Shown: positions 1-50,818 of the stretch, in pieces
Position numbering within the stretch: the stretch's first letter is position 1
How the letters are laid out: every line of letters begins with the position of its first letter
Made by a program: the position numbers and the translations under genes
From: an uncultured Pelagibacteraceae bacterium
GTDB lineage: Bacteria; Pseudomonadota; Alphaproteobacteria; Pelagibacterales; Pelagibacteraceae
DNA length: 50,818 nucleotides
NCBI GenBank assembly: GCA_902552035.1
Contig: CACDFC010000007.1
Coordinates: forward strand, 1 to 50,818
Direction: 5' to 3'
Notes under the pieces: generated by a model
Database searches by the model: none
What the model was told of the DNA's origin: nothing
The model's input: the letters and a program-made list of their open reading frames with translations, nothing else

Positions 1-297
1 TTGTTGAAAAATCTAAGTAAGGCAGACATTACCTCATTAGTAAATTTTAGTCTTTTACGTGAGTATTTTGAAAAAAATAACCTAAAAGTAAAAGAAATTG
101 TATCTCAGAAATTTTTTCTAGAAAGAATGGGTATAATTGAAAGGGCCAATATATTAAAAGAAAAAATGAATAGAACTGAATTAGATTATATGTCTTCAAC
201 TCTTAAAAGACTTTTAGATAAAGAATTGATGGGTGAATTATTTAAAGTAATATTTGCCTATAAAAGTAAAGAAAATAATTTTTTAGGTTTTAAGTAA
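1..297 (+). CDS. MidA-like SAM-dependent methyltransferase, C-terminal fragment
   Basis: This is the 3' end of a gene cut by the window edge; the TTG at base 1 is an internal codon, not a start. The visible 98 residues match my recollection of the C-terminus of the COG1565/MidA (NDUFAF7) family of class I methyltransferases: an ADIT-x-x-VNFSLL segment near residues 8-18, a FLERMGI segment near 39-45, and an MGELFKV segment near 77-83 ending in GFK. In mitochondria the homologue methylates an arginine of a complex I subunit; the bacterial substrate is unknown. The SAM-binding part lies outside the window. Its stop overlaps the next start by one base, so it is probably cotranscribed with pgeF. 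Confidence 0.75.
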   Translation: MLKNLSKADITSLVNFSLLREYFEKNNLKVKEIVSQKFFLERMGIIERANILKEKMNRTELDYMSSTLKRLLDKELMGELFKVIFAYKSKENNFLGFK

Positions 298-1058
298 TGT
301 TTCGTTCAAAAAAACTTTTAAAATATAAAAAAATTAGTCACTTTTTTTTTAACAAAAATGGGGGCTATTCTAAAGGTATATATAAAAGTTTAAATTGTGG
401 AGTTGGATCCCTAGACAATAAAATCAATATTGTTAAAAATTTAAAATTTGTATCTAATAAAGTAGGCGCATCTTATAAAAATATGGTTTTATTAAATCAA
501 GTTCATAGTAATAAATTTTTCTTTTTAGGTAAAAAATTCAAAAATTTCTCTAAAAAATTGAAAGGCGATGGTTTAATTACAAAGGAAAGAAAAATTATTT
601 TAGGCATACTTACTGCAGACTGCGCCCCTGTATTAATTTACGATAGTAAATTGAATATCATAGCTGCTATTCATGCTGGGTGGAAAGGTGCTTACAAGGG
701 CATTGTAAAAAAAGTAATTAGGTATTTATATAATTGTGGAAGCGAATCAAAAAACCTGGTCGCAGCTATAGGTCCATGCATATCCCAACAAAGTTATGAA
801 ATTAAGAAAGATTTTAAATTAAAGTTTTTAAAACAAAGTAAAAAAAATGAAATTTTTTTTAAAAAATTTAAAAAAAAAACATATTTTAGCCTAAATATGT
901 ATATTTATTATCAATTGAAAACTTTAGGATTAAAAAAAATCGATATTATAAAAAAAAATACTTATAACCCAAAAAATTACTTATTTAGTGCGAGAAGATC
1001 TATACATAAAAAAGAAAATGATTATGGTAGAAATATTTCAATAATTATGATTAATTAG
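297..1058 (+). CDS. pgeF: Polyphenol oxidase/purine nucleoside phosphorylase family protein PgeF (YfiH/LACC1)
   Basis: A 253-residue protein of the YfiH/LACC1 family, which binds a metal and acts on purine nucleosides (phosphorylase/deaminase activities) and has been linked to peptidoglycan editing. The metal-binding signature is visible: a QVH histidine near residue 66, LTADCAPV near residues 104-111, and AAIHAGWKGA near 122-131, followed by AIGPCISQ near 157-164. Length is normal for the family. The ATG at 297 overlaps the preceding TAA. It sits between a MidA-like gene and prs. Which of the reported activities it has in this organism cannot be told from sequence. Confidence 0.9.
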   Translation: MFRSKKLLKYKKISHFFFNKNGGYSKGIYKSLNCGVGSLDNKINIVKNLKFVSNKVGASYKNMVLLNQVHSNKFFFLGKKFKNFSKKLKGDGLITKERKIILGILTADCAPVLIYDSKLNIIAAIHAGWKGAYKGIVKKVIRYLYNCGSESKNLVAAIGPCISQQSYEIKKDFKLKFLKQSKKNEIFFKKFKKKTYFSLNMYIYYQLKTLGLKKIDIIKKNTYNPKNYLFSARRSIHKKENDYGRNISIIMIN

Positions 1059-1067
1059 GTTATCTCA

Positions 1068-2000
1068 ATGAAATTGCTTACTGGAAATAGTAACAAAAAT
1101 CTCAGTCAAAAAATATCTAAGTTCCTGAAAAATAGACTTGTAAACTCAAGTATAAGAAAATTTTCAGATGGAGAAATTTATATCGAAATTAATGAAAATA
1201 TAAGAGGTAATAGCATATTTATTATTCAGTCTGTATCTTCACCAGCTAATGATAATCTAATGGAATTATTGCTATGTATAGATGCCTTAAAAAGATCCTC
1301 AGCAAAAAATATCACTGCTGTAATCCCATACTTTGGGTATGCAAGACAAGATAGAAAAGTTGTACCAAGAACATCTATCTCAGCAAAATTAGTTTCTAAC
1401 CTCATAACTAAAGCTGGAGCTGATAGAATTGTAACAGTAGATCTTCATTCAGGACAGATACAGGGATTTTTTGACATACCTGTAGATAATTTATTTGCTA
1501 CTCCAATTTTTGCTAGACATGCTAGAAAAAAAATTAAGAAAAAAAATGTTATATGTGTAGCGCCGGATGTTGGTGGAACAGCAAGAGCGAGAGCATTGGG
1601 TAAAATGTTAAATGTTGGACTAGCTATAGTAGATAAAAGAAGACCATCTCCTGGAAAATCAGAGGTTATGAATATTATTGGAAATGTTAAAGGCAAAGTC
1701 TGCTTGATAGTAGATGATATAATCGACTCTGGTGGAACGATTGTAAATGCTGCAAAAGCACTTGTAGAAAGAGGCGCTCAAGAGGTACACGTTTATGTTA
1801 CTCACGGAGTATTAAGTGGTGATGCCGTGGAAAAAATTAAGAAATCAAAAATCAAAAACTTAGTCATCACTGATACAATAGATAATGTAAATAAAGTAAA
1901 AAAAGCTAAAAATATAGAGGTATTAACAATTTCGAATTTAGTTGGAGAGGCAATTAAAAGAATTTCTAACTCTACGTCAGTATCTGATTTATTTAAATAA
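1068..2000 (+). CDS. prs: Ribose-phosphate pyrophosphokinase
   Basis: Cytoplasmic enzyme that transfers pyrophosphate from ATP to ribose 5-phosphate, giving PRPP for purine, pyrimidine, histidine and tryptophan synthesis. The 310-residue length is typical of class I enzymes. Visible motifs include the ATP-binding FGYARQDRK segment near residues 93-101, the metal-binding VDLHSGQIQGFF near 123-134, and the PRPP-binding loop VDDIIDSGGT near 215-224. It starts 9 bases after pgeF and is followed 42 bases later by rplY, in the common order prs-rplY-pth-ychF. An open frame on the opposite strand inside it is a shadow. Confidence 0.97.
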   Translation: MKLLTGNSNKNLSQKISKFLKNRLVNSSIRKFSDGEIYIEINENIRGNSIFIIQSVSSPANDNLMELLLCIDALKRSSAKNITAVIPYFGYARQDRKVVPRTSISAKLVSNLITKAGADRIVTVDLHSGQIQGFFDIPVDNLFATPIFARHARKKIKKKNVICVAPDVGGTARARALGKMLNVGLAIVDKRRPSPGKSEVMNIIGNVKGKVCLIVDDIIDSGGTIVNAAKALVERGAQEVHVYVTHGVLSGDAVEKIKKSKIKNLVITDTIDNVNKVKKAKNIEVLTISNLVGEAIKRISNSTSVSDLFK

Positions 2001-2042
2001 CTCTTGTAAAATTTGGATACATAAGATAAAAAACTTCACTTT

Positions 2043-2777
2043 ATGAATTCATTACAAGCAACAACAAGAAATACCACCACAAAAGGTCAGGTCGATCAAC
2101 TTAGAAAAAATGGAGAAGTGCCTGCAATCGTTTATGGTGGAAAAGAAAAAAATCAAAAAATTTCATTGTCAAAAAAAGAAATCAAATTTTTGATTGAAAA
2201 AGAAAATTTTTTATCAAATGTATTATCTCTTAAATTAGATGGAAAAGAGCAAAATGTTTTACCAAGAGAAGTTGCATTTGATACAGTAAGCGATGAACCG
2301 ATCCATATAGATTTTGTAAGGATAGTAAAAGGTTCAAGAATTATATTAGAAATTCCTGTGAAGTTTATTAATAATGATAAATCGCCAGGATTGAAAAGAG
2401 GTGGAGTTTTAAATATAGTTAGAAGAAAGGTAGAATTAAGGTGTCCTACAGAAAATATTCCAAAAGAGTTAGTGGTTGATTTAGATAACCTAGATATTGG
2501 AGCTAGCATAAAAATCTCCTCAATTAATCTCCCAGAAAACGTTGTGCCTACAATACAAGGAAGGGACTTTGTTGTAGCTACAGTAGCTGCACCAACTATC
2601 GTTAAAGAACCTGAAAAACCCGCAGAAGAAGGAGCGGCGGAAGGTGCTGAGGCCGCTACTGCAGAAGGTGCAGAAGGTACTGCTGAAACATCATCAGATA
2701 CAAAAACAACTGGTGAAGAAAAACCTAAAGACAAGGATAAAAAAGAAGAAAGTAAAGGCTCTGGAGAAAAAAAATAA
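2043..2777 (+). CDS. rplY: 50S ribosomal protein L25 (Ctc form)
   Basis: Binds 5S rRNA in the large ribosomal subunit. At 244 residues it is the long Ctc/TL5 form: an N-terminal L25 beta-barrel (roughly residues 1-92, with the VYGG turn near 30-33 and EPIHIDFVRI near 85-94) and a C-terminal beta domain (about 95-185). The last 55 residues are a low-complexity tail rich in Ala, Glu, Gly and Lys, probably disordered. This tail is noticeably more G+C-rich than its neighbours because of Ala/Gly codons. Next gene is pth, 37 bases downstream. Confidence 0.95.
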   Translation: MNSLQATTRNTTTKGQVDQLRKNGEVPAIVYGGKEKNQKISLSKKEIKFLIEKENFLSNVLSLKLDGKEQNVLPREVAFDTVSDEPIHIDFVRIVKGSRIILEIPVKFINNDKSPGLKRGGVLNIVRRKVELRCPTENIPKELVVDLDNLDIGASIKISSINLPENVVPTIQGRDFVVATVAAPTIVKEPEKPAEEGAAEGAEAATAEGAEGTAETSSDTKTTGEEKPKDKDKKEESKGSGEKK

Positions 2778-2814
2778 AATTATCGTGTATAATTTAAATC
2801 AATAATCATTAAAT

Positions 2815-3375
2815 ATGCTACTCTTTGTGGGTCTCGGAAACCCAACACCTAACAGTCAAAATAATAGACATAATATTGGATTTAAAATCATTGATGCAAT
2901 TAATCAAAAATATTCTCTTTCAAAACAAAAACCGAAGTTTAAAGGATTGTTAACAACCGGCAATATAGCTGATAAAAAAATTTATGCTATTAAACCTCTA
3001 ACATTTATGAATAATTCTGGAATATGCATTAGAGAACTACTAGAGTATTTTAAAATTGAAGCAGAAAATGTGATTGTTTTTCATGATGATCTTGATGTTG
3101 ATGTTGGAAAAATAAAAACAAAATTTGGAGGCTCAAGTGCTGGACACAACGGTATTGCTTCAATAGATAAATTTATTGGTAAAGATTATTCTAGAGTAAG
3201 AGTTGGCATCGGTAAACCTGAAAAGAAAATTTCTGTTTCTGATCATGTGCTTAATGATTTTAATGAGGATGAAGAAGAACAATTAAATAAATTAACAGTA
3301 AACATAATAGAGTCTATAACAATCTTACTCGACAAAAAGCTAGATTTATTTTCTAGTGTTGTAAATAATAAATAA
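2815..3375 (+). CDS. pth: Peptidyl-tRNA hydrolase
   Basis: Cytoplasmic esterase that releases tRNA from peptidyl-tRNA dropped by ribosomes. Family hallmarks are visible: the N-terminal FVGLGNP segment (4-10), RHNIGF with the catalytic histidine (about residues 18-23), KPLTFMNNSG near 60-69, the catalytic aspartate in HDDLDV near 90-95, and GSSAGHNGI near 105-113. Length of 186 is normal. It ends one base before ychF begins, an essentially fused arrangement that implies cotranscription and probably translational coupling. Confidence 0.97.
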   Translation: MLLFVGLGNPTPNSQNNRHNIGFKIIDAINQKYSLSKQKPKFKGLLTTGNIADKKIYAIKPLTFMNNSGICIRELLEYFKIEAENVIVFHDDLDVDVGKIKTKFGGSSAGHNGIASIDKFIGKDYSRVRVGIGKPEKKISVSDHVLNDFNEDEEEQLNKLTVNIIESITILLDKKLDLFSSVVNNK

Positions 3376-4449
3376 ATGGGTTTTAAGTGCGGTATAGTTG
3401 GTTTGCCTAATGTTGGTAAATCTACACTGTTTAATGCTCTAACAAATTCAAGTAAAGCACAGGCTGCAAATTTTCCTTTTTGTACAATAGATCCAAATAT
3501 AGGTATGGTTCCACTTAAAGATAACAGATTAGATAATCTAGCTCATATATCAAAATCAAAAAAAAAAATTTATACTTCTATATCATTTGTAGATATAGCA
3601 GGCCTGGTAAAAGGAGCATCAAAAGGAGAAGGTTTAGGTAATAAATTTTTATCTCATATAAGAGAAGTTGATACAATTGTTCATATGATTAGATGTTTTG
3701 ATTCCAACGATATTCAAAACGTAAATCCTGATGTTAATCCAATAAGAGATCTCGAAATAGTTGAGACAGAAATGAAACTATCTGACTTAGAGTCTATCCA
3801 AAAAAGATTAGATAAGAAAAATAAAAAAAATATAACCGAGGATGAGATTAAATTACTAGATACTGCAAATAGTTTAATAAATAATGATGAAAATATTGAT
3901 AATTTAAATAATTTTTTCAGTCCACAGCAAATAAAATTAAGCGGGCTTTTATCAATAAAGCCAAAATTATATGTCTGCAATGTTGATGAAAAAAGTATCT
4001 CTAATGGTAATTCGTATACAGAAATGTTTTTTAAGAAATATGATACAACTAACACAATTATTATTTCAGCTGATATAGAGAATCAAATAAACCAATTGGA
4101 GTTATTAGAGAGAAAAAATTATATGGATATGATTAAAATGAAAGATACTGGACTTGATAACTTAGTTAAAAAAGGATACTCACTTTTAAATTTGAATACA
4201 TTTTTTACTTCTGGACCTGAAGAATCAAGAGCATGGACAATTAAAAAAGGTACTTTGGCACCAGAAGCAGCAGGAACTATTCATACTGATTTTCAAAAAG
4301 GTTTTATAAGAGCTGAGACTGTATCATATGAAGATTTTATAGATAATAAAGGTTGGGTGGAATCAAAAAATAACGGAAAAATGAGGCTCGAGGGCAAGGA
4401 ATATATAGTAAAAGATGGAGATATATTAAACTTTCGTTTCAATACGTGA
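3376..4449 (+). CDS. ychF: Redox-regulated ATPase/GTPase YchF
   Basis: Obg-family P-loop NTPase that prefers ATP and associates with ribosomes. The 357 residues carry the G1 loop GLPNVGKSTLFN near residues 9-20, the switch II region VDIAGLVKGAS near 72-82, and the C-terminal TGS-like domain ending in DGDILNFRF. The family's usual NKxD-like element appears as the variant YVCNVDE near 199-205. The gene abuts pth. Its 3' end overlaps the 3' end of petC, on the other strand, by 24 bases (4426-4449), so the last codons of both proteins share DNA. Confidence 0.96.
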   Translation: MGFKCGIVGLPNVGKSTLFNALTNSSKAQAANFPFCTIDPNIGMVPLKDNRLDNLAHISKSKKKIYTSISFVDIAGLVKGASKGEGLGNKFLSHIREVDTIVHMIRCFDSNDIQNVNPDVNPIRDLEIVETEMKLSDLESIQKRLDKKNKKNITEDEIKLLDTANSLINNDENIDNLNNFFSPQQIKLSGLLSIKPKLYVCNVDEKSISNGNSYTEMFFKKYDTTNTIIISADIENQINQLELLERKNYMDMIKMKDTGLDNLVKKGYSLLNLNTFFTSGPEESRAWTIKKGTLAPEAAGTIHTDFQKGFIRAETVSYEDFIDNKGWVESKNNGKMRLEGKEYIVKDGDILNFRFNT

Positions 4450-5208
4450 CCAAATTCTTTTCATACTGAAATAAACTAACACTGTAATTATTAATAAATA
4501 AATCAAAGCTCTAAAACCTAATTTGTGTCTTTGCTCTAAAGTAGGTTCTGCAGCCCAAGCTAAAAAAGTAGTTACATCTTTTGCCATCTGCTCATTGGAA
4601 GCTTTTGTTCCATCAATATATTCCACTAAGTCCTCTGACAAAGGATTAGACATTTTTATTTTATTACCAGCCATATAAGTGTTGTAATATACACCGTCAT
4701 CTAATGTCATGCCTGCTGGTGGTTCATCATATCCAAGCAAAACTGAATAAATATAATCCGCTCCCCCTTTTCTTGCTTTAACTAAAACCGACATATCTGG
4801 TGGGTAAGCACCTCCATTTGCAGCTGTAGCGGCTTGTTCATTAGGATAAGGACCAACAAAATTATCTGATAATCTAGCAGGTCTTGTAAACATTTCGCCG
4901 TCACTATCAGGGCCATCTGTAACTTCATAATTTGATGCTATTATTTTTGCTTGCTCTACCGAAAACTCAGGACCGCCAGTTTCTGCCAAATTTCTATAAG
5001 TTAAATATTTCATTGAATGGCATGCCGCACATACCTCTGAATATACTTGATATCCCCTTTGTAATGATGCTCTGTCGAATTTACCAAAAAACCCTTTGAA
5101 ACTCCAACCAGGACTTAAAGGTTTTGCTGCTTTTTCTGCAGCAGTTAAACTAGTAATTAAGGATAAAATTGCAATAAATGAAAAAATAACCTTCAATCTA
5201 ATTTTCAT
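4426..5208 (-). CDS. petC: Cytochrome c1, bc1 complex subunit
   Basis: Heme-c subunit of ubiquinol:cytochrome c oxidoreductase; passes electrons from the Rieske protein to a soluble or membrane cytochrome c in the periplasm. An N-terminal signal peptide (about residues 1-23) is followed by the heme-binding CAACH motif near residues 59-63. A methionine ligand is likely in the MSNPLS segment near 191-196. One C-terminal anchor helix lies near 234-251. Here cytochrome c1 is a separate protein, not fused to cytochrome b as in some alphaproteobacteria. Its start overlaps the petB stop by 4 bases. Confidence 0.96.
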
Positions 5209-6464
5209 ATTTTTTTTTTATCGCTCTTTACAAACGAAGGTTGAACTGAACCACCCAATACTGGATCTGTAATACTTGTGGGTATTTCTAATGGTTTCTC
5301 CAAGCGTCCAAGTATTGGCAAAATAACTAAAAAATGTATGAAATAATATGCAGTTCCAACTCTTGCAACCAATAAATAAATACCCTCGGCTGGCATGGCT
5401 CCAACATAACCAAGTATTAAAACGTCAGCAATTAAGAACCAATAAAATTGTTTATAAAGTGGTCTAAAAATTGTTGATCTAACTTTAGAAGTATCAAGCC
5501 AAGGCAAAATTATTAAAACAAAAATCGCAGAAAACATTGCTATTACTCCAAGAAGTTTGTCTGGTACAGATCTTAAAATTGCGTAGAAAGGTAAGAGATA
5601 CCATTCCGGAACAATATGAGCTGGTGTAACCAAGGGATTAGCTTCTATATAATTGTCTGCGTGTCCGAGAATATTCGGAGAATAAAATACGAATAAAGCA
5701 AAAATTATTAAAAATATTAATAAAGCAAATAAATCTTTTATTACTATATATGGATGAAACGGAACTGTATCTTTTGATGGTTTTTTTAAATCTATTCCTA
5801 TTGGATTATTGTTGCCAGGTACATGAAGCGCCCAAATGTGGAGTACAACAAGGCCCAAAATTAAAAAAGGAATTAGGTAATGCAAGCTAAAAAATCTTGT
5901 TAAAGTTGGGTTATCTACAGAATAACCGCCCCAAAGCCAAGTTACAACACTTTCGCCAACAAGTGGAATTGCGCTGAATAAATTTGTAATAACTGTTGCT
6001 CCCCAAAAACTCATTTGACCCCAAGGTAAAACATAACCCATGAATGCAGCTGCCATCATTAAAACATAAATTATCATACCAAGAATCCAAATCATTTCTC
6101 TTGGTGATTTATAAGAACCATAATAAAGCGATCTGAAAATATGAATATATACAGCTAAGAAAAACATTGAAGCACCATTTGCATGCACATATCTTATTAG
6201 CCATCCATAATTTACATTACGCATTATATGTTCAACACTACCAAATGCTAGATCTGCATGGGCAACATAATGCATCGCAAGTATCAAACCAGTTATAATT
6301 TGAGTGATTAAACAAAAAGTTAATATTCCACCAAAAGTCCACCAGTAGTTTAAATTTTTGGGCGTAGGGTAGTCTGTTAAATGATTTGCGAGCGTTAGCA
6401 AAGGTAAACGGTCGTTAAACCATTTTCCAAATTTAGATGACGGAGTATAATTATGTTCGCTCAT
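5205..6464 (-). CDS. petB: Cytochrome b, bc1 complex subunit
   Basis: Membrane subunit of the bc1 complex with two b hemes and the Qo/Qi quinol sites. The 419 residues contain about eight membrane helices. Seen are the Qo-site PEWY motif (about residue 287), the [16 protein letters not shown] stretch near 143-158, and the heme-ligand histidines in helices II and IV (MHYVAH near 65-70, the LHYLIPF and VLHIWALH regions near 195-215). Second gene of petABC; 9 bases separate it from petA and it overlaps petC by 4. Confidence 0.97.
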
Positions 6465-6473
6465 TTTTATATA

Positions 6474-6986
6474 TTATCCAATTTTAATTGTATCGCTATT
6501 TAGGAATTCGTACTTTGGTACTTCCATGTTAGTTGGTGCTGGTCCCTTTCTAATTCTTCCAGAAGTATCATAATGTGATCCATGACATGGACAAAACCAA
6601 CCTCCATATTCTCCTTTATCACTTAGTGGAACACATCCAAGATGTGTACAAACTCCAAGCATTACTAACCACTCTGGATTTTTAGCTCTATCTTCATCTT
6701 TTTCAGGATGTTTTAAATCTTTTATATCTACAGACCTTGCTTTGTTTATTTCTTCTTCGGTTCTTCTTTTAATAAAAACTGGTTTTCCTCTCCATAAAAC
6801 TGTAATTGATTGTCCTGGTTCTACTGAACTAACATCTACCTCTGTGCTTGCTAACGCCTTCACTGAAGCATCTGGATTCATTTGGTCAATTAACGGCCAA
6901 GCAGCCGCTCCTACCCCCACTGCTCCTGTTGCTGCAGTGACAGTAAGTAAAAAATCTCTTCTTTTCGGTTTTTTTATGTCGGTCAT
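6474..6986 (-). CDS. petA: Ubiquinol-cytochrome c reductase Rieske iron-sulfur subunit
   Basis: Rieske [2Fe-2S] protein of the bc1 complex. The N-terminus has a twin-arginine style signal/anchor (KRRDFLLT near residues 8-15, then a hydrophobic Ala/Gly/Val helix), as expected because the folded cluster protein is exported by Tat and stays anchored. Cluster ligands are in CTHLGC (about 113-118) and CPCHGSHYD (about 133-141). First gene of the petABC operon, transcribed divergently from trmL across a 70-bp gap. Confidence 0.97.
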
Positions 6987-7056
6987 GACTAATGTTATAT
7001 TTATTATTTTATATATGATTTACATAGTATAAAAAAAATATATTTCTATAGTAAGA
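6987..7056. promoter_or_regulatory. Divergent petA / trmL intergenic promoter region
   Basis: This 70-bp A+T-rich gap separates two divergent start codons and must hold both promoters, or they overlap the coding sequences. TATATA-like stretches that could serve as -10 elements occur on both strands. I see no perfect palindrome or riboswitch. The assignment rests on position, not on a clear consensus. Confidence 0.4.
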
Positions 7057-7533
7057 ATGACACATAATGAAAGCATAATTGTACCCAAAATCGCACTTTA
7101 TGAGCCTGATATTCCTCAAAATACTGCTGCAATAATAAGAACTTGTTCATGTTTGGGGGCAATTCTAGAGATAATTGAACCATGTGGATTTTTATTGAGC
7201 GATAAAAGGTTTAAAAGAGTTGTAATGGATTATATGGATTTTAAAAAAATAAAATTTTATAAAAGCTCAAATGAATTTTTTGACCAAAAAAAGAATAGTA
7301 GAATCATTCTAATGACCACGAAGGCAAAAAAAATTTATACTACTTTTAATTTTAAAAAAAACGATACTATTTTATTTGGAAGAGAAAGTGCTGGTGTTCC
7401 AAAAAAAATTCATGAATATATTAATTTCAAATTAAAAATTCCTATGTCAAAAACCAAAAGATCTTTAAATGTAGCTACATCAGTAGCTATTGTTCTTGCA
7501 GAAAATTTAAGACAAACAAATTATAATTTATGA
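7057..7533 (+). CDS. trmL: tRNA (cytidine/uridine(34)-2'-O)-methyltransferase TrmL
   Basis: SPOUT-fold methyltransferase that 2'-O-methylates the wobble base of certain leucine tRNAs. The 158-residue length fits. Visible features are the N-terminal LYEPDIPQNTAAIIRT segment (about residues 13-28), the LFGRESAGVP motif near 107-116 (SAM-binding knot), and KTKRSLNVATSVAIV near 131-145. It starts the trmL-hemF-greA run and overlaps hemF by 4 bases. Confidence 0.93.
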   Translation: MTHNESIIVPKIALYEPDIPQNTAAIIRTCSCLGAILEIIEPCGFLLSDKRFKRVVMDYMDFKKIKFYKSSNEFFDQKKNSRIILMTTKAKKIYTTFNFKKNDTILFGRESAGVPKKIHEYINFKLKIPMSKTKRSLNVATSVAIVLAENLRQTNYNL

Positions 7534-8357
7534 ACGAAGAAATAAAAAAAAAAATAGTAAAAAATTGGTTTAAAATTTTACAAAATGTCATTTGTTTAGA
7601 GATAGAAGAACTTGAAGGTAAAAAAAAAATCTTTAAATCAAAAAGCTGGTTAAGAGGAAAAAATAAAAATGAAGGTGGAGGAGAATTTAGAATTTTAGAA
7701 AATGGTAAAATATTCGACAAAGTTGGAGTAAATTTTTCAGAGGTTTACGGTAAGTTTTCAAAAGAGTTCAAAAATAAAATTCCAGGAACAAATAAAAACC
7801 CAAAATTTTGGGCCTCTGGGATATCTGTTGTAATGCATACAAAAAACCCCAATGTACCTGCCATGCATTTTAATACTAGATATATTTTTACCTCCTATGG
7901 ATGGTTCGGTGGAGGTATGGATATTACGCCTTGTAAAAAAGATCAAAAGCTTAAAAAATGGTATCATAAAGAATTAAAGTATATGTGTGATCAACATAAT
8001 AAAGATTATTATAAAGATTATAAAAAATGGTGTGATGAATATTTTTATTTACCTCATAGAAAAGAAATGAGAGGAATAGGGGGCATATTTTTTGATTATA
8101 AAAAAAATAATTGGGAGAAAGATTTTGCTTTTGTAAGAGATGTAGGAATTACTTTTAAAAATATTTTTAAACAAATAATATTAAAAAAACAAAAAATTAA
8201 ATGGAATAATAGAGACAAAGAAATGCAATACCTTAAAAGAGGAAGATATGTAGAATTTAATTTGTTATATGACAGAGGAACAAAATTTGGACTCAAAACT
8301 GGTGGAAACGTTGAAGGAATATTAATGTCACTTCCACCCCTAGCAAAATGGAAATAA
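7530..8357 (+). CDS. hemF: Oxygen-dependent coproporphyrinogen III oxidase
   Basis: Converts coproporphyrinogen III to protoporphyrinogen IX using O2, in heme synthesis. The 275 residues contain family blocks such as [11 protein letters not shown] near residues 47-57, [19 protein letters not shown] near 100-118, the [10 protein letters not shown] block near 125-134, and a C-terminal [14 protein letters not shown] near 248-261. Its aerobic dependence matches the aerobic respiratory genes nearby. It overlaps trmL by 4 bases and lies 10 bases ahead of greA. Confidence 0.96.
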
Positions 8358-8367
8358 ATCGAAACAA

Positions 8368-8844
8368 ATGGACAAAGAACCAATAACAATTCAAGGTATT
8401 GAAAAAATTAAAAAAGAATTAATTTACTTAAAAGAAAAAAAAAGACCGGAGATTGTATCTGCAATTGCTGAGGCTAGATCTCATGGAGATTTAAAAGAAA
8501 ATGCTGAGTATCATGCTGCTAAAGAACAGCAATCTCATAATGAGGGAAGGATACAACAAATTGAAGATATTATTGCAAGAGCAAACGTTATTGATGTTAC
8601 AAAAATTAATAACGATGGAAAAATTATTTTTGGATCATCAGTATTTCTTCAAAATTTAGATACAAACGAAAAAATTAGTTACAAAATTGTAGGTAAAGAT
8701 GAGGCTGATCTAAATCAAAAACTTATTTATTACAAATCTCCAATAGGAAAAGGTCTTATTGGCAAAAATAAAAAAGATTTAGTCGAAATTTCTACTCCAG
8801 CAGGGACCAAGAATTTTGAAATTATTGATGTAAAATATATTTAA
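8368..8844 (+). CDS. greA: Transcription elongation factor GreA
   Basis: Binds the secondary channel of RNA polymerase and stimulates cleavage of backtracked transcripts. The 158 residues show an N-terminal coiled coil with the acidic tip ([21 protein letters not shown] near residues 34-54; the DLKEN acidic turn is the catalytic tip) and a C-terminal FKBP-like domain with [10 protein letters not shown] near 124-133. The 3' end overlaps that of cca on the other strand by 4 bases. Confidence 0.97.
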
Positions 8845-10115
8845 TTTCTTGCTATTTTTTCAATTTGTTTTTTTGAAATATTAAAATTGTTTTCAATCCA
8901 AATATTTTCGATTTCTTTTAGCTTTCTGCCTAACTCAATGCCCTCTTTTAAATTAAATTCTTCAATTAAATTTTGTGCTTTAATTGGAAATTCTGGCTTA
9001 GATTTTGAGATAAACATGTCTATCAAATTTACCAGTTTTTTGTCTAAATTTTTTGAAGTATAAAGTTTAAAGTTTATTACGTCTAATAAATGTTGTTTTC
9101 CATGAAAATATAATATTTTCCAAAGATTATTTTCAGAAAAAAATTTTTTATCATTATTTTGTGAAATAAAATTCTTGATAAAATTTATTCTTTTCTTTGC
9201 TTCGTTTGAAATATTAAATTTGTAGAAGAAATAATCTACGTTGTTAGAATTATCTACAATCATTAAGGACAAAAGAAATATAAAATCTTGTCTAAAGATA
9301 TTTTTTTGAGCGTATTTATTTAAATTTTTAAATATCTTGATATTTATTAGTTGTGGAAAAACAAGCAATAATATTTCAAGAGAAAAGTCATCTTTTGAAA
9401 GTTTTAAGAAACCCTCTGACAAAATAATTTTTTTTAATTCATCAAGCAATCTTTCATTTGATAAGTTTTTTATTCCAACAATATTTTGTTTTATAATTTT
9501 TTTAATATTTTGCTCATGATCGTTATTGCTATAATTTAAAAAAAATCTTATGTATCTCAATATCCTTAGATAATCTTCTTTAATTCTTAAATTTGCATCA
9601 CCAATAAACTTTATGTTACCGTTTTTTAAATCATCTACCCCATTAAATGGATCAAAAAGATTACCATCTAAGTCTGCATATATAGAGTTAAAGGTAAAAT
9701 CCCTTCTTAACGCATCCTCTTTCCAATTTTTAGAAAATTCAACTTCTGCATGACGTCCATCTGTATTAATATCTTTTCTTAAAGATGTAATTTCAAACTT
9801 TCTCTGGTTTATAATAGCTGTAATTGTTCCATGCTTAATTCCTGTCTCAAAAAAATTTATTTGATTCTTCTTCAAAGCTAATATTGTTTCTTCAGGCCTT
9901 ATATTTGTTGATAGATCAATATCATCAACTTTTTCATTATTTAAAATTTTTCTGATACAACCACCAACATACCTTATTTCACTATCTGACGAAAAATTTG
10001 AAATTGCGTCAAATACTTTTTTAACCTCTGGTTGATTTTTAAGCTTTTCAAACTCGAGATGATTTTGATTTGTGATTTTTTTTTTAACAAAAAATTTTTT
10101 TAAAATATTTTTCAT
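8841..10115 (-). CDS. cca: CCA tRNA nucleotidyltransferase (class II)
   Basis: Nucleotidyltransferase adding or repairing the 3' CCA of tRNAs. The 424 residues have the class II head: VGGCIRKIL near residues 50-58, then the catalytic DDIDLS near 65-70, a template-binding RRDFTFNS near 134-141, and the [10 protein letters not shown] block near 183-192. A long helical C-terminal region follows. Poly(A) polymerases share the head domain, so that reading cannot be entirely excluded. It lies 3 bases downstream of a tRNA gene on the same strand. Confidence 0.9.
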
Positions 10116-10118
10116 AAC

Positions 10119-10193
10119 TGGCTGGGGCGCTAGGATTCGAACCTAGGAATGGCGGTACCAAAAACCGCTGCCTTACCACTTGGCTACGCCCCA
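10119..10193 (-). tRNA. tRNA-Gln (anticodon TTG)
   Basis: Read on the minus strand it folds as a normal cloverleaf: acceptor stem TGGGGCG (10193-10187) with CGCCCCA (10129-10123), an anticodon arm with stem GCGGT/ACCGC and loop TTTTGGT giving anticodon TTG, and a T arm containing GGTTCGAATCC. The discriminator base is G and CCA is encoded (10121-10119). It lies between ispE (upstream) and cca (downstream) on the same strand and could be part of that transcript. Confidence 0.97.
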
Positions 10194-10225
10194 AAATTAA
10201 ATTCATATATCATAAAAAAAAAAAT

Positions 10226-11071
10226 TTATATAGTTTTAGATAAAATACACCAGTAGTTATTATATGTTTTTTTCATTTTTCTCAGGCCGCTCAATGCGTC
10301 TTTTTTATTATTAAAAAAACCTATCAATGTTGATCCAGAACCTGTCATTCTTGCAAATTTAATACCGGGCAATTTTAACAATTTTTTTTTGATATTTATT
10401 AAAATTGGGTACTGTTTAAAAGCAATTGGCTCTAGATCGTTTTGAAGCCTTATTAAATTGGATATTTTTAAAGAATTTTTATTAATATTTTGAAAATTTG
10501 ATTTTGAATAAAATTTAATATCTCTATAAATTTCCTTTGTTGAACACCCAAACTTTGGTTTTATCAAAATCAAATTTGACCTGAATTTTTTATTAGATTT
10601 TATTAATTTATTTTTACTGTTTAAAAGGCTAGTTTTGATGTCTAAACCAAATAGCACATCTGATCCTATTTTTTTACAGATTTGATATTTTTGTTTCAAA
10701 TTAACATTAAATTGATTTATTTTAATTAAGTAATTCAATATTGTTGAAGCATTAATTGACCCTCCACCTAAACCAGATTTTTGTGGTATATTTTTTTTTA
10801 TTTTAATCAAATATTTTTTATTTTTGAGTAATTTTTTATTATCTAAAATTTCAAGTAATTTTGTTACAGTATTTTTTTTCGGGATCTTCTTTGAGAATTC
10901 ACCATTAAAAATTACCTCGTGTTTTTTGTGATCTGACTGTTTTATATGTATTTCATCATATAGATTTATAAAACATATAAGTGTTTCTATTTTATGAATT
11001 TTTTTTAATTTTTTTAAAACTCTTAATGATAAATTTATCTTTGCATAGGATTTGAGACTTACAAAATTCAT
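10226..11071 (-). CDS. ispE: 4-diphosphocytidyl-2-C-methyl-D-erythritol kinase
   Basis: GHMP-family kinase of the MEP isoprenoid pathway; phosphorylates CDP-ME at the 2-hydroxyl using ATP. The 281 residues show the N-terminal SYAKINLSLRV block (about residues 8-18), the glycine-rich ATP loop PQKSGLGGGSINAS near 91-104, and the C-terminal ARMTGSGSTLIGFF near 241-254. It overlaps the TPR gene upstream by 4 bases. With ispH at 27775 it feeds the isoprenoids used for carotenoids and quinones. Confidence 0.95.
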   Translation of the reverse strand: MNFVSLKSYAKINLSLRVLKKLKKIHKIETLICFINLYDEIHIKQSDHKKHEVIFNGEFSKKIPKKNTVTKLLEILDNKKLLKNKKYLIKIKKNIPQKSGLGGGSINASTILNYLIKINQFNVNLKQKYQICKKIGSDVLFGLDIKTSLLNSKNKLIKSNKKFRSNLILIKPKFGCSTKEIYRDIKFYSKSNFQNINKNSLKISNLIRLQNDLEPIAFKQYPILINIKKKLLKLPGIKFARMTGSGSTLIGFFNNKKDALSGLRKMKKTYNNYWCILSKTI

Positions 11072-12753
11072 AAATTTGATTTATCAGGTCCGTAAATTAA
11101 TTTTTTTTGAATGTCCTTTTTCATTTCTTCTTTTGTATCCTTAAGTTTTAAAACGCTATTCCAAAAATACTTTGCCTGTAATTTTCTATCTAGCATCCAT
11201 AGTATATCTCCATAGTGGTCATTAACAATTGGGTCATCGGGCATGAGTTGTACAGCTTGTATTAAAAATTTTTCTGCATTAACATAGTCGCCAATTAAGT
11301 AATAACCCCAACCAACTGAGTCTATAATATATGGATCATTTTTTTTTTGCTCATAGGCTCTATTCAGCATATCAACTGCCTTTTCAATATTTAATTTTCT
11401 TTCCAACCAACTGTAGGCTAAATAATTCAATACGTGAGGTTCTTCTGGATAAACTTCCAATGATTTTAGTAAGTCTATGTCAGATAAATTATATTTTTCA
11501 ATTCTCTCATAGCTGCCTCCTCTTTTATATAATACATCTGCATAAGTATTAGATTCAGGATCGACCTTTGGCAAAACTAAAGAATAATATAAGATTGATT
11601 TTTCGTACTTTTTAAATTTTTTATAAATATTTCCCATATCATATAAAATTTTTAAATTAGGTTCTTTAATTTTTTTAAAATTACTTTCAATAAATTCAAG
11701 TGATTGATCCTCACCTATCTGTTCAGCTATAATCTGACCAGTTTTTTTTATTTTATACCAGTTATATACTTCATCACTCTTATTAATTTTACGAAGTGCT
11801 TTTTTTGCTAAATTATAATTTTCATTTAAAAAATAATTTTCAGCTAAAAGAGAATGGTTGAAATGAAACTTAGGATTTAAATAATCTGCAATCTGTAAAT
11901 AGAAATTTGATTTTTTAAATATATCTTCAGAGGAATATAAGTTTGCAATTAAATAAAAAAATTCACCTAATAAATCACCTTCATTTTGACATGAGAAATA
12001 ATTATTAATTTTTGTAAAATTAGATTCCTCTATCCATTTTTTTAATTGAAGAATTAATAAGCCGCTGTTAATAGGATCCATATCCTCAGTAACCTGCCTA
12101 ACATCGTCATATCTATTATTTTGAATTAAATAACTTATATAAAAAAATAAATATCTTGAGTAATCACCTTCTCCAGGATCAATAACGTTAAGGAATAAAG
12201 CTTTTGATTTTTGAGAGTTTAAATAACAATGTTGAAATGCATTTGTAATAATACTAAGTTTTCCAAAATTTTCTTTGTTATTTTTTATTATTCTTTCTAT
12301 GAAAAGTTTATTGTAGCTTTTAATAGTTTTAAATATGATAAATTCATATGTCCCTTCTTCGTGATATTTTTCTAGTTCCTCTAAAATTACATTAGCATTA
12401 TTAAATTTCTTATTTCTAATAGAGTCTAATATAAGTAATAATTGAGCTTCAAAAAATTCAGCACTTTTTTTGCCCTTAGAATATTTAATTTGAGTAATAG
12501 CCTTAGATACCTGTCCATTTTCAACTAGCGAAAATAAATATTGTTTTAAAAATTTATCATGCTCATTTAATATAAATTTTGATGAGTTGAAAAACTTTAG
12601 AGATTTTTCATTGTCATAGTTGTTATAAGACAACATTGCAGAAAAATAATTTGACAAATACCTCTGGTTGAATTCAGAGTTAATGTTCACTTTGGAAAAG
12701 CCAATATTTTGATATAAAATAGTAAAGATAATAATTAAAATTCTAAATACCAT
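11068..12753 (-). CDS. Tetratricopeptide-repeat protein, exported
   Basis: A 561-residue protein with a hydrophobic N-terminal signal (about residues 1-20) and helical repeats throughout. The clearest TPR units are in the last 200 residues (for example around YNLSDIDLLKSLEVYPEEP near 420-438, the block with ERKLNIEKAVDMLNRAY near 450-466 and the YVNAEKFLIQAVQLMPDDP block near 489-507). It is likely periplasmic or outer-membrane associated and a scaffold for protein contacts; no catalytic motif is seen. Similar TPR proteins upstream of ispE are common in alphaproteobacteria. The specific function is unknown. Confidence 0.85.
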   Translation of the reverse strand: MVFRILIIIFTILYQNIGFSKVNINSEFNQRYLSNYFSAMLSYNNYDNEKSLKFFNSSKFILNEHDKFLKQYLFSLVENGQVSKAITQIKYSKGKKSAEFFEAQLLLILDSIRNKKFNNANVILEELEKYHEEGTYEFIIFKTIKSYNKLFIERIIKNNKENFGKLSIITNAFQHCYLNSQKSKALFLNVIDPGEGDYSRYLFFYISYLIQNNRYDDVRQVTEDMDPINSGLLILQLKKWIEESNFTKINNYFSCQNEGDLLGEFFYLIANLYSSEDIFKKSNFYLQIADYLNPKFHFNHSLLAENYFLNENYNLAKKALRKINKSDEVYNWYKIKKTGQIIAEQIGEDQSLEFIESNFKKIKEPNLKILYDMGNIYKKFKKYEKSILYYSLVLPKVDPESNTYADVLYKRGGSYERIEKYNLSDIDLLKSLEVYPEEPHVLNYLAYSWLERKLNIEKAVDMLNRAYEQKKNDPYIIDSVGWGYYLIGDYVNAEKFLIQAVQLMPDDPIVNDHYGDILWMLDRKLQAKYFWNSVLKLKDTKEEMKKDIQKKLIYGPDKSNL

Positions 12754-12817
12754 AATTTATATTATGATGTTAGAAGATATAAATCAAAATGACAAATTAA
12801 GCCTAAGTTAAACAATT

Positions 12818-13468
12818 ATGAAAGAAATAGAGTACATATTTGAAAATAAACCGATAAATAGAATCATTACTAAACCAAAAGTAGAAGATAAAATAGACCT
12901 ATTAGAAAAATTAAAAACGAAAATTCAAAATATTGATAATTGTGAATTAAAATCTCAAGCCAAAAAATTAGTTTTTGGTGATGGTAATCCCAATAGTGAA
13001 TTAATGATCGTAGGAGAAGGTCCTGGAGAAAAAGAAGATCAAATGGGAAAGCCTTTTGTTGGTGACGCCGGAACACTTTTAAACAAAATGTTAAAGGCAA
13101 TAGATATTGAGAGAGAGAAAATATATATAACTAATGTTGTTAATTTTAGACCACCTAATAATAGGAAACCAGAACCTGCAGAGATAACAAGATATTCAGA
13201 ATTTTTAAAAACACATGTATCAATTATAAATCCGAAAATATTAGTTTTGATGGGAAGTACAGCTATGGAGTCTTTGTTTGGATCAAAAATTAAAATATCT
13301 AAAGAGAGAGGTATTTGGAAGGAATTAATTGTTAATAATAAAAAATATCTTGTAATGATAACTTTCCATCCTGCTTATTTACTTAGACAACCTGACCAAA
13401 AAAGATATTCATGGGCTGATTTAAAAGAAATAAGAAAAAAAATTGACTCATTGCAATTAAATATTTGA
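12818..13468 (+). CDS. Uracil-DNA glycosylase, family 4-like
   Basis: Base-excision repair enzyme removing uracil from DNA. The 216 residues show the water-activating motif GEGPGEKED near residues 67-75, the uracil-binding TNVVNFRPP near 105-113, and the C-terminal HPAYLL segment near 184-189. The N-terminal block NCELKSQAKKLVFGDGNPNSELM corresponds to the site of the Fe-S cysteines in thermophilic family 4 enzymes, but only one cysteine exists in the whole protein, so the cluster is probably absent. It begins 64 bases from the divergent TPR gene and ends 1 base before rnhB. Confidence 0.88.
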   Translation: MKEIEYIFENKPINRIITKPKVEDKIDLLEKLKTKIQNIDNCELKSQAKKLVFGDGNPNSELMIVGEGPGEKEDQMGKPFVGDAGTLLNKMLKAIDIEREKIYITNVVNFRPPNNRKPEPAEITRYSEFLKTHVSIINPKILVLMGSTAMESLFGSKIKISKERGIWKELIVNNKKYLVMITFHPAYLLRQPDQKRYSWADLKEIRKKIDSLQLNI

Positions 13469-13469
13469 A

Positions 13470-14051
13470 ATGAAAATTTCCATAGCTGGAGTTGATGAAG
13501 TAGGTAGAGGAAGTTTAATCGGACCTGTATATGCAGCAGCTGTTATTTTTAAAAATAATATTGATAAAAAAAAGATAAGAGACTCTAAAAAATTGACAAA
13601 AAAAAACCGTGAAATATTAGAAAAATATATAAAAAAAAATTCTTATTGGTCTATTGGATATGCATCATTAAAGGAGATTGAAAAATTAAATATTTTGAAT
13701 GCTAGTTTATTAGCTATGAAAAGAGCAATCAAAAAGTTAAATATAAAACCTTCGAGTGTTTTAATTGATGGAAATAAAGCCCCAAAAATAGAAAATTATA
13801 ATTTAAAATCTGTGGTAAAAGGTGATGAGAAAATACCTGAAATTTCAGCTGCGTCTATAATTGCAAAGGTAGCGAGAGATAGATTAATTAGAAAATTATC
13901 GAAAAAATTTAATAAATATAAGTGGGATAAAAATGCAGGTTACGGCACTAAGCATCATTTAAGAGCAATAAAGAAATTTGGTGTTACCATATATCATCGC
14001 AAAACTTTTGGTCCTATACACAATATATTGAGTCCTAATAAAATAAGATAA
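13470..14051 (+). CDS. rnhB: Ribonuclease HII
   Basis: Cleaves RNA in RNA-DNA hybrids and at single ribonucleotides in DNA. The 193 residues start with the catalytic GVDEVGRG block (7-14), followed by DSKKLTKKNRE near 38-48, LIDGN near 98-102 and a block with KGDEKIPEISAASIIAKVARD near 116-136. Length is normal. It lies 1 base after the glycosylase gene. A second RNase H, RnhA, is encoded at 29684; carrying both is normal. Confidence 0.96.
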   Translation: MKISIAGVDEVGRGSLIGPVYAAAVIFKNNIDKKKIRDSKKLTKKNREILEKYIKKNSYWSIGYASLKEIEKLNILNASLLAMKRAIKKLNIKPSSVLIDGNKAPKIENYNLKSVVKGDEKIPEISAASIIAKVARDRLIRKLSKKFNKYKWDKNAGYGTKHHLRAIKKFGVTIYHRKTFGPIHNILSPNKIR

Positions 14052-14081
14052 CAAGAAGAGACCATTTTTTTCAATCTATAG

Positions 14082-14110
14082 TTGACGCAGAATCTACGCT
14101 GGAGTCTAAT
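14082..14110 (+). promoter_or_regulatory. Predicted ccrM promoter with two GANTC sites
   Basis: A TTGACG element (14082-14087) is separated by 17 bases from TCTAAT (14105-14110), close to a sigma-70 -35/-10 pair. GAATC at 14090-14094 and GAGTC at 14102-14106 are both GANTC, the expected CcrM target; the second overlaps the -10. Transcription would start near 14117, leaving a leader of only about 7 bases before the ATG at 14124. Methylation feedback is inferred by analogy with other alphaproteobacteria. Confidence 0.6.
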
Positions 14111-14123
14111 TGTATTTTTAAAA

Positions 14124-15197
14124 ATGATTACAAAAAATCTTAATAATAAAATCATCAACGGAGATAGTCTTAAAGAATTAAAAAAAATTCCAGATGAAAC
14201 ATTCGACTTAATTTTTGCAGACCCACCCTATAATTTACAATTACAAAATAGTTTGATTAGACCCGACAGATCAAAAGTTAAAGCGGTAAATGAAAAATGG
14301 GACCAATTTGATAGCTTTAAGACATACGATAAATTTACGAATGACTGGTTAATCGAGTGTAAAAGAGTATTGAAGAAAAATGGATCAATTTGGGTGATTG
14401 GAAGCTATCATAATATATTTAGAGTTGGTAAAGCAATTCAAGATTTGGGCTTTTGGATTTTAAATGATGTAATCTGGAATAAAAACAATCCAATGCCAAA
14501 CTTCAGAGGTACCAGATTTACTAACGCCCATGAAACATTAATTTGGGCTTCTAAAAGTAAAAATTCAAAATATACTTTCAACTATCAATCAATGAAGTCA
14601 TTTAATGATGATTTACAAATGAGATCCACTTGGAATTTGCCGATATGTAATGGCAAAGAAAGATTAAAAAAAAATGGCATAAAAGTTCATTCAACACAAA
14701 AACCAGAATCGTTGCTTCATAGAATTATTTTAGCTTCTTCAAATAAAAATGATTTTATATTAGATCCTTTTTTAGGATCGGGAACAACAGCTGTAGTTTC
14801 TAAGAAACTAGATAGATCCTATTATGGAATTGAAAAAGAAAAAATATATTACGAAGCTGCTAAGAAAAGATTAAGAAGTACAAATGTAATTCAAAATGAA
14901 TATTTAGATACACTTCAAAATAATAAATCTAAACCTAGAATTCCTTTTGGTTCGTTGATTGAATTGGGAGTGATTAAACCTGGAATAGAAATTTATGATG
15001 GCAAGAAAGAAATTTATGCAAAGGTAATGGTTGATGGAAGTATCAAATATAAAAAAAATGAAGGATCAATCCATAAGGTAGCAGCTCAAATATTAGGATC
15101 TGAAAGTTGTAATGGTTGGACTTTTTGGCATTATCAGTCAGGTAATAGCTTAAAGCCAATTGATGATCTCAGACAACGTTTAAGACCAAAAAACTAG
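14124..15197 (+). CDS. ccrM: Cell-cycle-type adenine DNA methyltransferase CcrM (GANTC)
   Basis: Orphan N6-adenine methyltransferase of the beta class, which methylates GANTC and in alphaproteobacteria ties gene expression to replication. From the ATG at 14124 the protein has 357 residues: ADPPYNL near residues 32-38 (catalytic motif), HSTQKPESLLHR near 190-201, the SAM-binding DPFLGSGTTAVVS near 213-225, and a C-terminal RAMA-like domain (about residues 270-350, from IPFGSLIELG to the DDLRQRLR end). A TTG 42 bases upstream keeps the frame open but lies in the predicted -35, so I reject it as the start. The 3' end overlaps the next gene by 4 bases. Confidence 0.94.
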   Translation: MITKNLNNKIINGDSLKELKKIPDETFDLIFADPPYNLQLQNSLIRPDRSKVKAVNEKWDQFDSFKTYDKFTNDWLIECKRVLKKNGSIWVIGSYHNIFRVGKAIQDLGFWILNDVIWNKNNPMPNFRGTRFTNAHETLIWASKSKNSKYTFNYQSMKSFNDDLQMRSTWNLPICNGKERLKKNGIKVHSTQKPESLLHRIILASSNKNDFILDPFLGSGTTAVVSKKLDRSYYGIEKEKIYYEAAKKRLRSTNVIQNEYLDTLQNNKSKPRIPFGSLIELGVIKPGIEIYDGKKEIYAKVMVDGSIKYKKNEGSIHKVAAQILGSESCNGWTFWHYQSGNSLKPIDDLRQRLRPKN

Positions 15198-16327
15198 TTG
15201 TTATAAATTTTCCCCAAGTAACTTTCTAAAAAATTTTTATTTTTTGATAGATGTTTTAAAAAAATATTCCTAAAAAAAACGTTGAATGGATTTGAAAGAT
15301 GAAAGGCAAAATGATTTAATGAAGATCGAAAGTTTATTTGCTTAGTTCTCAAAATCCTATTTTTGTAGTAATCTGACGAATTACTCTTTAAATCATTAAA
15401 AAGTTCGTTTGCAGATTCTATTGATTGCGATGCACCTTGTGCAAATGAGGGTGGAAACGAATAAAATGCATCCCCAGTTAAAAAAATACTATTTGATTGA
15501 GGAATTTGAAATTTTTTACTTACAAAAATTGGAAAGCATTTAATTTTTTTAACTTGCTCAACTAAATTCAGATTTGATTTTGAAGAAATCTGATTTAACA
15601 GGTTGTTTATAAATGTGTTATCATTAAATAAATTCTTATTTGCCATTTCTTCTTGAATTAATTCTTTTCTAATAATTGAGATAAAATTGAATTCTTTACT
15701 TTGGTTTATTGGATAAATTACAAAGTGAAAGTTTGGTCCTAGATATACTGAAATGTCAGAATTTTCGAAGTTTTTTATATTTCCCCTTAGGGCAATTGAA
15801 TTAAAATAATTTGGCAAACCTTTTTCTTTAAATAAGATCTGTTTAGTTTTTGAATAAACACCATCTGCAGCAACTAAAAAATCAAAGTTCTCATTTTCGT
15901 TATCTCTAAAATGTAACGATAATTTATCTTTTATTTTAATATCAACAAGATCTGAATTAAAAAATAACTTTTGAGAAGAAATATTTTCTAAAAGGATTTC
16001 GATAAGTTTTGATCTTTTTAAAGTTGTGTACCTATGACTATGGTTGTTAAAAGCGGAGATATCAATGTCACATATTTTTTTTGAGTTTTTTGCATCAAAA
16101 AAATTAACTTTTTTTGGAAAAAAAACATCATTAGCATTTATTTTTTGAAAACCTATTTTATTTAGTAGATTGATGCTATTTACTGACAATTGTATGCCAT
16201 ATCCATCTGATAAATCCAAGGAGCCTTTTTTTTCAAAAATTTTATAAGAGTAAGATTTATCTTTCTCCAGAAGATTGGCAAAAAACAAACCTGAAATTCC
16301 TGCACCTATTATTGCAACCTTTTTCAT
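15194..16327 (-). CDS. FAD-dependent monooxygenase (UbiH/salicylate hydroxylase-like)
   Basis: A 377-residue flavoprotein with the Rossmann motif IIGAGISGLFFANLL near residues 6-20, a DG motif (VAADGVYSKT near 146-155), and the second FAD motif FLTGDAFYSFPPSFAQGASQS near 283-303. These define the class A aromatic hydroxylase fold used by ubiquinone hydroxylases and by degradative hydroxylases. I cannot choose between ubiquinone synthesis and another substrate. Its start overlaps the mutY stop by 1 base, so the two share a transcript. Confidence 0.8.
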   Translation of the reverse strand: MKKVAIIGAGISGLFFANLLEKDKSYSYKIFEKKGSLDLSDGYGIQLSVNSINLLNKIGFQKINANDVFFPKKVNFFDAKNSKKICDIDISAFNNHSHRYTTLKRSKLIEILLENISSQKLFFNSDLVDIKIKDKLSLHFRDNENENFDFLVAADGVYSKTKQILFKEKGLPNYFNSIALRGNIKNFENSDISVYLGPNFHFVIYPINQSKEFNFISIIRKELIQEEMANKNLFNDNTFINNLLNQISSKSNLNLVEQVKKIKCFPIFVSKKFQIPQSNSIFLTGDAFYSFPPSFAQGASQSIESANELFNDLKSNSSDYYKNRILRTKQINFRSSLNHFAFHLSNPFNVFFRNIFLKHLSKNKNFLESYLGKIYNN

Positions 16328-17316
16328 TAATATCTCATAATTGAATTAAAAATTTTCTTTGTGAAAGATGGTAAAATATAATTCTTAAGATCATTTTTAC
16401 CTATCAGAAAACTATTATTAAAGTATTTATTCTTTTTAATTTTATTAATTGTAATCCTCATATCCATATTTGATATTTTAATATTAATACTTTTATTAAA
16501 AGAGGATTTAAACTTATTTTGATCAATTTCTTTCATTGGAAAAATTAATAAATTTTTTAAAAAATTAAATTTATTATTTTTAATAAGCAAATATTTATTA
16601 TTATTTTCATAAATTTCTGCTTCAAAATATTTTACTTTATTAAATTTATTTTTTGATTTTATTTCAAAATCATTTTTTTTATATGCTGTACAGATTTTGT
16701 TAACTGGACACCCATGACATAACGGATCTTTAGGTTTGCAAATTAAAGCCCCAATTTCCATTATAGCTTGTGCATAATCACTTGGTCGATTAGATTTTCC
16801 AAATAAAGATTTTTTTTTATGCAAATTATCTTTATTAATTTCTTTTTCACTTTTTAAATAAAAAACTCTTTTTAAAATTCTTTCAACATTTCCATCAAGT
16901 GGAATATATTGTTTATTAAATGCTATTGCCATTATTGCAGTTGAAGTGTATTCGCCTATTCCTGGTAAACTTTTTAAATTTTCAATATTGTTCGGTAATC
17001 TACCATTAAAATCTTTAATAATTTTTTGTGCAGTTTTTTTTAAATTTCTTGCTCTAGAATAATATCCAAGTCCTTCCCAGCATTTCATAAGTTTTTTATC
17101 TCTTGTCTTAGCTAGTGTATTTAAGTTTGGAATTTTTTTTATAAAATTATCAAAAAAAGGTATTACTGTTTTTACCTGTGTTTGCTGTAACATTATCTCA
17201 CTAACAAGAGTATAATATTCTTTTTGCTTATTTGTTAAATGTTTCCTCCAAGGTAAATTTCTCTTGTTATTATCGTACCATTTCAGAATTTCTTTTGTTA
17301 TACTTTGACTATTCAT
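16327..17316 (-). CDS. mutY: A/G-specific adenine DNA glycosylase MutY
   Basis: Removes adenine mispaired with 8-oxoguanine. I take the ATG at 17316 (329 residues), not the upstream in-frame start at 17361, because the family begins close to the LKWYDNNKRNLPWR block, here at residues 11-24. Seen are SEIMLQQTQVKTV with the catalytic glutamate near 39-51, the helix-hairpin-helix LPGIGEYTS near 113-121, PLDGNVERI with the catalytic aspartate near 138-146, and an iron-sulfur loop with CKPKDPLCHGCP and a fourth cysteine (about 193-209). The start codon directly abuts that of the divergent DUF721 gene. Confidence 0.94.
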   Translation of the reverse strand: MNSQSITKEILKWYDNNKRNLPWRKHLTNKQKEYYTLVSEIMLQQTQVKTVIPFFDNFIKKIPNLNTLAKTRDKKLMKCWEGLGYYSRARNLKKTAQKIIKDFNGRLPNNIENLKSLPGIGEYTSTAIMAIAFNKQYIPLDGNVERILKRVFYLKSEKEINKDNLHKKKSLFGKSNRPSDYAQAIMEIGALICKPKDPLCHGCPVNKICTAYKKNDFEIKSKNKFNKVKYFEAEIYENNNKYLLIKNNKFNFLKNLLIFPMKEIDQNKFKSSFNKSINIKISNMDMRITINKIKKNKYFNNSFLIGKNDLKNYILPSFTKKIFNSIMRY

Positions 17317-17796
17317 ATGAAATTTAAAAATAATATTAAGCTTAGATATAAAACCATTCAAGGATTAAGATCTTTTAAAGATGTTTTGCCGCCAAAAATC
17401 AAAAGAATAATAATTAATAAAGGTGAAATATATTCAAAAACCTTGGATAATTGGAGATATCTTGTTGGAAATGATTTTTTTAAAATTTGTTATCCAAATT
17501 CTTTTAAGAAGTCTAATAAAGTTGTGAGTAATACACTGGCAATTATGGTTAAAAGAGGTCATGAAATTGATTTGGAGTATTCAAAAAAAGAAATAATTAA
17601 TAAAATAAACACTTTTTTTGGATACAAAGTTGTAGAAAAAATTAGGATTACAACTTTTGAAGGTGAAATAGAAAATAATAAAGAAAAAAAAAATACTGTG
17701 ACAAAAAATAAATTCAAAAAAAAAATTTACGATGTTAAAAATGACATGATAAAAAATTCATTATTAGAACTAACAAAAGTTTACAAAAAAAAATGA
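17317..17796 (+). CDS. DUF721/DciA-like protein (possible helicase loader)
   Basis: A 159-residue protein resembling DUF721, the family that includes the ancestral bacterial replicative-helicase operator DciA. Seen are an N-terminal basic stretch, a QGLRSFKDVLPP block near residues 15-26, a WRYLVGNDF block near 44-52 and an AIMVKRGHEIDLEYSKKEI segment near 71-89. The gene order mutY-DUF721-dsbA-smc is common in alphaproteobacteria and supports the call. A TTG 12 bases upstream is also in frame; the ATG is preferred. A TATACT at 17299-17304 could be its -10, giving a very short leader. The next gene overlaps by 4 bases. Confidence 0.75.
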   Translation: MKFKNNIKLRYKTIQGLRSFKDVLPPKIKRIIINKGEIYSKTLDNWRYLVGNDFFKICYPNSFKKSNKVVSNTLAIMVKRGHEIDLEYSKKEIINKINTFFGYKVVEKIRITTFEGEIENNKEKKNTVTKNKFKKKIYDVKNDMIKNSLLELTKVYKKK

Positions 17797-18371
17797 GGAA
17801 AATAATTTATATTTTATTTTTTGTTATTGGGTTGTGTTCTATAAACCTTAAAGCGGAAATAATACCGATCACTGAAGGACAACATTCTTCAAAAATAAAA
17901 ATGATTGTCTATGAGTCTTTAACTTGTGGTCATTGCGCAGATTTTCATAAAAATGTTTACCCTTTATTAAAAAATAATTTTATAGATAAAGGATTGCTTG
18001 AAATTGAATTTAGAAATTTCCCATTAGATATGGCGGCATTAAATGCAGCAAAAATTGCACATTGTAATAATGATGGAAATTCCGATGTATTGCATTATCT
18101 TTTCGAAAATCACAATAAATGGGTAAAGGGAAGTACTATAGAAGACCTAAACAATAATTTAAAAAAATTACTTAAAGATTCTAGTTTTAGTTTAAATTTT
18201 GAGGAATGTTTAAATAATAAAAAGACAGAAGACCACATTTTAGAAGATCGAATCGAAGGAGCTAAGACTTTTAAAGTAGAAGCTACACCAACACTAATTA
18301 TATCAGGCAAAAAGTTCGAAAAAGCTTTAACTTATAAAAATTTGAAAAAATATTTAGAAAAACTGATATAA
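17793..18371 (+). CDS. Periplasmic DsbA-family thiol oxidoreductase
   Basis: A 192-residue exported thioredoxin-fold protein. The signal peptide spans about residues 1-22, the active site CGHC is near residues 45-48 within a YESLTCGHCADFH block, and the cis-proline element ATPTLI is near 169-174. It probably oxidises or isomerises disulfides in the cell envelope; DsbA and the disulfide isomerase-like members cannot be told apart here. It overlaps the DUF721 gene by 4 bases and precedes smc by 8. Confidence 0.9.
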   Translation: MRKIIYILFFVIGLCSINLKAEIIPITEGQHSSKIKMIVYESLTCGHCADFHKNVYPLLKNNFIDKGLLEIEFRNFPLDMAALNAAKIAHCNNDGNSDVLHYLFENHNKWVKGSTIEDLNNNLKKLLKDSSFSLNFEECLNNKKTEDHILEDRIEGAKTFKVEATPTLIISGKKFEKALTYKNLKKYLEKLI

Positions 18372-18379
18372 CTTTGTGA

Positions 18380-20953
18380 ATGGAGTTTAAAAAAATCCAA
18401 CTTTTAGGATTTAAATCATTTGCTGAAAAAACAAACTTTCTTATCGAAAAAGGTTTAACAGGTATTGTTGGACCAAACGGCTGTGGAAAATCAAATATAG
18501 TTGAATCGTTAAGATGGTGCATGGGCGAAACATCTGCCAAAAGTATGAGAGGATCAGGAATGGAAGATGTAATTTTTTCGGGTACTTCTAACAAACCATC
18601 TAAAAATATTGCTGAAGTATCTATAAACTTATTTAATAATAACAATGAAGGACCTCATCAATATAAGGATCTTGAAGAAATAGAAGTTAGAAGAAAAATT
18701 GAAAAAGATAAAGGTTCTAAATTTTATATAAATGATAAAGAGGTAAGGGCTAAAGATGCTCAAATGTTTTTTGCTGATTTATCAACTGGTGCACACTCTC
18801 CTTCTATTATTAGTCAAGGACGAATAGGAGGTTTGGTAACAGCTAAACCAGCAGATAGACGTGCAATTTTAGAGGAGGCAGCAGGAATTGCAGGACTCCA
18901 TGTGAGAAGACATGAGGCTGAACTAAGATTAAGTGCAGCAGAAAATAACTTAAAAAGAGCAGATGAACTTAGAAAGCAACAGGAAAAACAACTTTCAAAT
19001 CTCCAAAAACAAGCAGAAGAAGCAACAAAATATAAGATTATTTCTGAAGAAATCAAAAAAATAGAAGCTGGGTTATACTATTTAAGACTAAAAGATATTG
19101 ATGAAGAAATCAAGATTGAAAACGAGATAAACAATGAGGCAGATAATGAAGTAAAAAATTTTGGAAATAAATTATATAATCTTGAAAATAAAATTAATAC
19201 TGCTACAGAAAAAGTAACACCGATAAGAGAAAAAAATATAGAGAATCTATCGAAAATTCAAAGACTTAACTTAGAAATCAAAAGTATTGATGACGAAAAT
19301 GAAAGAATTAATCTTGATATTGCTAATATTAAAAATTCTTTAAATACCATCGATGAAGATATCGATAGAGAAAAAAGTATTGTTATAGACGCTAATTCAA
19401 ATGAAAAAAGACTGAGAGAGGAAAAGACCGAACTGATAGAAATTGACTCAAAATATTATGAGACTGAAAAAAAATCTAAAGAGGATCTTGATAATTCCAA
19501 GAATAAACTGAAAAATGAGCAAGAGAAGGTGGATGAAATTTTAAATGCTTTAAGCTCAGAAAATATTAAAAAAAATTTGCAAATTTTAAATGATTTAAGG
19601 TCTGAATTAGATAAATTAAAAGGATTAATCAAAGAAAACAACCTAGAAGAAGCATTTAATCTTCTTGAAAATTGTAAAATTAATTTATCTTTTTTAATTC
19701 AAAATATTAAACTAGATGAAGATAATGATAAAATTCTAAAAGTTGGAAAAAAAAATGAATTAATTAAAAGCTTACAAGAAGAATATGCAGATTTTTACAG
19801 CAAAAATCAATCTATCAAAAAAGAGTCTATTAAAAGAAATGAAAGAATTAAAACAATTGAAAAAGAGATAGAAAGTTGGAAAAAACTTCTTATTAATTCT
19901 GAAAAAATGGTAATACAATTAACTGAAAGAAAAAATAAATTACTTTCAAATTTAAATATACTAGAAAAACAGCCCCAATCTCAGGCAGAAAAAAAAGGTC
20001 AAATTACAGAAAATTTAAGAATTTCAGAAAATGAAAAAGTTGAAAATGAAAAACTTATACAAGAACTAGATACTCAAATTGATCAGTTACGAATAGATTT
20101 GAGCAATACAAAAGATAGTTCAATTGAAATTAGGGAAAGAAAAGCAAGCTCAAGTGCAACAATTGAAGGGCTTAACAAGAGACGTGGCGATCTATTAGAT
20201 AGAGTTCAAGAAGACCTTACATTAAATGAGGATAACCTGCTTGAATTTTCAAATTTAGAAAAAGAGGATGAATTTCCAGATGCAGTTTCACAGGAAGAAC
20301 TTTTAGATAAAAAAAAGCGAGACCGAGATAAACTCGGATCTGTAAACTTAAAAGCAGATGAAGAAACATCAAAATATGAAAATGAAATTAAAAAGATGGA
20401 GCAAGATCGACAAGATTTAGCTACAGCTATAATTAAACTAAAAGAAGGCATTACCGAGCTAAATCAAAAAGGAAGAGAAAAGTTATTAGAGGCATTTGAA
20501 AAAGTAAATAGAAAATTTAACGAAGTTTATACAAAATTATTTAATGGAGGTAATGCTAAACTAGAGTTAGTTGACTCAGATGACCCTCTTGATGCAGGTT
20601 TAGAAATGTTGGTAAGTCCACCTGGAAAAAGACTTCAATCAATAACTTTGCTATCTGGAGGAGAACAGGCCTTAACAGCATTGTCATTAATTTTTGCAGT
20701 TTTTTTAACCAATCCAGCTCCCATATGTGTTCTTGATGAAGTTGATGCTCCACTTGATGATGCCAATGTTACAAGGTTTTGTAATTTACTAGATGAACTT
20801 ACAAAAATTACGTCTACAAAGTTTATTATTGTAACTCATCATGCTTTAACAATGTCAAAAATGGATAGACTTTATGGTGTAACAATGCCCCAAAAAGGCA
20901 TAAGCCAGTTAGTAGCTGTTGATTTACAGAAAGCTGAAAGTATGGTTGCGTAA
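18380..20953 (+). CDS. smc: Short SMC-type chromosome segregation ATPase
   Basis: ABC-type ATPase that organises and segregates the chromosome. The N-terminal head has Walker A GPNGCGKSN at residues 31-39 and a Q-loop region; the C-terminal head has the signature LSGGEQ at 758-763 and Walker B with CVLDEVDAPLDDANV at about 777-791. Between roughly 170 and 710 the sequence is almost entirely charged coiled coil. At 857 residues it is about 300 shorter than typical bacterial SMC (about 1150-1190), and I cannot find the glycine-rich hinge domain; there is no CxxC zinc hook either, so it is not Rad50/SbcC. The heads match SMC, so the missing part is in the middle. Confidence 0.9.
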   Translation: MEFKKIQLLGFKSFAEKTNFLIEKGLTGIVGPNGCGKSNIVESLRWCMGETSAKSMRGSGMEDVIFSGTSNKPSKNIAEVSINLFNNNNEGPHQYKDLEEIEVRRKIEKDKGSKFYINDKEVRAKDAQMFFADLSTGAHSPSIISQGRIGGLVTAKPADRRAILEEAAGIAGLHVRRHEAELRLSAAENNLKRADELRKQQEKQLSNLQKQAEEATKYKIISEEIKKIEAGLYYLRLKDIDEEIKIENEINNEADNEVKNFGNKLYNLENKINTATEKVTPIREKNIENLSKIQRLNLEIKSIDDENERINLDIANIKNSLNTIDEDIDREKSIVIDANSNEKRLREEKTELIEIDSKYYETEKKSKEDLDNSKNKLKNEQEKVDEILNALSSENIKKNLQILNDLRSELDKLKGLIKENNLEEAFNLLENCKINLSFLIQNIKLDEDNDKILKVGKKNELIKSLQEEYADFYSKNQSIKKESIKRNERIKTIEKEIESWKKLLINSEKMVIQLTERKNKLLSNLNILEKQPQSQAEKKGQITENLRISENEKVENEKLIQELDTQIDQLRIDLSNTKDSSIEIRERKASSSATIEGLNKRRGDLLDRVQEDLTLNEDNLLEFSNLEKEDEFPDAVSQEELLDKKKRDRDKLGSVNLKADEETSKYENEIKKMEQDRQDLATAIIKLKEGITELNQKGREKLLEAFEKVNRKFNEVYTKLFNGGNAKLELVDSDDPLDAGLEMLVSPPGKRLQSITLLSGGEQALTALSLIFAVFLTNPAPICVLDEVDAPLDDANVTRFCNLLDELTKITSTKFIIVTHHALTMSKMDRLYGVTMPQKGISQLVAVDLQKAESMVA

Positions 20954-20956
20954 CAA

Positions 20957-21232
20957 ATGCCAAATGACCCTTTTAAAACTCGCTTAAAAATTGCAAAAAA
21001 TAAAATAAAACTAAAGAATACTAGCGAAAAAAATGGTCAAAATTCAAGTTTAGGGGTTGCATTTAAAATGAGCACTGAATTGGTCTCTGCAGTAGCTGTT
21101 GGGACAATTATTGGGTTTATTTTAGACAATTGGTTTGGTACTAAACCATGGTTAATTTTAATATTTTTTTTTGTGGGAGTTGTTGCAGGAATTATGAACG
21201 TAATTAAATCGGCAAAAAAAATGCAAAAGTAA
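20957..21232 (+). CDS. atpI: ATP synthase assembly protein AtpI/AtpZ family
   Basis: A 91-residue membrane protein with two hydrophobic helices (about residues 37-55 and 61-81) joined by the DNWFGTKPW loop, as in the AtpI/AtpZ family that helps assemble the c-ring and has been linked to magnesium or calcium transport. It starts 3 bases after smc and 7 bases before atpB, so smc and the F0 genes may share a transcript. Position at the head of the F0 operon is normal. Confidence 0.92.
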   Translation: MPNDPFKTRLKIAKNKIKLKNTSEKNGQNSSLGVAFKMSTELVSAVAVGTIIGFILDNWFGTKPWLILIFFFVGVVAGIMNVIKSAKKMQK

Positions 21233-21239
21233 GGATAAT

Positions 21240-21974
21240 ATGGCAGCTAATCCAATGTACCAATTCAATGTTTACAGAATTGGTCCCGAAATAAAAATTG
21301 GAGAAATAGATATCTCCTTTACGAATGCGAGTTTATTTATGGTAATAAGCTCTATAGCAATTATGATAGTTTTTAATCTGGGATCAAGAAAAAATTCCTT
21401 AATACCGAATAAACTTCAATTAATATCTGAGCTAAGCTATTCATTTGTCTCAAAAATGATAAGCGATACTGCGGGATCAAAAGCTAAGCCTTACTTTTCT
21501 TTCATATTTTCCTTATTTATGTTTGTTCTTTTCTGTAATATGTTTGGGATGATCCCATACTCATTTACTGTTACCAGCCATATAATAGTAACTTTTGTTT
21601 TAGCAGCATTTATATTTATAGGCGTTACTGTAATAGGTTTTATAAAACATGGATTTGGATATCTAAAACTATTTGTACCAAGTGGAGTTCCAATAGTTCT
21701 ATTACCATTGATTGTGGTTATTGAAATTATTTCTTATTTGAGTAGACCAATAAGTCTTTCTGTAAGATTATTTGCTAATATGATGGCCGGACATACAATG
21801 ATGAAAGTATTCGGTGGCTTTGTTGTAAGCCTAGGAATAATAGGTGGTTGGCTTCCACTTAGTTTTTCAGTTGCATTAACAGGATTGGAGATACTGGTTG
21901 CTTTTCTTCAGGCCTATGTTTTTGCAATTTTAACATGCATCTATTTAAATGATGCATTAAATTTACACCATTAA
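21240..21974 (+). CDS. atpB: ATP synthase F0 subunit a
   Basis: Integral membrane subunit forming the proton half-channels next to the c-ring. The 244 residues have several hydrophobic helices; the essential arginine lies in the SVRLFANMMAGHTMM block near residues 176-190, and a C-terminal helix near 212-240 ends in DALNLHH. Length is typical. The gene order I-B-E-F'-F with the F1 genes elsewhere is the alphaproteobacterial arrangement. Confidence 0.97.
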   Translation: MAANPMYQFNVYRIGPEIKIGEIDISFTNASLFMVISSIAIMIVFNLGSRKNSLIPNKLQLISELSYSFVSKMISDTAGSKAKPYFSFIFSLFMFVLFCNMFGMIPYSFTVTSHIIVTFVLAAFIFIGVTVIGFIKHGFGYLKLFVPSGVPIVLLPLIVVIEIISYLSRPISLSVRLFANMMAGHTMMKVFGGFVVSLGIIGGWLPLSFSVALTGLEILVAFLQAYVFAILTCIYLNDALNLHH

Positions 21975-21980
21975 AAAAAA

Positions 21981-21987
21981 GGAGGAG
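21981..21987 (+). promoter_or_regulatory. Strong Shine-Dalgarno before atpE
   Basis: GGAGGAG sits just upstream of the atpE ATG at 21991. It is the strongest ribosome-binding site I noticed in the window, where many genes have none. This fits the need for many c subunits per complex. Confidence 0.75.
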
Positions 21988-21990
21988 ATA

Positions 21991-22218
21991 ATGGAATTAG
22001 AAGCAGCAAAAATGATTGGCGCAGGTTTAGCAGCTATTGCTTTAGCAGGTGCTGGTGTTGGTATTGGGATAATATTTGGAAATTATCTTTCAGGTGCGAT
22101 GAGAAATCCATCTGCGGCTCAAAAACAATTCCCTAATTTACTTTTGGGGTTTGCTTTAGCTGAAGCTACAGGATTATTTGGATTAGTAGTTGCGTTGATT
22201 ATTTTATTTGCGTTTTAA
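21991..22218 (+). CDS. atpE: ATP synthase F0 subunit c
   Basis: Proteolipid forming the rotor ring. The 75 residues make two helices joined by the polar loop RNPSAQKQ near residues 38-46. The ion-binding glutamate is in the GFALAEATGLFG stretch near 51-62. No extra sodium-binding signature is obvious, so proton coupling is assumed. It is preceded by an unusually good ribosome-binding site and followed 3 bases later by the b' gene. Confidence 0.97.
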   Translation: MELEAAKMIGAGLAAIALAGAGVGIGIIFGNYLSGAMRNPSAAQKQFPNLLLGFALAEATGLFGLVVALIILFAF

Positions 22219-22221
22219 TTA

Positions 22222-22812
22222 ATGCTTAAAAAAATACTTTTTCAAATATTGTTACTTAACTCTGTGCTAATTTTTTCTGTACAAAGTGCAGAGTCAGGAG
22301 GTATGCCTCAACTCAATCCAGAATTTTGGGTTTCACAAATTTTCTGGCTTATAGTAAGTTTTGGTTCACTATTTATTGTTCTATCAAAAATAATCTTACC
22401 AAAAATAAGTTCTAATCTGGAAACTAGAAAATCTCAAATTTTGGAAAATATCGAAACTGCTGAAAAACAAAGAATAGATAGTGAAAAAAAAATTGAAGAA
22501 TTTGAAAAAATTATTTTAGAAAGTAAAGTAAAAGCAAAAAATATTATCAATAAAAATCGACAAAAAATTATTGAGGATATCAACAAAAAAAAAGAGATCT
22601 TAGAAAAAGAAATTAATGAAGAAATAGAGACTGTTGAAAAAGAGATTAATGATCTTAAACAAAAAGCTCCAGAAAAGATAAATATAATTGCTATGGAAAC
22701 TTCTATTGATTTACTTAAACAAGTAATAGGAGTTGAAGTTAATAAAAGTAGCGTGTCTGCGATAGTTGAAGATTTATCTAAAAAAAATAAGGGGAAATAT
22801 TATGGTGTTTGA
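22222..22812 (+). CDS. atpF': ATP synthase F0 subunit b'
   Basis: Peripheral-stalk subunit. The 196 residues start with a signal-like hydrophobic stretch (about 1-22), then a membrane anchor near 36-56 (FWLIVSFGSLFIVL), then a long charged coiled coil. As the first of two b-type genes with an N-terminal extension, it matches alphaproteobacterial b' (AtpG/AtpF2). Its 3' end overlaps the next b gene by 11 bases. Confidence 0.88.
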   Translation: MLKKILFQILLLNSVLIFSVQSAESGGMPQLNPEFWVSQIFWLIVSFGSLFIVLSKIILPKISSNLETRKSQILENIETAEKQRIDSEKKIEEFEKIILESKVKAKNIINKNRQKIIEDINKKKEILEKEINEEIETVEKEINDLKQKAPEKINIIAMETSIDLLKQVIGVEVNKSSVSAIVEDLSKKNKGKYYGV

Positions 22813-23299
22813 TGCAACATTTTGGGTAGCAGTATCATTTTTAATTTTCTTTGGAGCTTTAGTATATTTCAAAATACCTCAAAAAATTAATGAGCTTTTA
22901 GCAAAAATGATCTCTGATATAGAAAAAGAAATCGAAGAAAGTGAAAAGCTTAGAAGTGAATCAAAAAATTTACTCGATAATGCACAAAATAAACTAGATA
23001 AAGTTAGTGAGGAAAGTAAAAAAATTTTAGATACAGCAAAAAAAGAGTCGGAAATACTTACAATTGAAATGAGCGATAAGTTTTATAAATCTTCTGAAAT
23101 GAAAAAAAATTTAGCTCAAATTAAAATTAAGCAAATGAAGGAACAGGCAATAAAAGATATAAAAAATGTATCAATAAATATAGCAGTAGAGTCAGTAAAG
23201 AAAATTATAACTACATCCATTGATAAGTCAAAACTAGATAATATATTTCATAAAAATCTTGAAGAAGCTAAGAAAGAACTGAAAAATATAAATTCTTAA
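22802..23299 (+). CDS. atpF: ATP synthase F0 subunit b
   Basis: Second peripheral-stalk subunit. I choose the ATG at 22802 (165 residues, MVFDATFWV...) because an AAGGGGAAA ribosome-binding site lies just upstream; a longer in-frame start at 22766 would add 12 residues inside the b' gene and has no such site. One anchor helix near residues 6-24 is followed by a coiled coil. It ends the F0 operon; the F1 genes are not in this window. Confidence 0.9.
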   Translation: MVFDATFWVAVSFLIFFGALVYFKIPQKINELLAKMISDIEKEIEESEKLRSESKNLLDNAQNKLDKVSEESKKILDTAKKESEILTIEMSDKFYKSSEMKKNLAQIKIKQMKEQAIKDIKNVSINIAVESVKKIITTSIDKSKLDNIFHKNLEEAKKELKNINS

Positions 23300-23352
23300 G
23301 TTATAATTATAATTTCTTTAATATTCCTATAAAAATAATATAAATTAGAAAA

Positions 23353-24813
23353 ATGAAATCACTTGTAATAGGTTCGGGTTTTGGGGGTATTGCGGCTGCT
23401 TTAAGATTAAGAGCCAAAGGTCATGATGTTACTTTGGTAGAAAAACATAAAGATTTAGGAGGAAGAGCAAGAGTTTTTAAAAAAAATGGTTTTATTTTTG
23501 ATGCAGGACCTACTGTTATTACTGCACCCTACTTAATTAATGAACTATTTGAGTTGTTTAATAAAAAGTCAGAAAACTACATTAATCTTAAACCATTAAA
23601 AACCTGGTACAGATTTATTTTTGATGATGGCTCAAAGTTTGACTATTCAGGAGATGAAGACTTAATGAAGAGGCAAATTGAAATGGTGAGCAAAGACGAC
23701 ATGAAAGGATATGAGGAGTTAGTAAAATTTACTAAAAAAATATTCGATAAAGGATTTATGGAGCTTTCAGATATTTCCTTTGATAGGCCATTCACTATGT
23801 TGAAGCAATTACCCGCTTTACTAAAACTAAAAAGTTATAAATCAGTTTATTCATTAGTCTCCTCATATGTTAAAAATGAAAAATTAAGACGAATGCTTAG
23901 TATGCATCCATTACTAGTTGGGGGAAATCCTTTCACAACAACATCGATATATGGATTAATTTTATATTTAGAAAAAAAATGGGGTATCCATTATTCGATG
24001 GGTGGAACTGGTAATATTATTAAAGGACTTGAAAAATTAATGGAGGAAGAAAAAATAGAAATTATCAAGGGTAATGAAGCTACAAAAATAGAATCTTTAA
24101 GCAATAAAATAATTAGTGTTAAACTAGATAATCAAAAAGAAATTAATGTTGATAATGTTATATGCAATGCTGACCCACCATCTGTTTATGAAAAACTTTT
24201 AGAAAATAAAAAAGTTAGTATGATATTTGAGTGGAAAAAAAAAAGAATGCAATACTCAATGGGTTTGTTTGTCTACTATTTTGGTACAAAAAAGACGTAT
24301 GATGATGTTGAACATCACACAATAAAATTTGGTGAAAAATATAAAGAACATCTTGATGATATTTTCAACAAAAAAAAATTAAATAATGATATAAGTTATT
24401 ACTTACATAGACCTTCCGCAACAGATAGCTCTATGGCTCCTGATGGAAATGATTGTTTTTATGTTTTAGTGCCAGTACCAAATAATCAATCAAAAATTGA
24501 TTGGTCTATCGAGGGAGAAAAAATTAAAAATCTAGTAATTGATAAAATGGAAAAAGATTTAATGCCAAATCTTCGTAAAAATATTATTGAAGATTTCTAT
24601 TTGACACCTGATTACTTCGAAAAAGATCTCAATACTAAATATGGTTCAGGCTTTTCTATTCAACCAAAATTTTCACAATCAGCCTATTTTAGATTTCATA
24701 ACAAATCAGAGATATATGATGGTCTTTATTTTGTTGGCGCAGGAACACATCCAGGTGCTGGTATTCCCGGAGTATTATCTTCTGCTAAAGTATTAGATAA
24801 AATTTTACAATGA
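23353..24813 (+). CDS. crtI: Phytoene desaturase
   Basis: FAD enzyme converting phytoene to lycopene. The 486 residues begin with a dinucleotide motif (VIGSGFGGIAAALRLRAKGH near 5-24) followed by KDLGGRARVF near 38-47 and FDAGPTVIT near 50-58. The C-terminal FAD motif with GLYFVGAGTHPGAGIPGVL (about 457-475) is the bacterial carotenoid dehydrogenase signature. First gene of crtI-crtB-crtY-blh, 53 bases after atpF with an A+T-rich gap that may hold a promoter. It overlaps crtB by 4 bases. Confidence 0.96.
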   Translation: MKSLVIGSGFGGIAAALRLRAKGHDVTLVEKHKDLGGRARVFKKNGFIFDAGPTVITAPYLINELFELFNKKSENYINLKPLKTWYRFIFDDGSKFDYSGDEDLMKRQIEMVSKDDMKGYEELVKFTKKIFDKGFMELSDISFDRPFTMLKQLPALLKLKSYKSVYSLVSSYVKNEKLRRMLSMHPLLVGGNPFTTTSIYGLILYLEKKWGIHYSMGGTGNIIKGLEKLMEEEKIEIIKGNEATKIESLSNKIISVKLDNQKEINVDNVICNADPPSVYEKLLENKKVSMIFEWKKKRMQYSMGLFVYYFGTKKTYDDVEHHTIKFGEKYKEHLDDIFNKKKLNNDISYYLHRPSATDSSMAPDGNDCFYVLVPVPNNQSKIDWSIEGEKIKNLVIDKMEKDLMPNLRKNIIEDFYLTPDYFEKDLNTKYGSGFSIQPKFSQSAYFRFHNKSEIYDGLYFVGAGTHPGAGIPGVLSSAKVLDKILQ

Positions 24814-25661
24814 GAAACAAAAACTACCTTTCAATTTATGCAAGGTCATTTAATTGGGCAGGTTTTTTTTTACCTAAAAAAACTTATTTAAATTGTTCTT
24901 CACTTTATGATTTTTGCAGAACAATTGACAACATCGCTGACAATAATGATGTTTTAGAAAATAAAAAAAAAAATTTATTAAATTTTCGAAATAATTTTAA
25001 TAATAGAGATTACAGTGACAGTGTAATTAAAAATATGTGGTATTTAATAGATGAATTCAAAATTTCTACAAAAATTGTCAATGATTTAATTGATGGTGCA
25101 GAATCTGATTTAAAAGAAAAGGTCGAAATAAATTCTCAAAAAGAATTATTGATTTACTCATATAGGGTCGCTGGAACAGTTGGTTTGATGATGGCAAAAA
25201 TTTTAAATGTTAAAAATAGAGATGCTCTAAAATCTGCAATTGATTTAGGTATTGCCATGCAATTAACAAATATATCTCGAGATATAATCGAAGATGCAAG
25301 TAATAATAGATTTTATATACCCTCAGACTTTAATTCTATAAGAGAGACTTTAAAGCTTGCCGATCAGTTTTATAAAAGTTCATTTTCATCAATCAATAAA
25401 ATACCTATTAGTTTTCGTTTTGCTATATTAGTTGCAAGGAGAGTTTATAGAGAAATTGGTTATAATATCCTTAAGAAAAAAAATATTGAAAATTATAAAA
25501 GATCTGGAAAAATTTATGTAAATGATATGTCTAAAGTCTTTCAAACATTTCTTTCAATTTATGACTTTATTAATCTTTTAATGATTAAATCAAATGAACA
25601 CTCAAGAGATAAAGAACACTTAATAATAAATGAGGAAATAAATCTTAATGACAGATTTTGA
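24810..25661 (+). CDS. crtB: Phytoene synthase
   Basis: Condenses two geranylgeranyl diphosphates into phytoene. The 283 residues carry the first aspartate-rich motif as CRTIDNIAD near residues 36-44, the YRVAGTVGLMM block near 117-127, and the second aspartate-rich NISRDIIEDA near 153-162. Length is typical of bacterial enzymes. It overlaps crtI by 4 and crtY by 14 bases, which implies tight coupling. Confidence 0.95.
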   Translation: MRNKNYLSIYARSFNWAGFFLPKKTYLNCSSLYDFCRTIDNIADNNDVLENKKKNLLNFRNNFNNRDYSDSVIKNMWYLIDEFKISTKIVNDLIDGAESDLKEKVEINSQKELLIYSYRVAGTVGLMMAKILNVKNRDALKSAIDLGIAMQLTNISRDIIEDASNNRFYIPSDFNSIRETLKLADQFYKSSFSSINKIPISFRFAILVARRVYREIGYNILKKKNIENYKRSGKIYVNDMSKVFQTFLSIYDFINLLMIKSNEHSRDKEHLIINEEINLNDRF

Positions 25662-26718
25662 TTATATAATTATTGGTGGAGGTTGTGCGGGATTATCTTT
25701 GGCTTATGAACTTCAAATTCATAATAAATTAGAAAATAAAACTTTAGCAATCATTGAACCGAGAACTGAATATAAAAAAGATAGAACCTGGTCTTTTTGG
25801 AAAGTCATATCTCATAATTTTGACGACTGTGTTGAAAAAGATTGGGAGAATTTTTCAATTAATATTTCCTCAGATACAAATTACTTAGAATGTAATCAAT
25901 ATCCCTATCAAAGTATCAATAGTGGTAAATTTTATAAAAAAATAAATGCAAAACTAAAAGAGAATGAAAATATTAAGTTCTTCAAAGATATTAATGAGGT
26001 GAGTACTAAAAATTCTTTCATATTTAATAGTGTACCATCATCCATTAAGTCTGATGAAAATAATTTGTGGCAACATTTCTGTGGAATTGAAATTGAAACT
26101 AAAAATAATATTTTTGATGATAGTATAATAAATTTAATGGATTTTGACTGTGAGCAAAAAAATAGTGTTCATTTTTTTTATACTCTACCCTATTCCAAAA
26201 ATAAAGCACTAATAGAAACTACGTGGCTATCGAACATGTCTAATGAAGAAAAAGATTATGATAAACAACTTAAAAACTATATTGAAAATAATTTAAATAT
26301 TAAAAATTATAATATAATTTATAAAGAGGTGGGTGCAATTCCTCTTTTTTATCCCTCAAATTCAAATGAAAAAAATAAAATAGATATTGGAACTGCTGGA
26401 GGAATGACAAGATTAAGTACTGGATATACATTTTTAAATATCCAGGAGCATAGTAAATACCTGAGAGAGAATATTGATAATGTTCATAAAATTAAAAAAT
26501 TTGAAATAAGAAAAAAATATCAAGTTTTAGATAAAATATTTCTTCAGGTTTTGAAAAAAAATTCTAAAAAGATGCCCTCTGTATTTTTTAAAATGTTTAA
26601 ATGTTCTCCAAAGACTGTTATAAAATTCCTATCTAACAAAAGTAATTTTTTTGAGGATTTGGCTGTTATTTTAAAAATGCCTAAATGGATTTTTATCAAG
26701 GCACTTTTTAGAAAGTAA
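25648..26718 (+). CDS. crtY: Lycopene beta-cyclase (CrtY type)
   Basis: Flavoprotein cyclising lycopene to beta-carotene. The 356 residues start with the FAD motif IIIGGGCAGLSLAYEL near 7-22, then a DRTWSFW block near 46-52, and the GTAGGMTRLSTGYTFLNIQ block near 249-267 that is typical of CrtY. It follows crtB with a 14-base overlap and precedes blh by 1 base, so beta-carotene is the expected intermediate for retinal. Confidence 0.93.
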   Translation: MTDFDYIIIGGGCAGLSLAYELQIHNKLENKTLAIIEPRTEYKKDRTWSFWKVISHNFDDCVEKDWENFSINISSDTNYLECNQYPYQSINSGKFYKKINAKLKENENIKFFKDINEVSTKNSFIFNSVPSSIKSDENNLWQHFCGIEIETKNNIFDDSIINLMDFDCEQKNSVHFFYTLPYSKNKALIETTWLSNMSNEEKDYDKQLKNYIENNLNIKNYNIIYKEVGAIPLFYPSNSNEKNKIDIGTAGGMTRLSTGYTFLNIQEHSKYLRENIDNVHKIKKFEIRKKYQVLDKIFLQVLKKNSKKMPSVFFKMFKCSPKTVIKFLSNKSNFFEDLAVILKMPKWIFIKALFRK

Positions 26719-26719
26719 A

Positions 26720-27622
26720 ATGATAAAAAAAATAAATTTTTTTCATTCATTAATTTTTTTTAATACATGTATTTTTATTTCTTCAATTAATTACCTGAAT
26801 GATAACAACCTAATAGTTCTTTGTTTATTTTTGATACTTACAGTTGGAATTTCTCATGGATCCTTGGATAATTTAAAAGGTAAGATACTTTTAAGATCAA
26901 GAAATATTAAATCAATTTCTATTTTTTATATTGGATATGTTATTTTAAGTATATTTGTTATTTTATTTTGGATGCTATTTCCATCCTTGTTATTCACAAT
27001 ATTTTTATTAGTTGCATCTTATCATTTTGGAAAGGAAGATAGTGATTTTATCCACAAAAATAAAAATAATAAAATTGAAATATTATTTTTTTTTAAAGGT
27101 TCATCAATTATTTTTGCTCCACTATTATTTCATAAAGAGGAAACAATTGAAATTTTCGACTTTTTAAATTTTGAAATATCAAATATTTTTTTGCTAGAAA
27201 GCAATATTTTAATTTTACTTTTAATCATTTCATTTGTGGCAACTTTATTATTATCTTCAAAAAAAAATTATGAATTAAAGTTACTATTATTAATGGATTA
27301 CTTTTCAATATTGATAATTAATTATTTTTTAAATCCAATTTTAGCGTTCACTATTTATTTTTGTTTTTTACATTCCATTAGACATTCATTGTCATTAATT
27401 TTTCAATTAAATAGAAGCTTTAACAAAGGTTTTAAAGCTTTTATTAAAAAAGCTATGCCATTAACCATAGTAACTGCAATAATTTACTTATTCTCTCTAT
27501 TTTTTTTGAATAATTACTTAGAATTAAATGATGCTATTTATAAGGTAATTTTTATTGGTTTGGCGTCTTTAACCTTTCCACATATATTGCTTGAATATTT
27601 AGTCGAAAAAAATGAAAAATAA
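26720..27622 (+). CDS. blh: Beta-carotene 15,15'-dioxygenase, Brp/Blh family
   Basis: Membrane enzyme cleaving beta-carotene into two retinals. The 300 residues contain about eight hydrophobic segments. Histidines expected to bind iron lie in GISHGSLDN near residues 43-51, SYHFGKEDS near 100-108, FLHSIRHSL near 214-222, and FPHILLEY near 289-296. It completes the retinal pathway; a proteorhodopsin gene is not in the window. Its last codons overlap the start of the small membrane protein at 27612. Confidence 0.93.
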   Translation: MIKKINFFHSLIFFNTCIFISSINYLNDNNLIVLCLFLILTVGISHGSLDNLKGKILLRSRNIKSISIFYIGYVILSIFVILFWMLFPSLLFTIFLLVASYHFGKEDSDFIHKNKNNKIEILFFFKGSSIIFAPLLFHKEETIEIFDFLNFEISNIFLLESNILILLLIISFVATLLLSSKKNYELKLLLLMDYFSILIINYFLNPILAFTIYFCFLHSIRHSLSLIFQLNRSFNKGFKAFIKKAMPLTIVTAIIYLFSLFFLNNYLELNDAIYKVIFIGLASLTFPHILLEYLVEKNEK

Positions 27623-27785
27623 AAACATTAATTTATTTGGTTGGATCTTGTTCATAATTTCAGCAATTGGATTTATTATATCAAGTATTGGAAGTTTTTG
27701 GGCAATGTTTGGCAGTTTATTTTTTTTAATTGCGTGTATTATTTTTTTAATCCCTTTTTTTAGGAGAGATAAAAATGAAGAATAA
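27612..27785 (+). CDS. Small two-helix membrane protein, unknown function
   Basis: A 57-residue reading frame between blh and ispH that is too short for common cut-offs. It overlaps blh by 11 bases and ispH by 11 bases, exactly filling the gap. The product has two hydrophobic helices (NLFGWILFIISAIGFIISS near residues 7-25 and FGSLFFLIACIIFLIPFF near 33-50) and a charged C-terminus RRDKNEE. The in-frame fit within a dense operon and the clear membrane pattern support a real gene, but I recognise no family. Confidence 0.65.
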   Translation: MKNKNINLFGWILFIISAIGFIISSIGSFWAMFGSLFFLIACIIFLIPFFRRDKNEE

Positions 27786-28719
27786 AAATTTAAAAGTTTA
27801 TTTAGCTTCTCCCAGGGGTTTTTGTGCTGGTGTGGATAGAGCAATTGAGATAGTAAAAAAAAGTATAGATAAATACGGTGCACCAGTCTATGTAAGACAT
27901 GAGATTGTTCATAACAAAAATGTTGTAGAAAATTTAAAAAAAATAGGTGCTATTTTTGTTGAAGAATTAAATGAAATAGAAGATAAATCTCGTCCTGTAA
28001 TTTTTTCTGCACATGGTGTTCCAAAATCAGTTCCGAAAGAAGCAGATAATCTTAAAATGGAATATATTGATGCAACCTGCCCACTGGTCTCAAAAGTTCA
28101 TAGAGAAGCTGAAAATTTACATAAGAGTGGATTACATGTTCTTCTTATAGGCCACAGAAATCATCCAGAGGTAATAGGAACAATGGGTCAGATACCAAGT
28201 GATGGAATTGATTTGATTGAAAGTGTAGAAGATGCCAAAAATTATGAAAAAAAGCTGTATAAAAATATTGCCTATGTCACTCAAACAACCTTATCTGTTG
28301 ATGATACAAAAGAAATTATTAGTCAGCTAAAAATTAAATTCCCGGAAATTAAAGAACCAAAAAAAGAGGATATTTGCTATGCAACAACTAATAGACAAAT
28401 AGCAGTTAAAAAAATTGCTGGGAGATGTGACATGTTTTTTGTAATAGGAAGCAGGAACTCATCTAATTCGGTTAGATTAGTCGAGGTAGCAAAAAAATCT
28501 GGGTGTGAAGCCTCAATATTAATGCATTCAGAAAGCGAAATACCTTTTGAAAAATTAAATAATTGTAAAACAATAGGTATTTCATCTGGTGCATCTGCTC
28601 CTGAAATATTGGTTGAAGGTTTTATCAATAGTCTTAGAGAAAAATATAGAATAAATATAGAGGAAGTAGAAATAGTAAAAGAAGATATAACTTTCAAAAT
28701 TCCTGGTAAATTAAATTAA
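27775..28719 (+). CDS. ispH: 4-hydroxy-3-methylbut-2-enyl diphosphate reductase
   Basis: Iron-sulfur enzyme making IPP and DMAPP in the last MEP step. The 314 residues have the three cluster cysteines in SPRGFCAGVDRAIE (near 12-25), DATCPLVSKVHREA (near 98-111) and GSRNSSNS (near 223-230, after the CYATTNRQ cysteine block near 200-207). An AGGAG at 27762-27766 provides a ribosome-binding site. In many alphaproteobacteria ispH, thrB and rnhA follow the cytochrome oxidase operon, and the same trio is kept here. Confidence 0.96.
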   Translation: MKNKNLKVYLASPRGFCAGVDRAIEIVKKSIDKYGAPVYVRHEIVHNKNVVENLKKIGAIFVEELNEIEDKSRPVIFSAHGVPKSVPKEADNLKMEYIDATCPLVSKVHREAENLHKSGLHVLLIGHRNHPEVIGTMGQIPSDGIDLIESVEDAKNYEKKLYKNIAYVTQTTLSVDDTKEIISQLKIKFPEIKEPKKEDICYATTNRQIAVKKIAGRCDMFFVIGSRNSSNSVRLVEVAKKSGCEASILMHSESEIPFEKLNNCKTIGISSGASAPEILVEGFINSLREKYRINIEEVEIVKEDITFKIPGKLN

Positions 28720-29684
28720 TGGCTGTTTTTACAAAAATAAATTACTCTGATATTTCCAAAATTGAAAAATTGTTTAATTTAGGAAAAATAAGAAAGTTTG
28801 AAGGTATTAAACAGGGAATTGAAAATACCAATTACTTAATTTTTATAAAAAATAAAAAATATATTTTAACGATTTTTGAAAAGCGAGTTGACTCTAAAGA
28901 TTTGCCTTTCTTTATGAAATTAATGTCAAGATTATATAAATTAAAAATTAAATGTCCTCAACCAGTAAAAAATAAAAAAGGGAGCTTTATTTTTAAAGTT
29001 AAAAATAAAAAAGCATGTATTGTCTCTTTCTTAAGTGGAACAGATAAAAAAGAATTAAGTAACAGCGACTGTTTTTCGGTTGGAAAAAACATCGCAAAAC
29101 TCCATTTAGTTTCAAAGAAAATCAAACTATTTAGAAAAAATTCATTTTCTTTGAGTTCATGGCCTACTTTGCTGTCTAAATTGGACAGTCGTGCAAATAA
29201 TATATCTAAAAATCTAAAAAATGTTATGAAAAATGATTTAATAAATATCAAACAAAATTGGCCAAAAAATCTACCAAAAGGAATAATTCATTGTGATTTA
29301 TTTATAGATAATATTTTTTTTTATAAAAAAAAATTTTATGGTTTCATTGATTTCTACTTTTCTTCAAACGATTTTTATATATATGAATTAGCAATATGTA
29401 TTAATGCTTTATGTTTCAAAAAAAGAAAAAATAAATTTATTTTTGATAAAACGAAATCATCAAAATTACTTAAGGGCTATATATCAATAAGAAAATTAAA
29501 TATTAACGAAATGAAGTATTTTAATTTAATGTGTAGAGGATCAGCTTTAAGATACCTTTTAACTAGGACATTTGACTATTTAAATACCCCAAAAAATGCA
29601 GTCATTAAAATTAAAGATCCAAAAGAATATTTACAAAAATTAAATTTTCATAGAAAACTGAGATCTTTTAAGGATTATATATAG
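28719..29684 (+). CDS. thrB: Homoserine kinase, aminoglycoside-phosphotransferase fold
   Basis: Phosphorylates homoserine in threonine synthesis. The 321 residues belong to the APH-like (ThrB type 2) family, not the GHMP family: EGIKQGIENTNYLIF near 28-42, the catalytic loop IIHCDLFIDNIFF near 188-200, and GFIDFYFSSNDFYIYELA near 207-224. It overlaps ispH and rnhA by one base each. The partner enzyme ThrC is encoded at 39215, on the other side of the island. Confidence 0.92.
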   Translation: MAVFTKINYSDISKIEKLFNLGKIRKFEGIKQGIENTNYLIFIKNKKYILTIFEKRVDSKDLPFFMKLMSRLYKLKIKCPQPVKNKKGSFIFKVKNKKACIVSFLSGTDKKELSNSDCFSVGKNIAKLHLVSKKIKLFRKNSFSLSSWPTLLSKLDSRANNISKNLKNVMKNDLINIKQNWPKNLPKGIIHCDLFIDNIFFYKKKFYGFIDFYFSSNDFYIYELAICINALCFKKRKNKFIFDKTKSSKLLKGYISIRKLNINEMKYFNLMCRGSALRYLLTRTFDYLNTPKNAVIKIKDPKEYLQKLNFHRKLRSFKDYI

Positions 29685-30106
29685 TGATAAAAATTTATAC
29701 AGATGGTTCCTGTATAGGGAATCCAGGCAATGGTGGGTGGGCTGCTATAATTATTAGTGATGGAAAAAAAAAAAGAATAAATGGAAGTAAAAAAAATACT
29801 ACCAATAATCAGATGGAATTACTTGCTCCTATTAAAGCATTAAATAAAATTTCCAAAGGTAGCAAAGTTCAAATTTTTACAGATTCTAAATATGTTAAAT
29901 CAGGAATTACTGAGTGGATACATAACTGGAAAAAAAATGGATGGAAAACAGCAAATAAACAAAAGGTAAAAAATAAAAAGCTGTGGACTGAGTTAGACAC
30001 CCTCTCTAAAGAATTTGATATTAAATGGAATTGGGTAAAAGCACACTCTACTGACAAATTTAATAATGAAGTTGATTTAATAGCTAGAGAAGCAGCAAAT
30101 TATTAA
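29684..30106 (+). CDS. rnhA: Ribonuclease HI
   Basis: Degrades the RNA strand of RNA-DNA hybrids. The 140 residues contain the four catalytic acids: YTDGSCIGNPG (residue 6 region), NQMELLAPIKAL near 43-54, IFTDSKYVKSGI near 64-75, and NNEVDLIAREAA near 127-138. The start is a GTG overlapping the thrB stop by one base. It is the last core gene before the island. Confidence 0.96.
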   Translation: MIKIYTDGSCIGNPGNGGWAAIIISDGKKKRINGSKKNTTNNQMELLAPIKALNKISKGSKVQIFTDSKYVKSGITEWIHNWKKNGWKTANKQKVKNKKLWTELDTLSKEFDIKWNWVKAHSTDKFNNEVDLIAREAANY

Positions 30107-30219
30107 AGAATCAAATTTTGCATACCAGAAACTTAATATTAGCGTTGGTGGATGGATATAAAAAAATTTAGAGTTATATTCTCTCTTAGTTAGTTTTAAA
30201 AAAATCTTAAAGCTTACGG

Positions 30220-30251
30220 GGTTCGGGGCACCTGGCAACAGAACGCCCCTT
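30220..30251. repeat. Left boundary repeat with pseudoknot potential (attL-like)
   Basis: Contains ACAGAACGCCCCTT (30238-30251), identical to 39201-39214. GTTC (30221-30224) can pair with GAAC (30241-30244), and GGGGC (30225-30229) with GCCCC (30245-30249), forming an H-type pseudoknot. The right copy can form the same two stems with a shorter loop. Confidence 0.65.
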
Positions 30252-30293
30252 ATTAAAGGATTCCCTTATCCATACTCAATTTCCAAAAATAAA

Positions 30294-30326
30294 GTTCAAT
30301 GAAGGTTCAATGAAGATTCAATGAAG
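30294..30326. repeat. Three tandem 11-bp repeats, left arm-type sites
   Basis: GTTCAATGAAG occurs at 30294-30304 and 30305-30315, and ATTCAATGAAG at 30316-30326. The core TTCAATGAA is a near-palindrome. An 11-bp period puts the copies on one face of the helix. Related copies lie inside the right end at 39086-39153. Confidence 0.75.
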
Positions 30327-30348
30327 TTTGAAAACAGTGAAATAACTT

Positions 30349-30522
30349 TTACTTCTTATTTTTTATTTTAAAACCTTGAGACTCAAGTACTTTGATCAAA
30401 TTTTTTAACTTTTGCTCTCGAGATGTGTTTGAATCCCCTATTTTTTCAAAAAAAATTGGTTTTAAACCTCTATCTTTTTTTGATTTAAAATAGTTTTTTA
30501 GTGATTGTATTTTTAGTTTCAT
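30349..30522 (-). CDS. Small basic protein, unknown function
   Basis: A 57-residue minus-strand frame with a good ribosome-binding site (AAAGGAGA just upstream of the ATG at 30522). The product is lysine-rich and probably helical, beginning MKLKIQSLKNYFKSKKDRG and ending in KIKNKK. It has no membrane segment and no family I recognise. It lies between the left arm-type repeats and the first plus-strand island gene, where an excisionase or regulator could be expected, but the sequence does not prove that. Small phage or island DNA-binding proteins are the alternative I would test. Confidence 0.45.
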   Translation of the reverse strand: MKLKIQSLKNYFKSKKDRGLKPIFFEKIGDSNTSREQKLKNLIKVLESQGFKIKNKK

Positions 30523-30677
30523 TTTTCTCCTTTAGCGTTTTGTTTATAGTCCTAGCAAGTAAAGTTTTTTAAATCAGGACTAATTTAATTCTAACAAATC
30601 TACAAATTTTTGCCACTATTATTCAATAATATAAAAATTGTTAAAGTTAATTTTCAAAACTTTAATAACTCCAAAAT

Positions 30678-31010
30678 ATGCAACAACAAGAACTATTTGA
30701 TTTCAGAAGAGATGTTCTCTTTGAAAAAGATAATCAAATCGCTCGTTTTTATGATGTCCTTAGTGAAACTAAAGACGGAATAAGTTATGCTGAACATATA
30801 GACCCCAAAAAAAAATTTTCTATATGTGGTATGGATTATGAAGAGTATGTTGATGTTAAAAAGAAATACTTAAAGGGTTTGACTTATGATCAAATACTCA
30901 ACTACTTAATGAAATTTAAGAAGGAAGAGAGATTAGAAAAATATAAAATTTTACTTAAATTTAGAAATATACCTTTTGATGCTGATTTATTCACTTGGAA
31001 CAGCGATTAA
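30678..31010 (+). CDS. Hypothetical island protein
   Basis: A 110-residue protein with no family I recognise. The N-terminal half is acidic and polar; the C-terminal half is helical and lysine-rich (KKKYLKGLTYDQILNYLMKF near 62-81). A GLTYDQI turn between helices could be a helix-turn-helix-like element, but this is weak. No signal or membrane segment is present. The A+T-rich upstream region contains an AGTCCT/AGGACT inverted repeat (30548-30553 and 30576-30581). It lies 117 bases upstream of the nuclease gene in the same direction, so a role as its regulator or partner is plausible but unproven. Confidence 0.65.
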   Translation: MQQQELFDFRRDVLFEKDNQIARFYDVLSETKDGISYAEHIDPKKKFSICGMDYEEYVDVKKKYLKGLTYDQILNYLMKFKKEERLEKYKILLKFRNIPFDADLFTWNSD

Positions 31011-31024
31011 TTAAATTTTGACCG

Positions 31025-31093
31025 TTATACTCGCATTTGCGCGTATAACATTCGCAAATAATTAGTTTACTTTTTAACTGTATTTGCGAGTAT
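31025..31093. promoter_or_regulatory. Cluster of inverted repeats before the nuclease gene
   Basis: The 117-bp gap holds overlapping palindromes: TTATAC/GTATAA with CGC/GCG inside (31025-31048), ATTTGCG (31035-31041) against CGCAAAT (31053-31059), and ATACTCGCA (31027-31035) against TGCGAGTAT (31085-31093). The pairings are mutually exclusive. This could be an operator array or a switching leader RNA for the downstream nuclease gene. Confidence 0.5.
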
Positions 31094-31127
31094 TTTAGTC
31101 TTCTGCTAAGATTTTGGTAAATTTGTT

Positions 31128-32126
31128 ATGAAGTTTACCGAAATAGATAAAAAAAATTTTTTTTTACAAATAGAAAAACTAAAATCTGTACAAGCAGAAT
31201 TTTTAAAAAAATACAATGTTGATGATATTTTAAGTAATAGTAAAATATTTGAAATTTTAATTGCTAATGAATTATCACATATACTTATTCCAGGTCACTC
31301 AGGTTCGAGGGATGCTAGAGATAATGAAAATAATGTTTATGAATATAAACATTTTAAAGAAACAAGTTCTAACCATTCTTGGACTTTTAATGATTTTAGT
31401 GACACTACAATAAATAAACTAATTGATACTAAATCAATAATATTTGCTCATATTGATGATACTCAAAGTATCTCAAATAAGTTTATATTAGATTGGTATT
31501 ATGAAGTCAGTGGAAAAACAATGTCAATTTATTTAACTGAAAAAGTTAAAAGCATAAAGAATACAAGAAAAATGATAAATGTAAGTCCAAACCAAATTGA
31601 AAAAAATTTGAGTATTTTTAAAACTAATTTAAAAAATGAAAATACAAATGGATCGTACTATAAAGATTTAGAAAAAATATATAATATAATTAAAGAATTA
31701 GAAAAAATTTCTAATGTGAAAAATATTTTAACTTCAAATAAAATATGGGAAGTTATTACTTCAGTACATTTAAATCATAATGTAAATTCCGAGCAAGGTG
31801 GCAGAAAAGGATCTCATGATGCCTATGACAAATTAGGGAACCAATATGAATATAAAATATCAAAAACAAAAAGTTGGAATTTTCAAGATATAAGCGAAAA
31901 TGTTCTTAATAAATATCAAAATATTAAATTTTTTATTTTAGCAGTCAAAGATCCATTTAATATTTCTGTAAAAAAGATATTTTTAGTTAACAAGGGTCTT
32001 ATTGAAAGAATAAGAGAAAAACTTAATAAAAAAATAAGTAAAAAAGGTTTATTAAGAAGATTACAGGTAAGTGCATCTTATAGTGATATTAAAAAGTTTA
32101 TAGTTAAAGAAATAGAAATTAATTAA
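31128..32126 (+). CDS. Restriction-endonuclease-like protein with two tandem PD-(D/E)XK-like halves
   Basis: A 332-residue protein in which residues about 36-135 and 203-292 are clearly related. Each half has an early glutamate (KIFEI at 39-43, KIWEV at 205-209), then a DAxD element (62-65 and 231-234) followed by YEYK (71-74 and 240-243), then an SW-x-F segment. The D...ExK spacing fits a PD-(D/E)XK nuclease core in each half, offset by 169 residues. With two DNA methyltransferase genes next to it, convergent and 2 bases away, the likely role is a type II-like restriction enzyme in which one chain supplies both active sites. I do not recognise a named enzyme or its target. Confidence 0.7.
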   Translation: MKFTEIDKKNFFLQIEKLKSVQAEFLKKYNVDDILSNSKIFEILIANELSHILIPGHSGSRDARDNENNVYEYKHFKETSSNHSWTFNDFSDTTINKLIDTKSIIFAHIDDTQSISNKFILDWYYEVSGKTMSIYLTEKVKSIKNTRKMINVSPNQIEKNLSIFKTNLKNENTNGSYYKDLEKIYNIIKELEKISNVKNILTSNKIWEVITSVHLNHNVNSEQGGRKGSHDAYDKLGNQYEYKISKTKSWNFQDISENVLNKYQNIKFFILAVKDPFNISVKKIFLVNKGLIERIREKLNKKISKKGLLRRLQVSASYSDIKKFIVKEIEIN

Positions 32127-32128
32127 AT

Positions 32129-32908
32129 TTATCTCAATCTCTTTTTTGATAATTTAAAATATTCTTTATTTTTTTCTACTGCATAAAAAAATCTGCCATT
32201 TTTTTTTGCAGATACTGCTGTAGTTCCAGATCCACAAAAAGGGTCTAGAATTATATCTTTTTTTTTTGTGCAACCTATTATTAATCTATCTAATAATTCT
32301 AACGGTTTTTGAGAAGGGTGTTTTCCATATCTTTTTTCTTTTACTGAAGTCATTGGAATGTCCCACATATTTCTCATTTGTTTTTTATTTTCTGTTAACA
32401 TTTTCATTTCTTTATAATTAAATACCCAATTCTTTGCTTTTTTTTTGTTATTGTTTACAAACCAAATCATCTGTTCAGTACTTTCGCATAACATTCTTTG
32501 TGTAATATTTGGAAAAGCATTTCTTTTATACCAAATTATTGAATTAATTATTCTAAGTTTAAGACTATCAATAATGAAACCTAATTTGTAAATATTATGA
32601 TAAGTTCCAAATATAATTATATTTCCATTATCTTTTGTAACTCTGCAAACCTCTTTAATAAAATCTTTGCAAAACTCAAAATATTCATCATCATTAAAAA
32701 CATCCCATTCTTCATTAATTTTAAAAAATTTTTTATTTTTTTTCCAAGTTTCATTTGATTTATACCATCCAATTTCTTTTTTATTTTCATAATTTGAAAT
32801 ATTATATGGTGGATCAGTTATACAATGATCAAAAATGTTGTCTGGCAATTTTTTTAAATGAGATAAACAATCTTCATTAATTAAAACATTTTTAATTTTT
32901 TTTTTCAT
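32129..32908 (-). CDS. DNA adenine/cytosine-N4 methyltransferase, beta-class
   Basis: A 259-residue amino-methyltransferase with the catalytic TDPPYNIS at residues 31-38 before the SAM motif DPFCGSGTTA at about 222-231, the beta-class order also used by CcrM and HinfI-type enzymes. HPSQKPLELLDR lies near 197-208. Unlike CcrM it has no RAMA tail and ends at KKRLR. It is the last gene of the minus-strand island operon, 5 bases after the second methyltransferase and tail to tail with the nuclease gene. It probably protects one strand or half of the restriction target; the target sequence cannot be read off. Confidence 0.88.
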   Translation of the reverse strand: MKKKIKNVLINEDCLSHLKKLPDNIFDHCITDPPYNISNYENKKEIGWYKSNETWKKNKKFFKINEEWDVFNDDEYFEFCKDFIKEVCRVTKDNGNIIIFGTYHNIYKLGFIIDSLKLRIINSIIWYKRNAFPNITQRMLCESTEQMIWFVNNNKKKAKNWVFNYKEMKMLTENKKQMRNMWDIPMTSVKEKRYGKHPSQKPLELLDRLIIGCTKKKDIILDPFCGSGTTAVSAKKNGRFFYAVEKNKEYFKLSKKRLR

Positions 32909-32913
32909 ATTGA

Positions 32914-34536
32914 CTACCTGAAATTAGGGAATTCCTCTTTAAGGATTTCAACTATAATTTTAGAATTATTAATCTTATATAGTAAATTCTTTTCAAAAAG
33001 TACTTTTATTAGACCATTATCATACAATTCCCCTAATGAAGGTTTCTTGTTTGATTCTAGATAATTTTGAACAAAATTTTTAACTTCTGTTTTTATTTCT
33101 TCCTTATCAACTTTAATTTTTTTATCTAATAAACTAATATTTACCTTTTTATTATTGTTATCATTTTTGCTAAAAAAAAATAAACAATCCCCTGTAACTG
33201 TTGTGTCTGGTGTAGTATTTTGTTTATAGGTATATTTGCTTTTGCCTACATGAAGTGATCTGATAAAATTAAATCCAGCATTTTTCATTATACATAAGAA
33301 GTAATGAATATTTACAGGTTTGCTATCTTTAAAAAATACAATTGCTAAAGCATTTGATTTAAGTTTTTTATTAATTAGATTAAATGCATCTGTTAAACTA
33401 TCTAAATAGTCTTTTAAATTTTTTTTATTAACTAATCTATTTGAAACTACTATTTCATCTTTAAAATTAGTTTTAAAATTACAAAAGTATTCCCAAACTT
33501 TTAAATATTCTGAGTATGCTACTTGATCGTAGTAAGGAGGATCTGTTATCAAAATATCTACACTTTGATCGGGTATATCTTTGTTTGTTATCTTTTGTAT
33601 GGGTTTATTTAAAATATATATATTTTTTCCTGATTTTGATAATTCACTAAAATTTTTTGTTTTGATTAAATTTAAATTATTTTTGTCTTTATTTTTTATT
33701 AATTCTTCAATTTTTCTGTAAATTAAATTTAGTATATTTCTCTCAACAATATTTTTTTTTGGTACCCAATAAGGAAATTGGGATTGTGATTTAGCGTCTG
33801 TCAATCTGCATAAGTGTAAGATTGATGCTAGTATTGTCATCATAACTCTATTTTTTTTAAATTTTTTACCAAACTCAGATAAAACAAAAAAATTTATTGG
33901 ATTAAATATCGTAGATAATTTCATATTTTTTTTAACTGCAATTCTAGAGTTATGAATTAATTTTAAGTCAATATTTTTAATTTTATTTTTGCAATAATTA
34001 AAATTTTCAAAATATATTTCATTATTTTTTAAAAATTTTTTTTGATTATTTCTTTTTAATAAAAAAGATTTAATTCCATTTTCTAAATGAAATTCTTTGA
34101 TATTAATTTCATTATCTTTTACACAATCAAATATTATTTTTTTTAATTGAATTTTTTCATCATAAATTGGACTATAATATTCATAAAATTTTTTAAAATC
34201 TCTATAAAAACTTATAAAATCTTTTTTAATATTTTGAAGTTCATCTTTGGAAAAATTTTTTATATTAAAATCAATAAAAGATAATGGCATTTCATTTATT
34301 TCTGTACCAATAAATTTTAAATCTGTTTTATTTGCATCAATGCTAAATAAAATTGGGGCAGAACCTAGAAATGGGTCAAAAATTGTTTGGTTTGGTTCAA
34401 CAAAATGATCAAGGATACTCGATAATACTATTGGATTTTTTTTTGACCAATAAAAAGATACAATGTCTTTTTTTAAAATACTTTGATTATCTATTTTAAA
34501 ATTTTTAATCTTTTTGTTTAAAATTGCATATTTCAT
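32914..34536 (-). CDS. Second DNA methyltransferase, motif I first, DPPY central
   Basis: A 540-residue amino-methyltransferase with the SAM motif FDPFLGSAP near residues 53-61 and the catalytic TDPPYYDQVAYSEY near 331-344. This order and the DPPYYDQVAYSEY block recall the DUF1156/COG1743 group, although that group is usually longer. A CRLTDAKSQSQFPYW block (about 243-257) and a TPDTTVTGDC block (about 455) are probably structural or target-linked. The long middle region (about 95-300) likely recognises DNA. It lies 31 bases after the helicase gene and 5 before the first methyltransferase, so all three are probably cotranscribed. Confidence 0.85.
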   Translation of the reverse strand: MKYAILNKKIKNFKIDNQSILKKDIVSFYWSKKNPIVLSSILDHFVEPNQTIFDPFLGSAPILFSIDANKTDLKFIGTEINEMPLSFIDFNIKNFSKDELQNIKKDFISFYRDFKKFYEYYSPIYDEKIQLKKIIFDCVKDNEINIKEFHLENGIKSFLLKRNNQKKFLKNNEIYFENFNYCKNKIKNIDLKLIHNSRIAVKKNMKLSTIFNPINFFVLSEFGKKFKKNRVMMTILASILHLCRLTDAKSQSQFPYWVPKKNIVERNILNLIYRKIEELIKNKDKNNLNLIKTKNFSELSKSGKNIYILNKPIQKITNKDIPDQSVDILITDPPYYDQVAYSEYLKVWEYFCNFKTNFKDEIVVSNRLVNKKNLKDYLDSLTDAFNLINKKLKSNALAIVFFKDSKPVNIHYFLCIMKNAGFNFIRSLHVGKSKYTYKQNTTPDTTVTGDCLFFFSKNDNNNKKVNISLLDKKIKVDKEEIKTEVKNFVQNYLESNKKPSLGELYDNGLIKVLFEKNLLYKINNSKIIVEILKEEFPNFR

Positions 34537-34567
34537 ATCTATTTAAAATAAAATACATGATTAGCAA

Positions 34568-37500
34568 TTAATTACACTTTAAATTAATAAATTTAAAAAA
34601 GTTATTCATTAATTTAATATGATCTAAATTTTTAGGTGAACTGTCTAATAATTGCGGATTAAAAAGTATTATTGAAGCAACCTGTGCTCTAGAAATTGCA
34701 ACATTTAATCTATTTCTGCTAAAAAAGAATTCTTTATTTCTGGGTAAGGAATCATTGTCAGAAGAAGTCATTGAAATGATAGTTATTGGTGCTTCTTGAC
34801 CTTGAAATTTATCAATAGTACCCACTCTAGGGTTTTTAATCTTTGATTCTTCTAATTTAGAAATTAAAAGATTAACCTGCGTATTATAAGGACTAATAAT
34901 CAGAAAATCATCAACATTTAATTTTCTTTTTTTACCATTGTCATCAAATTCACTTCCTATTAGTTGTTGCATTAAATCTTTTACAACTTCAAACTCTTCA
35001 ATACTTGTTTGAACATTATTTTTATGATCCATTTGGATATAGTGAATTCCATGTTTTTTAATTAAAGATTTTTTTTCAAATTTGATTATTCTCTTATCTG
35101 TTCTTTCATCACAGATTAATCTATCTTCATAAAAATTTGATGAAATAAATTCATTTATCTTTGAATTTAATCTATAAGTTTTATTTAAAAATATTCCTCT
35201 ATCTTCTGGAATTGTATCTTTCCCCTCTAAAAGATAATCTAAAATTGATTGACCAGATTCATTAGGATGTGTTCCTCTTATTGGTTGTCCTAATTGATTT
35301 TGATCTCCTATCAAAACTATATTTTTTGCTATATTACCTGTGCTTATTAAATCTGCCAAACTTACCTGACCTGCTTCATCTATAAAAAGATAATCAATTT
35401 TTTCATCATAAAATGAACTTGCTAAATGATATTTAGTTCCTGCAAATATTTGACCTACATTATCTTCTTTCAAAGCATCCATGAAAACAGGGTCTTTTTC
35501 GTATGTTTTAATAAATTCTCCCTTAAAAATAGTATCCTCATCTTCTAAGTTTCCTCTTTTATAACCTACAAAGTTAAATTGTTTTTCTTTTGCCATATCT
35601 TCAATTCTTTGAAGCAAGTTATGAATTACTTTGTGAGATAAACCTGTAATTGCAATCTTTTTATTTTGTTTTAACAATTCTATGATTGCATTAGATGCTT
35701 GGAAAGTTTTGCCAGTTCCTGGTGGTCCTTGAATGTAAATAAAACTATCTTCTAAATTAGAAATAATTTTTGGAATTTCTTTACTAAAATTATCTGATTT
35801 AACAATTTTTTCCCCATTTTTAATTCCTTTAATATTTGGATGTTTCTTTTCTAGAAAGTCATTTAATGCTTTATATTTTTTCTCATTATTAATTAATGTG
35901 TCTATGAATTTATAAGTATTAGAAATGAGTTTGGTATTCGGTCTAGGTTTATCAGGACCTATTGATAATATTTGTGGTAAAATACCTTGAGATTTTCCTC
36001 TCTTCAATAAAAGTTCTTTCTTTTTGTAATCAATGTCTATTATTGTTCCTGCATAATCATTTTGTTCAATATCTTGATTGTTTGCGATAACGGTTTTCTT
36101 ACTTTTTCTTAACTTAAAATCTTGGTCTTCAAATTTATATGAATATAGTAATGATCTCTTATCAGTAGTAGGTTCACCATTTGACTTCATGTTTCCTATA
36201 CATTCAGGATCATCAATTAATTCTTCATCAGATTTTGATCGTCTATCAAAAAACTCTCTCCATGCAGGTTTATCTTCACGATTATAAAAACCAATGATGT
36301 CTGACATCAATTGTTTAATTTGTTTGTTTTGAATTTTAGATTTTTCAACTTTTTCTTGGTAAGTAATCATATCTACCTCCCAATCTCTTAACTCCATTTC
36401 ATTATCTTTTTTTTGTGAAACAAACCAAGATGATTCTGAAGGTTTGATGTCTAACAACCATCTATGAAGTTGGTAAGTAGAATCACAATCTTGTTTATTA
36501 TAACTTTCTATCTCATCTAAAAAGTTTTGATCCTGAGTTTCTAACCATTCTATATAGTATTCTTGGGATGCATCTCCTCTTTGAACATCACCTTCTCTTT
36601 TAAATTCATAAAATTTTTCAATATTTTTAAGTGAATAACTATTTTCTGATATGAAAAGTCCTTGTCTATTTACTTCTAATAAATTTACAAATTTGTTTAA
36701 GTTTAAATAGTGATCATACTCAATACCTTTTACTTTATGAAATGAAGTTAGTTTTAATAATGCAGTAATTTCATATGAACCATAATGATAAATTTTTGAG
36801 TTTGGATACTTTTTAAAATGAGATTTAGTAAAATCAAAAAATTTAATTAAGTTTTTCTTTTCATCTTCTTTGTTATGAGACCATAATGCTTTAAATTTCT
36901 CCTTACCATTTTCAATATAATAAATTCCAAGTAAGTATTCTAAACCACCAGAATAGATATGATCTTCAACGCTTTCTATATCAAAATATAAATCACATTC
37001 TGATGGTTCAGGTAATAAGTTAAAACCCTTAATACCATTTAAATTATTTGGATTTGGTTGGTGAATTGGAACATTTGTTTTTTCATATTCCTTTTGAAGT
37101 TTTGCTTGTGTGATTAATCTTTGTGAAATTTCTTTTCTAAAACCTTTAAGAATTTTATCAGGATTTTGTTTTGAGAGTTTATTTGCTGTATCAATTTTAA
37201 GTTCTAGCAGTTTTTTTAAATGTACCTTAGTTAATCCACCAACTTGATTTAAATTATCTTCTTTAATCCAAATTTTTTCACACTCTTCTTGCCATTCACA
37301 AGTACTACAAAAACTACATCTTTCAGGTTTTTGTTTATCTACTCCATTACCAACAAATTTCTCATAATTTTCCCTATGAATTTTAAAAAACTCATTAACT
37401 TGATTAACCTGAACATTTTCCCTAACCATATCTTTTAAAACAATAGTAAATCTTTTTGGAAGAACGCCCTGAGTGTTCTCCAACATATAAGTGTACATAC

Positions 37501-37936
37501 CTAATTGAATAATATGGTCAGGTTTTGGTTTATTTGAATACTTTGTATCAATTACTTCATAACTATAATCACCAAATTTTGATTTAAGTTCTTTATTAAT
37601 TATTAAAAAATCAAACTCCCCAGTCCATTTATCTTTCTTTAACCAACCACCATGAATAATATCCCAACCCTCTTTCATTGCCTGAATTGTTTTTGAGATT
37701 TTTTCCTCTCGTGTTAAATCGGGTTTTTTTAAATCCAATACTTTCTTGTGTTTCTTTTTAAGTTCTTTTAAATAATTTTTTTCATGTTGATTACCTTTTT
37801 CAAATCTTAATTTGTCATTAATATTAAGTTCGATTTTTTTAAGATTTAATTTTTTTTCATTAATTTCATTAAAAATTATATACTTACAACCCAAGTACTT
37901 TTTAAGCATAGTGGGTGAAAAAAGATTTTTTGACAT
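34568..37936 (-). CDS. RecB-like nuclease / RNase H-like / SF1 helicase fusion (TM0106-type)
   Basis: An 1122-residue protein with three parts. Residues 1-225 resemble a Cas4/RecB-type nuclease: GEFDFL (106-111), EVIDTK (127-132), QLGMYTY (144-150), and cysteines C17, C207, C210, C213 and C219 that could hold an Fe-S cluster. Residues about 312-500 look like a YprB-type RNase H-like exonuclease (FDIES at 318-322; YNKQDC at 489-494). Residues about 700-1122 are a UPF1/Dna2-like superfamily 1 helicase: GPPGTGKT (737-744), DEAG (853-856), GDQNQ (877-881), SPYNTQ (1015-1020), IDKFQGQE (1041-1048) and LNVAISRA (1077-1084). It likely unwinds and degrades DNA. The 5' gene neighbour is 3 bases away. 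Confidence 0.88.
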   Translation of the reverse strand: MSKNLFSPTMLKKYLGCKYIIFNEINEKKLNLKKIELNINDKLRFEKGNQHEKNYLKELKKKHKKVLDLKKPDLTREEKISKTIQAMKEGWDIIHGGWLKKDKWTGEFDFLIINKELKSKFGDYSYEVIDTKYSNKPKPDHIIQLGMYTYMLENTQGVLPKRFTIVLKDMVRENVQVNQVNEFFKIHRENYEKFVGNGVDKQKPERCSFCSTCEWQEECEKIWIKEDNLNQVGGLTKVHLKKLLELKIDTANKLSKQNPDKILKGFRKEISQRLITQAKLQKEYEKTNVPIHQPNPNNLNGIKGFNLLPEPSECDLYFDIESVEDHIYSGGLEYLLGIYYIENGKEKFKALWSHNKEDEKKNLIKFFDFTKSHFKKYPNSKIYHYGSYEITALLKLTSFHKVKGIEYDHYLNLNKFVNLLEVNRQGLFISENSYSLKNIEKFYEFKREGDVQRGDASQEYYIEWLETQDQNFLDEIESYNKQDCDSTYQLHRWLLDIKPSESSWFVSQKKDNEMELRDWEVDMITYQEKVEKSKIQNKQIKQLMSDIIGFYNREDKPAWREFFDRRSKSDEELIDDPECIGNMKSNGEPTTDKRSLLYSYKFEDQDFKLRKSKKTVIANNQDIEQNDYAGTIIDIDYKKKELLLKRGKSQGILPQILSIGPDKPRPNTKLISNTYKFIDTLINNEKKYKALNDFLEKKHPNIKGIKNGEKIVKSDNFSKEIPKIISNLEDSFIYIQGPPGTGKTFQASNAIIELLKQNKKIAITGLSHKVIHNLLQRIEDMAKEKQFNFVGYKRGNLEDEDTIFKGEFIKTYEKDPVFMDALKEDNVGQIFAGTKYHLASSFYDEKIDYLFIDEAGQVSLADLISTGNIAKNIVLIGDQNQLGQPIRGTHPNESGQSILDYLLEGKDTIPEDRGIFLNKTYRLNSKINEFISSNFYEDRLICDERTDKRIIKFEKKSLIKKHGIHYIQMDHKNNVQTSIEEFEVVKDLMQQLIGSEFDDNGKKRKLNVDDFLIISPYNTQVNLLISKLEESKIKNPRVGTIDKFQGQEAPITIISMTSSDNDSLPRNKEFFFSRNRLNVAISRAQVASIILFNPQLLDSSPKNLDHIKLMNNFFKFINLKCN

Positions 37937-37939
37937 TAT

Positions 37940-38461
37940 TTAATTTTCTAACAAATTCCAGTTATTGTGATATTTACTCCATTTTCTTCTCCAACCACAC
38001 CAGTAATGATCTTTACTCTCTTGTAAAAATAACGCTCTATGAGAAGTAATTTTTCTTTTTGTACCATCGCGTTTTTTTCCTTTATGATAAACTTCATTTG
38101 ATTGTTTTAATTCTTTACTTACTATTTGGGTTGGAATAATAAAATACTCTTGAACCTTACCTTCTCTCACCCCACAAAGAATAACAAAATCATCTTTATT
38201 TTTCTCATCTAAATCTAGAAATATTTCACCATTTTTTTTTGCGTTATATTGAATTGTGCCAAAATCATTATTCCACAAACTATATGACTTAACTCTTAAT
38301 AATCTCTTTTTATTTTTTTTTACGGCGAATAAATCGTAAACAGCAGCATTTTGAATATTTGAATTAAAGTTTCCCACTAACCAATCTCTACCTGTAAGTT
38401 CTAATTCAACTGAAAGTTCACCAATACGACCAACGGATTGTGCGCTTTTACCTTGTGTCAT
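37940..38461 (-). CDS. Small PD-(D/E)XK-like protein
   Basis: A 173-residue protein whose first 60 residues resemble a PD-(D/E)XK core: GRIGELSVELEL with E15, then YDLFAV with D43, then LLRVKSY with K58. The usual E or Q two residues before the lysine is an arginine (R56) here, so the active site is atypical. The C-terminal half has a KRDGTKRKI basic stretch and several tryptophans, perhaps binding DNA. It overlaps the GIY-YIG gene by 1 base and lies 3 bases before the helicase gene. It may be a nuclease or a catalytically dead targeting subunit; I recognise no named family. Confidence 0.65.
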   Translation of the reverse strand: MTQGKSAQSVGRIGELSVELELTGRDWLVGNFNSNIQNAAVYDLFAVKKNKKRLLRVKSYSLWNNDFGTIQYNAKKNGEIFLDLDEKNKDDFVILCGVREGKVQEYFIIPTQIVSKELKQSNEVYHKGKKRDGTKRKITSHRALFLQESKDHYWCGWRRKWSKYHNNWNLLEN

Positions 38462-39066
38462 TACTCATATTCTCTTCGCAACTCTGACATTGTCTTTCCG
38501 TTATAACTCCACCATATTGGTCCTTGAACTGCTGCCCAGTCATAACCCATATCTCTTAAAACAATATCTGCAGCATCTGATAATGATGTGATTTTATCTC
38601 TAAACTTTACTTTTGTATCATCATGAATTTCACAGGTAATTGTCTTATCTTTTACAAATTCTAAGATTGTACCTGGTTTTAAATTAATCATGTCAAAATT
38701 AAATTTTTTTCTAATTTTTCTAGCATTTTCTAGTGCCTGCTTATCCTGAGGTGTTTCAACAATATCATCAGCAGGAGTAACATTTTTACCTCCCATGACC
38801 TCTGCTATTTCTAAAATTGCTTTTGCTTGTTCGGGTGTTGAATTAAAAAATTCTCTGTTTTGTCTTATTCTTTTATCATCTAAACCCTCATGAATTTTTT
38901 TTTCAATAACCTTCGCGTCTTGAACTTCAACTGCATAGTAACATTCAAATGGAAGCGGTGTAGATGTGTTATCCAACTCCTTCATTCTTCTTTCAAGGTT
39001 ATCTGTAATGCCAATTTTAATCGTATCAGGCATCGATTGATTTGTTAAAATATAAACTATTTTCAT
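38461..39066 (-). CDS. GIY-YIG nuclease (T5orf172/MUG113-like) with RAMA-like domain
   Basis: A 201-residue two-domain protein. Residues 1-85 are GIY-YIG-like in the T5orf172/MUG113 style: VYIL (4-7), IKIGIT (16-21), RR (26-27), EKKIH (55-59) and NREFF (70-74). Residues about 129-198 (LKPGTIL, SLSDAADIVL, WWSYNGKTMSELRR) match the pattern of the RAMA domain at the end of CcrM in this same window (KPG start, a helix after the basic strand, a W-x-x-NG-type end and a final DLR/ELR). RAMA domains are predicted readers of modified DNA. First gene of the five-gene minus-strand island operon; its promoter region holds the right-hand repeats. Confidence 0.75.
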   Translation of the reverse strand: MKIVYILTNQSMPDTIKIGITDNLERRMKELDNTSTPLPFECYYAVEVQDAKVIEKKIHEGLDDKRIRQNREFFNSTPEQAKAILEIAEVMGGKNVTPADDIVETPQDKQALENARKIRKKFNFDMINLKPGTILEFVKDKTITCEIHDDTKVKFRDKITSLSDAADIVLRDMGYDWAAVQGPIWWSYNGKTMSELRREYE

Positions 39067-39085
39067 GAATATAATTTTACCCCAA

Positions 39086-39153
39086 TTCTCAATGAAGTCT
39101 AGAAACGGGGTTTTTGAAAAAAGGTCAAACTTTCAATGAAATCTTCAATGAAG
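39086..39153. repeat. TTCAATGAA-type repeats, right arm-type sites
   Basis: TTCTCAATGAAG (39086-39097, imperfect), TTTCAATGAAA (39131-39141) and CTTCAATGAAG (39143-39153) match the tandem repeats of the left end. They sit between the operon start at 39066 and the right boundary repeat, at about the same distance from the boundary as on the left. They may be integrase arm sites or operators of the operon. Confidence 0.65.
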
Positions 39154-39186
39154 TACTTAAATAACCTAGGTATTTTGGCATGATTT

Positions 39187-39214
39187 GGTTCTCGGGGGAC
39201 ACAGAACGCCCCTT
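39187..39214. repeat. Right boundary repeat with pseudoknot potential (attR-like)
   Basis: ACAGAACGCCCCTT (39201-39214) repeats 30238-30251 exactly and ends at the base before the thrC stop codon (39215-39217). GTTCT (39188-39192) can pair with AGAAC (39203-39207), and the G run at 39194-39198 with CCCC (39209-39212). On the thrC strand the structure would begin 2 bases after the stop codon. Confidence 0.65.
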
Positions 39215-40582
39215 TTAAATTTTGCTTTTTACAAATTTTTTTACCTCTTCAATATCGTTTCTTAAGATTTGAAAATTTTCTTCTTTATGAAGCACATGTG
39301 CAAGCTCCTTGGGTAACTCTTCATGCTTATTAATTGCATTTTTTGTAGCATCTGGAAATTTACAAGGGTGAGCTGTTGATAAAACCACACAATCATTAAA
39401 CGATAATTTTTTTGCAACCCCAACTCCTACCGCTGTATGAGGGTCTAATATCATATTATTTTTCTCATAATTTTTTTTAATTATATTTAAAGTTTCTTGT
39501 TCATTACAACTTTCTGAAAGGAAATCTTTTTGAATTATATCTAAATTTTTCTTTTCAATTTGATAAGAATTTTGCTTAACTTTCCTCATAATTTCACTTG
39601 TTTTTTCAGAGTTGGAATTATTTATATAATAAATTAATCTTTCAAAATTGCTTGCTAATTGAATATCCATACTAGGTGATGATGTTTCCTTAACTTCTTT
39701 TGAAATATAATCTCCTCTTGAAATGGCCCTATGAAGGATATCATTTTCATTTGTTGCTACGAGTAATTTATCAATTGGTAATCCCATTTTCTTTGACAGA
39801 TAGCCTGCAAAAACATCACCAAAGTTTCCTGTTGGAACTGAAAAAGAAATTTTTTCTTGGTCTAATTTAAAAAAAGAGTAAAAATAATATACTGTTTGAG
39901 CAACTATTCTTGCCCAATTAATTGAGTTAACACCTGACATATTTATTGATTTAGAAAACTCTAAATCTGAAAACATACTTTTAACTATGTTTTGGCAATC
40001 ATCAAAATTTCCATTAATTGCAATATTAAATACATTTTTTTCTTCTATTGTAGTCATTAATTTTCTTTGTACAGAGGAAATTCGATTATTTGGATGTAAA
40101 ACGAATATATTTAAATTAGATTTTCCTTTAATTGCATTTATGGCTGCAGCTCCAGTATCTCCAGAAGTTGCAACAACTATATTAATTTTTTTATCATTTT
40201 TAGATAAATAATATTCATATAAGTTTCCAATAAATTGCATTGCCACGTCTTTAAAAGCTAAAGTTGGACCGTGAAATAATTCTAATAATTTAAGTTCTCC
40301 AACCTCGGTTATTTTTACCACCTCTTTTTCTCTAAATGTTGAATATGATTTAGAAACCAAAGATGAAAGTTCGTTTTTTGTAATAAACTCAGAAGAAAAT
40401 TGGTTAATTATTTCAGTAGACAATTCATTATAATTTAAATTTTTTAGTTTTGATAATTCTTGAGTACCATACTTTTTTAATGATTTTGGTACATAAAGGC
40501 CACCATCATCAGCTAAGCCTTTAATAAAAACGTCTTTAAAACTATATTCTTTTAAATTATTTCTTGTACTTACATATTTCAT
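39215..40582 (-). CDS. thrC: Threonine synthase
   Basis: PLP enzyme converting O-phosphohomoserine to threonine. The 455 residues show the N-terminal YVSTRNN block (3-9), GGLYVPKSL near 27-35, the PLP-lysine block FHGPTLAFKDVAMQF near 103-117, ATSGDTGAAA near 138-147 and VPTGNFGDVFAGYL near 245-258. It is intact, so the island did not disrupt it even though the right boundary abuts its stop codon. It lies 41 bases downstream of ctaB on the same strand. Confidence 0.95.
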   Translation of the reverse strand: MKYVSTRNNLKEYSFKDVFIKGLADDGGLYVPKSLKKYGTQELSKLKNLNYNELSTEIINQFSSEFITKNELSSLVSKSYSTFREKEVVKITEVGELKLLELFHGPTLAFKDVAMQFIGNLYEYYLSKNDKKINIVVATSGDTGAAAINAIKGKSNLNIFVLHPNNRISSVQRKLMTTIEEKNVFNIAINGNFDDCQNIVKSMFSDLEFSKSINMSGVNSINWARIVAQTVYYFYSFFKLDQEKISFSVPTGNFGDVFAGYLSKKMGLPIDKLLVATNENDILHRAISRGDYISKEVKETSSPSMDIQLASNFERLIYYINNSNSEKTSEIMRKVKQNSYQIEKKNLDIIQKDFLSESCNEQETLNIIKKNYEKNNMILDPHTAVGVGVAKKLSFNDCVVLSTAHPCKFPDATKNAINKHEELPKELAHVLHKEENFQILRNDIEEVKKFVKSKI

Positions 40583-40623
40583 GATTTTTTTTTATCACTT
40601 TATTATAAAATAAATAGAATTAT

Positions 40624-41538
40624 TTATCTTATAATTTGATCAGCCAAAAATAGAACAAAAATCAAAAATAGATAGAAAATTGAGTATGAGAATACTTTTT
40701 TAGCCTTCTTAATTTCAAATTTGTTTTTCTTATATCTTAAGAGATCATAGCAAACATAATTATAATAAAAAGTAAGCATAAATGCGACAACTAGAAATAA
40801 CTCGCCTGCAAAACCTATTAAATAAGGAATTGAAATTATCGGCAACATAATTAATGAGTAAATAAAAATATTTTTCTTAGTCTCTTCGACTCCATTTGTA
40901 AGTGGTAACATTGGAATTTTTGCTTTTTCATAATCATCAGCTTTGTAAAGGCTTAATGCCCAAAAGTGTGATGGCGTCCAAAAAAATATAATTAAAAAAA
41001 ATGTAACTGGTTCAAATGTTAATGAGTTAGCTGCAATGGTCCAACCTATTACCGGCGGTAAAGCACCTGATGCACCTCCTATTACAATATTCTGAGGCGT
41101 TTTTCTTTTTAACCAAATTGTATAGACAAAAACATAGAATGCTATTGTTATAAATAGTAATAACGCTGAGAGAAAATTTGAAAAATAGTATAAACCTACT
41201 ACCGATAAGATTGACAATGTTATACCAAATATTAGTGCATGCTCTCTATTGACTTTTCCAGTGGGGATAGGTCTTAAACAAGTTCTAGTCATTAATTTAT
41301 CTAGGTCAGCTTCGTACCACATATTTAGAGCACCCGCCGCACCAGCCCCAATTGTTACAAAAAATATACTAATTATAGACTTGTCTAAAGCTATCGATGT
41401 TGGTGCGGTTAATAAACCAACAGTACATGTAAAGATCACAAGAGACATTACTCTTGGCTTCATTAATAATGCCAAAGATTTTAAATATTTAAATATATTA
41501 AACGAAACAGATTTGTTTTTTAAAATATTGCTTGTCAC
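40624..41538 (-). CDS. ctaB: Protoheme IX farnesyltransferase (heme O synthase)
   Basis: UbiA-family membrane enzyme adding a farnesyl group to heme B to give heme O, the precursor of heme A in the oxidase encoded upstream. The 304 residues carry about eight to nine helices with the first allylic-diphosphate motif region NMWYEADLDKLMTRTCLRP near 72-90 and a second near DDYEKAKIPMLP around 202-213. It lies 2 bases after the small membrane gene, within the cox operon. Confidence 0.95.
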   Translation of the reverse strand: MTSNILKNKSVSFNIFKYLKSLALLMKPRVMSLVIFTCTVGLLTAPTSIALDKSIISIFFVTIGAGAAGALNMWYEADLDKLMTRTCLRPIPTGKVNREHALIFGITLSILSVVGLYYFSNFLSALLLFITIAFYVFVYTIWLKRKTPQNIVIGGASGALPPVIGWTIAANSLTFEPVTFFLIIFFWTPSHFWALSLYKADDYEKAKIPMLPLTNGVEETKKNIFIYSLIMLPIISIPYLIGFAGELFLVVAFMLTFYYNYVCYDLLRYKKNKFEIKKAKKVFSYSIFYLFLIFVLFLADQIIR

Positions 41539-41540
41539 TT

Positions 41541-41804
41541 CTAATCAACATTAAGTGAAATGAATATTACTATTAAAATTAAGCCGATAATAAGAACATG
41601 ATTTCCTAAATCAAAAAATTCTACTTTACTATTTTTTTTATCAATTAATTTTCTATGAAGTGGAAGATTATCGTATGGATTGATCTTAATATTTTCACCA
41701 TCTTCTTTTTGCTTTTCCATCTTCATAGAAAATCCAAACCATGTAATGTAGATAAAGAAAATAAAAAATATTAGAAATCCAGCAAGTATATCGTATCCAT
41801 CCAT
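41541..41804 (-). CDS. Small membrane protein of the cox operon, unknown
   Basis: An 87-residue protein with an N-terminal helix (about residues 6-26, ILAGFLIFFIFFIYITWFGF), a charged middle segment, and a C-terminal helix (about 67-85). It sits between the subunit IV-like gene (3 bases) and ctaB (2 bases), which argues for a role in the oxidase or its assembly. It lacks the metal-binding residues expected of CtaG or of CcoS-like proteins, and I do not recognise a family. Confidence 0.75.
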   Translation of the reverse strand: MDGYDILAGFLIFFIFFIYITWFGFSMKMEKQKEDGENIKINPYDNLPLHRKLIDKKNSKVEFFDLGNHVLIIGLILIVIFISLNVD

Positions 41805-41807
41805 AAA

Positions 41808-42146
41808 TTATTCAACTCCAACAAAAAAATAAAATAATCTTGAAAAAAGAGTATATTGTCCTTCAGCAAACATTAAACCAACAAAACAAGCAATTGCTGT
41901 CATCGGCCATAATAAAACATTAACCATTGCATAACGCTCCCAAAACAAATGCATGAAAAACATCATTATCAAACCTGCCTTTAAAAACATAAAAAATAAT
42001 ATTAAACTCCATCTCAGCAAACCTTGAAACTGGTACCAATCTACTAAATATGAAAAAAAACTTAATACAAATAAAAGTCCCCAGATCCACAGGTAAATAC
42101 CAATGTTATGAGTGCTACCAGACTGTTTTTTTTCTGTATCTTTCAT
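41808..42146 (-). CDS. Cytochrome c oxidase subunit IV-like protein
   Basis: A 112-residue membrane protein with three hydrophobic helices, matching the prokaryotic subunit IV (CyoD/CoxD-like) pattern: IGIYLWIWGLLFVLSFFSYL near 17-36, LILFFMFLKAGLIMMFFMHLFWE near 49-71, and a third near 74-92. The FLKA...FFMHL element is typical of the family. It has no catalytic residues and probably stabilises the core. It lies 8 bases after the subunit III gene. Confidence 0.85.
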   Translation of the reverse strand: MKDTEKKQSGSTHNIGIYLWIWGLLFVLSFFSYLVDWYQFQGLLRWSLILFFMFLKAGLIMMFFMHLFWERYAMVNVLLWPMTAIACFVGLMFAEGQYTLFSRLFYFFVGVE

Positions 42147-42154
42147 AATTTAAA

Positions 42155-42865
42155 TTACCACAAATAAAAGAAAGCAAAAATAAAAACCCATACAAGATCC
42201 ACGAAGTGCCAGTATAAGCCTAGAATTTCAATTTCTACATAATCACCTTTAAGCTTTGTAAACCATCCTTTTTTTCCTGACTCATAATGACCAGCAAAAA
42301 CTTTATAAGCATAAATAAACAAAAAAATAACGCCTATAGAAACATGAAATCCATGAAAACCCGTGATCATAAAGAAAAATGAGCCAAATTGAGCTGCTCC
42401 AAATGGATTTTCCCAAGGTCTTACACCTTCATGAATTAGTTTAGACCATTCGAAAACTTGCATACCAACAAATGTAAGTCCACCAATAGCAGTAGCTAAT
42501 ACTAACCATCCACACATTTTTTTATTTTTCTCATAACCATATTTAACTGCTAGAGCCATTGTTCCACTGCTTGTTATCAGAACAAATGTCATTATAGCTA
42601 TAAGCAGTAGAGGAACTGGAACTCCAAATGCATCTAAGGCAAAAACTTCACTTGGATTTGGCCATTCTACCGGTGTTGAAGCTCTCCCCTTCATATAAGA
42701 AATTAAAAAACAACTAAATACAAAAGTATCACTAAGTAAAAAGATCCACATCATGGCTTTGCCCCAATGTACACCTTTAAACATAGTTTGATCTGATGCA
42801 GTATCCTCAGCCATTCCCTTAAACCCTGGTTTAAGTTCTAAGCCTTCTATTTTTGTATCAGACAT
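42155..42865 (-). CDS. coxC: Cytochrome c oxidase subunit III
   Basis: Core subunit III of the heme-copper oxidase; binds lipid and stabilises proton uptake. The 236 residues hold about five helices, starting with MMWIFLLSDTFVFSCFLISY near 38-57 and including the MITGFHGFHVSIGVIFLF block near 167-184 and the C-terminal YWHFVDLVWVFIFAFFYLW near 218-236. The five-helix form and direct position after coxA suggest it is the main subunit III. A second subunit III-like gene lies at 45877. Confidence 0.92.
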   Translation of the reverse strand: MSDTKIEGLELKPGFKGMAEDTASDQTMFKGVHWGKAMMWIFLLSDTFVFSCFLISYMKGRASTPVEWPNPSEVFALDAFGVPVPLLLIAIMTFVLITSSGTMALAVKYGYEKNKKMCGWLVLATAIGGLTFVGMQVFEWSKLIHEGVRPWENPFGAAQFGSFFFMITGFHGFHVSIGVIFLFIYAYKVFAGHYESGKKGWFTKLKGDYVEIEILGLYWHFVDLVWVFIFAFFYLW

Positions 42866-42872
42866 AAGGAAT

Positions 42873-44714
42873 TTAAGTTTTTTCTACCTCGGTATCAGCA
42901 ACCTCGCTCGGTGGGGTTGTTTGAGGAATATAATCCTCTTTTGCACCTGGTACACTATAATCGTAAGCCCATCTATGAACTACTGGAAGTCTATCTCCAA
43001 AATTTCCATGTTCTGGTGGCACAGTTGATGTAAACCACTCCAAAGAATTAGCCTGCCAAGGATTTTTACCTGCGGGCTTACCAGTTTTTAGAGTTTTAAT
43101 AATATTATAAATTAAAATGAATTGTGCAGCTCCAACTAGGAAAGCAGCTGTACTAATAAATTCGTTTAAACCTACTCCAGAAGTCATGTAAGGGCTGTCA
43201 TACATTTCAAAATATCTTCTTGGGACCCCTATAAATCCAAGATAATGCATTGGGAAATATATTGAGTAAGCACCTAAGAAGGTTGCCCAAAAATGCCACT
43301 TGCCAAGTTTTTCGTCTAAAAGTCTTCCTGATACAAGTGGAAACCAGTGATATATCGCACCCATTATAACCATCAAAGGTGCAATACCCATGACCATATG
43401 AAAGTGTGCAACAACAAAATAAGTATCTGACAACGGTACATCAACAGACACATTTCCTAAAAAGATTCCAGTTATTCCACCATTCACAAACGTAACTATG
43501 AAACCTAAACACCACAGCATAACTGTATTAATTCTTATATTTCCTCTCCACAAAGTTAAAATCCAATTATAAACCTTCATGGCTGTTGGAACTGCTATAA
43601 TAAGTGTAGTAGTTGCGAAAAAAAATCCAAACCAAGGGTTCATTCCGCTAACATACATGTGGTGAGCCCATACGAAAAAGCTTAAGGCTCCTATTCCAAC
43701 AATTGCCCATACCATCATTCTATAACCAAAGATGTTTTTTCTAGCATGAACTGATATTAAGTCTGAAACTATTCCAAAAGCTGGCAAAGCAACAATATAA
43801 ACTTCTGGATGTCCAAAAAACCAAAATAAATGTTGAAATAATATTGGACTTCCCCCACCATACTCTAAAACTTCACCTGCTTTAATAATTGTTGGCATAA
43901 AGAAACTTGTTCCCAATACCTTATCTAAAGTCATCATTATAGAACTTACTAAAAGAGCTGGAAAAGCTAACATCGCTAGTACTGTGGCTGTAAAAATACC
44001 CCAAATAGTCAAAGGTAATCTCATTAATGTCATGCCTCTAGTTCTAGCTTGTAAAACTGTAATTAAATAATTTAAACCACCCATTGTAAAACCTATTACA
44101 AAAAGTGATAAAGAAATTAACATCAATAATATCCCTGCACCTGAACCAGGAGTGCCTTCTAAAATTGCTTGTGGTGGATACAACGTCCAGCCTGAACCTG
44201 TTGGACCACCTGGAACAAAAAAGCTTGCCATTAAAACCGCTACTGCAACAAAGAACATCCAGAAACTTAACATGTTAACATATGGGAAAACCATATCTCT
44301 AGCTCCCACCATTAAAGGAATTAAATAATTTCCAAATCCACCAAGGAAAAGCGCGGTTAAAAAATAAACTACCATAATCATTCCATGCATAGTTACGAAC
44401 TGATAATAATGCTCCGCAGTCATAAAGCCAGCAAGTTCTGGAAAGCCTAATTGTAATCTCATCAGCCACGAAAGTATAAGACCAACAACTCCTGTAAAAA
44501 CTGCGGTTAAAAAATATTGGACTCCTATTACCTTCGCATCTTGGCAAAAAACCCATTTTTCTATAAAGCTATGAGCATGGTATAATTCTTGCTCAGGTAT
44601 CTCCGCTGGTCTAACATAGTCCATATCAGAAGGTGTAGTACCAGATGAACCTCCGAGTACCTCAGATGATTGAGCTTGATAACTAGTTTTGTTATTATCG
44701 TATTCTTCTGACAT
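42873..44714 (-). CDS. coxA: Cytochrome c oxidase subunit I (aa3 type)
   Basis: Catalytic subunit with low-spin heme and the heme-copper centre; reduces O2 to water and pumps protons. The 613 residues include the FGHPEVYIVALPAFGIVSD block near 304-322 (copper histidine, D-channel glutamate, the tyrosine cross-link), HH in WAHHMY near 351-356, and the heme ligands in VAHFHMVMG near 437-445. The E in GHPEV and the Y place it in the A1 family. An N-terminal extension of about 50 residues precedes the first helix. It lies 4 bases after coxB. Confidence 0.97.
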   Translation of the reverse strand: MSEEYDNNKTSYQAQSSEVLGGSSGTTPSDMDYVRPAEIPEQELYHAHSFIEKWVFCQDAKVIGVQYFLTAVFTGVVGLILSWLMRLQLGFPELAGFMTAEHYYQFVTMHGMIMVVYFLTALFLGGFGNYLIPLMVGARDMVFPYVNMLSFWMFFVAVAVLMASFFVPGGPTGSGWTLYPPQAILEGTPGSGAGILLMLISLSLFVIGFTMGGLNYLITVLQARTRGMTLMRLPLTIWGIFTATVLAMLAFPALLVSSIMMTLDKVLGTSFFMPTIIKAGEVLEYGGGSPILFQHLFWFFGHPEVYIVALPAFGIVSDLISVHARKNIFGYRMMVWAIVGIGALSFFVWAHHMYVSGMNPWFGFFFATTTLIIAVPTAMKVYNWILTLWRGNIRINTVMLWCLGFIVTFVNGGITGIFLGNVSVDVPLSDTYFVVAHFHMVMGIAPLMVIMGAIYHWFPLVSGRLLDEKLGKWHFWATFLGAYSIYFPMHYLGFIGVPRRYFEMYDSPYMTSGVGLNEFISTAAFLVGAAQFILIYNIIKTLKTGKPAGKNPWQANSLEWFTSTVPPEHGNFGDRLPVVHRWAYDYSVPGAKEDYIPQTTPPSEVADTEVEKT

Positions 44715-44718
44715 AAAT

Positions 44719-45594
44719 TTAATTCTCTATATATATATCTTTTTTAATATTTAAATCGTTTTTTTTTGCAATTTTATTATGTTCTATCTGAATATCGTTT
44801 TGTTTTGCAATTAAATCTGAGAAAGTTTCCTGTTGTCCCAACCAGCTTTGATAATCACTATCATTTTGAACTTCAACACCACCTCTCATTGCATAGTGTC
44901 CAACACCACAATATTCTGCGCACAATACTTCGTACTCTCCAACTTTGTTTGGCTCAAACCAATAGAAGGTTACTATGCCTGGTACTGCATCCATTTTGGC
45001 TCTAAATTGAGGAACATACCAATTGTGAAGTACGTCAACTGATCTTAATAATATTTTTACTGGTCTGTTATTCTGTAAATTTATTATATCACTTTGGATC
45101 ATTACATCATCTCTTCCATATGGATCATCAATATTTATACCAAATGGATTATCATCACTTATAAACATTGGGCTTGTGGTTCCAAGTTTTTGGTCTTTGC
45201 CAGGTAATCTGTACTGCCATCCCCACTGCCAAGCCATAACATCTATTTCAAGTGCATTTTTTGGAACATTTACGTATTGGTTCCATATTACTAATCCTGG
45301 AGCGAGCAAAGCAGCTACACCTAAAGTAGTTGCCCAGGTTAGAATTTTTTCTAATTTTTTATCCTCTGGTTTGTATTCTACTTTACGTCCCTCTTTGTAT
45401 GAAAATTTAAATACACAATAAATCATAAATAAACACACAGCTACAAATACTCCACCACCAACCCAGAAAGTTAAAGTAATAGTATCGTCCATACCTCCCC
45501 AGTTTGATGCTATATCAGTCCAATACCAAGGTGTGAATATATGGAATAGTATTGATCCAACGATCACTAGTAAAAATATTATACCTGCATGCAT
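44719..45594 (-). CDS. coxB: Cytochrome c oxidase subunit II
   Basis: Receives electrons from cytochrome c through its CuA centre. The 291 residues have two helices (near residues 5-22 and 45-65), then a periplasmic cupredoxin domain with an aromatic patch (MAWQWGWQYRLP near 140-151) and the CuA ligands in CAEYCGVGHYAMRG near 226-239 with a histidine in LHNWYVP near 190-196. There is no fused cytochrome c domain, so the donor is a separate cytochrome. I take the ATG at 45594; another in-frame ATG does not exist nearby. First gene of the cox operon. Confidence 0.96.
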   Translation of the reverse strand: MHAGIIFLLVIVGSILFHIFTPWYWTDIASNWGGMDDTITLTFWVGGGVFVAVCLFMIYCVFKFSYKEGRKVEYKPEDKKLEKILTWATTLGVAALLAPGLVIWNQYVNVPKNALEIDVMAWQWGWQYRLPGKDQKLGTTSPMFISDDNPFGINIDDPYGRDDVMIQSDIINLQNNRPVKILLRSVDVLHNWYVPQFRAKMDAVPGIVTFYWFEPNKVGEYEVLCAEYCGVGHYAMRGGVEVQNDSDYQSWLGQQETFSDLIAKQNDIQIEHNKIAKKNDLNIKKDIYIEN

Positions 45595-45630
45595 GGCTAT
45601 TTATATAGATTATTAATGCTATAAATACCT

Positions 45631-45645
45631 ATGACAAAATGTCAT
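45631..45645. promoter_or_regulatory. Symmetric palindrome in the cox divergent promoter
   Basis: ATGACAAAATGTCAT is a perfect 6-bp inverted repeat with a 3-bp spacer. Its centre (45638) is 44 bases from the coxB start and 45 from the divergent small gene, so it is placed symmetrically between the two. It could bind a dimeric redox or copper regulator. The regulator is unknown. Confidence 0.55.
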
Positions 45646-45682
45646 AAAAATAAAGTAAATTAACTAATATAATCAACATTAA

Positions 45683-45874
45683 ATGCTTGGAAAATTTGGA
45701 ATCTTAGTCGCTATACTCGTTTTAGTTTTAATCTTTTTCATAGTCATATCTTTAGGGGCTGGAGCATTCTCAAAAAAAGATCTTAAACCTGAGACAAAAA
45801 AATATCTGAAATCTGTTAAAATTTTATTAAGTATTATTGCAATAGTCGGTGCTATATTGGTTCTATTTTTGTAG
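45683..45874 (+). CDS. Small two-helix membrane protein, unknown
   Basis: A 63-residue protein with an N-terminal helix (about residues 5-29, rich in Leu, Val, Ile), a short charged loop (FSKKDLKPETKKYLKS near 29-44) and a C-terminal helix (46-63). It is divergent from coxB and shares its promoter region with the palindrome at 45631; it is convergent with the subunit III-like gene, 2 bases apart. A role in oxidase assembly or stability is plausible from location only. I recognise no family. Confidence 0.7.
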   Translation: MLGKFGILVAILVLVLIFFIVISLGAGAFSKKDLKPETKKYLKSVKILLSIIAIVGAILVLFL

Positions 45875-45876
45875 TA

Positions 45877-46557
45877 TTACGAAATAAGTGTTTTACACCA
45901 ATCTATGAACGCATCATTAAATATATAAATCATTAAAAAAAAAGCTAACCAAACTATTAATAAGTATGTCCAATATAATGACAGTGCAGATATATTTTTT
46001 TCTTCTTCTAAAATTTTTTCATTTCTTAACTTAAGAACTCTTGACGAAACCTTTCCCCAAAAAAATAGTCCACCTAAAAGGTGTAATCCATGTAACGCTG
46101 TAAAAATATAAAAAGATGAAAAATAAGAATTTGTTGAAACAAAATTTCCACTCTTCATTAATAGTGTCCAAAATATTACCTGTCCAAATAAGAACAAATA
46201 GCTTAATCCACCAACAATCAAAAGATTTTTTTTAATATTTTTTGTTGTTTTTTTTTCTAAATCTTTATTAACTTTGCTAAAGAAAAACATCACACAAAAA
46301 AGTATGAAAGTATTAAGCCATAGAAAATTGGGTTTCAAAAGATATCTTGTATCTTGTTCAGGAGGTATGGAATAAATGTATCCAGTAAATATTAAGCTAA
46401 ATAGAGCGGTTGCAATACCAAGGATAATTATTACTGCTGAAGTCTGAACTGATAGATCAAAAGTTTTACCCTCGTGAGCATCGTCGATTGCTGCTCTTTC
46501 TCTTTCCCACGATTTTTCAGTGAGTGTGCCGAAAAGTTTCTTTATAAAATTGCTCAT
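45877..46557 (-). CDS. Second cytochrome c oxidase subunit III-like protein
   Basis: A 226-residue membrane protein with about five helices, related to the heme-copper oxidase subunit III superfamily: TALHGLHLLGGLFFWGKV near 152-169 corresponds to the FHGFHV block of the main subunit III, and a C-terminal block with SLYWTYLLIVWLAFFLM near 191-207 to its YWHFVDLVWV. The N-terminal 25 residues are polar (WERERAAIDD). It is separated from the cox operon by the 63-residue gene and is divergent from sco by 36 bases. It may replace or accompany CoxC in the same oxidase, or serve another oxidase. Confidence 0.8.
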   Translation of the reverse strand: MSNFIKKLFGTLTEKSWERERAAIDDAHEGKTFDLSVQTSAVIIILGIATALFSLIFTGYIYSIPPEQDTRYLLKPNFLWLNTFILFCVMFFFSKVNKDLEKKTTKNIKKNLLIVGGLSYLFLFGQVIFWTLLMKSGNFVSTNSYFSSFYIFTALHGLHLLGGLFFWGKVSSRVLKLRNEKILEEEKNISALSLYWTYLLIVWLAFFLMIYIFNDAFIDWCKTLIS

Positions 46558-46593
46558 AAATCTTATATAGTTAATAATTATTATTTATCAACA

Positions 46594-47184
46594 ATGAAAG
46601 TAAAAACCTCGATTGCAATTATTAGTGGATGTCTAGTAATTTTTCTTTTTTTAACACTACCTGTTTTCTTGTCTATTAAAGATCAGAAAGAGGATCTTGT
46701 CGCATCATTTAAAGGGTCAACTTTTTCACTTAAGGATGTAAATAATAATACAATTACAGAAAAATCTTTTGAAGGTCCTTTAACTGCTATTTTTTTTGGA
46801 TTTACAAACTGTCCTGATGTATGCCCTATGACTTTAAACAATATAGATTTAGTTATTAATAACTTAAGCAAACAAAAAAAGGACAACTTTAAAGTTTTCT
46901 TTGTAAGTATTGATCCAGAAAGGGATAGCCCCAAAGTAATTAAAAATTATCTAGAGTCATTTGAAAATAAAATTTTTGGAATAACTGGTGATCCTAAAAA
47001 AATATTTTTATTATCACAGTCTTGGGGAGTTTTATCCGAAAAAATATTTGGTGAAGATGGAAATTACCTTATTAATCATAGTTCATCTGTATTACTTTTG
47101 AGAGATGGAAAGTATTTAGACCGTATTAATCATCATGCTAAATACAAAGAAATGTACAAAGTAATAAACAAATATTTAAGATAA
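46594..47184 (+). CDS. SCO1/SenC copper chaperone
   Basis: Membrane-anchored thioredoxin-like copper protein that delivers copper to the CuA site of subunit II. I use the ATG at 46594 (196 residues), which gives a proper N-terminal anchor (SIAIISGCLVIFLFLTLPVF near 6-25); a longer frame from 46474 starts inside the opposite gene. The copper site is CPDVCPM near 71-77 with a histidine in LINHSSSVLLL near 160-170. Location next to cox genes fits. Its 3' end overlaps rsmE by 9 bases. Confidence 0.92.
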   Translation: MKVKTSIAIISGCLVIFLFLTLPVFLSIKDQKEDLVASFKGSTFSLKDVNNNTITEKSFEGPLTAIFFGFTNCPDVCPMTLNNIDLVINNLSKQKKDNFKVFFVSIDPERDSPKVIKNYLESFENKIFGITGDPKKIFLLSQSWGVLSEKIFGEDGNYLINHSSSVLLLRDGKYLDRINHHAKYKEMYKVINKYLR

Positions 47185-47877
47185 AAGAATAAAGCTAATA
47201 ATTGAAATCATCGATATTGCAGCTGTCTCAGATCTTAAGATATTTTTATTTATATTTAACGGTATAATTTTTTTTAATTTAAATAGAGTTTCTCTCTCCT
47301 TTATGGAAAAATCTCCCTCAGGTCCAATTAGTAAACATATTGGGTCACTGCCGTGGATGTTAATTTTTTTGTTTGTGGAATTTAGATCACCAAAAAAAAT
47401 AGTCGTTTGACTGTTTTCTTTTATAAAATCCTCAAGTTTTTTTAATTTATCTAGTGATGGTATAATCAATCTATTACTTTGTTCGGAGGCCTCAATAATA
47501 ATTTTTTTAATTCTTTTTTCATTTATTTTTCTGACAACAGTTCTATCTGTAAGTATTGGAATAAATCTAGTCACTCCTAACTCGGTTGCCTTTTGAATCA
47601 TAAAATTTAAGTAATTTAATTTTACGGGTGTAAAAGCAAGCCAAATTTCTCTGGCATTATCCTCCGATCTTAATTTTTTTTGTACTGAAAATTCAACAAT
47701 TCCTCTCACTGTATTTTCCACTTTTGCTTCAAACTCTCCTGAATGATTAAATAAATTGAAATTTTCGCCTTCTTTAATCCGCATTACTTTATAAATATAA
47801 TGAGATTGAGTTTTATCTAATTTAGATTTTAAATTAATAGATAAACTTTCTTTAAAAAATAATCTAATATTCGCCAT
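47176..47877 (-). CDS. rsmE: 16S rRNA (uracil(1498)-N3)-methyltransferase
   Basis: SPOUT-class enzyme methylating U1498 of 16S rRNA in 30S subunits. The 233 residues start with a PUA-like part (SHYIYKVMRIKEGE near 25-38) and end with the knot: the block with LLIGPEGDFSIKERETLF near 184-201 and ILRSETAAISMIS near 214-226. An internal KATELGVTRFIPI block near 99-111 is typical. It is divergent from the haloacid dehalogenase gene with only 16 bases between starts. Confidence 0.94.
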   Translation of the reverse strand: MANIRLFFKESLSINLKSKLDKTQSHYIYKVMRIKEGENFNLFNHSGEFEAKVENTVRGIVEFSVQKKLRSEDNAREIWLAFTPVKLNYLNFMIQKATELGVTRFIPILTDRTVVRKINEKRIKKIIIEASEQSNRLIIPSLDKLKKLEDFIKENSQTTIFFGDLNSTNKKINIHGSDPICLLIGPEGDFSIKERETLFKLKKIIPLNINKNILRSETAAISMISIISFILLS

Positions 47878-47893
47878 TTAAATAACTTAATTT

Positions 47894-48559
47894 ATGAAAA
47901 ATATTAAAGCAATAATTTTTGATGCATATGGAACACTATTTGATGTCAACTCAGCTGCAGAAAAATGTAAAAACAAAATTGGCAACAAATGGGAAGCATT
48001 TGCAAACTACTGGAGAACAACTCAACTGGAATATACATGGTTAAGAAGCTTAATGGATAGACACAAGGATTTCTGGCAAATAACTGAAGATAGTTTAGAT
48101 AAATCAATTAAAGCTTTTAATATTGATGTTTTAATGCGAGAAGAATTATTAAATTTGTATAAAGTTTTATCTCCCTTTAAAGAAGTTCCAGAGACATTAA
48201 AAACCTTAAAGGAAAAAAAATTTAAATTATCTATCTTGTCTAATGGTACACCTTCTCTATTAAACGAATTAGTTAAAAGTAATAATTTGGACAGTTTTTT
48301 TGATGATATATTCTCTATTGAAGAGGTGGGTGTATATAAACCAAATGCAAAAGTTTATGATATACCAATAAAAAAATATAATATTAAAAAGAATGAGGTT
48401 GTTTTCTTAAGTGCAAATACCTGGGACGTTTCTGGTGGCGGAAATTACGGTTATGAAGCTATTTGGGTCAATAGAAATAATAATATATTTGATATACTTG
48501 ATTATAAGCCAAAAAATCAAATTCAAAGTCTAAAAGGTCTACTTGATATTATAAAATAA
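47894..48559 (+). CDS. Type II haloacid dehalogenase-like hydrolase
   Basis: HAD hydrolase, 221 residues. The nucleophile is D10 in FDAYGTLFD (9-17); SNGTPS near 117-122 and the lysine in VGVYKPNAKVYD near 147-158 complete the site, followed by the ANTWDVSGGGNYGYEAIWVNR block near 176-196 that is characteristic of 2-haloacid dehalogenases (type II). WLRSLM near 49-54 and the NxxR-like features agree. The likely reaction is hydrolysis of short (S)-2-haloalkanoates to hydroxy acids, but substrates cannot be told from sequence. Confidence 0.88.
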   Translation: MKNIKAIIFDAYGTLFDVNSAAEKCKNKIGNKWEAFANYWRTTQLEYTWLRSLMDRHKDFWQITEDSLDKSIKAFNIDVLMREELLNLYKVLSPFKEVPETLKTLKEKKFKLSILSNGTPSLLNELVKSNNLDSFFDDIFSIEEVGVYKPNAKVYDIPIKKYNIKKNEVVFLSANTWDVSGGGNYGYEAIWVNRNNNIFDILDYKPKNQIQSLKGLLDIIK

Positions 48560-48577
48560 AAAATTAAATCTGTTAAA

Positions 48578-48949
48578 ATGATAAATATATTTGATCTTAT
48601 TGGTAGAGTATTTATATCACTATTGTTTTTATTAAATGGCTGTTTCAAAATATTGAATTATAATGGAACAATTGATTGGATGGAGAGCTATGGAGTACCA
48701 GGTTTTTTTTTAATACCATCTATAATCCTAGAAATTGTTGCACCGTTGTTGATTATAATTGGTTATAAAACTAAAATTGCAGCAATTTTTCTAATGGCTT
48801 TTTGTATTGCTACAGCATTTATTTTCCATGCTGACTTTTCAAATCAGGTACAAATTAATTCGTTTTTAAAAAATATAGCTTTAGCTGGAGGTTTTATATT
48901 TATTGCAGTAAGTGGTCCAAAAAAATTTAGTTTAGATAATAAAAATTAA
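48578..48949 (+). CDS. DoxX family membrane protein
   Basis: A 123-residue protein with four hydrophobic helices and the DoxX pattern: GRVFISLLFLLNGCFKILNY near 9-28, IDWMESYGVPGFFLIPSIILEIVAPLLI near 32-59, and further helices near 63-82 and 97-115. Family members accept or pass reducing power at the membrane or are quinone-linked; the role here is unknown. It lies 18 bases after the dehalogenase gene and 3 before the pirin gene. Confidence 0.88.
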   Translation: MINIFDLIGRVFISLLFLLNGCFKILNYNGTIDWMESYGVPGFFLIPSIILEIVAPLLIIIGYKTKIAAIFLMAFCIATAFIFHADFSNQVQINSFLKNIALAGGFIFIAVSGPKKFSLDNKN

Positions 48950-48952
48950 AAA

Positions 48953-49789
48953 ATGAGACAAATTGAAGTCGATAAAATTATTAAACCTATACTTTCATCC
49001 GATGGTGCAGGTGTAAAATTAAAAAGAAGTATAGGTGTTGAACCCAATTATTACGATCCGTTTCTAATGTTAGATGAATTTGGATCTGAAAATAAGGATG
49101 ATTACATTGGAGGTTTTCCACCACATCCTCACAGAGGTATAGAAACTGTAACTTACATGCTTCATGGCGAATTTGAACATGAAGATAGCACAGGTTCTAA
49201 AGGTCGAATGAAAGCTGGTGATGTGCAATGGATGAAAACAGGTAGTGGAATAATTCATTCCGAAATGCCTGCGATGACTGGGGGTAAGCTTCAGGGTTTT
49301 CAATTATGGATTAATATGCCTGCAAAACTCAAAATGTCCAAACCAAACTATATTTATATTAACTCCAAAGAAATGAATGTTCATAAAGATAAGGACAAGC
49401 TAGTAAAAACTATTGCAGGTAAATTTGAAAAAGCTGAGGGGCCAGTAAAGGGGCACAACATCGATCCAATCTACTTTGATGTAAAACTAAAAAAAGATGG
49501 AGAATTCGCTTTTAAAATGCCATCAAATCATAATTCTTTTATATACTTGGTGAATGGTGAAATTAAAATTGGCGATAAAGAGCATGAGATTGTAAAAGAC
49601 TCTACTTTAATTTTGCTCTCTAAAGGTGAAAATTTAAAAGTAAAAGGTATTTTGAACTCAAAATTCTTGCTAATCTCTGGAAAACCCATTAATGAACAAA
49701 TTGCAAGAGGAGGTCCATTTGTTATGAATACTAAATCTGAAATTTTACAAGCGGTAAATGACTATCATAATGGAAATTTTGTAAAATAA
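48953..49789 (+). CDS. Pirin family protein
   Basis: Bicupin of 278 residues. The N-terminal cupin has the metal-binding block FPPHPHRGIETVTYML near 55-70, then KGRMKAGDVQWMKTGSGIIHSEM near 82-104. The C-terminal cupin (about 170-270) has fewer metal ligands, as is usual. Some bacterial pirins act as quercetinases or regulate metabolism; the function here is not determined. It overlaps the quinone oxidoreductase gene by one base and follows DoxX by 3, suggesting one redox-related operon. Confidence 0.93.
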   Translation: MRQIEVDKIIKPILSSDGAGVKLKRSIGVEPNYYDPFLMLDEFGSENKDDYIGGFPPHPHRGIETVTYMLHGEFEHEDSTGSKGRMKAGDVQWMKTGSGIIHSEMPAMTGGKLQGFQLWINMPAKLKMSKPNYIYINSKEMNVHKDKDKLVKTIAGKFEKAEGPVKGHNIDPIYFDVKLKKDGEFAFKMPSNHNSFIYLVNGEIKIGDKEHEIVKDSTLILLSKGENLKVKGILNSKFLLISGKPINEQIARGGPFVMNTKSEILQAVNDYHNGNFVK

Positions 49790-50763
49790 TGCAAGCAGTA
49801 GAAATTAAAAAAACTGGTGGCCCTGAGGTATTAGAGATTAGAGATATAAAACTTGAAGATCCTAAAGATGGGGAAGTTCTAATTAAACATGCTGCTATTG
49901 GTTTAAATTATATAGATACTTATCATAGATCTGGTCTGTATCCTCTTCCACTTCCTTCAGGGATAGGATTGGAAGCATCAGGTATAATAGAAAAAATTGG
50001 AAATAACGTAGGCAATTTTAAAGAAGGAGATAAAGTTGCTTATGCTGCAGCCCCTGTAGGTTCGTATGCCTCACATAGAATTTATCCAGTAAAAAGTTTG
50101 GTTAAAGTTCCAGATGGTATAGATCTAGAAATTGTTGCAACTTTAATGACTAAAGGTTTAACAACATTCTATCTTTTGCATAAAACTTATCCTGTTAAAT
50201 CAGGTGAAACAATATTATTTCATGCTGCAGCAGGTGGTGTTGGACAAATATTTTGCCAATGGGCGAGAAGTTTGGGTTGCGAGGTAATAGGTACTGTAGG
50301 GTCTGAAGAAAAAATTGAAATAGCAAAAAAATTTGGATGTTCGCATGTTATAAATTACTCTAAAGAGGATTTTCAAAAAAAAATTATGGAAATTACAAAC
50401 GATAAAGGTTTGCCAGTTGTTTATGATGGTGTTGGAAAAGTAACTATGGAAAAATCTTTAGGATGTCTTAAAATGAGGGGGACGTTTGTATCTTTTGGGA
50501 ATGCATCTGGAAAACTTGATCCATTAGATGTTGGGAAATTAATTGCACCAAAAGGTTTGTTTTTAACTCGTCCAAGTATTGCTCATTATACTGCTACTAG
50601 AGAAGAACTTGATGAGGCAGCAAATAAACTTTTTGAAATGGTAAGAACACAAAAAATTAAAATCGAAATATTCAAAAAATATTCACTACAAGATTCCATA
50701 ATGGCCCACAAAGATTTAGAAGGAAGAAAAATTATTGGACCAGCTATAATTGTTCCTAATTAA
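49789..50763 (+). CDS. NADPH:quinone oxidoreductase (zinc-free MDR family)
   Basis: A 324-residue medium-chain reductase similar to Qor. The N-terminal domain has the GLNYIDTYHRSGLYPLPLP block near 38-56 and GIGLEASGII near 58-67. The NADPH-binding motif is AAAGGVGQIFCQWA near 145-158, with FGCSHVINYS near 183-192. The cysteines that bind structural zinc in alcohol dehydrogenases are absent, as in quinone oxidoreductases. It overlaps pirin by one base and converges with a gene whose stop lies at 50760. Confidence 0.93.
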   Translation: MQAVEIKKTGGPEVLEIRDIKLEDPKDGEVLIKHAAIGLNYIDTYHRSGLYPLPLPSGIGLEASGIIEKIGNNVGNFKEGDKVAYAAAPVGSYASHRIYPVKSLVKVPDGIDLEIVATLMTKGLTTFYLLHKTYPVKSGETILFHAAAGGVGQIFCQWARSLGCEVIGTVGSEEKIEIAKKFGCSHVINYSKEDFQKKIMEITNDKGLPVVYDGVGKVTMEKSLGCLKMRGTFVSFGNASGKLDPLDVGKLIAPKGLFLTRPSIAHYTATREELDEAANKLFEMVRTQKIKIEIFKKYSLQDSIMAHKDLEGRKIIGPAIIVPN

Positions 50764-50818
50764 TCTATTTTAACATCCATATCTGACATATGTAGTTTCA
50801 ATGCGTTGGTCGATATCT
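50760..50818 (-). CDS. 3' end of a minus-strand gene, unidentified
   Basis: The last 59 bases keep an open minus-strand frame that ends in TAA (50762-50760), overlapping the qor stop region by 4 bases as many convergent pairs do here. The visible C-terminal residues end STNALKLHMSDMDVKID. Too little is seen to name a family, and an alternative frame also ends in this stretch (TAA at 50771-50773), so the assignment is tentative. Confidence 0.35.
   Translation of the reverse strand, partial: ISTNALKLHMSDMDVKID

What the first reader, a model, noticed from the sequence alone, without database searches (positions are those of the whole stretch)
31128..32126. Nuclease with two tandem, related PD-(D/E)XK-like halves in one chain
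Residues 36-135 and 203-292 share an early E, a DAxD element, YEYK and a SW-x-F segment, offset by 169 residues. Heterodimeric enzymes such as BbvCI use two related subunits, each cutting one strand of an asymmetric site, and need two methyltransferases. Here the two halves are fused and two methyltransferases are adjacent, so I propose a single-chain asymmetric-site restriction enzyme.
Basis: partly seen in the sequence, partly recalled or inferred. Interest (0 to 1): 0.8.

Follow-up and report, generated by a model that had tools for sequence, protein, structure and literature searches.

The report
Natural single-chain PvuII-like restriction enzyme
A bacterium that seems to be a marine Pelagibacter relative carries what looks like a DNA-cutting defence enzyme made of two related PvuII-like halves joined in one chain, next to two DNA methylases, a natural counterpart of an enzyme that biochemists once built by joining two PvuII subunits.

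Summary
The 332-aa protein has two homologous halves: alignment score 152, against at most 72 in 2,000 shuffles. Each half has a complete PD-(D/E)XK triad, D62/E72/K74 and D231/E241/K243, unchanged in all 10 sequences (window included) that span both. The predicted fold (pLDDT 87, pTM 0.84) matches engineered single-chain PvuII (3ksk) over nearly its whole length: Foldseek E 1e-13, Z 20.8 over 299 residues. Relatives occur in four phyla. N-halves and C-halves fall into separate tree groups, so one duplication or fusion probably preceded the spread. In 11 of 11 testable loci a DPPY methyltransferase lies convergent to the nuclease, with a CcrM-like (7) or D12-class (4) partner. Between the window and a Pelagibacteraceae genome the cassette is 94% identical, flanking genes 71-73%: it moves as a unit. 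Best reading: a Type II restriction-modification system with a natural PvuII-fold pseudo-dimer of the single-chain Type IIT kind, probably cutting an asymmetric site. Cleavage and site asymmetry are inferred, not tested. BbvCI is an analogy, not kin.

The parts
31128..32126 (+). Two-half PvuII-like restriction endonuclease, 332 aa
31128..31586 (+). N-terminal half (residues 1-153), a PvuII-like PD-(D/E)XK domain
   Evidence: hhalign to PvuII orthologues P 3e-7; model
31650..32123 (+). C-terminal half (about residues 175-332), a second PvuII-like PD-(D/E)XK domain
   Evidence: hhalign N vs C P 5e-16; native PvuII aligns to model residues 172-331, Z 12.8
31311..31349 (+). Active site of the N-half: D62 (31311-31313), E72 (31341-31343), K74 (31347-31349)
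   Evidence: same residue in 11 of 11 rows of A2; aligned with PvuII DAVD...ELK
31818..31856 (+). Active site of the C-half: D231 (31818-31820), E241 (31848-31850), K243 (31854-31856)
   Evidence: same residue in the 10 of 10 rows of A2 that reach it; aligned with PvuII
32129..32908 (-). CcrM-like methyltransferase (259 aa, PF01555, DPPYNI), convergent with the nuclease, 2 nt between stop codons
32914..34536 (-). Second methyltransferase (540 aa, DPFLGSAP...DPPYYD), the component with a homologue at all 11 testable loci
30225..34541 (.). Segment shared at 93.7% identity with Pelagibacteraceae AG-905-M18 (L014), against 71-73% in the flanking stretches: the mobile cassette
30678..31010 (+). 110-aa ORF upstream of the nuclease; of the 11 other loci compared only L014 has it, so probably not part of the core system

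Best explanation
This is a mobile Type II restriction-modification system. Its nuclease is a natural single-chain pseudo-dimer: two PvuII-fold halves, from one duplication or fusion, sit like the two subunits of the PvuII homodimer, and each supplies one complete active site and cuts one DNA strand. Because the halves have diverged and keep different invariant residues in the stretch aligned with PvuII's base-reading histidines, they most likely read different half-sites, so the full site is asymmetric. The two neighbouring methyltransferases would each protect one strand of that site. Shown here: the two homologous halves, both active-site triads, the predicted fold and domain arrangement, the linkage to two methyltransferase activities, and horizontal transfer. 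Inferred: cleavage, asymmetry of the site, and which methyltransferase serves which strand.
For: Half homology. Both triads unchanged in all 10 rows that span them. AlphaFold2 model pLDDT 87, pTM 0.84. Foldseek's first hits are both chains of engineered single-chain PvuII 3ksk (E 1.1e-13 and 1.9e-13, TM 0.62-0.68 over about 332 columns), then native PvuII. VIA: 3ksk Z 20.8, 299 residues, model 4-332 against chain 2-319, next entry Z 12.8. Sequence alone agrees: family profile against 3ksk E 5e-6; PF09225 Endonuc-PvuII hit by 3 of 11 members, best 1.2e-6; PADLOC PDLC03536, which PvuII itself hits at 8e-70, hit by 3 of 11, best 2.3e-7. A homologue of the 540-aa DPPY methyltransferase is convergent with the nuclease in 11 of 11 testable loci, with a second methyltransferase domain (L018 is cut by the contig end and typed by its partial match). 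Tree: N-halves one group (97/98), C-halves one group (83/96). Half-specific invariants: N88-D89 in 11 of 11 N-halves, Q253-D254 in 10 of 10 C-halves, R310 in 10 of 10 against a variable residue 146. A review states that Type IIT enzymes have two different catalytic sites, may be single-chain, and generally come with two methyltransferases (PMC4081073, passages).
Against: No biochemical or methylome data. The window protein alone has no meaningful family hit (Pfam only DUF1128 at E 0.61, far below its cut-off; NCBIfam and PADLOC none); the PvuII link needs the family profile or the model. More members match PF22522 DUF6998 (4 of 11, best 4e-4) than PF09225 (3 of 11), though less strongly. The C-half matches PvuII orthologues only weakly by profile (P 9e-4), and that PvuII profile of 4 held one row with stops. 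The C-half tree group is below the 95/80 star, and long branches meet. The most divergent C-halves are only 34% identical to each other, little more than the 30% between halves. The residue-to-base mapping is by sequence alignment and shifts by one residue between methods. A motif-I pattern was not found in the 540-like domain of the three fused methyltransferases. Two methyltransferases could also serve a near-palindromic site. Two of 11 members weakly match a methyl-directed restriction model (5e-5).
Confidence: 0.78

Rival explanations
1. The two halves read equal half-sites, so the enzyme is a fused PvuII-type cutter of a palindromic (or nearly palindromic) site, and the two methyltransferases overlap or serve different purposes.
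For: The engineered single-chain PvuII shows that the architecture fits a palindromic site (3ksk title; 'scPvuII acts as a monomer' in PMC3857828, passages). W, F and D of the W-x-F-x-D segment are shared by both halves. The most divergent C-halves differ from each other nearly as much as the two halves do.
Against: N88 against Q253, N37-S38 against S203-N204, and R310 against a variable residue 146 are half-specific. N-halves and C-halves stay in separate tree groups. One methyltransferase is enough for a palindrome, yet two domains are kept at the loci where both can be seen.
Confidence: 0.15
2. A methyl-directed (Type IIM-like) nuclease related to NhoI/Eco15I that cuts foreign methylated DNA.
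For: NhoI and Eco15I appear below PvuII in the fold searches (Z 9.7 and 9.4); PADLOC mREase_II matches 2 of 11 members, best 5e-5.
Against: PvuII matches are stronger in both fold searches. Tight convergent linkage to methyltransferases with DPPY motifs at 11 of 11 testable loci would expose the host to its own enzyme.
Confidence: 0.05
3. Only one half is catalytic in practice and the enzyme nicks, or it acts as a dimer of the single chain on two sites.
For: The review notes strand preference and nicked intermediates in Type IIT enzymes (PMC4081073, passages); BbvCI is described as a tetramer and tethered single-chain BbvCI was active with the longest linker (PMC6326814, passages).
Against: Both triads are unchanged in all 10 rows that span them, unlike a decaying second site.
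Confidence: 0.1

Closest known systems
PvuII (Type IIP, CAG^CTG; native structures 1pvu, 1f0o and others)
   Same: Same fold for each half; D-(x)9-ExK active site; distant sequence kinship.
   Different: PvuII is a homodimer of 157-aa subunits (length); here two diverged halves share one chain. Neither half has His at the positions aligned with H84 or H85, in either register. Two methyltransferase activities lie next door.
Engineered single-chain PvuII (3ksk; Simoncsits et al. 2001, seen only as a reference entry)
   Same: Same overall arrangement: Z 20.8 over 299 residues.
   Different: Man-made by joining PvuII subunits; here natural, with halves about 30% identical.
Natural fusions of PvuII-type enzymes with their C regulator (PMC3850674, passages)
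   Same: A natural gene fusion in the PvuII family.
   Different: There the partner is a regulator and the enzyme still has to dimerise; here the partner is a second nuclease half.
Single-chain Type IIT enzymes (Mva1269I, BtsCI, AciI, BsrI, BssSI, BsrBI; listed in PMC4081073, passages)
   Same: One chain with two catalytic sites; two methyltransferases, separate or fused.
   Different: Mva1269I joins EcoRI-like and FokI-like domains (title seen). For the others no named sequence is held here, so kinship with this family could not be tested.
BbvCI / Bpu10I (heterodimeric Type IIT)
   Same: Two related subunits, each with one catalytic site, acting on an asymmetric site.
   Different: Two genes rather than one; the passages read compare BbvCI with NgoMIV.
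NhoI / Eco15I (8rpx, 8q5o; solved with methylated targets by their titles)
   Same: Related fold, Z 9.4-9.7.
   Different: No evidence here of methyl-dependence.

Membership tests
Type IIT restriction endonuclease | Two different catalytic sites, in two subunits or one chain | tested here: met
   Two non-identical halves, each with an unchanged D/ExK triad in sequence; activity itself not tested
Type IIT restriction endonuclease | Accompanied in general by two methyltransferases, separate or fused | tested here: met
   Window: 259-aa and 540-aa methyltransferases; fused in L015, L016, L020; D12 + 540-like in L010, L017, L022, with L018 typed by its partial match
Type IIT restriction endonuclease | Recognises an asymmetric sequence and cuts within or very close to one side of it | not testable with these tools
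   No methylome or digest available
PvuII fold group | PvuII-type PD-(D/E)XK fold | tested here: met
   On a predicted model: Foldseek E 1e-13 and VIA Z 20.8 to 3ksk; native PvuII Z 12.8
PvuII fold group | Scores in Pfam PF09225 Endonuc-PvuII | tested here: inconclusive
   3 of 11 members match, best E 1.2e-6, their bit scores against the cut-off not shown; the window protein itself does not match
PvuII proper (Type IIP homodimer) | One domain per chain | tested here: not met
   Two domains in one chain
PvuII proper (Type IIP homodimer) | His84 and His85 in the base-reading segment (His84 contact from PMC4705667, passages; role of His85 recalled) | tested here: not met
   Aligned residues are N88-D89 and Q253-D254; shifted by one residue (D89-F90, D254-I255). 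No His in either register
BbvCI/Bpu10I heterodimers | Two separate subunit genes | tested here: not met
   Single ORF in the window and in the 8 intact relatives; L010 is open at its start
BbvCI/Bpu10I heterodimers | Fold like NgoMIV | tested here: inconclusive
   Not among the rows, which does not exclude it
Methyl-directed PvuII-like enzymes (NhoI/Eco15I) | Requires methylated target | not testable with these tools
   Linkage to two methyltransferases argues against it

The most novel reading that the evidence does not exclude
A natural single-chain PvuII in which one ancient duplication let the two halves learn different half-sites, turning a palindrome-cutting scaffold into an asymmetric-site enzyme. 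Its protection is modular: one methyltransferase (the 540-aa type) is constant, while the partner for the other strand has been exchanged between unrelated classes (CcrM-like or D12). The family spans four phyla, and single-domain relatives in viral contigs could resemble the ancestral homodimer.
Probability: 0.5. Interest if true: 0.7.

Novelty: new variant of a known kind. Interest (0 to 1): 0.58.

Why it matters
Engineers joined two PvuII subunits to make a monomeric enzyme; this family suggests that nature did the same and then let the halves diverge. If true, it gives a natural series (single-domain relatives, PvuII homodimers, fused diverged halves) in which to ask how a symmetric restriction enzyme becomes asymmetric, and how two methyltransferases of different origin come to share one site. 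Mutating one triad should give strand-specific nicking enzymes on a small, well-studied scaffold.

Tried and rejected
The nuclease alone against Pfam, NCBIfam, PADLOC (E up to 5) and PDB sequences (E up to 10) gave nothing useful; the family profile and the model were needed. With all 11 members NCBIfam gave 5 families of one member each, the best a hypothetical protein at 3.6e-5. PHROGs gave only weak hits of unknown function. A single-protein scan of viral contigs found no relative, nor did a scan with A3. No match in plasmids. Two weak matches in the class search, G094 and G241 (E 1.4e-3 and 6e-3), were judged chance: by eye, the ORFs there resemble other genes. Whether one half tracks the exchange of the second methyltransferase was looked for in the identity table; no pattern was seen. 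The RecB-like helicase next door (34568-37936) was considered as a system part and dropped, because L014 has the cassette without it. A split-gene (heterodimer) version was considered for L020, but a short insert with inverted ends causes the split, so it is a damaged gene. Rows dropped: L020 from all alignments and trees; L023 (cut by the contig end) from the half tests and tree; L010 from the alignment given to the structure predictor, as that tool does not take such records; near-copies and some others (L014, L021, L025-L027, Gluconobacter, Saccharobesus) from the display alignment. Literature searches: single-chain PvuII (4 papers), BbvCI and heterodimeric terms (20 of 88 listed), PvuII contact residues, Type IIT names, PvuII-like, two catalytic domains with duplication; none of the listed titles or abstracts describes a natural two-half PvuII. 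Only open-licence PMC papers are held and REBASE could not be searched. A search on SAR11 restriction-modification was listed only and not used. Viral fold search: best match E 1.5e-5, TM 0.24, not pursued.

Full report
Observation. The window ORF 31128-32126 encodes 332 aa. Its halves align with score 152, while 2,000 shuffles reach at most 72; in 9 of 9 relatives tested likewise, 0 of 1,000 shuffles reached the observed score. Profiles of 10 N-halves and 10 C-halves align with P 5e-16 (hhalign kept 8 of the 10 N rows).

Relatives. A phage-collection search found one, MT836948.1 (40% identity); plasmids gave none. One pattern scan of the genome collection with the two-sequence profile found 10 loci, L014-L023: Pelagibacteraceae (94% identical), Cytophagales and Bacteroidetes, Clostridia, Erysipelotrichaceae, Lachnospiraceae and Ruminococcus, Prochlorococcus and Synechococcaceae. 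Such a scan gives a lower bound. Of these 12 loci with the window, 10 give a full-length or nearly full-length protein (L010 lacks its N-terminus at the contig end), one is damaged (L020) and one is cut by the contig end (L023). The family is rare in the samples taken: 1 of 397 genomes of the order and 1 of 398 of the phylum, the one being the window's own genome each time; in 289 genomes of the class only the own genome gave a convincing match, with two weak ones judged chance.

Active sites. D62, E72 and K74 are the same in 11 of 11 rows, and D231, E241 and K243 in the 10 of 10 rows that reach them. They align with PvuII's DAVD...ELK.

Fold. AlphaFold2 with 10 sequences gave pLDDT 87 and pTM 0.84. 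Foldseek's first hits are both chains of 3ksk, the engineered single-chain PvuII (E 1e-13, TM 0.62-0.68 over about 332 columns), then native PvuII structures. VIA aligned 299 residues, model 4-332 against chain 2-319, at Z 20.8; native PvuII follows at 12.8 and NhoI at 9.7. So both the domains and their arrangement resemble a PvuII dimer. The sequence profile had already placed 3ksk first (E 5e-6; each copy alone is weak, i-E about 0.35). Of 11 members, 3 match PF09225 (best 1.2e-6), 4 match DUF6998 more weakly (best 4e-4), and 3 match PADLOC's PDLC03536 (best 2.3e-7), which PvuII itself hits at 8e-70.

Origin. In a tree of 30 rows, N-halves (10) form one group (support 97/98), C-halves (10) another (83/96, below the star), single-domain proteins of viral contigs (7) and PvuII orthologues (3) two more. 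One duplication or fusion before the spread is the simplest reading; the program warns of long branches. Leaving out the five close pairs, N-halves are 38-59% and C-halves 34-52% identical to each other. A single-domain viral relative (139-aa model, pLDDT 85) matches native PvuII first (E 1.4e-6).

Methyltransferases. The window's 259-aa enzyme is CcrM-like (PF01555 E 1e-46; PDB CcrM E 1e-45). The 540-aa enzyme is a distant DPPY methyltransferase (PF01555 E 1.6e-9). In 11 of 11 loci with sequence downstream (window, L010, L014-L022), a homologue of the 540-aa enzyme is convergent with the nuclease; in L010 and L022 two further genes lie between. Seven have the CcrM-like partner: separate in the window, L014, L019 and L021, fused in L015, L016 and L020. 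Four have a D12-class partner fused in front: L010 and L017 by Pfam, L022 by 94% identity to L010's enzyme, L018 by a match to residues 352-964 only, as its contig ends. DPPY motifs are present in both domains wherever both are complete. The motif-I patterns that fit the other enzymes found none in the 540-like domain of the three fused proteins; their CcrM-like domain has a DCFLGSGT variant. Nuclease and methyltransferase stop codons lie within 21 nt of each other or overlap by up to 35 nt in the nine loci computed (window gap 2 nt).

Mobility. Between L014 and the window, 30225-34541 is 93.7% identical, but flanking syntenic stretches are 71-73%; a further 139 bp at 39076-39214 is 95.7%. Two flanking genes, read by eye as rnhA and thrC, were found on one contig in 38 of 60 other genomes of the genus; the gap between them there is 5-2,511 bp, against 9,117 bp here and 5,586 bp in L014. 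The cassette was therefore inserted, and the helicase region 34568-39132 is not part of it in L014.

Mechanism. Each half would cut one strand. [quoted passage not shown] N88-D89 (11 of 11 N-halves) and Q253-D254 (10 of 10 C-halves) align with H84-H85 by hhalign (N-half) and HMMER (C-half), but with H83-H84 by MAFFT, so the register is uncertain by one residue. R310 is unchanged in 10 of 10 while the aligned residue 146 varies. Different invariant residues in the two halves suggest different half-sites, hence an asymmetric site with one methyltransferase per strand. This step is inference.

Comparison. A review describes Type IIT as enzymes with two different catalytic sites, heterodimeric or single-chain, generally with two methyltransferases, separate or fused (PMC4081073, passages). 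This system fits that kind. What appears new is a natural PvuII-fold pseudo-dimer of homologous halves and the exchange of the second methyltransferase.

Noticed in passing
L011-L013, L024-L031: Single-domain PvuII-like proteins of about 140-150 aa in viral contigs (L024-L026 are the contigs of L012, L013 and L011 again). In L011-L013 no methyltransferase was recognised by eye nearby. A model of one matches native PvuII first.
   Followed up: partly
L020:8977-10258: The Cytophagales nuclease gene is interrupted between its halves by a short insert with inverted-repeat ends, like a small mobile element; the methyltransferase gene beside it is open.
   Followed up: partly
L010 (MT836948.1) and L022: The record labelled phage is 84-94% identical in three proteins to a Lachnospiraceae contig, so it may be a bacterial mobile island. 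Both carry an extra HTH gene and a 797-aa methyltransferase-like protein, which in L010 ends in an Mrr_cat domain.
   Followed up: partly
window 34568-39132: TM0106-type RecB-like nuclease with RNase H and SF1 helicase domains, a 173-aa protein without Pfam match and a 223-aa protein, absent from L014's copy of the island.
   Followed up: no
window 14082-15194: A separate gene that looks like a CcrM-type orphan methyltransferase (by eye).
   Followed up: no
window 31028-31100: Inverted, repeated motif around TACTCGCA/TGCGAGTA between the 110-aa ORF and the nuclease; possible operator or terminator (by eye).
   Followed up: no
window 23344-27622: Genes that look like a carotenoid and retinal pathway (by eye).
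   Followed up: no
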